A DNA stretch of 38,624 bases, from contig JAPYWV010000005.1 in the NCBI GenBank assembly GCA_028276165.1, forward strand, positions 1 to 38,624, in the 5' to 3' direction. The notes under the pieces were generated by a model. That model was given only the letters and a program-made list of their open reading frames with translations. It was not told the DNA's origin and ran no database searches. Position numbers and translations under genes: made by a program. Below are positions 1-38,624 of this stretch, one piece after another; positions within the stretch are counted from its first letter, which is position 1; each line of letters begins with the position of its first letter. This DNA comes from Acidilobaceae archaeon (lineage in GTDB: Archaea; Thermoproteota; Thermoprotei_A; Sulfolobales; Acidilobaceae).

Positions 1-90
1 AGATTCCGTCCTCTCCAATTTACGGTTTACACCTTCCGCTTCTAGGATTATTTGAAAGTTTTAAATCTGTGCTTTAACTATCTCCCCATC

Positions 91-1728
91 CTAGTATTCT
101 TTAAGCGCCTCTAAAAGCCTCCCTAGCGAGATCTCCGCTACCGCTACAGGGTACTCTAGTTCAAGCTTCTCTAGAACCTCTGGTTTAACCTCTCCTAGGA
201 CTCCTAGTCTAACACCACCTGCTACTAGTTCAGCTGTCCTACCCTCCATGGTGTAAGGTGTTCTTGCGGGCCTAGCAGTGAAGTTAACGCCTAGAACTCT
301 AAGCATGTAGTAGACGGGAGCCTGTATGTCCTCGTAGCTAACCTCATCGTCCATGATCGCTAACCCCACCCTCTCATCCTCCACTATCCCACCCTCCACC
401 CTAGCCACCACAGGCCCTATCTCGAAGACCTTAATGGGTTTAGGTGAATGCTTATTCCCCGTTAGAAGGTCTAAGAGTGTAACCACTATCGAGGGTCTGA
501 GGACACTGTACTCCAACTGGACAGGGTTTAGAACTTCAACCACCTCCCCCCTCAAGCCCAGGGCTTCGAGTAGCTGTGGGCTTGTAAGCGATAACTTCAT
601 AACCTCGGTGAACCCCAGGCCTACGAGTATCATCCTTATGCTCCTAGACAGTCTTGTTAAACCATGATACTCCCCCCGGGTCCTAGGCTGCCATAGGGTT
701 GGGTTGAGCTCCTCATACCCTACCGCTATCGCCACGTCCTCCGCTAGGTCTACCACACTTGTTACATCAACCCTGTACGGTGGGATTTCGACCTCAATTA
801 CGTCATTATCGACATTAACGTTATACCTCATACGTTCGAGGAGGGACTTGATATCACTTACGGTAAGCTTTGATCCTAGAACCCCGTTTATATCACTTGG
901 CTTCACCCTGATAACCCTAGGCTGTAGCCTGGGGTAGAACCCACCCCATGGGGCTTTAACCTCTACAAGGCCTACGTAGGCTCCAGGTCTTTCAGCTAGA
1001 TTGGATACGATTATGTTGAGTATAGCCTCTGCTACCTGTAGATCGGTGGATGTAACGTCTATGAAGATGTTCCTTGTCCCAACCTCTAGCCTTGTTATAT
1101 CAGAGTTTATCACCGGAGGCATTGTTATGATCTCGTTATCGGAGAATATGAATGGATGTCTATCCCCAAGTCTCGATATCCAACCGTACTCCAAACCCTT
1201 AGCATCACTCTCTAGGAGCTCCTTAGCTGTCACCGGCTTTGTGTAGCCTAGTGGTTTGAATACAACATCGAGTGGGGCCATAGCGTACCTTAACATCCTC
1301 CCCGGGATCTTATCAGCATCGTGGAGCCCTATAGCTGCCTTCCTCCTCCTCCTACCAAGCCCTTCGTGGAGCTTCTCCTGGAATTGTATGAGCTCCTCCA
1401 GGTAGTACTCGCTATCAATGTTGACATTGTAGACTACGGCTGCGACAATGTACGGTCTCGTGGGTACATCCTCTACGAGTAGCTTGAACCCACTATCGAC
1501 AACCCTAGGTTTAGCCCATCCACTATTAACGCCGAGTAGCCCCTTAACAGCTCTAGCTAACCCCTCTCCCATGAACATGTCAGGCCTATCAGCGTTAACC
1601 TCAACCTCAAGGTAGCCTTCTCTCTCCTCACTCTCACACTTAAGCCTGAATAGTAGCTCCGATAGCATCCTAGGCTCCATGTTTAGGAGCTCATACAACC
1701 TCTCAACTCTAAACCTTAGCACAGGCAT
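91..1728 (-). CDS. pheT: Phenylalanine--tRNA ligase, beta subunit
   Basis: Beta chain of the (alpha-beta)2 phenylalanyl-tRNA synthetase, which charges tRNA-Phe in the cytoplasm. At 545 aa it has the length of the archaeal/eukaryotic type, without the bacterial N-terminal EMAP-like domain. A B3/B4 editing region occupies the first half. A B5-type domain follows (DINGVLGSKLTVSDIKSLLER ... IPPYRVDVTSVVDLAEDVAIAVGYEEL), then a degenerate class II core ending near the C-terminus. The ATG at 1728 lies 4 nt after the pheS stop, so the two subunits are co-transcribed and probably translationally coupled. The 90 bp beyond its stop, up to the window edge, are AT-rich and I see no gene there. Confidence 0.96.
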   Translation of the reverse strand: MPVLRFRVERLYELLNMEPRMLSELLFRLKCESEEREGYLEVEVNADRPDMFMGEGLARAVKGLLGVNSGWAKPRVVDSGFKLLVEDVPTRPYIVAAVVYNVNIDSEYYLEELIQFQEKLHEGLGRRRRKAAIGLHDADKIPGRMLRYAMAPLDVVFKPLGYTKPVTAKELLESDAKGLEYGWISRLGDRHPFIFSDNEIITMPPVINSDITRLEVGTRNIFIDVTSTDLQVAEAILNIIVSNLAERPGAYVGLVEVKAPWGGFYPRLQPRVIRVKPSDINGVLGSKLTVSDIKSLLERMRYNVNVDNDVIEVEIPPYRVDVTSVVDLAEDVAIAVGYEELNPTLWQPRTRGEYHGLTRLSRSIRMILVGLGFTEVMKLSLTSPQLLEALGLRGEVVEVLNPVQLEYSVLRPSIVVTLLDLLTGNKHSPKPIKVFEIGPVVARVEGGIVEDERVGLAIMDDEVSYEDIQAPVYYMLRVLGVNFTARPARTPYTMEGRTAELVAGGVRLGVLGEVKPEVLEKLELEYPVAVAEISLGRLLEALKEY

Positions 1729-1732
1729 AGCG

Positions 1733-3205
1733 CTACACCCTAACCCTAAACCCTCTTATGTACTCAACGTCATCGGTGTACAGTAGCCTTATATCCGGGA
1801 TCCCGTAGTAGGCTGCCGCAAGCCTCTCAATACCGAAACCCCATGCTCCAACAGGGTAGTCTACACCAGCCATCTCTAGAACCTCAGGCCTGAACAGCCC
1901 TGCTCCGAAGAGCTCAAGCCACCTACCGTTAGGAAGCCTTACGTAGCCCTCAACACTAGGCTCTGTGAAGGGGAAGTAGCCTGGTTTGAATTTAACCTCT
2001 AGCCCAAGCCTACCACATATCTCCCTAAGGGTTCCAAGTAGGTCTCTGAACGTGTAGCCGTAATCACCCTCAATCCCATCCAGCTGGTGGAACTCCGGTA
2101 GGTGTGATGCATCGACAACATCATGCCTGTAAACCCTGCCTATGGTGAAGAACCTTATCGGAGGGCTGGGCTTGAGGGCTAGTGTTCTAGCTGATACAGC
2201 TGTAGTCTGGCTCCTGAGCATAAGCCTTGATGCTATGGCTGGACTCCACTTATACCTCCACCCCGCTTCGTGGACCCTAGCGACCCTCTCGACTAGACCC
2301 CCGTAGAGCCTTGTCACATCAACAGGTTCAGCTTTAACCCATAGGGAGTCATGTATCTCCCTAGCAGGGTGATCTTGAGCCTGGAATAGCATGTCGAAGT
2401 TGAACAGCTCTAGCTCGACAACAGGCCCCCTAACCTCCTTGAATCCAAGCTCCTTCATAACATCCCTTATAACCTCTATGAACTCTTGTAGGAAGTGTAG
2501 CCTCCCAGCCTGAACCCTCGGTGGCTCTGCTTCAACATTGTAAGCTCTAAACCTGTACATCCTCCAAGAACCATCCCTAAGCATCCTCGATGTAAGCCTT
2601 GAAGCCTCAACTCTAACTCTCTCCAGCAACCTTACAGGATCATCTAGGAGCTCTACAAAAACATCCTTCACCTTAACCTCTTCAACCAAACCCCTCTCCC
2701 TAAGCTCTCTAAACAAGCTAGGCTCGACGAGCCCTATCCTAGAGCAGCTCTCAAGAGCATCCCTCAAGCCTCTAACAGCATCTCTAGCGATACCAGGATC
2801 CTGTACTAGCCTAACGAAACCCCCCTGTACCTCAACCAAACCCCTCCTCCTAGCCTGCCCTAAGGCTATGCTAGCATACTCCCCTAGGGTCTGGGAGATC
2901 TCATCAAGCCTAGCCACCCCACCTCTGGATGCAAGGTAGTCTAGGAGAGCCTCCTCTGGAAGACCCCTCGATATGGCGTCCAAACCCTTAGCCGTAGGCC
3001 TACAGAGGGTTCGAACCTCCTCCTGAACCCTAACAACACCCCTATCCCTGAGTAACATGAGCAGGCTAGCTAAGCTGGATTTATCTATGCCAAGCAACCT
3101 ACTAGCATCGTCTAGAGAACCTCTGGAGAAGCCCTTCTCGGCCATCAACCTGAGGAGCTCGTACTCACCCTCACTAACAACAATCTCCGAAACAATCAAT
3201 GACAC
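1733..3205 (-). CDS. pheS: Phenylalanine--tRNA ligase, alpha subunit
   Basis: Catalytic alpha subunit of phenylalanyl-tRNA synthetase, 490 aa. The N-terminal part (about 1-170) has winged-helix repeats of the archaeal type (LASLLMLLRDRGVVRVQ; LGQARRRGLVEVQGGF). The class II catalytic core follows: motif 1 region (GFKEVRGPVVELELFNFDMLFQAQDHPAREIHDS), motif 2 (FFTIGRVYRHDVVDASHLPEFHQLDG) and motif 3 (GAWGFGIERLAAAYYGIPD). The start is a GTG at 3205. A TATA-like CTTTTAAGG on the minus strand sits about 29 nt upstream, so the mRNA is probably leaderless. It is the first gene of the pheS-pheT operon. Confidence 0.97.
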   Translation of the reverse strand: MSLIVSEIVVSEGEYELLRLMAEKGFSRGSLDDASRLLGIDKSSLASLLMLLRDRGVVRVQEEVRTLCRPTAKGLDAISRGLPEEALLDYLASRGGVARLDEISQTLGEYASIALGQARRRGLVEVQGGFVRLVQDPGIARDAVRGLRDALESCSRIGLVEPSLFRELRERGLVEEVKVKDVFVELLDDPVRLLERVRVEASRLTSRMLRDGSWRMYRFRAYNVEAEPPRVQAGRLHFLQEFIEVIRDVMKELGFKEVRGPVVELELFNFDMLFQAQDHPAREIHDSLWVKAEPVDVTRLYGGLVERVARVHEAGWRYKWSPAIASRLMLRSQTTAVSARTLALKPSPPIRFFTIGRVYRHDVVDASHLPEFHQLDGIEGDYGYTFRDLLGTLREICGRLGLEVKFKPGYFPFTEPSVEGYVRLPNGRWLELFGAGLFRPEVLEMAGVDYPVGAWGFGIERLAAAYYGIPDIRLLYTDDVEYIRGFRVRV

Positions 3206-3229
3206 CAGGACACAAGCTAGAAGGCTAAA

Positions 3230-3238
3230 CCTTAAAAG
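3230..3238 (-). promoter_or_regulatory. TATA-like box of pheST
   Basis: CTTTTAAGG on the minus strand, centred about 29 nt upstream of the pheS GTG. This spacing places the transcription start at or next to the start codon, as in leaderless archaeal transcripts. Confidence 0.55.
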
Positions 3239-3283
3239 ACTACATGGCGGTAAGGGATTTAAGCCTCACAGCTTGTAAAAGTA

Positions 3284-3347
3284 GGGTGGATGATCGCCGA
3301 GCTGGCACCGAGGAGGCATCCCTGTGAGGAGGCGCATCTCCTCTGAG
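3284..3347 (+). ncRNA. Candidate C/D box sRNA (weak)
   Basis: Seen in order: a C-like box ATGATCG (3290-3296, two mismatches to RTGATGA), 11 nt, a D'-like CCGA, 12 nt, a C'-like GTGAGGA (one mismatch), exactly 12 nt (GGCGCATCTCCT), then a perfect D box CTGA (3343-3346). A TATA-like GGATTTAAGC lies about 27 nt before the first box, which would start the RNA just ahead of box C. Against it: the first C box is poor, and GAGGAG/CTCCTC inside the second guide can form a simple hairpin instead. I assign no methylation target. Confidence 0.25.
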
Positions 3348-3498
3348 ACACTTAAACCCACACCCATAACAGGCTGTTACGGAGCTGACGGTAGATTTAA
3401 ATAGCTGTAGATAGCTGTAAATACTTGGTGTAATGGTGCTGGGTGAGCCGTCAAAGATCGTGTGGGAGGTTGCCACAGTTCTATAGCTAAACAGCAGG

Positions 3499-3507
3499 TA
3501 TTTAAGC
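3499..3507 (+). promoter_or_regulatory. TATA-like box upstream of the structured RNA
   Basis: TATTTAAGC. Transcription would begin near 3528, directly before the first kink-turn hairpin and about 190 nt before the acylphosphatase start codon. A second TATA-like TTTAAATA lies at 3396-3403, followed by the tandem repeat AGCTGTAGAT/AGCTGTAAAT. Confidence 0.4.
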
Positions 3508-3527
3508 TTCGGAGGGGGAAGGATTAA

Positions 3528-3695
3528 TGGATACAGCTCCCCGTTGATCCGCACTACGGTGAGGGGGGCTGTTGGTAGGCCTACTCAGATGGGAGCCCTA
3601 TGGCGTTGGGCTCGACCGGGGCCCATGAGGTGTGGGTGAAGCTAATGATCTCACACCAAGGCCCAACCCCGCTAACGAAAATACCGTTAGCGGGG
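3528..3695 (+). ncRNA. Structured RNA with a kink-turn and a K-loop (leader or guide-like RNA)
   Basis: No convincing ORF, but strong folding by eye. Hairpin 1: AGCTCCCC (3535-3542) pairs with GGGGGGCT (3563-3570) and encloses a textbook kink-turn, with bulge GTT, then G-A, A-G and U-U pairs, then CCG/CGG. Hairpin 2: GTTGGGC (3605-3611) pairs with GCCCAAC (3661-3667); above it GGTGTGGG pairs with CTCACACC and is capped by a K-loop (TGA-AGCTAAT-GAT), the apical motif of archaeal H/ACA RNAs. Hairpin 3 is the perfect inverted repeat at 3667-3695. Kink-turns of this type are L7Ae-binding sites. No clear ACA box follows hairpin 2 and its pocket is lopsided, so H/ACA identity is uncertain. It could equally be a long 5' leader of the acylphosphatase gene. 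Confidence 0.4.
3667..3695 (+). terminator. Perfect 11-bp inverted repeat before the acylphosphatase gene
   Basis: CCCCGCTAACG, a 7-nt loop AAAATAC, then CGTTAGCGGGG, ending 22 nt before the TTG start. It is too perfect to be chance in this context. It could terminate the upstream RNA or act as a leader switch: CGGGG at 3617-3621 can pair alternatively with CCCCG at 3667-3671, and GGGCC at 3619-3623 with GGCCC at 3660-3664. No U-tract follows, so termination is only one reading. Confidence 0.4.
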
Positions 3696-3717
3696 AAACG
3701 CTAGTAGGTGGCAGAGC

Positions 3718-4002
3718 TTGAGTGAGAGGGTGAGAGCACACCTCATAGTAAGAGGCCTAGTACAAGGGGTATACTTTAGAGCTAATATGAAACGTGTGGC
3801 GGAGGAGCATGGTGTGAAAGGGTGGGTTAGAAACCTACCAGATGGTGAGACAGTCGAAGCGGTACTAGAGGGTGATAGGAGCTCCGTCGAGAAGGTCATA
3901 TGCTGGAGCCTGAGGGGGCCACCGCTAGCAGAGGTGAGGGAGGTTCACGTTAGATTCGAGGAGTACAAGGGGGAGTTCAAGACATTCACCATAAGATACT
4001 AG
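3718..4002 (+). CDS. acyP: Acylphosphatase
   Basis: Small (94 aa) enzyme hydrolysing the carboxyl-phosphate bond of acylphosphates in the cytoplasm. The family signature is clear: [40 protein letters not shown]. It contains the phosphate-binding Arg (in YFRAN) and the catalytic Asn (in VRNLPDG). Length matches the single-domain family. The TTG start at 3718 has a GGTGG purine run 9-10 nt upstream. The gene is preceded by an unusual structured, gene-free stretch of about 190 nt and ends 16 bp before the convergent end of the 134-aa gene. Confidence 0.93.
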
Positions 4003-4018
4003 GGGTACCAGTGTAAAG

Positions 4019-4423
4019 CTAGGAACCACGATGACTGACTATGACTCTAAGGTCTTCATAACAGGAGGCTCTCCTAGAGATTCTCACGTTCACCCCACGG
4101 CCTCTCAAGCTTCTATTTAGGTTACTAACATCGCATCTAAGCTTATCGACAACCTCACTATCAATTCTTCTAGGCGAGTGTATAATAACTATCATCGTTA
4201 CGCCCTTAATTGACGACCTTCCTAGTAGCTCGGATTGCAACCTATCATTGCCTATAATGCAGTTTATCGTTTCAATAAGCTTCCTTACGTCCTCCAGCTT
4301 AGCCCTACCAGTTCCCTCCACTATAAACACTTTATCGTCGGTGATGATAACCTCGTCTGCATGTTTTCCACATGAGATTTCCAGCTTCGAGTACACATCA
4401 TCTAGTTTGAATACCTTCAACAA
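4019..4423 (-). CDS. Uncharacterised 134-aa protein, partner of the upstream ATPase
   Basis: I do not recognise this family. The protein alternates strands and helices: a strand-rich N-terminal part (HADEVIITDDKVFIVEGTGRAKLEDVRKLIETI), a hydrophobic strand (KGVTMIVIIHSP) and a basic C-terminal half (SLRGRGVNVRISRR). The segment EVIITDDKVFIVEGTGRAKLEDV, with acidic residues flanking strands, might suggest a nuclease-like or ATPase-accessory fold, but no motif is decisive. The start is TTG (4423) with GGGG 3-6 nt upstream, 9 nt after the ATPase stop. It is therefore almost certainly co-translated with that ATPase and probably acts with it. No membrane segment or signal peptide is seen. Confidence 0.7.
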   Translation of the reverse strand: MLKVFKLDDVYSKLEISCGKHADEVIITDDKVFIVEGTGRAKLEDVRKLIETINCIIGNDRLQSELLGRSSIKGVTMIVIIHSPRRIDSEVVDKLRCDVSNLNRSLRGRGVNVRISRRASCYEDLRVIVSHRGS

Positions 4424-4432
4424 GAACCCCAG

Positions 4433-5833
4433 TTAGCCTAATCCCTCTATCATAGCCTCCTCCTCTAGGAGCTCCTCTGCAACCTTAGAGAATTCATCCG
4501 TTGGTATCCCATACTCGTCGACCTTAAGCTTCTCAGCAACAGCCACACCATCCCCTATCTTAACCAGGTAAGCTGCTATACTATCAGGGTCTATAGCGTC
4601 TGATGCCTTGAAACCCTTGATCTTCTCTATACCACCCCTTCTCCTATGTAGGGCTACTAGGTTGTTTAACGCGTGGAGTAGGTAGCTGCTATGAGTGGTT
4701 ATAACAACGTGTTTTCCGGAGTTCACAGCCCTAGCTATAAGTCTGGCTAGTATCCTCTGAGCTCTAGGGTGAAGGTGTGCTTCAGGCTCCTCTATGAAAA
4801 CCATGTGGTACTCAGGTAGGGCTAGGGCTAGTGCTACAGTTAGAGCCTCTCTTACGCCAGAAGGGGATTCCGATATGTTAAGTCTTTTCCCACTCCACAT
4901 TCTAAGGTATAGAGTGTGCCTACCGGCCCTCTTAGTAACCTCCAGTTTACAACCAAGCTCGTGTAAGAGCTCCTCCAGAGACTCCCCAACATCACCGGAC
5001 ACGTACTCACTCTTAAACGCTAATCTTGAGAGCCTCCGAACAAACCCTATATACTCTCTATCAACACTCCTAACCTCCTTAACCATGGAGCGTGGGAGCG
5101 GTCTAAGGAGAATCCTGGAGACACCAGCCCTACTATCGGGGAGGAAGACGCTTTCTCTTGTAAACCAGGAGGATAGCAAGCCAAAGCTACCATGTAGATA
5201 AGCGAGTAAGGGTATAAGGGTGGCATCGTACAACTCATCCATAGAGGAGACAACTCCATCGTATAACACCACACCCCTCCCATCTTCAAGTAGCTCCACA
5301 ACTAAACGTCCCAAAGGTAGAGTTCTCGCATAAACCCTCTCTACGAAACCTGCGTCTGGTTTATACTCCAGCACTTGTACTTCGTCTCTCGTTAGCTTGA
5401 ATTCTATTAGAGCTCGACCTTCAACCCTGATTTTAGCTTCACTAGCCCCCTCCATGACGATATTATCTAGACTTTCGAAAACCTCCTCAAGCCTCTCTCT
5501 AAGCCCGGCAGTTAATCCGACATGTGCTGTCTCAATGTAAGCTTCTAAAAGTTTCCTAAAAACCTCTGTTACATCACCTCCCCTCCTAACCCTCTCTAGG
5601 AGCTTCTCATAGGGGTCGGATGTTTTAAACTCATCCTCCATCTTCTTAAACACCTCGTCAACCCAGACCTCAGGATCTGGTGTTGTAGTATCTAGAGCCC
5701 AGAGCATCTGAGCTAGGAAAGATTTACCAACACTATTCCTGCCAATGAGTACGGTGAGAGGTTTAACCTCTACCTCCACATCCCTAAAGGGCCCTATGTT
5801 AACAAGCCTAACTCTAGGATTCAAAGACAACAT
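4433..5833 (-). CDS. AAA-family ATPase (OLD/RecF-like, ABC-type head)
   Basis: A 466-aa cytoplasmic ATPase. Walker A is near the N-terminus (LTVLIGRNSVGKSFLAQ, about residues 27-43) after a typical VRLVNIGPFRDVEVEV opening. An ABC-like signature region lies late (ISESPSGVREALTVALALAL). It is followed by Walker B (HMVFIEEPEAHLHPRAQRI) and the H-loop strand (KHVVITTHSSYLLHALNNLVAL). The central part (about 60-300) is a helical/strand insertion. This is the layout of OLD/AAA_15/AAA_21 predicted ATPases, but no TOPRIM nuclease domain follows, so it is not a classical OLD or GajA protein. Start ATG 5833, with a TATA-like GTATTTAAC about 31 nt upstream. It forms an operon with the 134-aa protein. 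DNA repair or defence is plausible but unproven. Confidence 0.85.
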   Translation of the reverse strand: MLSLNPRVRLVNIGPFRDVEVEVKPLTVLIGRNSVGKSFLAQMLWALDTTTPDPEVWVDEVFKKMEDEFKTSDPYEKLLERVRRGGDVTEVFRKLLEAYIETAHVGLTAGLRERLEEVFESLDNIVMEGASEAKIRVEGRALIEFKLTRDEVQVLEYKPDAGFVERVYARTLPLGRLVVELLEDGRGVVLYDGVVSSMDELYDATLIPLLAYLHGSFGLLSSWFTRESVFLPDSRAGVSRILLRPLPRSMVKEVRSVDREYIGFVRRLSRLAFKSEYVSGDVGESLEELLHELGCKLEVTKRAGRHTLYLRMWSGKRLNISESPSGVREALTVALALALPEYHMVFIEEPEAHLHPRAQRILARLIARAVNSGKHVVITTHSSYLLHALNNLVALHRRRGGIEKIKGFKASDAIDPDSIAAYLVKIGDGVAVAEKLKVDEYGIPTDEFSKVAEELLEEEAMIEGLG

Positions 5834-5856
5834 CCCACTATAGGTTTAACTTTAGA

Positions 5857-5900
5857 CAAGTTAAATACGTTAACGTCATCTTAGTAGTGCTTAAATACGT
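5857..5900. promoter_or_regulatory. Divergent promoter with duplicated TTAAATACGT
   Basis: TTAAATACGT occurs at 5861-5870 and again at 5891-5900, exactly 30 bp apart. The right copy is the TATA box of ilvA (27 nt before its ATG). The left copy, read on the minus strand as GTATTTAAC, is positioned as the TATA box of the ATPase gene. Confidence 0.5.
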
Positions 5901-5917
5901 CTTAGGGTAACTTACCA

Positions 5918-6889
5918 ATGGTGTCCGTAGTGGATTTATTCACCCTTCGTGATGTCTACAGAGCTAGGGTTGTTGTTCAAAGGCACCTGATCAGAACCCC
6001 CTTAAGGTACTCTAGGAGGCTTTCAAGGCTTCTAGGATTCAACGTCTACCTTAAGCTTGAAAATGTACAGGTGACAGGGTCGTTTAAGGTTCGTGGTGGT
6101 GTCTACTTCATGAGTGTTAAGGCTGATGAGGCTGTTAGAAGGGGTGTTGTTACAGCCTCGACAGGCAATCATGCTCAATCCATAGCCTACGCTGCATCCC
6201 TATTCGGGGCTAAAGCAATCATAGTTGTCCCACATGGTATAAGTAGGGTTAAGGTTGAAGCTTTAAGGGATCTTGGTGCCAATGTGATCTTCCACGGCTC
6301 CATCTTCGAAGAGGCTAGGGAGTATGCTGAGAGGCTTGCTGTTGAGAAGGGTATGCTCTACGTCCACCCCATAAACGAACCACTCCTATACCCGGGTGTT
6401 GCTACGATGCACCTGGAGAACATAGAGGATCTCCCAGATGTAGACGTTATAATCAACCCTATTGGCGGGGGCTCCGGTGCTTCGGGAGCAGTAGTTGTCG
6501 CTAAGAGCGTAGACCCGAAAATCAAAGTCGTAGGGGTTCAAGCTGAGGGGGCTCAAAGCTTCTACCAATCGTGGAGACAAGGGAGGCTCGTGAGTACAGG
6601 GAAGGCGGAGACGATAGCAGAGGGCCTGGCAACAGCTAGGGCCTACGAGCTCCCCTACAGTATACTAAAAGATAGGATAGACGATATAATCCTGGTATCC
6701 GATCGAGAGATGATAGATGCGATAAGAGTGCTCGTAGAGGTAGAAAGGGTTATAGCGGAACCAGCTGGAGCAGCAGCCCTAGCAGCAGCTACCAAGATAA
6801 GGGATAGACTGCAAGGTAAAAACGTTATAGTCATGGTGACAGGAGGTAACATAGACCCGGAAACCCTCCATAAGTATATTCAATCCTAA
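5918..6889 (+). CDS. ilvA: Threonine dehydratase (PLP-dependent)
   Basis: Deaminates L-threonine (and serine) to 2-oxobutanoate/pyruvate plus ammonia. Fold-type II PLP enzyme of 323 aa. The PLP lysine is K57 in TGSFKVRGG. The substrate loop is ASTGNHAQS, the phosphate cup is GGGSGASG, and EPAGAAALAA lies near the C-terminus. It lacks the C-terminal ACT regulatory domain of biosynthetic IlvA, so it resembles the short catabolic TdcB type and should not be feedback-inhibited by isoleucine. The start ATG at 5918 is 27 nt from the TATA-like TTAAATAC, implying a leaderless mRNA. The neighbouring Liv importer and aconitase fit amino-acid catabolism. Serine/threonine racemase-like activity cannot be excluded. 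Confidence 0.9.
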   Translation: MVSVVDLFTLRDVYRARVVVQRHLIRTPLRYSRRLSRLLGFNVYLKLENVQVTGSFKVRGGVYFMSVKADEAVRRGVVTASTGNHAQSIAYAASLFGAKAIIVVPHGISRVKVEALRDLGANVIFHGSIFEEAREYAERLAVEKGMLYVHPINEPLLYPGVATMHLENIEDLPDVDVIINPIGGGSGASGAVVVAKSVDPKIKVVGVQAEGAQSFYQSWRQGRLVSTGKAETIAEGLATARAYELPYSILKDRIDDIILVSDREMIDAIRVLVEVERVIAEPAGAAALAAATKIRDRLQGKNVIVMVTGGNIDPETLHKYIQS

Positions 6890-6919
6890 CCCGAACCCCC
6901 CACCCGGTATATCATGCTA

Positions 6920-6945
6920 GCTCATAACGTTTAATAGTTATGAGC
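6920..6945 (+). terminator. Inverted repeat after ilvA
   Basis: Perfect 9-bp inverted repeat GCTCATAAC / GTTATGAGC with loop GTTTAATA, about 30 bp beyond the ilvA stop. It could be a terminator hairpin or an operator. The rest of 6946-7111 is AT-rich and I see no gene in it. Confidence 0.35.
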
Positions 6946-7111
6946 ATATCAGCTAAGTTTTCAAGAGCTTAGAATCTGCTTTTATTTTCATTGCTACCCA
7001 TGTTGTTCGCACGATTCAGTACAAGAGTTAACTTCGTAGGCTCTGCTTACTTTATGTGAAGCTAAGCATGTTATTTAAGCTTGATGTAGTGCTGAGAGGG
7101 GACCTGTAGAG

Positions 7112-7189
7112 TGGTGCCGCGGCCGGGATTTGAACCCGGGTCACGGGCTCGAAAGGCCCGCATACTGGGCCTGGCTATACTACCGCGGC
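7112..7189 (-). tRNA. tRNA-Glu (TTC)
   Basis: On the minus strand the acceptor GCCGCGG pairs with CCGCGGC. The anticodon arm is CGGGC-CTTTCGA-GCCCG with anticodon TTC at positions 34-36. The T arm is CCGGG-TTCAAAT-CCCGG and the discriminator is A. CCA is encoded at 7112-7114. No intron. A TATA-like CTATAAACC lies about 35 nt upstream. Confidence 0.95.
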
Positions 7190-7232
7190 TTCCAGAGTTT
7201 ATAGTGTAGAGCCTGGGGGTTTATAGGTGTTG

Positions 7233-7336
7233 TGGAGCCGGGGCCGGGATTCGAACCCGGGATTCAACGGGTCTCCGCTATAGGCCCAGCTCTAACCACT
7301 GCAGCCCGCCGCCTTAGACCGCTCGGCCACCCCGGC
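7233..7336 (-). tRNA. tRNA-Cys (GCA) with an intron
   Basis: On the minus strand the acceptor GCCGGGG pairs with CCCCGGC. The D arm is GCC...GGC. The anticodon loop CTGCAG/A carries GCA after intron removal, and the T arm is CCGGG-TTCGAAT-CCCGG. The discriminator is U73, a tRNA-Cys identity element, and CCA is encoded at 7233-7235. A 26-nt intron interrupts it at the canonical 37/38 position. A TATA-like box (CATATAAATAAGC) lies about 31 nt upstream. Without removing the intron it is easily misread as a class II tRNA. Confidence 0.92.
7273..7298 (-). other. tRNA-Cys intron
   Basis: Minus-strand TGGTTAGAGCTGGGCCTATAGCGGAG, inserted between G37 and A38. Removing it restores a 7-nt anticodon loop and a 5-bp GCGGG/CCCGT stem. 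It should be cut by the archaeal tRNA splicing endonuclease at a bulge-helix-bulge. Exact ends may shift by one or two bases. Confidence 0.8.
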
Positions 7337-7360
7337 TCCACTTTATCTATACTAGCTCCG

Positions 7361-7373
7361 GCTTATTTATATG
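7361..7373 (-). promoter_or_regulatory. TATA box of tRNA-Cys
   Basis: Minus-strand CATATAAATAAGC, about 31 nt upstream of the mature tRNA 5' end; strong match to the archaeal TATA element. Confidence 0.6.
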
Positions 7374-7434
7374 TTGTGTGGGGTTCTACCATCTCACGGT
7401 TCTAAGTCCTATACCCCTACTTAGATTAAGGTTA

Positions 7435-7481
7435 ATTAAGCTAGCTTAATAGTGGTAGTTAGGGTTTTAGGTTAGGGTTTT
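7435..7481 (+). promoter_or_regulatory. 16-bp palindrome and tandem repeats upstream of the zinc-ribbon gene
   Basis: ATTAAGCTAGCTTAAT (7435-7450) is a perfect 16-bp palindrome. It is followed by two copies of GTTAGGGTTTT (7458-7468 and 7471-7481), 13 bp apart. Both lie 19-65 nt before the ATG at 7500, in operator-like positions. Confidence 0.4.
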
Positions 7482-7499
7482 GCCCTTAGGTGTCTGTGT

Positions 7500-7742
7500 A
7501 TGGGTGTTTGGGGTTACGAGGTCTTATGCCCTCGTTGTAGGACATCCATGGAGTATATGAGTGAGGTTGAGAGGGGTGGCGAGGTTGTGGTATCCTACTT
7601 CTATAGGTGTCCTGCTTGTGGTTTTAGGGTTCTTGATGAGAGGGTTGCTGTTAAGGGGCTTGGTGATGGCCTGCTACTTGAGGTTCACAGGCATACCGGT
7701 AGGAGGCTACTCGTACTGAAGTCTCTGCGCGCCTCTAGCTAG
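7500..7742 (+). CDS. Small zinc-ribbon protein (unknown function)
   Basis: An 80-aa protein with one clear zinc ribbon: CPRC (about residues 10-13) and CPAC (about 38-41) separated by strands (GEVVVSYFYRCPACGFRV). The C-terminal half (LGDGLLLEVHRHTGRRLLVLKSLRASS) is basic and may contact nucleic acid. No transmembrane segment. The ATG at 7500 is the natural start. The stop at 7740 is followed within 2 nt by the open frame of the VIT1-like gene, so the two probably form an operon. Function is unknown; such mini zinc ribbons may act in transcription, translation or as metal-binding adaptors. Confidence 0.75.
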   Translation: MGVWGYEVLCPRCRTSMEYMSEVERGGEVVVSYFYRCPACGFRVLDERVAVKGLGDGLLLEVHRHTGRRLLVLKSLRASS

Positions 7743-7852
7743 AACCCTGGGGGTGGTCTGGGTTTAGTTTATCTAGGCTCGTCTCGTCTATCACCAGGGG
7801 GTTTAGGGAGGCTCTTAGGGTTAGCCCCGACGCCCTCTACATAGCTAGGAGG

Positions 7853-8389
7853 TTGTTTGTAACCAACTCTGTAGACTCCATAGTGTCAGCTCTGGGTGTT
7901 AACGTTGGAGCTTACACTCCTGGTATAGATGTTAAGGTTATGATCCTAGCTGTACTTGGGGGTAGCATATCGTTGAGTATCATATCAGGGTTTATGGGTG
8001 TTCTTTTGAGTGAGAGAGCTGAGAGGATTAGGGAGCTTAGGGAGCTTGAGAGGAAGCTTGGAGCCAGCTTGAGGGGCTCCATATACGCTAGAGCTACAAC
8101 CATCATACCACTATATGTTGCTCTGTGGAGCTCCACGGGCATGCTATTGTTCCCTCTCGTAATGGTGGTACCCTACCTGGCATCGCTAGCAGGGTTAATC
8201 GGGGTGTGGGAGGCCTTCCTAGCTTCTACAGCGATATCCTTGGTATCATTGATGGCTGTAGGTGGCTACCTGGGTGTTATAACCGGCGAGGGCATCCTGA
8301 TATCAGCTCTTAGAACTCTAGGCTTGGGGCTCCTAGTTCTAATCATAGTCCTTGTCTTCAAACAAACGTTCACCACATTGGTTGGCTGA
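7853..8389 (+). CDS. VIT1/CCC1-like integral membrane protein (TIGR00267-like)
   Basis: Probable membrane transporter-like protein with about five hydrophobic segments. The region LFVTNSVDSIVSALGVNVGAY, then GGSISLSIISGFMGVLLSERAERIRELRELERKL, resembles the DUF125/VIT1/CCC1 superfamily (iron/manganese transport), where a helical cytoplasmic segment follows TM2. Start problem: the first canonical start in frame is TTG 7853, but the frame is open from 7739. The upstream residues (LRVSPDALYIARRLFV) match the expected family N-terminus, with ARR-F preceding VTN-D. The true protein therefore probably starts near 7763-7781 from a non-canonical codon, or the start was lost. Follows the zinc-ribbon gene closely. 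Confidence 0.75.
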   Translation: MFVTNSVDSIVSALGVNVGAYTPGIDVKVMILAVLGGSISLSIISGFMGVLLSERAERIRELRELERKLGASLRGSIYARATTIIPLYVALWSSTGMLLFPLVMVVPYLASLAGLIGVWEAFLASTAISLVSLMAVGGYLGVITGEGILISALRTLGLGLLVLIIVLVFKQTFTTLVG

Positions 8390-8432
8390 GCTCACAGGAT
8401 AGATAAATATACGAGGAGATAGATATGTGAGA

Positions 8433-8466
8433 ATATATTAGGATTAATGAGGATATATTAGGATTA
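8433..8466 (+). promoter_or_regulatory. Duplicated promoter element of the aconitase gene
   Basis: ATATATTAGGATTA occurs at 8433-8446 and 8453-8466, exactly 20 bp (about two helical turns) apart. The downstream copy is centred about 29 nt before the GTG at 8486, as a leaderless TATA box should be. The upstream copy would be a second promoter or a tandem regulator site. Confidence 0.5.
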
Positions 8467-8485
8467 GGCGTATACGTGTGCCCTG

Positions 8486-11203
8486 GTGGTGTCTTTGCGC
8501 GAGGTCATAGAGGCTCTCAGGAGGGAGATGGACACATACGCTGGTAGGGCATCCTACCTAGCTTTAAGGGATATCAGTAGGGTTGGTTTAGGTGAGCTCG
8601 AAGTCCTACCGTACTCCATAAGAGTTCTACTGGAGAACGTCTTAAGACACTATGATGGGTTCACTGTTAGAGATGTAGATGTTGAGAGTGTAGCTAACTG
8701 GGCTAGGTATGCTGGTAGAAGGGAGGTTCCATTCTACCCTGAGAGGGTTATACTACAGGATTTAACAGGTATATCTGTAATCCAGGACTTTGCTATCATG
8801 AGGGAGGTTGTTGCAAAGCTAGGTGGTGACCCTTCGATAGTGAATCCAGCTATCCCCGTTGACCTCGTTATAGATCATAGCATCCAGGTGGACTACTACG
8901 GTACTAGTTATGCTCTAGAGCTTAACAAGAGGAAGGAGTATGAGAGGAATAGGGAGAGGTATTCTCTGATAAAGTGGGCTCAGAGGGCCTTTAAGAACTT
9001 TAGGGTTGTGCCGCCAGGCAAGGGCATAATACACCAGGTTAACCTAGAATACCTATCGAAGGTCGTCATAGTAGGGGATTTCAGGGGAGGTCTTTGGGCC
9101 TACCCTGATAGCCTTCTAGGCACAGATAGCCATACACCTATGGTCAACGGCCTCGGGGTCTTCGGCTGGGGTGTTGGTGGTATTGAGGCTGAGGCCGTCA
9201 TACTAGGTGAGCCTAACTACATACTCCTACCCGAGGTTGTAGGTGTTAGGCTTGTAGGAGAGCTTAGACCAGGGGTTACAGCTACGGATCTAGTCCTATA
9301 CGTTACGGAGAAGCTTAGGAGGAAGGGTGTTGTAGGTAAGTTCGTGGAGTTCATAGGCCCTGGTGTTAAGAAGCTTAGTGTACCAGATAGAGCTACTATA
9401 GCGAACATGGCCCCGGAGTACGGTGCTACGATGGGCTACTTCCCGGTGGACGAGGTTACCATAAGATACCTTCAGGTCACCGGTAGAAGCCCTGAGCATG
9501 TCAAGCTTGTGGAGCTCTACACGAAGACTGTAGGTTTATGGTATGATCTCGGGGACCCGGAGCCTAGGTATAGTGAGGTGGTGGAAATAGATCTAGCCGA
9601 TGTGGATCACAGCATAGCCGGGCCTGCTAACCCAGAGGATAGGATACCCTTATCGGAGGCTAAGAGGAGGTTGGAGGAGCTCATAGAGGATTACGTTAGA
9701 TCGAGGAATAGGGCTAGGACAACGGTGACAGTCTCGTTCAACGGTGTCGATGCTAGACTCCAGGACGGGTTTATAGCAATAGCATCTCTAACAAGCTGTA
9801 CTAACACCAGCAACCCAGCTCTCATGATAGCAGCAGGCCTCCTAGCTAGAAAGGCTGTTGAGAGGGGTTTAACGGTTAAACCATGGGTTAAGACTAGTAA
9901 CGCTCCAGGTAGTAGGGTTGTAGTGGAGCTCTGGCGTAAACTAGGGCTCCTACCATACCTTGAAGCCCTCCGGTTCCACGTAGTAGGCTTTGGTTGTACA
10001 ACGTGTATAGGTAACAGCGGCCCCCTACCAAAGCCTGTGGAGGAGGTGTTAAGGAAATCCGATGTCTACGCTGTAGCAGTCCTAAGCGGTAATAGGAACT
10101 TCGCCGGCAGGATACACCCTCTAACCAAAGCTAGCTTCCTAGCGAGCCCACCACTGGTAGTAGCGTATGCTATAGCAGGCCGCGTAGACGTAGACTTCGA
10201 TAGGGAGCCTTTAGGCTTAGACCCGAACGGTAACCCCGTATACCTAAGGGACATATGGCCTAGCCAGGAGGAGGTTAACAAGGCTATGGAGGAGGCCCTG
10301 GACCCCGAGCTCTTCAGGGAGAAGTACAAGGACATATTCATAGGGGATGAGTACTGGGAGAAGCTGGAAGCCCCCACAGGGGACCTCTACGAGTGGGATG
10401 AGAGAAGCTATATGATTAGGAGACTACCGTTCCTAGACGATTTCACCCTCGAACCCCAACCGTTAAGGGATATAAGGGGTGCTAGGGTCCTAGTAAGAGC
10501 ACCTGATAGGACTAACACAGACCACATAAGCCCAGCTGGTAGGATAAGCTCGACATCGAAAGCTGGGGAGTTCTTGAAGGAGAAGTTCGGGGTGGATCCT
10601 GAGAGGCTCGGTCTAACATTCGGTAGCCTTAGAGGTAACCCTGAGGTCATGGCCCGTGGTACATTCGATAGCCCGGGCTTCAGGAACATGCTTGTAAAGG
10701 ATAGGGCTGGAGGGTGGACCGTATACTGGCCTAAAGGTGAGGTAGTACACGTGTACGATGCTGCAATGGCGTACAGGGAGGCGGGGATCCCGGTCATAGT
10801 GCTAGCTGGGAAGCAGTACGGTACAGGTAGTAGTAGGGATTGGGCTGCAAGAGGCCCCTATCTCCTAGGCGTTAAAGCTGTTATAGCTGAAAGCTACGAG
10901 AGGATACATAGGAGTAACCTAGTATGCATGGGCATACTACCACTAGAGTTCATGGAGGGGGAGAATGCTGAAAAACTAGGGCTGGATGGGAGCGAGGAAT
11001 ACGATATAATAGGCATAGAGGAGGGCCTATACCCGGGCAAGATACTAACAGTAAGAGCTAGAAAGCCTGATGGGAGGATCATAGAGTTCAAGGTTAAAGC
11101 AAGGCTGGACACACCAGTCGAGGTAGAGTACTATAAGCACGGGGGTATAATGAAGTATGTGCTAAGGAAAATACTCAGGAGAAACCCCAAGACCACGCCC
11201 TGA
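8486..11203 (+). CDS. acnA: Aconitate hydratase (AcnA/IRP-type)
   Basis: Isomerises citrate and isocitrate in the TCA cycle. At 905 aa it has the length of the AcnA/IRP1 family, with domains 1-3 plus the swivelling domain 4. The [4Fe-4S] ligands are visible: SLTSCTNTSNP (about residue 437) and GFGCTTCIGNSGPL (about residues 503-506). LLGTDSHTPMVNGLG near the N-terminus and YGTGSSRDWAARGPYLLGVKAVIAESYERIHRSNL in domain 4 are diagnostic. Starts GTG 8486 (or the next GTG, 8489), leaderless from the duplicated TATA region. It stands alone, convergent with the 145-aa gene; no other TCA gene is in the window. Confidence 0.97.
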   Translation: MVSLREVIEALRREMDTYAGRASYLALRDISRVGLGELEVLPYSIRVLLENVLRHYDGFTVRDVDVESVANWARYAGRREVPFYPERVILQDLTGISVIQDFAIMREVVAKLGGDPSIVNPAIPVDLVIDHSIQVDYYGTSYALELNKRKEYERNRERYSLIKWAQRAFKNFRVVPPGKGIIHQVNLEYLSKVVIVGDFRGGLWAYPDSLLGTDSHTPMVNGLGVFGWGVGGIEAEAVILGEPNYILLPEVVGVRLVGELRPGVTATDLVLYVTEKLRRKGVVGKFVEFIGPGVKKLSVPDRATIANMAPEYGATMGYFPVDEVTIRYLQVTGRSPEHVKLVELYTKTVGLWYDLGDPEPRYSEVVEIDLADVDHSIAGPANPEDRIPLSEAKRRLEELIEDYVRSRNRARTTVTVSFNGVDARLQDGFIAIASLTSCTNTSNPALMIAAGLLARKAVERGLTVKPWVKTSNAPGSRVVVELWRKLGLLPYLEALRFHVVGFGCTTCIGNSGPLPKPVEEVLRKSDVYAVAVLSGNRNFAGRIHPLTKASFLASPPLVVAYAIAGRVDVDFDREPLGLDPNGNPVYLRDIWPSQEEVNKAMEEALDPELFREKYKDIFIGDEYWEKLEAPTGDLYEWDERSYMIRRLPFLDDFTLEPQPLRDIRGARVLVRAPDRTNTDHISPAGRISSTSKAGEFLKEKFGVDPERLGLTFGSLRGNPEVMARGTFDSPGFRNMLVKDRAGGWTVYWPKGEVVHVYDAAMAYREAGIPVIVLAGKQYGTGSSRDWAARGPYLLGVKAVIAESYERIHRSNLVCMGILPLEFMEGENAEKLGLDGSEEYDIIGIEEGLYPGKILTVRARKPDGRIIEFKVKARLDTPVEVEYYKHGGIMKYVLRKILRRNPKTTP

Positions 11204-11261
11204 AACGCTATTGAAGCCGGCTCTCACACCTGAAACCTCTCTCTTAAGAGCGGGTGGGGGA

Positions 11262-11699
11262 TCACCAGTACTCTGCTCTCACACTTTCTCGAATCACATC
11301 GGGTGGGTCGTCTCTATACCTCCATAAACCTCTCGCTATACCCACCAACTGTATGCCTAAAGCTTCTGCAAGAGCATCCGATATAAGAACTTCTCTTTCA
11401 CCCTCGGATACGGCTACATTAACCTCCTCTACCCTCTTACACACATCCACTAGATGAACACTTACAGCTTTAGGGGAGAAGATGAGGTGGTAGAATCCAA
11501 AGGGGGTCTCGTAGACCATAACCCTAGCTCGTGGGGGTTTAAGGCTTATGCCCATGAACTCAGCAAGCCTCCTAGGTAGTAGGATCTCAGGCTCCTCAAC
11601 CTCATATCCTGTGTTGACAAGAGCTGCCGTTAAGACCTCGACGTTAGTATCAAGAGATCTTATTAAAAGTCTAACGCGGACCGCCATACTAGCCACCAT
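11262..11699 (-). CDS. Aspartic-protease-like protein with NTG in place of DTG
   Basis: A 145-aa soluble protein. The N-terminal part VRVRLLIRSLDTNVEVLTAALVNTGYEVEEPEILLPRRLAEFMGI resembles clan AA (retropepsin-like) domains, in which a DTG is followed by a -P-ILLP-LAE-LG- stretch. Here the triad reads NTG, so the catalytic Asp is absent. The C-terminal part (EREVLISDALAEALGIQLVGIARGLWRYRDDP) repeats a similar strand-helix pattern. I infer a non-proteolytic relative; substrate and role are unknown. The start ATG at 11699 is used; an internal ATG (MAVRVRLL) is a shorter option. Convergent with acnA and upstream of nothing on its strand. Confidence 0.7.
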   Translation of the reverse strand: MVASMAVRVRLLIRSLDTNVEVLTAALVNTGYEVEEPEILLPRRLAEFMGISLKPPRARVMVYETPFGFYHLIFSPKAVSVHLVDVCKRVEEVNVAVSEGEREVLISDALAEALGIQLVGIARGLWRYRDDPPDVIRESVRAEYW

Positions 11700-11826
11700 T
11701 AACCCTTCTAAGCCTAGCTAGCTTTGGTAGCCTAGCTTTCCTGAGGAGCCCGAATCGTTTCAAGAACGTTCCACCCATCGTAGGGGTAGTTTGGGGGACT
11801 AATAACGTTTTCAATCACTGTTTCCT

Positions 11827-13212
11827 TCATCTAGACCTTCCTGCTAGAATTTCCTTTAGCTCCCTTCTACTCAGCGTTCTTGCAGGTTTCTCCGGTATTA
11901 TACCTTGAGGTCTTAGGTATAAAACTAATATTATAACCATGCCTAAGAATATCTTGGGTAGTAGGGCTTGAACGTAGACTATATTTGATATGATGTGGTG
12001 GATTGAGACAGCTAGTATTAGGGTTGAACCCATGAATCCGGTTAACCCTATAATCGTGTATGTTGCTAGCCTCCTCACAAGACCGGTTTTCGCCCTCCAC
12101 CGGAGGGCTAGGAGTATGATTATGAGTGCTGTTGATGAGAGGATTAGGGGTACTGCTAGCCTTGATATGACATCGAGGATTGGCACCATAGCTTGGAAGA
12201 CGCTCGGGGTGTAGTAGTATATTAGCCTCTGCCCCACGTATATGGTTATAGCTCCTAGCACTACACCCCAGTTGTTAGCCATCCCACCTAGTATCATCAT
12301 AGCCCATGGGACGAACGTCCACGTGAACCTATCATATGTTGAAGCTACAACAGGGGTACGAATGGTAGCGTAGAGGACCCCTGCTATCGAGGCTATCATA
12401 GCCCCCACGGCCATGACCTTCAACCTAGTTAGAGGGACATCCCTACCGAACGTTGCTATAACTAGATCGTCATCCCTCATAGCCCTCAACACCCTCCCCA
12501 TAGGGCTATTAGCAATTCTCTCAGCATACACAAAGGTTAGGAGTAGGACTAACAGGCTTACAATCAAAGCTATCATTAGATCAGAGCTTATACCAGGAGG
12601 TGTTATAGGTTTGACAGCACCCTCTAGGACAGTAGGCCACGGTTTCACAACATAAGCTCCGTTGGGCCCCCCCACGAGGAAGTCTGTTTGGGCGAATATA
12701 ACCATTACCATCATCTCACTAAACGCTAGTAGGACTATCGCCAGGTAATCCTCCTTCAACCTTACGGCTGCAAAACTAGCTATGATGCCCATCAGGGCCC
12801 CTAGTATGATAGCTGCTCCGAGGACTGTTACAAGCAGGATCATGGATAGGATTAAATCCTGTGATATGATCTCCTCCATCTCGGGGGCCGCCACCCTGTT
12901 AACCATAGGATCTCCAGCTACGCCATACAATAGTATGTCCTTGAAACTACCATTATACGTTTTAGCTATGAGTAGGTGGGCCCTACTAAGCCTGTCGATG
13001 AAACCTGGATCCACAATACTGGTTAGGAGTAAAGCCACCCTAGTACCTATCCCTGCTAGGCTAAAAGCACCTATGAAGACGAAGAGGGCCATCCCGAAGT
13101 TGGGTATCCCAGCGTAACCGGCCATCAGGTTTAAGGCTAGAACGACTATAAGTATCACTGTTACATCCAGCAGGTCTGCTAAAGTGAATATTCTAAGGAG
13201 CTCTTCGATCAC
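11827..13212 (-). CDS. livM: Branched-chain amino acid ABC transporter, permease LivM
   Basis: Second membrane permease of the Liv-type importer, 461 aa with about ten hydrophobic segments. The LivM signature is clear: LKEDYLAIVLLAFSEMMVMV, NSPMGRVLRAMRDDDLVIATFGRDV and VVLGAITIYVGQRLIYYY. It is longer than usual: a 60-70 aa insertion (SIVDPGFIDRLSRAHLLIAKTYNGSFKDILLYG...) follows the first helices, and extra hydrophobic helices follow at the C-terminus. The GTG start overlaps the livH stop by 4 nt (GTGA), so translation is coupled. Last gene of the operon livK-G-F-H-M. Confidence 0.93.
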   Translation of the reverse strand: MIEELLRIFTLADLLDVTVILIVVLALNLMAGYAGIPNFGMALFVFIGAFSLAGIGTRVALLLTSIVDPGFIDRLSRAHLLIAKTYNGSFKDILLYGVAGDPMVNRVAAPEMEEIISQDLILSMILLVTVLGAAIILGALMGIIASFAAVRLKEDYLAIVLLAFSEMMVMVIFAQTDFLVGGPNGAYVVKPWPTVLEGAVKPITPPGISSDLMIALIVSLLVLLLTFVYAERIANSPMGRVLRAMRDDDLVIATFGRDVPLTRLKVMAVGAMIASIAGVLYATIRTPVVASTYDRFTWTFVPWAMMILGGMANNWGVVLGAITIYVGQRLIYYYTPSVFQAMVPILDVISRLAVPLILSSTALIIILLALRWRAKTGLVRRLATYTIIGLTGFMGSTLILAVSIHHIISNIVYVQALLPKIFLGMVIILVLYLRPQGIIPEKPARTLSRRELKEILAGRSR

Positions 13213-14270
13213 TTCAACCCACCTCTAGCCAGTAAACCTCTAAAGTTGATACCTGCAAGCCCTTGGGGTGCTACGAGCAACACCACGATAACTATAATTA
13301 GGCTGAAGAACCTCTGATACTGTGTTAAAGTTACTGTCACCGTGAGAGTTACCGTGAGACCAAGCATGTTTAGCAGTTGTTGTAATAGGTTTAGCAGTAG
13401 TTGTAGTAAGTTCTGTGTTATCACCAACCCTACTGTTTCAGCAAGGCCTATCAGGAACCCGCCTACCAGGGCTCCATATACGCTCCCAAGACCGCCTAGT
13501 ATGCTTCCAGCAAATATACTGACTATTATGAAGTACGCTGTCTCAGGCTTATAACTTTCAATCATGAAAGCCCATAGTGCTCCAGAGGCGCCGGCCAGGC
13601 CTCCAGCTAGAAACCATGAGACCATGTAGGCTAGGTCAACGTTTATACCTAGAACCCTAGCTAGGTCAGGATTCTCTATAGAGGCCCTCAGAGAGACGCC
13701 AAACTTGGTCCTTGTAAGGAACATGTGTAAAGCTACAGCTAGTGTGATTGCCACAAGTGGTAGGAGTAACCTGCTAAAACTGGTGTTAACACCAGCCAGT
13801 GTCACGCCTACATCGAAGCCCTTTAGCGGGGCGTCCATAAGCCTGCTAAGATTCTTCGCTGGTACAATGTAAAGTGTTAGGGAGAGCACGTTGTAGAGGA
13901 TCATGTCGAAAGCTAACGTAGCTATCATAAGCCCTATGATACCCATACCTCTTCTAGCCAACGGTCTTAGCACTAACAGGTACTCGGCTAACGCTACTAA
14001 TCCTACAATGATGAAGGCTAGTATTGGTGCTAGGAGGTAGAGGGTGGCATACTGTACCACGCACCCATGGCATCTAACCGGGTGTAGGCTGTAGTAGATT
14101 CTATCGAGCAGGAATAGGGTTACAGTTGCGCCGGTGATAGCTAATGTTGCATGCGCGAAGTTAGGAACCTTGGTCACCATGTAGGTTAATGTTAGGCCTA
14201 TGCAGAGTAACGCTAGCACCGATCCATACGCTATCGAGTAGACGAGGAACTCGGGGCTTGGTAGCACCAC
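13209..14270 (-). CDS. livH: Branched-chain amino acid ABC transporter, permease LivH
   Basis: First membrane permease of the Liv importer, 353 aa, eight or nine hydrophobic segments. Typical features are the N-terminal SIAYGSVLALLCIGLTLTYMVTKVPNFAHATLAITGA, the cytoplasmic loop TKFGVSLRASIENPDLARVLGINVD, and the closing GSVYGALVGGFLIGLAETVG. A Leu/Gln-rich then Thr/Val-rich stretch (LLQLLLNLLQQLLNMLGLTVTLTVTVTLTQYQ) near the C-terminus is an unusual low-complexity insertion for this family. Starts GTG 14270, 6 nt downstream of the livF stop. Confidence 0.94.
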   Translation of the reverse strand: MVLPSPEFLVYSIAYGSVLALLCIGLTLTYMVTKVPNFAHATLAITGATVTLFLLDRIYYSLHPVRCHGCVVQYATLYLLAPILAFIIVGLVALAEYLLVLRPLARRGMGIIGLMIATLAFDMILYNVLSLTLYIVPAKNLSRLMDAPLKGFDVGVTLAGVNTSFSRLLLPLVAITLAVALHMFLTRTKFGVSLRASIENPDLARVLGINVDLAYMVSWFLAGGLAGASGALWAFMIESYKPETAYFIIVSIFAGSILGGLGSVYGALVGGFLIGLAETVGLVITQNLLQLLLNLLQQLLNMLGLTVTLTVTVTLTQYQRFFSLIIVIVVLLVAPQGLAGINFRGLLARGGLK

Positions 14271-14276
14271 AAGCTA

Positions 14277-14999
14277 TCACCTTAACCCTAGATACCTCCT
14301 CCCAAGCTCGGCATCCTGTAGTAGGCTCCTAGCAGGTCCCTCATAGGCTACCCTACCGCTAACCATGAGCAGGGCCCTATCACCCATCTCAAGCGCTGCT
14401 CTAGCGTTCTGCTCGACCAGGATAACCGTTATGCCCATTTCATCCCTCAATATTGACACCTTCTTGAGTAGATCCCTAGCTACAACGGGGGCTAGGTTGG
14501 CTGTAGGCTCGTCGAGCATTATTATGCTAGGCCTCCTAACCAGGGTCATGGCTAGTGCTAGCATCTGCCTCTCACCACCACTAAGACTCTTAGCCTTATA
14601 GTCTAGCTTGTTCCTCAACACAGGGTATATTTTTAAAACCTCCTCAACCCTATCCCTGGCCTCGCTCTCCTTCAAAGTGTATGTGGCCATCATGAGGTTT
14701 TCCCTCACAGTTAGCTCTGAGAAGACGTTATCGGTTTGTGGTAGGTACGCTATCCCCATCCTAGCCTTGACGTGGGGTGGGAGCTTTGTTACATCCTTAC
14801 CCATATAGCTTATGCTCCCCGAGTATATGGTTGTAAGACCGAATATCGACTTTAGAAGGGTGCTCTTACCACTACCATTAGGTCCTACAATGACGAAGAT
14901 CTCGTTCCTATAGACGTTAAAGCTTACATCGAATACAACCTGGAACTTACCGTAGCCTGAGTTGAGGGAGTTTACAGCTAGTATCGGTTGATCCAACAT
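14277..14999 (-). CDS. livF: Branched-chain amino acid ABC transporter, ATPase LivF
   Basis: ATP-binding subunit that drives the Liv importer. About 240 aa with Walker A GPNGSGKSTLLKS, signature LSGGERQMLALAMTL, Walker B SIIMLDEPTAN and the H-loop VILVEQNARAALEMGDRALLM, typical of LivF. The ATG at 14999 overlaps the livG stop codon. The in-frame GTG directly before it (15002) is an alternative start. Confidence 0.96.
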   Translation of the reverse strand: MLDQPILAVNSLNSGYGKFQVVFDVSFNVYRNEIFVIVGPNGSGKSTLLKSIFGLTTIYSGSISYMGKDVTKLPPHVKARMGIAYLPQTDNVFSELTVRENLMMATYTLKESEARDRVEEVLKIYPVLRNKLDYKAKSLSGGERQMLALAMTLVRRPSIIMLDEPTANLAPVVARDLLKKVSILRDEMGITVILVEQNARAALEMGDRALLMVSGRVAYEGPARSLLQDAELGRRYLGLR

Positions 15000-15802
15000 C
15001 ACCCACCCAGGTAGCTCTCGATAACCCTTGGATCTTCGAGTACGGAGCGTGGATCACCGTGAGCTATAACCCTACCTAGGTGCATTGCGTAAGCGTAGTC
15101 CGCGTACTCAACAGCTATATCGAGTCTATGCTCGACAATTAGAAATGTTACACCCTCACTTACACTCACCTTCTTTATGAATGAGAGGATTTCGTGCGCT
15201 AAGGTTGGGTTAACACCGGCCACAGGCTCATCCATTATAATGAGTTTAGGCTTATAGGGCATAAGGGCCCTGCTGATCTCAAGAAGCTTCATCTGACCAC
15301 CACTGAGCTCCCTAGGCCTCCTATCACCAATACTACCCAACTGCTCTCTCAGGTTTAAACGATCTAGGTGGTCTAGAGCATCCTCATGCGATCTCCTCTC
15401 AAAACCATACCATAAACTCCTAATAAGCCCTCGTACCAAGCTCTCCCCAGGGTTACCATGCCTACCTACAACTGTGTTCTCTAGTATGGAGAGGTTCTGG
15501 AACAACCTTGGAATCTGGAAAGTCCTAACAATGCCCAACCTAAACCTCTCGTGAGCTCCCATATCAGTTATATCGATACCCTCGAAGACGATTCTACCAC
15601 TATCAGGTCTGAGAACACCTGTAATCACGTTAATCAAGGTCGTCTTACCACTACCATTAGGGCCAATGAGTAGTGTAACCTTACCACGTGGAACGACAAG
15701 ATCAACTCCATCCAAAGCCTTAAGGCTACCAAAGTACTTTGAAACACCCCTAACCTCAAGTATAGGTTCAAGAGGCCCGATTAATGCAAACCACCTCCCC
15801 AT
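14999..15802 (-). CDS. livG: Branched-chain amino acid ABC transporter, ATPase LivG
   Basis: ATP-binding subunit of the Liv importer, 267 aa. Walker A is GPNGSGKTTLINVITG. The LivG-type Q-loop region reads IVRTFQIPRLFQNLSILENTVVGRHG. The signature is LSGGQMKLLEISRALM, Walker B is LIIMDEPVAGVNP, and the H-loop is LIVEHRLDIAVEYADYAYAM. The ORF is taken from ATG 15802; the conserved domain begins about 12 residues later (ILEVRGVSKYFG). Stop overlaps the livF start. Confidence 0.96.
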   Translation of the reverse strand: MGRWFALIGPLEPILEVRGVSKYFGSLKALDGVDLVVPRGKVTLLIGPNGSGKTTLINVITGVLRPDSGRIVFEGIDITDMGAHERFRLGIVRTFQIPRLFQNLSILENTVVGRHGNPGESLVRGLIRSLWYGFERRSHEDALDHLDRLNLREQLGSIGDRRPRELSGGQMKLLEISRALMPYKPKLIIMDEPVAGVNPTLAHEILSFIKKVSVSEGVTFLIVEHRLDIAVEYADYAYAMHLGRVIAHGDPRSVLEDPRVIESYLGG

Positions 15803-15858
15803 CTAAGAGGAGGGTAAAAAGGGGAAAAACCTAAAAGCTTTAAGGTGGGAATGAGATC

Positions 15859-17346
15859 TTACCTCCTTAACAAGTAGTATGCTATAGCGGCAACAACTAT
15901 CACTATTACCACTATGGCTGCTATGAGTGCGGGGCTAACACCGGGAGCTGGTGTTGTAGGTGTAGGTGTCGGCGTAGGTGTGGGTGTTGTAGCTAAAGGA
16001 GCTGGTGTTGTAGGTGTAGGTGTTGTTGCGGGTGCTGGTTTAGGTGGTGGAGAGAACTTCGGTAGTGCTGTTGGTAGCGTTGCAGGCCTCTCAGCGAATG
16101 GGTCCTTCTCAACTTTTACTATCGTATCTTTAGCGAAGTCGTAGAGCTCCACCATCCTCCACTCAATCTTACCTCCTACCATTACTGGTGCGAATATAGC
16201 GTAATCGCTTCCAGCCCTATCACCATACTCGTTCAACTTTATCTTCCCAGTAGCCCCCTCGTACGTCTCCAGGACCTTCCATATCATATCAGCAACCTTA
16301 TCTACATCCTCCGGGCCTCCAGCATAGGCTATAGCTAGGGCTAGGACCCATAGGCAGTCATAGCTTATAAACGAGTAGGGGTCAGGGGAGTATCCAACCC
16401 TATCCCTTACAGTCCAGTAAACCCTAACAGCTATATCTGTTGCAGCGAAGGTAATAGTATTCTTCCAGACAACACTAGCAGCAAACCTGGAGGCAACAGG
16501 GTCCTCTAACAGCTTAGCGCTAAGAGCTGTACCATCACTACCATACCATTTAACCTTACCCAGCTCTTCAAACTTAGATGCTTCGACCAGAAAGCTTACA
16601 CCCTCCTCGAACGATACAAGTTCGATAGCTACCTTTGAAGGCTCGATTGCCCGCGTTAACTCTCCAACCTTGGCTCTCACAGTCTCAACTAAGGCTCCAA
16701 ACGCTGGAGCCTTGGGATCGTATGGAATGGTGTCTACAATTGTTATACCGAACTCTTTTGCATAAGCTTTTATGAAATCAGCTAGCCCTTTACCCCAATC
16801 ATCGTTCCTATAGACTATTATGACGTGCGTAACTCCATCCTTCTTATATAGCATGTTTAGAACTCTACCCTGGAAGTCGTCTGGCGGTGGGAACCTGAAT
16901 ACTGTGTCTTTGATTGCTAGTGCTGGTGATGTTGATGAGGGGCTTATGACGACAGCCTTATACCCAGCTTTTATATCGGCTATAAGCTCCTTTAGCTCAC
17001 CACTACTCATAGGCCCTAGGAAGTATCTAACACCAGCACCATGTAGTGCTCTGAATAGGCTTTTAGCGGTATCTGGCTTAGTCTCGCTATCCCTAATTTC
17101 AAGCTTAAACCTCCACGGGTAACCGTTATCTGCAAACCACTTATTAACATCCTCTAGAGCTATCTTCAGAGCCTCAACGTTAGCCTTACCAAACGTTGCT
17201 AGATCCCCTGTGAGCGGGTAGAGAGCCCCTATTGTTATCTCTCTAACCTGTTGAGCTGAGGATGGAATCGCTAGAGGTGTTATGACACCTAGGAGTAGTA
17301 ATGCTAGGAGGACTGTGGAAGCTATCCTAACAGGGTTGACGTTCAT
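15859..17346 (-). CDS. livK: Branched-chain amino acid ABC transporter, membrane-anchored substrate-binding protein
   Basis: Extracellular amino-acid/amide-binding receptor (Leu-Ile-Val-binding family). A signal peptide is visible at the start (MNVNPVRIASTVLLALLLLGVITPLAIPSSAQQ). The domain follows (EITIGALYPLTGDLATFGKANVEALKIALEDVN; LGPMSSGELKELI; VISPSSTSPALA; IIVYRNDDWGKGLADF). At the C-terminus a Pro/Thr stalk (repeats of TPTP) leads to a single TM helix (PALIAAIVVIVIVVAAIAYYLL) and RR, the usual anchoring of crenarchaeal binding proteins to the tetraether membrane. I place the start at ATG 17346 because GGGGTGGT lies 3 nt upstream; the track's GTG at 17361 would add five residues. TATA-like box at 17393-17401. 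Confidence 0.95.
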   Translation of the reverse strand: MNVNPVRIASTVLLALLLLGVITPLAIPSSAQQVREITIGALYPLTGDLATFGKANVEALKIALEDVNKWFADNGYPWRFKLEIRDSETKPDTAKSLFRALHGAGVRYFLGPMSSGELKELIADIKAGYKAVVISPSSTSPALAIKDTVFRFPPPDDFQGRVLNMLYKKDGVTHVIIVYRNDDWGKGLADFIKAYAKEFGITIVDTIPYDPKAPAFGALVETVRAKVGELTRAIEPSKVAIELVSFEEGVSFLVEASKFEELGKVKWYGSDGTALSAKLLEDPVASRFAASVVWKNTITFAATDIAVRVYWTVRDRVGYSPDPYSFISYDCLWVLALAIAYAGGPEDVDKVADMIWKVLETYEGATGKIKLNEYGDRAGSDYAIFAPVMVGGKIEWRMVELYDFAKDTIVKVEKDPFAERPATLPTALPKFSPPPKPAPATTPTPTTPAPLATTPTPTPTPTPTTPAPGVSPALIAAIVVIVIVVAAIAYYLLRR

Positions 17347-17392
17347 ACTACCACCCCACACTAGGTTCTACAATAGTAGGCTATGAACCTCC

Positions 17393-17401
17393 CTTTTAAG
17401 C
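17393..17401 (-). promoter_or_regulatory. TATA-like box of the liv operon
   Basis: Minus-strand GCTTAAAAG about 50 nt upstream of the livK ATG. It predicts a leader of roughly 24 nt that holds the Shine-Dalgarno-like GGGGTGGT, unlike the leaderless neighbours. Confidence 0.5.
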
Positions 17402-17609
17402 TTTACTATTGAAGTGGATTATTAAGGTTGATAACCTCTGAGAGCAGTATAAGTTACGGCGATGAGAGGCGCCGGGTTAGCGGATAGCCTTGGATGAAGA
17501 TATCACGGACCATTCGAGCCACACCATACTATAGGTAGCTGTAAACATCAACATATATACCAAATTTTTAATTTTAAGGTGTAAAAGTATCTAGGGATGG
17601 TGAGGGGAG

Positions 17610-17921
17610 GTGGGTGTAGGCACGTACCTAGGCTACATCGGGGGAGTTCTAGCTGTAATCTCCGGAGCTGTTAGCGTTATAACCCAAAAGCCCCTTATCA
17701 CCCATCTCACTGGCATATCGCTCATCGAAGGCGGTATTCTGCTGGTGACAGGAGTTATAGCTATCATAGGGGGTTTGATAGCGTTATACTACTCGTATAG
17801 AGGCAATGGTCTGTACGTGATCGTGGGCGGTATACTAGGTCTTATAGCTCCATGCGTGCTCTCCATACTAGCTATTATAGGAGGTTACCTTATGCTAAGG
17901 GAGGGGGCTAAGGGAGGATAG
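17610..17921 (+). CDS. Small multi-pass membrane protein (unknown)
   Basis: A 103-aa, strongly hydrophobic, glycine-rich protein with three or four membrane helices: about 5-24 (YLGYIGGVLAVISGAVSVIT), 33-60 (ISLIEGGILLVTGVIAIIGGLIALYYSY) and 65-98 (LYVIVGGILGLIAPCVLSILAIIGGYLML). It resembles generic small archaeal membrane proteins and I assign no function. The start GTG at 17610 follows an AT-rich TATA-like stretch (TTTTTAATTTTAAGG), with a short leader ending GAGGGGAG. Its 3' end overlaps the convergent flavoprotein gene by 14 bp. Confidence 0.6.
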   Translation: MGVGTYLGYIGGVLAVISGAVSVITQKPLITHLTGISLIEGGILLVTGVIAIIGGLIALYYSYRGNGLYVIVGGILGLIAPCVLSILAIIGGYLMLREGAKGG

Positions 17922-19083
17922 CTAAGGCTATACGGGGTAATAGTGCTGGGTTTTCCACTATAGTCCTAACACCTATCTTCACTGTTTTCCAGAACGCTCT
18001 TCTTACAGCTAGTGATGGTATCTCCTCGTAGTGATCGTAGTCCACAGATCCCACCGCCTCCCCCACCTCTTCTCCTGCCAGGAGGTCTAGTATCCTCTCT
18101 ATCACACCACCTTCTAGGATCGCCTTAGCTAGCTTATACTGTTTCCTTAACATGCTAGAGACTGTGTTCAACGATTTTGATAACGCTGTGTTAACGTCTA
18201 CACCTTCTAAGATCATCCTCTTGGCCAGACTTGCTGCTAGAGAGTTTGGGTAGAGGCCTCCACCCGTTAACGGCTTGTTAAGGCCCCCAGCGTCCCCCAC
18301 CACGTGTACTCTGCCAATGCTCAGAGTCTCTGCAGGTGGCCCCGTTATCACCGGGCCTCCGTAGGCTAACATCCTATGCCTCAAGCCGAACTTCCCCTCT
18401 AGAACCCTCAAACCCCTAGCTAGGAGTTTGGGGTTTCTAGCACCCAAGCCTGCTAGCACACCGTGATCCATTTCAACTAGCCAGGAGAAGAAGCCCCTGG
18501 AGATGCTACTATCGAAGACTACAGTCACCCTCCGAGAGCCTGTTACCATACCGTACTCTATGTTAACCCCGTAAACCGGGGGGTTGAAGTAGCCGACACC
18601 CAGGCTCCTGTGGATCAATCCATGGTAGCCGTCAGCCACAACTATCGAGTCGAAAATCCTGCTATCACCGTACTCTACTACACCACGAGGGCTTACACGT
18701 TTAACAGCAACACCCATGAAAGCCTTTAAACCCCTTGATAACGCCTCCTCCAGCATTAAACGTTCAAGCTTAACACGTTCAAGCTTGAAAACGCCACCCC
18801 TAACCCTAAGGGTTACACGTGATCTACCATTAGATAGTGTTATGCTATCGAAGCTCGAAACAATGGATTTGAAAGCCGGAGCTCCGATAAAGCCTAGAAC
18901 CCTACGAGATACAAGCCCCGTACAATGGGGAGGGTAGCCTACAACCTCATGTTCTTCGAACAACGTCACGTCAACCCCCGCTTCAAGAAGCTTTAACGAG
19001 AATATGAGGCCTGAAAAACCCCCACCTATAACAGCTACCTTCAAAGCCCCCCACTCCGCTGTATCACATACCTCAACGTACAT
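17908..19083 (-). CDS. FAD-dependent geranylgeranyl reductase-like oxidoreductase
   Basis: A 391-aa flavoprotein. The dinucleotide-binding motif is KVAVIGGGFSGLIFSLKLLEAGVDVTLFEE near the N-terminus. It is followed by the family-typical YPPHCTGLVSRRVLG and, later, the FAD-closing HVVGDAGGLNKPLTGGGLYPN. This pattern fits geranylgeranyl reductases, which saturate the isoprenoid chains of archaeal lipids. FixC-type ETF:quinone oxidoreductase belongs to the same superfamily and is the main alternative, because the gene is divergent from etfBA. No ferredoxin-like FixX gene is nearby. The start ATG 19083 is 27 nt from a TATA-like GTATAAGG; an internal TTG (19044, MKVAVIGGG) is also possible. Confidence 0.8.
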   Translation of the reverse strand: MYVEVCDTAEWGALKVAVIGGGFSGLIFSLKLLEAGVDVTLFEEHEVVGYPPHCTGLVSRRVLGFIGAPAFKSIVSSFDSITLSNGRSRVTLRVRGGVFKLERVKLERLMLEEALSRGLKAFMGVAVKRVSPRGVVEYGDSRIFDSIVVADGYHGLIHRSLGVGYFNPPVYGVNIEYGMVTGSRRVTVVFDSSISRGFFSWLVEMDHGVLAGLGARNPKLLARGLRVLEGKFGLRHRMLAYGGPVITGPPAETLSIGRVHVVGDAGGLNKPLTGGGLYPNSLAASLAKRMILEGVDVNTALSKSLNTVSSMLRKQYKLAKAILEGGVIERILDLLAGEEVGEAVGSVDYDHYEEIPSLAVRRAFWKTVKIGVRTIVENPALLPRIALAILP

Positions 19084-19124
19084 CTAGGTGGGCTGGACGC
19101 CCTTATACTATTCCAAAAGGATTC

Positions 19125-19164
19125 TGTTTATAAGTTTAGGTATAAATCTATAATTGTTTATAAG
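19125..19164 (+). promoter_or_regulatory. Duplicated TGTTTATAAG promoter element of etfBA
   Basis: TGTTTATAAG occurs at 19125-19134 and 19155-19164, exactly 30 bp apart. The second copy is the expected TATA box for a transcript starting at ATG 19187. The arrangement copies the duplicated TTAAATACGT of ilvA. Confidence 0.5.
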
Positions 19165-19186
19165 CTCTAGGCCCCTAAAGTCATGG

Positions 19187-20002
19187 ATGGTGTGTAGGTT
19201 GGGTAACATAGTTGTCTTGGTTAAAGCCTCTCTGAACCCCGAGATTGTAAGGCAGAACCCTGATGGGACTTTTGACATCGACTACACCCCGCTTAAGATA
19301 TCTGATGTTGATAGGAACGCTCTTGAGGAGGCTGCAAGGCTTAGACAGGTGTTTGGTGGTAAGGTTTACTCGGTAACAGTACTCACGTGGGGCCCTCTCA
19401 GGGCTAGGGAGAAGGATTTAAGGCTTGCTGTCCAGGAGGCTCTAGCTAAGGTTGCTGATGAGGCTTTCGTCGTAGCCGATGAATCAATTATACCGGGTGA
19501 TTACACTGTAACAGCTAACGTTATAGCAGCTGTTATCAAGAAGATGGGTTTAAACCCTAGTTTAATCCTAGCAGGTGAGGCTAGTATCGATGAGTCCACA
19601 TACCAGATACCGGGTAGGGTTGCAGCTAAGCTAGGCCTACCCTATGTAGGTTACGTTAAGAGGATAAGGGAGGTTAGAGGTGATAGGCTTGTTGTCGAGA
19701 GGGATTTAGAGGATTACATTGAGGTTCTAGAGGTTCCACTCCCAGCAGTCCTAAGTGTTACCCAGGAGGTTAACGAGCCTAGACCCCCAACGCTCATACA
19801 GATTAGGATGGCCTCACGCAAGCCTATACACATGTTAACGTTAAAGGATCTAGGCCTGGATGTAAAGAGGCAGAGGAGCATACTAGACATGAGGGTTGTA
19901 ACTGTTTCGAGAAAGCAGGTTTTAATAGAGGAGGCTAGCATGGAGAAGGCCGCCTTGAAGCTAGTAGAGTACCTCGAGAAAGAGGGTGTTCTAAGGTTCT
20001 AG
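19187..20002 (+). CDS. etfB: Electron transfer flavoprotein, beta subunit
   Basis: Beta subunit of the heterodimeric ETF, which carries electrons from acyl-CoA and other dehydrogenases. Family features: GNIVVLVKASLNPEIVRQNPDGTFDIDYTPLKISDVDRNALEEAARL at the N-terminus, then LAGEASIDESTYQIPGRVAAKLGLPYVGYV and the AMP/FAD-binding region. About 270 aa, normal length. The start is either ATG 19187, 27 nt from the TATA-like box (leaderless), or TTG 19199, which gives the family-like MGNIVVLVK; the track start at 19154 lies inside the promoter. Stop is 13 nt before etfA, an operon. Confidence 0.94.
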   Translation: MVCRLGNIVVLVKASLNPEIVRQNPDGTFDIDYTPLKISDVDRNALEEAARLRQVFGGKVYSVTVLTWGPLRAREKDLRLAVQEALAKVADEAFVVADESIIPGDYTVTANVIAAVIKKMGLNPSLILAGEASIDESTYQIPGRVAAKLGLPYVGYVKRIREVRGDRLVVERDLEDYIEVLEVPLPAVLSVTQEVNEPRPPTLIQIRMASRKPIHMLTLKDLGLDVKRQRSILDMRVVTVSRKQVLIEEASMEKAALKLVEYLEKEGVLRF

Positions 20003-20015
20003 GGGGTGGCTTACG

Positions 20016-20933
20016 GTGGGTAACGTTATAGTTGTATCTCAGAGACCCTCGGATGCAGGAGAGCTTGTAGGACTAGCTAGGTCTATCGGCGATCCCGTGA
20101 TAGTAGCTTTCCAGGATTCAGCTGAGAGGGTGGAGGAGCTCCTATCATACGGTTATAAGGTCTACAGGGTTAAGAGTAGTAGGCCTGAGGTTCTAGCTAA
20201 GGCTATTAGCACTCTCTACAACGAGCTTAAGCCCAAGCTGATCGTAGGCCCTAACACTAGGAACGTTAAGGATGCCATGGCCTGGGTTGCCGGGCTCCAC
20301 GACATACACATGGCCCCGGATGTAGCTGGGGTTAGAGTGGAGCCTGACGGCATAGTATACAAGAGGGGTTTCCTGAGCGAGAGGGTTACCATGACCGTTA
20401 AAGCTCCCTATCCAGCCATAATACTAGTTAACCCTAGGGTAGCGGAGCCAGCGCCAAGAGAGGGTGTCGGGGAGCTTATCGAGCTAAACGTAGGGGATAC
20501 GATGGTTAGGGTCCTTGAGGTTAAAGCAAAAGAGCTTAGCGGTGTTAACCTAGAGGCGGCAGAGGTCATAGTTGGTGTTGGTAGAGGGTTCAAGGCTAAA
20601 GAGGATCTAAGCATGGCGTTCGAGCTAGCTAAACTCCTCGGAGGCCAGGTTGGCGGGACGAGGCCTATAGCGGCCGACTTGAAATGGCTACCTGAGGATG
20701 CGTGGATTGGCATTAGCGGTAAGAGGGTTGCTCCAAAGCTATACATAGCAATAGGTATTAGCGGTGCACCCCAGCACATGTCCGGTGTAAGTGGGTCCAA
20801 GGTGATAGTAGCTGTTAACAAGGATAAATCAGCACCGATATTCAAGCAAGCGGATTACGGGGTGGTAGCAGACCTCTATAAGTTCATCCCAGCACTCATA
20901 GACGTCCTGAAGAGGAGGCGTGGCAGCACCTAA
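20016..20933 (+). CDS. etfA: Electron transfer flavoprotein, alpha subunit
   Basis: Alpha subunit of ETF, 305 aa. The C-terminal FAD-binding domain is clear: AEVIVGVGRGFKAKEDLSMAFELAKLLGGQVGGTRPIAADLKWLPEDAWIGISGKRVAPKLYIAIGISGAPQHMSGVSGSKVIVAVNKDKSAPIFKQADYGVVADLYKFIPAL. The N-terminal domain parallels EtfB. The GTG start at 20016 (MGNVIVVSQ) has GGGGGTGG 7-8 nt upstream. Whether this ETF is bifurcating cannot be told from sequence by eye. Its redox partners could include the divergent GGR-like flavoprotein. Confidence 0.95.
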   Translation: MGNVIVVSQRPSDAGELVGLARSIGDPVIVAFQDSAERVEELLSYGYKVYRVKSSRPEVLAKAISTLYNELKPKLIVGPNTRNVKDAMAWVAGLHDIHMAPDVAGVRVEPDGIVYKRGFLSERVTMTVKAPYPAIILVNPRVAEPAPREGVGELIELNVGDTMVRVLEVKAKELSGVNLEAAEVIVGVGRGFKAKEDLSMAFELAKLLGGQVGGTRPIAADLKWLPEDAWIGISGKRVAPKLYIAIGISGAPQHMSGVSGSKVIVAVNKDKSAPIFKQADYGVVADLYKFIPALIDVLKRRRGST

Positions 20934-20982
20934 ACCTTTACGCTTGAGGGCTACCACCAGCCACGGACTTAGCCCAACCTAC

Positions 20983-20991
20983 CTTTTAAAC
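20983..20991 (+). promoter_or_regulatory. TATA-like box of the PCNA gene
   Basis: CTTTTAAAC centred 27 nt before the ATG at 21014: leaderless promoter. Confidence 0.55.
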
Positions 20992-21013
20992 CCCAGACCT
21001 CCCAGGTATCCTC

Positions 21014-21781
21014 ATGGTGGTCGCAGTGTTCAGGGTAGTCTATGGGAGGGCTAGTAAGTTTAAGTACATAACCCAGGCTCTATCAAAGATAAACGATGAG
21101 GGCTACATGGAGCTCCTCGAAGACGGGCTTAGAATGTGGCTTATGAGCCCCGATAAGACATCCATGGCAGTTGTATTCCTACCATCACACTCTCTAGACG
21201 AGTATACCGTCGAGACGCCTGGTGTTAGGATGACAGTGAGGGTTGACGAGCTACATAGAATAGTTAGGAGAGCTGGTAGGAATGATATCCTAACACTTGA
21301 ACTTGATCCTGGAACACAGTCAATCCAGGTAACGTTAACGGATAGGAAGATAGGTGTTAGTAGGACATTCGCACTACCATTAATCAACATGTCTGGAGAG
21401 GAGTTTAGGGAGCTTAAACTACAGTCTACAGCTAGGTTCACAATGGAAGCTTCTGATTTGAAGCTCCTAGTGTCAGACGCTAAGATAGTAGGGGATACTG
21501 TGACGTTGGAAGCTGAGGAGGACGTGGTTAAGGTTAGGGTTCAGGGGGAGGATAAAGAGTACTTATGGGAGTTGAGGGTGGGGGATCCACTACTAGAGCT
21601 CCATGTCGATGAAAGAGCTGTAGCATCCTACTCTAGGGGCTCCCTTGAGATAGCAGCTAAACCCGCAGGTGCAGCTGACACAGTGAGGGTTGAGTTCTCT
21701 ACAAACTACCCGTTACAGTTAAGCTTCAACCTACCAGGAGGGGAGAAAATGGTTGTTTATATAGCACCGGTCGTCGAGTAG
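21014..21781 (+). CDS. pcn: DNA polymerase sliding clamp (PCNA)
   Basis: Ring-forming processivity clamp for replicative polymerase, FEN1, ligase and other partners. 255 aa with the two-domain PCNA fold: ALSKINDEGYMELLEDGLRMWLMSPDKTSMAVVFL in domain 1, the interdomain connecting loop SRTFALPLINMSGEEFRELKL, and a C-terminus YPLQLSFNLPGGEKMVVYIAPVVE close to the classic YLIAPR ending. Crenarchaea often carry two or three PCNA paralogues; no second copy is in this window, so homo- or heterotrimer cannot be decided. Confidence 0.95.
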   Translation: MVVAVFRVVYGRASKFKYITQALSKINDEGYMELLEDGLRMWLMSPDKTSMAVVFLPSHSLDEYTVETPGVRMTVRVDELHRIVRRAGRNDILTLELDPGTQSIQVTLTDRKIGVSRTFALPLINMSGEEFRELKLQSTARFTMEASDLKLLVSDAKIVGDTVTLEAEEDVVKVRVQGEDKEYLWELRVGDPLLELHVDERAVASYSRGSLEIAAKPAGAADTVRVEFSTNYPLQLSFNLPGGEKMVVYIAPVVE

Positions 21782-21788
21782 TTCTATT

Positions 21789-21884
21789 TTAACGGATGAA
21801 AATCCACCAGAGGATCACTAGTATGACAATGATTACTATTATCACTATGGCGAGGTTCCTAGGCTTCTTAATCCACTCAGCCAC
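21789..21884 (-). CDS. Overlooked small single-pass membrane peptide
   Basis: Too short for the ORF track. From GTG 21884 it encodes MAEWIKKPRNLAIVIIVIIVILVILWWIFIR, 31 aa: a basic amphipathic N-terminus, then one uninterrupted hydrophobic helix of about 20 residues and an Arg end. An earlier in-frame GTG (21893) would add MGE. A TATA-like GTTATAAGG lies about 23 nt upstream, matching a leaderless start. The stop is 8 bp beyond the convergent pcn stop. I do not recognise it; it is shorter than SecE and Sec61-beta and lacks their motifs. Confidence 0.5.
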   Translation of the reverse strand: MAEWIKKPRNLAIVIIVIIVILVILWWIFIR

Positions 21885-21970
21885 CTCTCCCACCTCGATA
21901 CAACCTTATAACAGCTGAACCCTTTAAATCTTACCATCAATCTATTATCATTGAATCCTATTACCTAAGG

Positions 21971-21994
21971 CATTTAACGGCTTAGTGGCTAAGC
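21971..21994 (+). promoter_or_regulatory. TATA-like box plus operator-like inverted repeat
   Basis: ATTTAACGG (about 21972-21980) is followed by GCTTAG-TGG-CTAAGC (21980-21994), a 6-bp inverted repeat between the TATA box and the expected start of the coiled-coil gene's transcript. A repressor bound there would block initiation. Confidence 0.35.
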
Positions 21995-22027
21995 TAAAAC
22001 CTGGTAGGGGGCTTCCAGGCTGAAAAC

Positions 22028-22447
22028 ATGGGTAGTCAAGGTGATCCAGACGAGAAGAGGGTTACATTAACGCTACGTGGTGATCTAGCTGAGAGTATCC
22101 TAGTTGAAAGCTTTAGATACGGTATCAAGCCCGACGACTACCTAAGAATCCTTCTAAAACGATGCTATGAGGAGAGGAGCACGATATCAGATCTAAGGCT
22201 AGCACTCCAGGCTCTAACAAAAACGGTACTCGCACTAGATGAAAGGCTTAAAGGTGTCGAGGATGCATTAAGGCATTTATCTACTAGGAATGGAGAAGAA
22301 CATAGAGCTGTCCTAGAGGATCTAAAGGCCTTAAGGGAGGAGCTTAAAGCTCTCAGAGAGGAGGTTACAACGCTGAGGAGTACTCTTGAGACTCAACGTG
22401 GTAAAGGGTTACTAGCGCTCGTAAAGAAACTCCTAGCAGGCGTTTAA
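22028..22447 (+). CDS. Coiled-coil protein with a ribbon-helix-helix-like N-terminus
   Basis: A 139-aa charged protein. The N-terminus (KRVTLTLRGDLAESILVESFRYGIKPDDYLRILLKRCYEE) reads as a strand followed by two helices, like an RHH DNA-binding or dimerisation unit. From about residue 55 it forms a continuous heptad-rich coiled coil (LQALTKTVLALDERLKGVEDALRHL ... LEDLKALREELKALREEVTTLRSTLE). The C-terminus (GLLALVKKLLAGV) is amphipathic and may touch membrane. Family not recognised; a DNA-binding or scaffolding role is inference. Start ATG 22028. Confidence 0.65.
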   Translation: MGSQGDPDEKRVTLTLRGDLAESILVESFRYGIKPDDYLRILLKRCYEERSTISDLRLALQALTKTVLALDERLKGVEDALRHLSTRNGEEHRAVLEDLKALREELKALREEVTTLRSTLETQRGKGLLALVKKLLAGV

Positions 22448-22457
22448 ACGGATACAG

Positions 22458-23237
22458 CTAAGATATAGAAGACAGTATTATGGTCTCAGTTGTGTAGGCT
22501 AAGGCTACACCACTAAATATCGAGATCCAGAAGAGAGGCCCCGAGACTCCTCCAAGCTTTGCTAAGGCGGAGAGGTTTATGTGTAACATAGCATATATTA
22601 TGGACGCTATAGAGATAGTAAGTAGCGTTGCTGTGAACAGCTCACTTGAAACACCAAGGTAATATACTAGAGCTCTGGGTACTACAGGGAGGCCTGCGAG
22701 AAGAGATAGACCTATAACCAGGAAGAATAGCCTTTTATCAACGACTTTAACAGGACTTCTCATAAAGAACGGCCCTGCTATGGCGAAGCCCTCTGTTAGA
22801 TTGCGTACTGCAAAACCTATGGTGAAGAGGAGAGCTGAGGCTATCCTCCCGGCTAGGAGGGATGCAGCTATGGCGAAGCCCTCTCCCACATTATGAAGTC
22901 CAAGTGCTATGGATACAATGATAGCTGTTAACACGCTACTCGACATGCCACCTGATGATATCAAACGCCTCTCCACCCCCACTAAGATCAACCACGTACT
23001 TATCAACGCTACACTAGTTACAATGAAAGCATCTAGGAAGTCAGCTAGTGTAACCCATTTAGCTAGGCCTTCAACATACTCCGAGACCTCACTCCCAGCT
23101 TCAAGGGCTAGGTATGCTAAGACACCTCCGGCAAGCCCATTAAGGAACCCTAAGCTCGTACCACTAGCCTTTCTACTAGAGTAGAGTATGAGTAGAGCTC
23201 CTAGAAGAACCGTAATCCCAGCTCTAAACCCTAACAC
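22458..23237 (-). CDS. ZIP-family divalent metal transporter (variant site)
   Basis: Integral membrane protein of 259 aa with about eight helices, resembling GufA/ZupT-type ZIP transporters (zinc/iron import). The TM4 motif is LGLHNVGEGFAIAASL (family HN-PEG). The TM5 motif is AVRNLTEGFAIAGPFF, where the canonical His of HE-PEG is replaced by Arg-Asn. The metal site is therefore atypical and the substrate uncertain. The only usable in-frame start is GTG 23237. A TATA-like GTTAAATG about 27 nt upstream supports a leaderless start there. Convergent with the coiled-coil gene. Confidence 0.82.
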   Translation of the reverse strand: MLGFRAGITVLLGALLILYSSRKASGTSLGFLNGLAGGVLAYLALEAGSEVSEYVEGLAKWVTLADFLDAFIVTSVALISTWLILVGVERRLISSGGMSSSVLTAIIVSIALGLHNVGEGFAIAASLLAGRIASALLFTIGFAVRNLTEGFAIAGPFFMRSPVKVVDKRLFFLVIGLSLLAGLPVVPRALVYYLGVSSELFTATLLTISIASIIYAMLHINLSALAKLGGVSGPLFWISIFSGVALAYTTETIILSSIS

Positions 23238-23387
23238 AATGGGTGCTAGCTCTAAGGCTATTCATTTAACACCAATAACTTCTAACCTGAAGTACCCTAA
23301 TATCTCCCAGTATATACACACCCTACAACTATTAAAATTCACATTTAATTAATTATTTTCCTAAGATTTTCCTTCCTGAAATATGCT

Positions 23388-23440
23388 CTATGTGAGACGA
23401 GCCTCTCTTCAAATTCTTTATTAAACTTGTGCTCACATAG
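23388..23440 (+). promoter_or_regulatory. Inverted repeat bracketing the CoA-transferase promoter
   Basis: CTATGTGAG (23388-23396) and its perfect complement CTCACATAG (23432-23440) flank the TATA-like CTTTATTAAAC (23416-23426). Two half-sites about 44 bp centre to centre would allow a dimeric regulator to loop or wrap the core promoter. Confidence 0.5.
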
Positions 23441-23460
23441 GTTACTCTGGTGTTTTGTAT

Positions 23461-25104
23461 ATGTTGAGGGTGGCGATCTCAAAGGTTGTTGATGTTGTTG
23501 AGGCTTTAATTGGGGTTAGGGATGGGTCTGTTGTGGCGATATCAGGCTTTAATGTTGCAACTCTCCCCGAGTATCTTTTACTGAAGCTCTACGAGATGTA
23601 TAAGAGGACGGGGCATCCTAGGGACTTATTCCTTATATGTGATGCGTTCCCAGGAGCTCCTGGTAGGGGTATCGATGTTATAGCTAGGGATATGCTGGAG
23701 AGGGGGGATTACGGGTTTATCAGGGGTCTACTGTTTCCATACTATGGCTTTAGTGAGGCTTTGCAGAAGCTCATAGCTGATAATCTTGTTGAAGCGTACT
23801 CATGGGGTATAGGTATTATGGCTTACTGGTTTAGGGAGGTTGGTAGTGGGAGGCCTGGTGTTCTAACACGTGTTGGTCTGGGTACTGTTTTCGATCCAAG
23901 GCTTGAGGGTGGTGCTTTGAACGATCTTGCTAGGGAGAGGAGGACTGCTAGGGTTGATATTGTAAATGTTGGTGGTGAAGAGTACCTCCTCTACAGGGCT
24001 CCTAAACCTGAGGTGGCTCTCGTTAGAGGCTCTACGGCCGATGAGGTGGGTAACCTTACAATGGAGGATGAGGCCATTTACGGTACTGTCCTAGCTATAG
24101 TACAGGCTACCAAGGCCATGCCTAGGAAGGGTCTTGTTATAGCCCAGGTTTTAAGGTTAGCGAGGTTTGGAAGCCTTCAACCACAGCAGGTCGTGGTACC
24201 AGGGCCTCTCGTAGACTACGTTGTCCTAGCTCCTAGAGAGTATCACACGCAGACCGCGAGCATAGACTACGATCCAACAATATCGGGTCGCATAATACCA
24301 CCATTAGAGTTCATACAGAGGCAACCTAGGCCGCTTGATGTGAGGAAGGTTGTAGCTAGGAGGGTTCTTGTAGAGCTAGCTAGAACTGTTGTAGAGGAGG
24401 GTAGACCTATAGTCATAAACCTGGGTATAGGCATACCAGCTGAGGTATCACAGTTGATAGCGGAGGAGAGGCTAGGAGACTACATATACACGACTATAGA
24501 GTCAGGCCCCTGGGGTGGAATAGCACTCCTAGGCCCCGACTTCGGGGCAGCCAAGGGGCCCTTCGCCATACTATCAATGCCAGATCAATTCTCGCTATAC
24601 GAGGGAGGCATAATAGATGCTGCATCCCTAGGATTCCTGCAGGTTGACGAGCTGGGCAACGTTAACCCATCATACCTCCCGGGTAGGCTCCCAGGGCCCG
24701 GGGGCTTCCCAGTTATAGCTGATGGAGCTCCAAGACTGTACTTCGCTGGAGAGTTTACAGCAGGGAAGAGGGATATAAGGGTTGAGGATGGCAAGCTAGT
24801 GATAGTATCTGATGGGAGTGTACGTAAGTTCGTTAAAAGAGTCTACAAGGTCTTCTGGAATAGTAGGGAGGGGCTTAAGAGAGGTCAAAAAGTCCTCTAC
24901 ATAACGGAAAGAGCTGTATTCAAACTAGAGGAGGGCGGAGTAAGGCTAGTAGAGATAGCACCTGGAGTTGACCTAGAGAAACATGTTCTGGGGATGATGG
25001 AGTTCAAGCCTATAATTGGTAAATACGAGGAAATGGATAGAGAGCTGTTCAGAGAGGAACCCCTAAACCTGCTATCATGGATTAAAAGCGAGATCAGGAG
25101 ATAG
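23461..25104 (+). CDS. Acyl-CoA:carboxylate CoA-transferase (fused alpha-beta, YdiF type)
   Basis: Family I CoA-transferase that exchanges CoA between an acyl-CoA and a carboxylate such as acetate or propionate; cytoplasmic. About 547 aa with both subunits fused, as in YdiF/propionate CoA-transferase. The alpha half opens with VVDVVEALIGVRDGSVVAISGFNVATLPEYLL. The beta half carries VINLGIGIPAEVSQLI and then YTTIESGPWGGIALLGPDFG, where the Glu of IESG is the expected catalytic residue that forms the CoA thioester. Substrate cannot be predicted. Start ATG 23461 (the track's TTG is 6 nt earlier). Monocistronic, with an unusual promoter repeat upstream. Confidence 0.88.
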   Translation: MLRVAISKVVDVVEALIGVRDGSVVAISGFNVATLPEYLLLKLYEMYKRTGHPRDLFLICDAFPGAPGRGIDVIARDMLERGDYGFIRGLLFPYYGFSEALQKLIADNLVEAYSWGIGIMAYWFREVGSGRPGVLTRVGLGTVFDPRLEGGALNDLARERRTARVDIVNVGGEEYLLYRAPKPEVALVRGSTADEVGNLTMEDEAIYGTVLAIVQATKAMPRKGLVIAQVLRLARFGSLQPQQVVVPGPLVDYVVLAPREYHTQTASIDYDPTISGRIIPPLEFIQRQPRPLDVRKVVARRVLVELARTVVEEGRPIVINLGIGIPAEVSQLIAEERLGDYIYTTIESGPWGGIALLGPDFGAAKGPFAILSMPDQFSLYEGGIIDAASLGFLQVDELGNVNPSYLPGRLPGPGGFPVIADGAPRLYFAGEFTAGKRDIRVEDGKLVIVSDGSVRKFVKRVYKVFWNSREGLKRGQKVLYITERAVFKLEEGGVRLVEIAPGVDLEKHVLGMMEFKPIIGKYEEMDRELFREEPLNLLSWIKSEIRR

Positions 25105-25115
25105 AGTGGATGCAA

Positions 25116-25146
25116 CCACACTCATGCCCCAACAAGCATGGTGTGG
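25116..25146 (+). terminator. Hairpin between convergent genes
   Basis: CCACAC-T-CATGC, loop CCCAACAA, GCATG-GTGTGG: 11 base pairs with one bulged T, 11 bp beyond the CoA-transferase stop. Terminator-like. Confidence 0.35.
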
Positions 25147-25172
25147 GTGATGCCACGCAAGGATAATTGAGG

Positions 25173-25439
25173 CTAGGAGTTACCCCCGCTATCACCAACT
25201 ACTATCTGTTTAGACCACCTGGTGGTGTAGGCGCTTAACACCAAGTAGTTTCTTTTAGCTGCTTGAGGCTCTACGCACTTCGTCTCATAAACATTACCAT
25301 CTCTACCTAGGGCTACAATCCTCTTCCATCCATCCGGCTCGCTACAATCCTCCACCGAGACCTCCTCTATTAAACCTGCTATAGCCATACCCTCAATTTC
25401 GATTAAAGACTTTAACGTTCTACCCCCCAAGCTGATCAC
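25173..25439 (-). CDS. Small orphan protein (unknown)
   Basis: An 88-aa soluble protein with no family I recognise. It reads as strand-rich (LIEEVSVEDC, KRIVALGRDGNVYETKCVE, NYLVLSAYTT, KQIVVGDSGG) with two cysteines. The start GTG 25439 lies about 27 nt from a TATA-like GTTTTAACC, so the gene is probably expressed as a leaderless mRNA. Convergent with the CoA-transferase and divergent from the Tes-like gene. Coding status rests on the promoter spacing and plausible composition only. Confidence 0.5.
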   Translation of the reverse strand: MISLGGRTLKSLIEIEGMAIAGLIEEVSVEDCSEPDGWKRIVALGRDGNVYETKCVEPQAAKRNYLVLSAYTTRWSKQIVVGDSGGNS

Positions 25440-25604
25440 CCCGTGTATCAGTTCCAGATGATGGTTAAAACCTTGCCTCCTGGGGGTGATGTATGCTGGG
25501 TGGAGGTTTTAGCGGCAAGAAAGGTATATAATAAAACATATATCTTTCGGGTTTAAAGCTTTTTTAATCCAGAAGTGGTAGGTAGTACTGGGGGCTGGAG
25601 CTTC

Positions 25605-27452
25605 ATGTCTTCTAGAGCTGTTCAAGTCCAGGTTCCCAGGACTCTCAGTGTTAGTAGGATGTTCTCCAGGGATGGTATTGTGTGGATTGAGATAGCTGGT
25701 AGAACCATACCTGTTGGTGGTAGGATCCCGGAGGTTAGGGGTGGCGAGAGGCTTATAAGGTACACCTCGAGTATATGCCCGGAGTGTCTTAGGCTTCTAC
25801 CAGCTGTGATAGTCGAGTATAATGGTAAACTCTATATAAGGAAGGAGTGCCCTGATCATGGCTTAATTGAGGATCTCTACTTCGGAGATTACAGCATGTA
25901 CGTTAGGCTCATGAGGTGGGAGGAGACTGGTAAGGGTATTGGCGGAGCTGGAGCTTACACGAGCATAGGGGCCCCATGCCCGTTTAGCTGTGGTCTCTGC
26001 ACGATGCACGAGAATCACAGTGCACTAGCAAACCTGGTTGTTACCAATAGATGTGATCTTTCATGCTACTACTGCTTCTTCTACTCAGAGAGAGCAGGCT
26101 ACGTCTACGAGCCTAGCCTTGAGCAGATAAGGTTCATGGCTAGGCAGCTCAAGAGGCAGAGTAACGGAACTAACATACACTCATGTGTCCAGATTACAGG
26201 TGGAGAGCCTACGGTTAGAGAGGATCTAGTTGATGTAGTTAGGGTGTTAAAGGAGGAGGGTATAGATTACATTCAGCTTAACACTAACGGTATAACGATA
26301 GCAAGGAAGTTCATAGACAACCCGGATGATGGTGTAGGCTACGTGAGGGCCCTGAAGGAGGCTGGTGTAAGTGTTATCTACATGAGCTTTGACGGTGTCA
26401 CACCTAGGGTTAACTGGAAGAACCATTATGAGGTTCCATTCGCCTTAGAAGCCTTCAGAAGAGCAGGGTTACCTAATGTGGTCCTAGTCCCAACAGTTCT
26501 TAGGACTGTTAACGATCACGAGCTAGGGGATATCATAAGGTTTGCTGGGAAGCATATAGATGTCGTTAGGGGTGTAAACTTCCAGCCTGTAAGCCTTACC
26601 GGTAGGGTTAGTAAGGCTGAGAGGGAGAGGTTTAGGATAACAATTGCGGATCTAGCTGCCAGGATTGAGGAGCAGACTGGAGGTCAGATACCAAGGGAGG
26701 CCTGGTACCCTGTGCCTGTTATAGCTAAGTTCGTTAAATTCATAGACTCCATAACGGGCAAGTACTATGACACGTTAAGTAACCACCCGATGTGCGGTGT
26801 TGCGACATACGTGTTCGTAGATAGGGTGGATGAGTACGGTGTGCCGAGGAGGTTTGTGCCTATAACGGAGTTCTTCGACGTGGAAGGCTTCATAGAGTTC
26901 CTTGACGAGTCTAGGGTTAAACTTGAAGCCGGGAAGCTTGGTAGGAGGATGGCTCTAGCTAAGCTACTATGGAATATGAGGAGGTTCGTTGACATAGCTA
27001 GGATGCCGAGGAACATCAACATGTTCAAGATAGTGTTTGAGGTCTTCGTTAGAGGTAACTATGATGCTATAAAGGAGTTCCACTACAAATCACTGTTCCT
27101 AGGCACAATGCACTTCATGGACAGGTATAACTATGACACAACGAGGGTTAGGAGGTGTAACATACACTACCTAATGCCGGATGGCAGGATAGTACCCTTC
27201 TGTGCCTTCAACGTACTAGAGGAGCTCTACAGAGACTACGTGCAGAAAGCCTACAAGAAGTTCGAGCTTAAACCGGTAGACCTGAAGGGGTTCAACCCAG
27301 GTGAGAAGTATAGGAGGAGGGACTACATCGAGAGGATACTATCAAGCCCCATATACTGGAACGCGTACAGGGGGATAATATACTTCGAGGATGAAAAGCC
27401 GAAAGAGCTGGTCGATGAGAGCGGGGAAGAGCTCAGGATAACACTAGGTTAA
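25605..27452 (+). CDS. tes: Radical SAM enzyme, probable tetraether lipid synthase (Tes)
   Basis: A roughly 615-aa radical SAM protein of the MJ0619 type. That family is known to couple two archaeol chains into GDGT or macrocyclic membrane lipids. The N-terminal cysteine module is CPECLRLLPAVIVEYNGKLYIRKECPDHG. A second module is GAPCPFSCGLCTMHENH. The SAM cluster motif is TNRCDLSCYYCFF (CxxxCxxC), then GGEPTVREDLVDV, and a C-terminal cysteine region RRCNIHYLMPDGRIVPFCAFN. Start: ATG 25605 is preferred, because the TATA-like GTTTAAAGC implies transcription from about 25581, downstream of the track's GTG at 25575. Followed 62 bp later by another radical SAM gene. The specific reaction is inferred from family resemblance. 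Confidence 0.75.
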   Translation: MSSRAVQVQVPRTLSVSRMFSRDGIVWIEIAGRTIPVGGRIPEVRGGERLIRYTSSICPECLRLLPAVIVEYNGKLYIRKECPDHGLIEDLYFGDYSMYVRLMRWEETGKGIGGAGAYTSIGAPCPFSCGLCTMHENHSALANLVVTNRCDLSCYYCFFYSERAGYVYEPSLEQIRFMARQLKRQSNGTNIHSCVQITGGEPTVREDLVDVVRVLKEEGIDYIQLNTNGITIARKFIDNPDDGVGYVRALKEAGVSVIYMSFDGVTPRVNWKNHYEVPFALEAFRRAGLPNVVLVPTVLRTVNDHELGDIIRFAGKHIDVVRGVNFQPVSLTGRVSKAERERFRITIADLAARIEEQTGGQIPREAWYPVPVIAKFVKFIDSITGKYYDTLSNHPMCGVATYVFVDRVDEYGVPRRFVPITEFFDVEGFIEFLDESRVKLEAGKLGRRMALAKLLWNMRRFVDIARMPRNINMFKIVFEVFVRGNYDAIKEFHYKSLFLGTMHFMDRYNYDTTRVRRCNIHYLMPDGRIVPFCAFNVLEELYRDYVQKAYKKFELKPVDLKGFNPGEKYRRRDYIERILSSPIYWNAYRGIIYFEDEKPKELVDESGEELRITLG

Positions 27453-27514
27453 AAAACACTCTTAAAACTCTTTAAAACCCTCCCTCCCCTCTTCTACACA
27501 CTTGGAGTAAGGAC

Positions 27515-28660
27515 ATGGCCGTATGTAGCCTGTGTGGTAGCACAAAGCTTGTTAGCGGGAGTATAGGGGTATGCTACTCATGCCTAAAGGGTAGGCCGTC
27601 GGATGCCATACCTTTCCCCAGGTCTAGGAGGTCTAAGTGGAGGCTTACCATAGGGTTCCCCGAGGAGCCTCCTAGAGGTGGTAGGCTTAAGTGTAACCTC
27701 TGTGTTAACGAGTGCTGGATCCCCGAGGGTGGTTCTGGTTTCTGCGGTGTATGGGTTAATAGGGGTATGGGGCTTGAACCTGTAGCTGGTAAGGGTAGGA
27801 TGGCTGTACACACCTACCTAGACCCTCACCCCACCAACTGTGTTGCAACCCCAGTCTGCCCAGCCACAACAGATAGGGGGTTTCCCGAGTACACCTTCAC
27901 TAAGGGTGTTGAGAGGGGTTTCTACAACCTAGCAGTATTCCTGGGTGGATGCCCTCTTGACTGTGTTTTCTGCCAGAACTGGGAGCATAAGACCATGATT
28001 GCACATGGTAGGCTGGCCTCGTGGGCTAAAAGCTATACTGTGGATGATCTGGTTGAGGAGGCCCTAGACCCCCTGGTTACATGTGTATGCTACTTCGGCG
28101 GCGACCCTACACCCCACGCTCCACTACTGATTCAGGCCTCTAAGGCGATCATAGCTAGGAGTAGGGAGAGGGGGCAGAAGTATAAGAGGATATGCTGGGA
28201 GACGGATGGGCTTCTAAACCCGAATGTTATGAGGGAGGCTGCAAGGCTTAGCCTTGAATCCGGGGGTATTGTTAAGATAGACTGGAAGGCCTGGACCCCC
28301 AGTGTCTACGAGGCCCTAACGGGGGTTGATGGCGAGAAGGCTGTTAGAAGGCTTATGGAGAACACCAAGCTCCTAGCCGGCATGTCTAAGTCGAGGGGTG
28401 AGCCACCATTACTGGTTGTAAGCATACTATTAGTACCAGGCTATGTTACGGTAGAGGAGGTTGAAGGGATAGCAGGTTACATTGCCAGCCTCGACGCTAA
28501 CATCCCCGTAGTACTGCTAGCATTCCACCCAGACCACCTGATGAGGGATCTACCGCCAACAAGTAGAAGGCATGCTGTGGAGGCAGAGAGAGCCGTTAGG
28601 AGGGCTGGTGTGAAGGAGGTCTACATTGGTAACGAGTGGCTCCTAGGAGACTACTACTAG
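27515..28660 (+). CDS. Radical SAM protein, AmrS/PflA-related, with zinc-ribbon N-terminus
   Basis: A 381-aa protein. It begins with a zinc ribbon (CSLCGSTKLVSGSIGVCYSC). A cysteine module shared with AmrS-like proteins follows (CNLCVNECWIPEGGSGFCGVWVNRG), then the radical SAM motif in FLGGCPLDCVFCQNWEH. TCVCYFGGDPTPH fits the GGDP/GGEP SAM-contact strand. This is COG1180-like (PflA/AmmeMemoRadiSam) chemistry, but the substrate is unknown. It sits between the Tes-like gene and the MBL hydrolase on the same strand and may share their transcript. ATG 27515 has GGAG 8 nt upstream. A paralogous enzyme lies at 31.7 kb. Confidence 0.82.
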   Translation: MAVCSLCGSTKLVSGSIGVCYSCLKGRPSDAIPFPRSRRSKWRLTIGFPEEPPRGGRLKCNLCVNECWIPEGGSGFCGVWVNRGMGLEPVAGKGRMAVHTYLDPHPTNCVATPVCPATTDRGFPEYTFTKGVERGFYNLAVFLGGCPLDCVFCQNWEHKTMIAHGRLASWAKSYTVDDLVEEALDPLVTCVCYFGGDPTPHAPLLIQASKAIIARSRERGQKYKRICWETDGLLNPNVMREAARLSLESGGIVKIDWKAWTPSVYEALTGVDGEKAVRRLMENTKLLAGMSKSRGEPPLLVVSILLVPGYVTVEEVEGIAGYIASLDANIPVVLLAFHPDHLMRDLPPTSRRHAVEAERAVRRAGVKEVYIGNEWLLGDYY

Positions 28661-28717
28661 TCCTACAAACACCATAATATTAAGGTTGAAGCCCTACACT
28701 CTCAACGGGGTCGGGGT

Positions 28718-29431
28718 ATGCTAGAGGTGGCTAGATGGACCTTGGGGCCGTTGAGAACTAACTGCTACCTAGTCTCCAGTGGTGGAGAGGCTATCATAAT
28801 CGACCCCGGGTGGCATGAGGATGTAGGCGTGGTCTTGGACGAGGTTAAACGTAGGGGTTTGAAGGTTAAGGTTATCATAGCGACCCACGGCCACTTCGAC
28901 CACGTAGTAGGGGTTCCAGTAGTGAAGAGGAAGCTCTCAGCCCCCTTCGCGATGCATGGAGCCGACGTTGATATGGCTAGGAGAGCCCATAGATCGGCAT
29001 ACAGGTACCTAGGCATAGAGCCACCGGAAGTCCCAGAACCAGATGTGCTGTTAAAGGAGGGTGACGTTGTAGAGGTTGGAGGTGTAAAGCTCAGGGTACT
29101 AGAGACGCCAGGGCACACACCGGGAAGCATAACAATAGTGGGGGAGGTTGAGGCGTTCACAGGAGACCTTTTGATGGAAGCGTACAGAGCTCTATCAAAG
29201 ACCTACACAGAGCCCATAGCGTTCACGGGGGACACGTTGTTTAAGGGCACTATTGGGAGAGTAGACCTACCAGGATCCTCGCCAAAACAGATGATAGAGA
29301 GCCTGAGGAAGATAGCGAGGTTAAACCCCAGAACAACCATATACCCAGGCCACGGCCCACCAACAACGCTAGCAGACGAGCTAGAGAACAACCAATACCT
29401 CAAAGCAGCGTTGGAGGGAGGCGAGATCTAG
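28718..29431 (+). CDS. MBL-fold metallo-hydrolase (glyoxalase II-like)
   Basis: A 237-aa metallo-beta-lactamase-fold enzyme with a complete metal site: ATHGHFDHVVG (HxHxDH), a third His in TPGHTPGS, the Asp in FTGDTLF and the last His in YPGHGPPT. This is the hydroxyacylglutathione-hydrolase-like group (thioester hydrolysis), though the true substrate is unknown. Odd feature: about 25 extra residues (EAFTGDLLMEAYRALSKTYTEPI) precede the usual AFTGDTLFKGTIGRVDLPGSS, so AFTGD occurs twice, looking like an internal duplication. ATG 28718, 57 bp after the radical SAM gene, likely the same operon. Confidence 0.88.
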   Translation: MLEVARWTLGPLRTNCYLVSSGGEAIIIDPGWHEDVGVVLDEVKRRGLKVKVIIATHGHFDHVVGVPVVKRKLSAPFAMHGADVDMARRAHRSAYRYLGIEPPEVPEPDVLLKEGDVVEVGGVKLRVLETPGHTPGSITIVGEVEAFTGDLLMEAYRALSKTYTEPIAFTGDTLFKGTIGRVDLPGSSPKQMIESLRKIARLNPRTTIYPGHGPPTTLADELENNQYLKAALEGGEI

Positions 29432-29522
29432 CCTTCAACCAGGAGCTCTACAGGAAGCCTTCCAAATTAAATCCACTCTATTCCCCACCCTCTCCCAACT
29501 CTTAGAAAGAGAGCTGTAGAAT

Positions 29523-29680
29523 TCAAACACTTTCAACTGTAGCTATGACGTAACAGTCGGTTAAGGCTATCCTCATTAGCCTCCAGCCTCCCCAATTATA
29601 CTTAGAACCCTCTCCCTACTAGTAGCATTCTCCGTTATATACGTTATGAGAACGCTAGTGTCAAGAGCGTATGTTCCCAA
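29523..29680 (-). pseudogene. Remnant of a VapC PIN-domain toxin
   Basis: Not visible in the ORF track. On the minus strand, TTG 29680 opens MGTYALDTSVLITYITENATSRERVLSIIGEAGG and then a stop (29576-29578). Beyond it, in another frame (29523-29570), IALTDCYVIATVESV continues and stops. The first piece carries the PIN N-terminal Asp (LDTSVLI). The second matches the PIN segment LTD-YVIATA with the later Asp. Roughly 55-60 middle residues are missing, so the gene is a deletion remnant, not a functional RNase. It overlaps the end of the VapB-like frame, as in vapBC operons. Confidence 0.7.
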
Positions 29681-29909
29681 CGATCTCACGTAACTTCTCC
29701 TCCTCTAACCTTCCCTCCTCCGAGAGAATTCTTTCAATAAGCGCTGGATCCACTCTTACAGTTACAGGCTTGAGAGCTCTCAGTAGTACACCTCTCTCTG
29801 TAATCTCGGCTAAGACTACGGAGTTCTCTTCGATACCAGCTCTGAGTCTCAGCTCCTTGGGTAGTATGATTACTCCCTTCTTTCTAACCTTTAAGATGAA
29901 CCTCTCCGT
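29661..29909 (-). pseudogene. AbrB/VapB-like antitoxin frame lacking a normal start codon
   Basis: The real coding strand under the track's 84-aa plus-strand shadow. The minus-strand frame encodes RFILKVRKKGVIILPKELRLRAGIEENSVVLAEITERGVLLRALKPVTVRVDPALIERILSEEGRLEEEKLREIVGNIRS. This is a SpoVT/AbrB swapped-hairpin domain (KKGVIILPKELR-R-GI) with a helical toxin-binding tail. From the preceding in-frame stop (29916-29918) there is no ATG, GTG or TTG before the domain. ACG at 29907-29909 stands where the start should be. A GTG at 29917-29919 opens 11 codons in another frame and could reach this frame only by a one-base shift. Probably inactivated together with its vapC partner. Confidence 0.65.
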
Positions 29910-30034
29910 TAAAGTTCACCGCTAATAGGATGTTAGACAGGGCTTATAAGGTTGGGAACGAGAGGGTAGGGAACCCCTTATGGTACCCCCCTAGGCTTAA
30001 GCTCTAGTCACAGTAACCAGGTTGTTTATAACGC

Positions 30035-30273
30035 TGAAAGACTCGCCTTTCAAGGTTAGGATGGAGAGCTTTAAGGCCTAGACGGCACGGATGTAATTAA
30101 GTAGCTTAGCGGAAGGGGCTTCGAGGAACCCTCTGGGGTCGAGGCCTCTAGTCCTAGAATGTGATGCCCCAAGGGATGGAGGCCTGGTAGGGGGGTGGGG
30201 TGTGCGCTTCCGAGTATTGATTCGACGGAGGGGTTTGTGGAGGTGTGAAAAGCCTCCCGAGGGTAGGGGGTCA
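30035..30273 (+). mobile_element. Relic of a TnpB (IS605/IS1341-type) element
   Basis: Left end: TGAAAGACTCGCCTTTCAAGG (30035-30055) matches the left end of the intact TnpB element (TGAAAGCCTCGCCTTTCAAGG, 33057-33077) with one substitution. Right end: GTGAAAAGCCTCCCGAGGGTAGGGGGTCA (30245-30273) aligns with GAAACCCCGCCCTCTAAAGGGCGGGGAGGGGTCA of that element's right end. Only about 195 bp lie between. The final TCA is also the stop codon of the M20 peptidase gene. This 345-bp gene-free stretch (29926-30270) holds nothing else I can recognise. Confidence 0.6.
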
Positions 30274-31632
30274 TCTCGTCTCCCCTACTTTTAATAGTAA
30301 TGCCGCCGTGTACAATGCTATTTTCGGTATTGTGTCTACCGTTATGTACTCGTTTGGTGCGTGAGCTCTACCTCCGTGGCCTGGTGCTGTTGCTATGAAT
30401 GGTACTCCTAGTTTCCTTGTGAACAGGTATGATGGGGCTGAGCCTGGTAGCATTGGTATGATGTAGGGTTTTAGGTTGAGCTCCTCGTAGGCCTCCACCG
30501 CCTTCTTGACCATTGGGTGTTTGGGGTTTGTCTTACTCCACGTGTAGGCGTCGTGGACCTCTAGTTCTACGTACTTTGATAGACCTAGTCTTTCTATGAG
30601 CTCCTTCAACCCTCTAATCACGTCCTCGGGCTCCACGTTGGGTACTAGTCTGAAGTCGAGCCTCATTGTTGCCTCAGCTGGTGTTATCGTCTTAGTCCCG
30701 GGGCCCGTGTAGCCTGATGTGAACCCGTCTATGTTAACTGTTGGTTTGAAGTATACCGCTATGTACCAGTCTACATCCTTAAGCCTCGCCTCCCTTACCC
30801 CGTAGAGGTTTAGGAGCTCCTCCCTAGGGCTAGCCTCAATTATGTCATTCAGGTACTCTAGGTCCTCACTTGTAGGCGTTATAGTCTTATCCTCAAGCCA
30901 TTGAACCCTAGGGCCCCCCAGGGGGTCTATGAGCTCGCTCGCAATCCTAGCTAGGATTGCAGCTGGGTTGTAGAGGCCCCTGCTAAAGCTACTATGGACG
31001 TCGTACTTACTGGTTCTAGCCTTGAGCTCCACGAAGACTATACCCTTATTACCGAGGACTATTGTAGGCTTACCCCTAACCCTCTCGCTCGGGATAGCGA
31101 AGTAGGCTAGATGAGCACCCCTAAGCTCACCCTCCTTATCCTCTACGAACTTCGGCATCGAGGGGCTCCCTAGCTCCTCCTCACCCTCAAGGACGAAGAC
31201 CAGGTTTACCGGGGGCTCCCTCCCAACCTTGAGGAAAGCCTCTATGCCTAGGAGGCAGCTCATGAGGGCACCCTTCGTGTTATAAGCCCCCCTGGCTATA
31301 ATCCTATCACCCACGATTCTAGCCTCGAAGGGGGGAGACTCCCACTCGTCGAGAGGCTCAACGGGCTGCACATCGTACATGTTGTAGACTATAACAGTCC
31401 TAGGGGCCCCAACATCAAGCCTACCATAGACTATAGGGTGGCCACCATAGCTTAGAAGCTGTACACGAGCCCCCAAACGATCCCTAAGCCAATCCCTGAG
31501 GTATCCCGCAGTCTCAACTATACCCTCACCGGTGCCAGACACGCTAGGCATCCTAAGGAGCCTCCTAACCTCCTCTACTAGGAGCTCTTGGTTCAACCCA
31601 ACATACCTTCTAATAGAATCGAGAACCTCCAC
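30271..31632 (-). CDS. M20-family metallopeptidase/deacylase with altered metal ligands
   Basis: A 453-aa ArgE/DapE/CNDP-like protein, normally a two-zinc dipeptidase or deacylase. The framework is clear: TVIVYNMYDVQPVEPLDEWESPPF, ARGAYNTKGALMS, EGEEELGSPSMPKF and the final APGHGGRAHAPNEY. The usual HxD ligand pair reads M85-Y-D87 and the bridging Asp is N118, so two expected metal ligands are changed while E151/E152 and the terminal His remain. It may be a crenarchaeal subfamily with different metal use, or inactive. GTG start 31632. Its stop lies inside the TnpB-relic right end. Divergent from the second AmrS-like gene. Confidence 0.85.
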   Translation of the reverse strand: MEVLDSIRRYVGLNQELLVEEVRRLLRMPSVSGTGEGIVETAGYLRDWLRDRLGARVQLLSYGGHPIVYGRLDVGAPRTVIVYNMYDVQPVEPLDEWESPPFEARIVGDRIIARGAYNTKGALMSCLLGIEAFLKVGREPPVNLVFVLEGEEELGSPSMPKFVEDKEGELRGAHLAYFAIPSERVRGKPTIVLGNKGIVFVELKARTSKYDVHSSFSRGLYNPAAILARIASELIDPLGGPRVQWLEDKTITPTSEDLEYLNDIIEASPREELLNLYGVREARLKDVDWYIAVYFKPTVNIDGFTSGYTGPGTKTITPAEATMRLDFRLVPNVEPEDVIRGLKELIERLGLSKYVELEVHDAYTWSKTNPKHPMVKKAVEAYEELNLKPYIIPMLPGSAPSYLFTRKLGVPFIATAPGHGGRAHAPNEYITVDTIPKIALYTAALLLKVGETR

Positions 31633-31680
31633 CTCCCATCACCGAGCCTACCCTAGGCCATGCAGAGAGCCCTAATAAAC

Positions 31681-31705
31681 GTTCAAGTAATTTAACTTGT
31701 TGAAC
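31681..31705. promoter_or_regulatory. Inverted repeat over a divergent promoter
   Basis: GTTCAA (31681-31686) and TTGAAC (31700-31705) flank the TATA-like TAATTTAAC of the radical SAM gene. The minus-strand GTTTATTAGG next to it is a candidate TATA for the M20 gene. One regulator could affect both. Confidence 0.3.
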
Positions 31706-31732
31706 GTCATACCCTAAACATGGGTTTGTTAC

Positions 31733-32776
31733 TTGAGGGTTGCTAGGTTCTGGGAGAAGTCTGGGGATACAGTTACATGCCTTGTGTGTGAGAGGAGGTG
31801 TAGGATCCCAGAAGGTGGCCGGGGGGTTTGTGGTAACTATGTCAACATTGGTGGAACCCTATACCACTACGGCTATGGGAGGCTTAGTGCTGTTGAGAGT
31901 AGACCTATCGAGATTAAACCCCTCTTCCACTACTGGCCTAATAGTACTGCTTTAACGTTCTCGAACTGGGGTTGTAACTTCTACTGCCCTTGGTGCCAGA
32001 ACCACCATATTAGTTTTAGGAGGCCGCGCGACGACGATATCGTATACGAGCCGTTGGAGCTCCTAAAGCTGGCCTCAACTCTCGGGGATGAGGGTTTCTC
32101 GACTAGCTTCAACGAGCCCACTGTTAACCTAGACTTCATACTGGATCTCGCTCCTGAAGCTGTTAGGAGGGGGTTCTACTTCATGATGGTGACCAACGGC
32201 TACCTTACGGAGGGAGCTCTAAAAGCGCTACTAGAGGTTGGTGTTGACGGCTGGAGTATCGATATTAAAGGATGCCCTGGGATGAGGAGGGCTCTAGCGA
32301 GCGTGAACCACGAGGTTGTGTATAGGAACGCTAGGATTGTATTGGATAGCGGTGGCCACGTTGAGATGGTGTACCTAGTGGTAACGAACACGAACGACTT
32401 CGAGGAGTGCGTGGACTGGATAATCAGAATGCACCTAGACAAGCTAGGACCAGAAGTCCCCCTACACGTAAACAGGTACTACCCGGCAAACTACTGGAGG
32501 GAACCACCAACAGATGTGGGGAAACTCCTAGAAATATACGAGAAGGCTAGAAGGGAGGGCATAGAGTACGTCTACGTAGGCAACATAAACAGGTGGGAGT
32601 ACGAGTCAACAAGATGCCCCAAATGCGGTAAGACCCTAATAGCCAGGAGACACTATAGGGTCGAAGAGTTCCTCCTGGAGAGAGCGAACTCGAAATGGAG
32701 ATGCCCTAGGTGCGGCCACGAGATACCAGTAAAGGGCATGTACATACCGGGAAAGAGGTGGAAAATCACCTTCTAG
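31733..32776 (+). CDS. AmrS-like radical SAM enzyme with C-terminal zinc ribbon
   Basis: A 347-aa radical SAM protein close to the AmmeMemoRadiSam enzyme AmrS. The N-terminal module is CLVCERRCRIPEGGRGVCGNYVNIGG. The SAM cluster is SNWGCNFYCPWCQNHHIS, then STSFNEPTVNLDF, MMVTNGYLTEGAL and WSIDIKGC. Near the C-terminus it adds a zinc ribbon (CPKCGKTLIARR ... CPRCGHEIPVKG). The AmmeMemoRadiSam family couples this enzyme to MEMO and AMMECR1 proteins; neither is in the window. Only the TTG at 31733 fits as start; the upstream frame is closed at 31715. Paralogue of the 27.5-kb gene, sharing the C-x-IPEGG-x-G-x-CG module. Confidence 0.85.
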   Translation: MRVARFWEKSGDTVTCLVCERRCRIPEGGRGVCGNYVNIGGTLYHYGYGRLSAVESRPIEIKPLFHYWPNSTALTFSNWGCNFYCPWCQNHHISFRRPRDDDIVYEPLELLKLASTLGDEGFSTSFNEPTVNLDFILDLAPEAVRRGFYFMMVTNGYLTEGALKALLEVGVDGWSIDIKGCPGMRRALASVNHEVVYRNARIVLDSGGHVEMVYLVVTNTNDFEECVDWIIRMHLDKLGPEVPLHVNRYYPANYWREPPTDVGKLLEIYEKARREGIEYVYVGNINRWEYESTRCPKCGKTLIARRHYRVEEFLLERANSKWRCPRCGHEIPVKGMYIPGKRWKITF

Positions 32777-33052
32777 GTAACCCAGGTAACCAAGAACTTA
32801 ACCACAAAGATACCCAGTGACAACCTTCTCGCAATTAGAGAAGCGAGCTTTGACCCCCACCTCAACACACATCTCGACCAGAAATTATGACGGCCTTCTA
32901 CAGCCACCTAGCCCGTGGATAGCTACAGTTACACCATAGGGGCCCCAACATGTTATTCTAGGCAACCCTCCACCATGAGCGAGATTGCTTGGATAAGCTA
33001 AAACATAGCACAGCAACGGGGTTAACGCTAAGTGGGAGAACTTCACTAGCTT
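32777..33052. other. Gene-poor stretch before the TnpB element
   Basis: I see no convincing gene here; the 68-aa minus-strand ORF lacks protein-like composition. It contains a small hairpin CTTCTC-GCAATTA-GAGAAG near 32825 and, at its right end, TTCACT...AGTGAA next to the element's left hairpin. It may be older element debris. Confidence 0.35.
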
Positions 33053-33063
33053 ACAAGTGAAAG

Positions 33064-33083
33064 CCTCGCCTTTCAAGGCGGGG
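33064..33083 (+). repeat. Left-end hairpin of the TnpB element
   Basis: CCTCGCC/GGCGGGG (one G-T pair) with loop TTTCAA. The same sequence with one change occurs at 30035-30055. A TATA-like CTTTTAAAC (33111-33119) follows, serving tnpB. Confidence 0.6.
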
Positions 33084-33151
33084 TAGGACACACAACTTTG
33101 GAGTGTTAGGCTTTTAAACTTCTTGCTACTGTACTACATGCCAGGAGGGGG

Positions 33152-34651
33152 TTGGGGTTGTCTCCGCCTGTGGGTGAAGTGCTTGGAAGGATGACCCAAG
33201 GGGGGACGATTCCCCGAATTGTACCCATGGGTGGAGGCCCCGACCCCCTCCGGGCTCTCAGAGAGGAGATTGAAAGAAGGCTGAGCAGCAACTGGAGGAT
33301 TGTTAGGCTAAGACTGCTACCCACAGGGGTTGAGCACGGGAGCCTTATGGGTATAGGCTTGACGTGCGTTAAGCTCTACAACGAGCTTAACTACGAGAAG
33401 AGGCAGGCATTCTTCAAGGGAGAGCTCACCAGGGATAAGATGCGTGAGATTGACAGGAAGTACTACTACAAGTACAAGGATGTCCTAGGTGTTAATGCTC
33501 AAGCTGTTATACAGAAGAATGATGAGGCTTGGAGCTCTTTCTTCGAACTGTTAAAGCTTAAGAATCAAGGCAAACTACCACCACACATCAAGAAGGTTTC
33601 ACCACCAGGATACTGGAAGGATAGGCTTACCGGTAAGAAGGAGGCACGCATACTAGTTAGAAGTGATAGGTACCACTTGGAGCCCATAGATGAGAATGGA
33701 GGTTATCTTGTACTAGAAGACTTCGGATTGAGGATAAGGTTTGCTGGTAGGATTAGGTGGGAGGGTAAGCAGGGAAGACTTGAAATAGTATACACTAATG
33801 GTAGGTGGTTTGCCTACCTACCAATAGAGGTTGGAAGAGAACCACCAAAATCAAACAGGAAAGGCTACGTAAAACCTAACTACAAGGATAGAAAGGGTAG
33901 AATCGTAAACCCTAAGAGTATCAAGCAGAGGGATCCTATTGGTGATGAGAAAGCATTCATGGACATGGGGTTGAACAACCTATTCGCTGTAGTCACGACA
34001 AACGGCTACGTACTACTAGTCAAAGGTGGTACCATCAAGTCTGAGTATTATTGGTGGAAGAGGGAGATAGCAACATACCAGGCTGTAAGAGATCTACTTA
34101 GAAACGCTGGGTTCCCAACGTGGATCTTATACCATGAGAGGTACCTTGAGGCAATGCATACCAGGGATGAGAGGCTTAGACACCTGTACAAGACATCAAT
34201 TAGATTCCTAGCAGAAGCACTGTGGAATAGGGGTGTCCGCAAGCTGTACATAGGATACCCGATAATGCTATCACAGGACAATGGGAACGAGTATAATACA
34301 AACATATGGTGGTACAGGAAGATAGTGTTATGGATTGTGGATGTGTTTAGAGAGTATGGTATGGAGGTTGAGCTTGTACCAGAGTACTATACAAGCAGGG
34401 AATGCTCTGTATGCGGTGAAATACACGAGAACGGCAGGATTTACAGAGGCTTGTATGTCTGCAGGAGGACCGGGAGGAAGATAAACGCAGATGTAAACGC
34501 AGCACTAAACATAGCAAGAAGACAGGGGTACAAGGTAAAGATAACAAGAAAGATTGAAAGCTACATTGTAACACATAACGGTGTAAAACCATTAAACCCC
34601 GCTCGGAGGGCTAACACCCAAGACCCAGAGATTCGAAACCCCGCCCTCTAA
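33152..34651 (+). CDS. tnpB: TnpB RNA-guided nuclease homologue
   Basis: Transposon-encoded, ancestor-of-Cas12-type protein, 499 aa from TTG 33152. The family N-terminus is WRIVRLRLLPTG (about residue 48 on); the 45 residues before it are probably an annotation extension, and ATG 33227 (MGGGPDPL) is a likely start. RuvC-I Asp is D271 in FMDMGLNNL. RuvC-III is NADVNAALNIA. The zinc finger reads CSVCG ... YVCRRTGRKIN, the fourth Cys being Thr. The canonical RuvC-II Glu (EDL type) is not seen: that strand reads KLYIGYPIML. A Glu in VELVPEYYTSRECSVCG may be a rearranged substitute. The stop codon lies in the loop of the right-end hairpin, where a guide (omega) RNA would normally start. Confidence 0.9.
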   Translation: MGLSPPVGEVLGRMTQGGTIPRIVPMGGGPDPLRALREEIERRLSSNWRIVRLRLLPTGVEHGSLMGIGLTCVKLYNELNYEKRQAFFKGELTRDKMREIDRKYYYKYKDVLGVNAQAVIQKNDEAWSSFFELLKLKNQGKLPPHIKKVSPPGYWKDRLTGKKEARILVRSDRYHLEPIDENGGYLVLEDFGLRIRFAGRIRWEGKQGRLEIVYTNGRWFAYLPIEVGREPPKSNRKGYVKPNYKDRKGRIVNPKSIKQRDPIGDEKAFMDMGLNNLFAVVTTNGYVLLVKGGTIKSEYYWWKREIATYQAVRDLLRNAGFPTWILYHERYLEAMHTRDERLRHLYKTSIRFLAEALWNRGVRKLYIGYPIMLSQDNGNEYNTNIWWYRKIVLWIVDVFREYGMEVELVPEYYTSRECSVCGEIHENGRIYRGLYVCRRTGRKINADVNAALNIARRQGYKVKITRKIESYIVTHNGVKPLNPARRANTQDPEIRNPAL

Positions 34652-34660
34652 AGGGCGGGG
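34639..34660 (+). repeat. Right-end hairpin of the TnpB element / candidate omega-RNA scaffold 3' end
   Basis: Perfect 9-bp stem CCCCGCCCT / AGGGCGGGG with loop CTAA (containing the tnpB stop), then AGGGGTCA. In TnpB systems the guide RNA scaffold ends at the right end and flanking DNA supplies the guide. By that rule, sequence from about 34669 would be the guide (inference). Confidence 0.5.
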
Positions 34661-34737
34661 AGGGGTCATTGTATGCGGGATCCACGGGTGGGCTTCATGA
34701 TGGCTTTAAAAACCCCCGTATGTGGTTTCCTTTTTAG

Positions 34738-35418
34738 GTGTTTGTGTTGTCTAGCTATAGGGTGGTTGTTCTCCTAACGTTGGCTATTACGCCTAGTGGT
34801 GCTCTTAGCCCTGGGCCTCTTTCTGCTTCAGCTGTGGCTCTTGGGGCTTTGATGGGGCCTCTTGGTGGTTTTCTCGCAGCTCTAGGTCATATGGTTGTCG
34901 AGCTTCCATATGTGCTCCTCCTCTACAGGTTTACGTCTACGCTTAGGGGCTTCATTGGTAGGTTTAAGTATGCTCTCAACACCGTCGTAGTCCTATTCCT
35001 ACTCTACTTCTCCTACATGCTTTTAAGGGATGCAATTAGCATTGCCATGGGCCTTGGGGGCTCCCAGGGTTCAGCTTCAATAGCTGGAGGTGGCCTCCTC
35101 GGGGCTTTTGTTACAGGAGCTCTCCTAACGGGTTTCAATGCGTACTTCCTCCTATGGTGGCTTACTGTAGGCTACCCTTTGATAGAGGAGTCCTCCAAGC
35201 TAGGGCTGAAGGGCTTCACCGTCATGTATGTAAGCCATGTCTGGATGGACTTCGCCTGGCTCACGCTGCTAGCCGGGGGTGGGGATGCAGTGAGACTCCT
35301 AGGCTCAACACCATACGCCATACTACTAGGGGTCCTAGCAGCAATCCTAGTAGTGTTCTCCCTGAGAATTGCCGTGACCACATTCAAAGACGTGACAGCC
35401 GTGCCCAGAGCAGGTTGA
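34738..35418 (+). CDS. LysE/RhtB-family amino acid exporter-like protein
   Basis: A 226-aa membrane protein with six hydrophobic segments. The family start is recognisable: VVVLLTLAITPSGALSPGPLSASAVALGALMGPLGGFLAALGHMVVELPYVLLL, corresponding to the LysE PGP and GHxxxE region. TGFNAYFLLWWLTVGYPLI and FTVMYVSHVWMDFAWLTLLAGGG complete the second half. Known members export amino acids or cations; the substrate here is unknown. GTG start 34738, with an AT-rich TATA-like GGCTTTAAAA about 30 nt upstream. It lies next to the TnpB element's right end, which may place its promoter within reach of the insertion. Convergent with the next gene. Confidence 0.78.
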   Translation: MFVLSSYRVVVLLTLAITPSGALSPGPLSASAVALGALMGPLGGFLAALGHMVVELPYVLLLYRFTSTLRGFIGRFKYALNTVVVLFLLYFSYMLLRDAISIAMGLGGSQGSASIAGGGLLGAFVTGALLTGFNAYFLLWWLTVGYPLIEESSKLGLKGFTVMYVSHVWMDFAWLTLLAGGGDAVRLLGSTPYAILLGVLAAILVVFSLRIAVTTFKDVTAVPRAG

Positions 35419-35442
35419 AAGCTGGGAGCGGGGAGAGGGGCC

Positions 35443-36006
35443 TTAGACCCTCTGGGATCCAGTGTATACGGCTATGGATATATGTAGGAGGGCTACAAGC
35501 TTAACGGTATTCCCAAGGAGGCTTACGAGGATCAACAGCTCATCAATGTTAACGAGGAGTAATCCTAAGGTGAACAATGTAACCCCAGCGAGGAAAACAT
35601 CTGCTGACAACCGGGAGTAAGCCCTGAAGTCAAGCCTCAACCTGTAAGCCACTATGGTCTCGATAACATATGCTACGAACAAAACCCTTAGGGGAGTAAG
35701 AGGGCACGAGTACCCCAACACTACCATCAGGAGAGCTATAAAACCCGCTAGTATACCCAAGGGGGCTATGAAGCTCACACTCCACCTAGCATGAGAAGAC
35801 CCCCTTGAGTACGAGTAGAAGGCAGCAAAAGCTAAGAGCAACAACACAAAACCCCCTAGGACTCCTAGAGGAGAGCATATAACAACCAGGCCTTGAAAGA
35901 GAGCAGCGAAAACAAACAACTCTATAACAACAGCCGCCACAACACTAACAAGAGTGCCAACGAAGAATAACGAGCTCAAAGCAAACACCTGAAAGGGGGT
36001 GTACAC
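35443..36006 (-). CDS. Multi-pass membrane protein (unknown)
   Basis: A 187-aa hydrophobic protein with about six membrane helices (FALSSLFFVGTLVSVVAAVVIELFVFAALF, LGVLGGFVLLLLAFAAFY, APLGILAGFIALLMVVLGY, VLFVAYVIETIVAY, DVFLAGVTLFTLGLLLV, LILVSLLGNTVKLVALL). I do not recognise a family motif. Start GTG 36006. It ends 24 bp from the convergent LysE-like gene and is divergent from hutU, with no obvious operon partner. Confidence 0.6.
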   Translation of the reverse strand: MYTPFQVFALSSLFFVGTLVSVVAAVVIELFVFAALFQGLVVICSPLGVLGGFVLLLLAFAAFYSYSRGSSHARWSVSFIAPLGILAGFIALLMVVLGYSCPLTPLRVLFVAYVIETIVAYRLRLDFRAYSRLSADVFLAGVTLFTLGLLLVNIDELLILVSLLGNTVKLVALLHISIAVYTGSQRV

Positions 36007-36179
36007 GGAAAGAAACCCTAAATCAATCCATATAGATGTTGAGATCTGTTAAACACCTTTAAAAGCCACTCAGAAGCCTTCAGCTCTCAGGGAAAGCGAC
36101 GTTCCAATTAGCTACAAGAATTTAGCATGGTAAGGGGAGGTTAATTAATAGGTGTTCGGTTTGAAATTGAAGCTTGGTG

Positions 36180-37922
36180 ATGGGTGTGAGTGCTAGGGAG
36201 GTTCTTGAGGCTTACAAGGGTAGGCCTATTTACAAGCTTATCGAGAAGGGCTACTATAGGCCTTGGGAGAGGTTTAGGGTTAGTCATATCACCGGTTGGG
36301 ATTTGAATGTGAAGAGTGGTAGTTGGCAGGTTGAGGGTATCCTAAGGATGCTCTTCCACGTTCTGGACCCTGAGGTTGCTAAGGATCCTGCTAACCTCAT
36401 TGTATACGGTGGTACTGGGAGGGCTGCTCGTAGTTGGGAGGCTTTCGAGGCTATAGTTAATGTTCTCCTTGAGATGGGCGATGACGAGACTCTCGTCATC
36501 CAGAGTGGTAAGCCTGTTGCTGTTTTCAAAACCCATAGGATGGCTCCTAGGGTTGTTATGAGTAATGCCATGCTTGTACCTAAATGGGCTGATTGGGAGG
36601 TCTTCTGGGAGCTTGAGCGTAGGGGTTTAACGATGTTCGGCCAGATGACTGCTGGTTGCTGGTCCTATATCGGGACCCAGGGTATACTACAGGGTACCTA
36701 TGAGACCTTCGCTTTCGCAGCTGAGAAGCACTTCCCAGATGGAACCCTTGAGGGTAGACTTGTTCTAACAGCTGGTCTCGGTGAGATGGGTGGAGCTCAA
36801 CCCCTAGCTGTTAAGATGAATGGTGGTGTAGCCTTGGTTGTTGAGGTTGATAGGAGGATGATCGAGAGGAGGATTAGACACGGCTACCTGGATACGTGGA
36901 CTGATAGCCTTGATAGAGCTCTCGACATGGCCCTAACGGCTAAGGAGAGGAGGGAGCCTCTAAGCATAGGCCTTCTCGGTAACGCAGCTGAGGTCTACAA
37001 CGAGATATTAAAGCTAGGCATCATACCAGATGTTGTAACAGATCAAACACCAGCACACGACCCCCTAAGCTACGTACCCCTGGGTTTGAGTGTTGAGGAG
37101 GCTGAAAGGCTTAGGGTCGAGAACCCTGAGGAGTATAAGAGGAGGGCTCTTGAGAGCATGAAGGTACACGTACAGGCTATGGTTGAGTTTAAGAGGAGGG
37201 GCTCTGTTGTATTCGAGTACGGTAACAACATTAGGAAGATGGCATACGAGGCGGGATACAAGGATGCATTCGAGTTCCCAGGCTTCGTACAAGCATACAT
37301 AAGGCCTATGTTCGAGGAGGGTAGGGGGCCCTTCAGGTACGCTAGCCTGACAGGCAACCCCAAGGACATATACAGGCTTGACGACGAGCTTATAGCAACA
37401 TTCAAAGATAACAGGAGGCTTGTAAGATGGGTTGAGAAGGCGAGACACTACGTTAAATTCCAAGGGCTACCAGCTCGCGTTGTATGGCTTGGTTACGGTG
37501 AGAGAGCTAGGTTTGGAAAGCTAATGAACAGCCTCATAAGGCTGGGGGAGATAGGGCCAATGTGGATTGGGAGAGATCACCTTGATAGCGGGAGCGTGGC
37601 AAGCCCCTATAGGGAGACTGAGGGTATGAAGGATGGAAGTGACGCCATAGGAGACTGGCCTGTGCTAAACGCTCTACTAAACACAGCTGCGGGAGCAACA
37701 TGGGTATGCTTCCACCACGGAGGAGGGGTTGGGATTGGATACTCTATACACGCTGGATTCGGCCTAGTACTGGACGGGTCCAAGGAGTCAGAGGAGAGAG
37801 CTGAGAGAGTGCTAACAGTAGACCCAGGGATAGGGGTTGTAAGACACGCAGATGCAGGCTACGAGAGGTCTAGGAAGATAGTGTGCGAGAAGGGTATCAA
37901 AGCCCCCATGATAGAATGCTAG
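36180..37922 (+). CDS. hutU: Urocanate hydratase
   Basis: Second enzyme of histidine degradation: urocanate to imidazolone propionate, NAD+-dependent, cytoplasmic. Close to the usual length (about 550-580 aa). Diagnostic stretches are [71 protein letters not shown] and [21 protein letters not shown] choose ATG 36180 ([14 protein letters not shown]) over the TTG 36174 of the track; a TATA-like TTAATTAATA lies about 35 nt upstream. No hutH, hutI or formiminoglutamate enzyme is in the window. Its stop abuts the corrected HEPN stop. Confidence 0.95.
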
Positions 37923-38362
37923 CTAAACCCTAACATCAAACCCCGTGAGCTCGACAAAAAGCCTACGCACGATACGTAACGTGAAACGAGCCCATCTAAG
38001 AGCTTCCAGAGCATCCTCCCTATCGTAGAGCTCGTCAGGCGGGATTCGGACTCTTCATCACCGTACATGGATGGCTCCCTCTCTCTCCTAAGCCTCCTAG
38101 AGATCCTCGCAAGCCTCGGGATCTCATCTCTAAACCACTCCGGGAACCTCTCAGCCTCCCTTCTAAGCACGGGCCCCACATCATGCCATCTAGGTGGCTC
38201 TACCCCCACCAGTCTAAGTGATGCTTTTAATGCTAGCTCCACCGCTTCCTGGGATTGCCTCACAACATAGGGATAGTTCCCCCTCCTAAGGGCCTCCCTA
38301 GCGTGCTTCAACCTCTCCATAGCCTGCCTTATGTAAGCCTCCGCCATCGCGGTATTCTTCAA
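37923..38362 (-). pseudogene. HEPN-domain protein of a MNT-HEPN pair, with a one-base frameshift
   Basis: The first 112 residues are a HEPN domain (AEAYIRQAMERLKHAREALRRGNYPYVVRQSQEAVELALKASLRLVGVEPPRWHDVGPVL ... RREREPSMYGDEES). In the raw frame the tail then turns into non-family sequence. Shifting frame at 38048-38053 gives RIPPDELYDREDALEALRWARFTLRIVRRLFVELTGFDVRV, the expected HEPN C-terminal helix. Its stop at 37923-37925 exactly abuts hutU. One missing base explains this (sequencing error, real mutation or programmed shift). The start is TTG 38362, overlapping the MNT stop, or ATG 38347. HEPN partners of MNT proteins are toxin RNases or targets of MNT AMP-ylation. Confidence 0.8.
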
Positions 38363-38624
38363 ATCTCTATGACCTCCCCCGGTTTATAATCCTTCTTTAA
38401 AACCCAGTACCATAGCTTGCCAACCCTCCTCCTCTCAGCACCTAGAGCCTTCAGCTTCTCGGCAATCTCATCTAACACACTCTTGAAGAAGTCATCTCTA
38501 TCGAATACTATTACCGCATCAACAACCATATCGAGGTACAAGGGCCTATGCCTTCTAGCCTCCACGACATCCAGGATGATAGGGGAGAAGTCTAGGTGGT
38601 AACCCTCAGACCACAACCTCTCCA
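38359..38624 (-). CDS. MNT-type nucleotidyltransferase (partial, C-terminal end)
   Basis: Partner of the HEPN gene. The frame (ERLWSEGYHLDFSPIILDVVEARRHRPLYLDMVVDAVIVFDRDDFFKSVLDEIAEKLKALGAERRRVGKLWYWVLKKDYKPGEVIEI) stays open to the window edge, so the N-terminal part, with the GSxxxG..D.D nucleotidyltransferase motif, lies outside. The track's TTG start at 38616 is therefore artificial. The stop overlaps the HEPN start by 4 nt, the usual arrangement of MNT-HEPN toxin-antitoxin pairs. Identification rests on the C-terminal pattern and the coupling. Confidence 0.75.
   Translation of the reverse strand, partial: ERLWSEGYHLDFSPIILDVVEARRHRPLYLDMVVDAVIVFDRDDFFKSVLDEIAEKLKALGAERRRVGKLWYWVLKKDYKPGEVIEI

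What the first reader, a model, noticed from the sequence alone, without database searches (positions are those of the whole stretch)
3496..3717. Kink-turn plus K-loop RNA in front of the acylphosphatase gene
The gene-free stretch folds by eye into two stable hairpins. One contains a textbook kink-turn (bulge GTT, G-A, A-G, U-U); the other is capped by a K-loop like those of archaeal H/ACA RNAs. A TATA-like box sits just upstream. In a region dominated by leaderless mRNAs, a leader of about 190 nt with two L7Ae-type sites is unusual. It may be a new guide RNA or an L7Ae-controlled leader of acyP.
Basis: partly seen in the sequence, partly recalled or inferred. Interest (0 to 1): 0.72.

Follow-up and report, generated by a model that had tools for sequence, protein, structure and literature searches.

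The report
Stand-alone transposon guide RNA with kink-turn
The structured RNA in front of the acylphosphatase gene is a 331-base mobile element that has lost its protein genes but keeps, behind its own promoter, a guide RNA of the kind that directs the DNA-cutting enzyme TnpB, and that RNA carries a kink-turn, a fold that archaeal protein L7Ae normally recognises.

Summary
The hairpin at 3534-3571 has a textbook kink-turn signature, and the hairpin at 3629-3657 has a K-loop-like loop. Both lie in a 331-bp repeat, 3371-3701, with at least 18 tnpB-less copies in this genome (11 of this type) and many more across the order. The same-genus genome G002 lacks it upstream of the same acyP gene, so it is an insertion, not an acyP-specific leader. 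In relatives the same RNA core is the 3' end of tnpB in IS607 elements (serine-recombinase tnpA plus tnpB), and the same kink-turn lies inside tnpB about 140 nt upstream of the core. The finding is therefore a tnpB-less omega-RNA (right-end guide RNA) element: left end, TATA box, kink-turn hairpin, omega-RNA core with pseudoknot, right end; the flank from 3703 would be the guide. Covariation is strong, also among stand-alone copies alone. Insertion sites read AGGC or close to it, the predicted TAM. Full-length TnpB genes of this family are in the same genome, so action in trans is likely but unproven. L7Ae binding is untested. Protein-less 'ghost' omega-RNA loci are described for Fanzor; I found no archaeal IS607 kink-turn version.

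The parts
3371..3701 (+). tnpB-less IS607-derived element (class I solo omega-RNA element), 331 bp
   Evidence: Sharp ends in alignments with other own-genome and G002 copies; empty sites
3371..3374 (+). AGGC, left-end start; matches the target sequence (predicted TAM), GC being the shared crossover dinucleotide
   Evidence: AGGC at this place in the empty sites of copies L029 and L037, AGGT and AGTC in two others; the acyP site of G002 itself reads AAAT
3371..3430 (+). left end (AGGCTGTTACGGAGCTGACGGTAGATTTAAATAG...), shared with complete IS607 elements of relatives
3499..3506 (+). TATA-like box TATTTAAG in front of the RNA
   Evidence: Similar boxes about 27-60 nt upstream of the kink-turn UGA in nearly all stand-alone copies and not in tnpB-linked ones (one exception, a GTTTAAG 14 nt upstream)
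3534..3571 (+). kink-turn hairpin: C-stem, bulge GUU 3543-3545, G-A/A-G/U-U, NC-stem
   Evidence: Covariation in tnpB-linked copies and in stand-alone copies; core columns UGA/UGA 2.0 bits in stand-alone copies
3593..3613 (+). omega-RNA stem P2 3593-3598/3608-3613; its loop 3603-3607 (GCGUU) is one half of the pseudoknot
   Evidence: pseudoknot pair exchanged to CCGUU/AACGG in a second subfamily
3619..3664 (+). omega-RNA stem P3: outer helix 3619-3623/3660-3664, hairpin 3629-3636/3650-3657 with K-loop-like loop UGAAGCUAAUGAU 3637-3649
3667..3695 (+). right-end hairpin 3667-3677/3685-3695
3697..3701 (+). AACGC, right terminus and second half of the pseudoknot; last two bases GC are the crossover dinucleotide
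3703..3722 (+). predicted guide (flanking DNA just past the element; 3702 = right-flanking nucleotide); overlaps the acyP start
   Evidence: Flank differs at every site; guide position by analogy with IS607 TnpB (PMC10711439); no second TAM+guide match in this genome
3718..4002 (+). acylphosphatase gene into whose upstream region the element inserted
   Evidence: PF00708 E 5.4e-25; empty ortholog in G002

Best explanation
Window 3371-3701 is a non-autonomous IS607-family element that has lost tnpA and almost all of tnpB but keeps the two ends and a complete omega-RNA. Shown here: it is a conservative insertion of an element whose targets are AGGC-like; its RNA core equals the 3' end of tnpB in complete IS607 elements; the kink-turn hairpin comes from inside the tnpB reading frame; the coding stretch between kink-turn and core (about 97 nt) has been removed; a TATA box stands in front. 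Inferred: an RNA of about 190 nt starts near 3530, folds with its 3' end (AACGC) pairing to the P2 loop, and is taken up by TnpB made elsewhere in the genome, with the flank from 3703 as guide. The complex would recognise AGGC plus guide, that is, the unoccupied copy of the same site on a sister or incoming chromosome, and cut it, so that repair copies the element back. The occupied site is spared because the guide match is then preceded by AAACGC instead of AGGC. For acyP the result is a transposon-derived leader and possibly a new promoter.
For: Repeat, present in many copies. Empty acyP site in G002 and empty sites for further copies with AGGC, AGGT or AGTC in place. Core at the 3' end of tnpB-like ORFs in several relatives; one complete element has an IS607 transposase (NF033518 E 4e-61, PF00239 E 5.6e-22) and TnpB (TIGR01766 E 5.4e-11). 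TnpB of this family in this genome, L049 and L050: TIGR01766 E 2.6e-16 and 6.6e-16, RuvC D / alternative E / D kept; predicted fold of a relative's TnpB matches Cas12f and TnpB (8exa E 1.4e-8, 8iaz E 8.1e-8). Kink-turn-core spacing is bimodal: 136-149 nt in tnpB-linked and 30-53 nt in stand-alone loci. Covariation; pseudoknot exchange.
Against: No transcript or protein data. No IS607 tnpA over cut-off in this genome (87% complete) or in G002 (94%), so present mobility is uncertain. An unoccupied AGGC + guide site for another copy (L029) exists in the same assembly (C99), which argues against constant cutting, or reflects strain mixture in the assembly. The pre-insertion sequence of the acyP site itself is not recoverable: G002 reads AAAT where AGGC is expected. 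The zinc-finger cysteines usual in TnpB are missing, so nuclease activity is not assured. Seven stand-alone copies (class II) have another 5' hairpin.
Confidence: 0.82

Rival explanations
1. A dead miniature element: the omega-RNA is only a fossil carried between transposon ends that were moved by a transposase; the RNA has no role.
For: No tnpA now in this genome or G002; a tolerated self-target; some degenerate copies (L209, L048).
Against: In stand-alone copies alone the pairs are kept by compensatory changes (59 double-changed cells against 12.4 in shuffles, 0/500); the kink-turn core is near-invariant although no longer coding; a TATA box is placed in front in nearly all; spacings and upstream sequences differ, suggesting that kink-turn and core were kept together more than once.
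Confidence: 0.15
2. An L7Ae-controlled leader of acyP: L7Ae binds the kink-turn in the 5' leader and represses translation.
For: Kink-turn and K-loop-like loop present; same strand as acyP; L7Ae-family genes present; L7Ae control of its own leader is known (PMC5539422, PMC6298567).
Against: The element is absent upstream of acyP in G002 and sits at many unrelated sites. An incidental effect on acyP in this strain remains possible.
Confidence: 0.04
3. A co-opted regulatory RNA: the TnpB/omega-RNA pair persists without transposase as an RNA-guided repressor or genome-defence tool (TldR-like).
For: Many copies with different guides and TnpB without tnpA in two genomes of the genus; zinc finger lost and canonical RuvC-II glutamate replaced.
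Against: A conserved alternative glutamate is kept in all 12 proteins, the arrangement of Ealt TnpBs and Fanzors (PMC10711439); guides are simply the local flanks.
Confidence: 0.08
4. An archaeal H/ACA or C/D box guide RNA for rRNA or tRNA modification.
For: Kink-turn and K-loop are hallmarks of these RNAs.
Against: No match to any Rfam family at E below 1 (best chance hits E 1.1 and 3.3); the RNA is part of a transposon and overlaps tnpB in relatives.
Confidence: 0.01

Closest known systems
Right-end RNA / omega-RNA of IS607 TnpB (ISXfa1, PMC10711439; RAGATH-18-derived reRNA of ISFba1, PMC11061315)
   Same: IS607 ends with crossover at a dinucleotide, RNA at the 3' end of tnpB running into the flank as guide, G-rich TAM next to the left end; RAGATH-18 RNA also shows a possible kink-turn
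   Different: Archaeal sequence family with no Rfam match for the window; kink-turn hairpin lies far upstream inside tnpB; predicted TAM AGGC instead of GGG, AGGAG or GAGGG; here the RNA stands alone
'Ghost' Spu-1 elements of Fanzor1 in Spizellomyces punctatus (PMC10432273)
   Same: Many protein-less elements that keep the transposon ends and an omega-RNA related to that of the protein-coding loci; there the ghost RNA was shown to work with the protein
   Different: Eukaryotic, inverted-repeat elements; here archaeal IS607, kink-turn, and a TATA box set before the RNA
PATEs (palindrome-associated transposable elements), non-autonomous IS200/IS605 relatives
   Same: Short non-coding derivatives of tnpB-bearing insertion sequences (own knowledge; not compared here)
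   Different: IS200/IS605 type; I did not find an omega-RNA role described in the papers I could search
Ealt TnpB / Fanzor-like IS607 TnpB (PMC10711439)
   Same: RuvC-II glutamate moved about 46 residues downstream, IS607 context
   Different: RuvC-I motif is DVN or DGN, not DPG; no zinc-finger cysteines
L7Ae-bound kink-turns of archaeal sRNAs and the L7Ae leader (PMC5539422)
   Same: Same motif signature
   Different: Host is a TnpB guide RNA; binding untested

Membership tests
IS607 element | Serine-recombinase TnpA with N-terminal HTH plus TnpB in complete copies | tested here: met
   L056: NF033518 E 4e-61, PF00239, HTH_17, overlapping TnpB; TnpA-like ORFs also in L106, L120, L134, L098. 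The window copy itself has neither gene
IS607 element | No target duplication, crossover at a matching dinucleotide | tested here: met
   Empty sites have four bases at the junction (AGGC for two copies, AGGT, AGTC); shared GC at both ends
TnpB omega-RNA | RNA overlaps the 3' end of tnpB and ends at the transposon right end, with variable flank as guide | tested here: met
TnpB omega-RNA | Pseudoknot between an internal loop and the 3' end next to the guide | tested here: met
   GCGUU/AACGC in this family, CCGUU/AACGG in a second subfamily; nearly invariant within the main family
TnpB omega-RNA | Bound and used by TnpB to cut TAM + guide DNA | not testable with these tools
   needs biochemistry
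TnpB nuclease (partner protein) | TnpB family model and RuvC D-E-D | tested here: met
   TIGR01766 over cut-off; RuvC-I D in 11 of 12, alternative E in 12 of 12, RuvC-III D in 11 of 12; fold match. NF040570 hit is below its cut-off (44.4 of 100 bits) and the zinc-finger cysteines are absent
RAGATH-18 RNA | Matches the covariance model | tested here: not met
   No Rfam match to the window stretch other than two chance hits at E 1.1 and 3.3
Kink-turn (Kt-7 type) | C-stem, 3-nt bulge, tandem G-A/A-G, NC-stem | tested here: met
   3534-3571; conserved and covarying
L7Ae ligand | Binds L7Ae | not testable with these tools
   L7Ae-family genes exist in the genome
Archaeal H/ACA or C/D sRNA | Match to a known family of such RNAs | tested here: not met
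   the RNA belongs to a tnpB element. Target complementarity to rRNA was not tested

The most novel reading that the evidence does not exclude
The kink-turn and K-loop make the archaeal ribosomal and sRNP protein L7Ae a host cofactor of the TnpB guide RNA: L7Ae stabilises stand-alone omega-RNAs made from their own promoters, and these RNAs feed a transposase-free TnpB with many different guides in trans.
Probability: 0.25. Interest if true: 0.8.

Novelty: new variant of a known kind. Interest (0 to 1): 0.62.

Why it matters
It shows protein-less omega-RNA genes, each with its own apparent promoter, spread through an archaeal order and outnumbering tnpB in this genome. The deletions act as a natural mapping experiment: coding-only sequence was lost while the kink-turn hairpin, P2, P3, pseudoknot and right-end hairpin stayed. 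It gives a directly testable TAM (AGGC), guide position and nuclease family (alternative-glutamate TnpB without zinc finger), and raises the question whether L7Ae takes part in guide-RNA complexes.

Tried and rejected
Rfam at gathering and E 10: only two tRNAs in the window, chance hits in the stretch. RNase P RNA: found elsewhere in the genome. A protein of the stretch: reading frames broken in stand-alone copies. A left-flank TAM of IS605 type: no motif upstream of AGGC. Profile search of TnpB against PDB sequences: no relevant hit, so fold comparison was used; the model is weak in its C-terminal half (mean pLDDT 56). Pfam misses this TnpB above cut-off. TnpB genes found first with PF07282 are other families. 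Other targets of the window guide in this genome or G002: none with up to two mismatches besides the occupied site. L7Ae RIP-seq paper (PMC5539422): no mention of transposons in the main text. The bacterial hits of the core pattern lacked the right end and are taken as chance.

Full report
What was seen is there. The stretch folds better than 198 of 200 shuffles, though the other strand does as well, so energy is not the argument. The kink-turn sits at 3534-3571 and the K-loop-like loop at 3637-3649. No Rfam family matches.

The stretch is a repeat. A search of 60 genomes found 29 matches in this genome, and 49 of the 60 genomes have a match at E 1 or better, many of them weak. Copies align from AGGCTGTTACGG (3371) to GGGGAAACGC (3701) and their flanks are unrelated. 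A search with the whole element, followed by reading the copies, gives at least 11 copies of this type (class I), seven of a second type (class II, same core, other 5' part; one cut by a contig end) and seven joined to tnpB coding sequence, in a genome judged 87% complete.

It is an insertion. In same-genus G002, whose acyP protein is 94% identical, the gene has no such element. Joining the flanks of twelve copies and searching four genomes gave empty sites for several copies. At the junction there are four extra bases: AGGC (copies L029 and L037), AGGT (L042), AGTC (L041), and AAAT at the diverged acyP site of G002. Since the left end begins with AGGC and the right end closes with GC, this fits a crossover at GC without target duplication, as IS607 elements do (PMC4058570, PMC10711439).

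It belongs to tnpB elements. In relatives the core is the 3' end of reading frames ending in ...GAINIGLKYLSSDGSPVALGST..., and one complete element has an IS607 transposase followed by an overlapping TnpB. These TnpB proteins match TIGR01766 over its cut-off; two of three tested also match NF040570, below its cut-off. They carry RuvC-I D, no glutamate at the usual RuvC-II place, a conserved glutamate about 46 residues further on, and RuvC-III D, which resembles the alternative arrangement described for Fanzors and related IS607 TnpB (PMC10711439). The zinc-finger cysteines are missing. A predicted structure, good only in its N-terminal half, matches Cas12f and TnpB best.

The kink-turn comes from tnpB. 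In tnpB-linked copies the same hairpin encodes ...LVIRTAV... 136-149 nt upstream of the core; in stand-alone copies the distance is 30-53 nt. The intervening coding stretch has been deleted while hairpin and core were kept, with several spacings and different upstream sequence; I take this as more than one origin, but no tree was made. In stand-alone copies, where no protein is encoded, the UGA/UGA core is invariant and the hairpin still covaries. In nearly all stand-alone copies a TATA-like box stands about 27-60 nt upstream of the kink-turn UGA, so the transcript would begin close to the hairpin.

Structure. Five helices of the core are paired in 94.6% of cells with 138 double-changed cells (38.4 in shuffles); in stand-alone copies alone 94.9% and 59 against 12.4. 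Sliding the partners destroys the signal in both. The pseudoknot GCGUU/AACGC is nearly invariant in this family and is replaced by CCGUU/AACGG in a second subfamily. Control (a) of the counting tool does not remove relatedness, so these counts are strong but not probabilities.

Mechanism. Most likely the RNA is loaded into TnpB from elsewhere in the genome and directs it to AGGC + flank, the unoccupied form of the same site, promoting retention of the element. Family, structure, target and insertion are shown; transcription, loading and cutting are inferred from IS607 and Fanzor work (PMC10711439, PMC11061315, PMC10432273). Against: no tnpA over cut-off here or in G002, a tolerated unoccupied site for one copy (C99), missing zinc finger. 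L7Ae-family genes are present, but whether L7Ae binds is open. Class II copies lack the clear kink-turn, so it cannot be indispensable.

Known or new. Stand-alone omega-RNA loci are known for Fanzor ('ghost' elements, PMC10432273), and a possible kink-turn is noted for bacterial RAGATH-18 RNA of IS607 TnpB (PMC11061315). The only library paper joining TnpB and kink-turn was the latter; the library is incomplete. I rate this a new variant of a known kind.

Noticed in passing
G000 contigs C158 (two copies), C102, C10, C132, C116, C63 (L196-L200, L206, L212): A second type of stand-alone omega-RNA element: left end AGGCTATTACAAG, TATA-like TTATAAG, palindrome GATACTACGTAGTATC and a 5' hairpin GGGUGCU..AGCACCC with a UGAUGA...UUGA loop resembling C/D boxes. 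One copy (L206) has an exchanged P3 stem.
   Followed up: partly
window 33152-34651 (+): A different, zinc-finger-bearing TnpB (PF07282) with a GC-rich hairpin at its 3' end; a related one lies on contig C29 (L022).
   Followed up: no
window 7233-7336 (-): tRNA-Ala: ARAGORN gives 7233-7310 with anticodon AGC, Rfam 7236-7336 (101 nt); probably an intron-containing tRNA with a wrong anticodon call.
   Followed up: no
L012, L015-L020: Second omega-RNA subfamily in the same order with right end GGGACAAACGG and loop CCGUU; its TnpB (L017) seems to have a canonical RuvC-II glutamate.
   Followed up: partly
G000:C99:351-534: Unoccupied AGGC site matching the guide of copy L029 in the same assembly; the host sequence is itself repeated.
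   Followed up: partly
L107 and L135 (two genomes): Two stand-alone copies share the left flank (ttggattaaacaat) but have different right flanks, suggesting recombination between copies.
   Followed up: no
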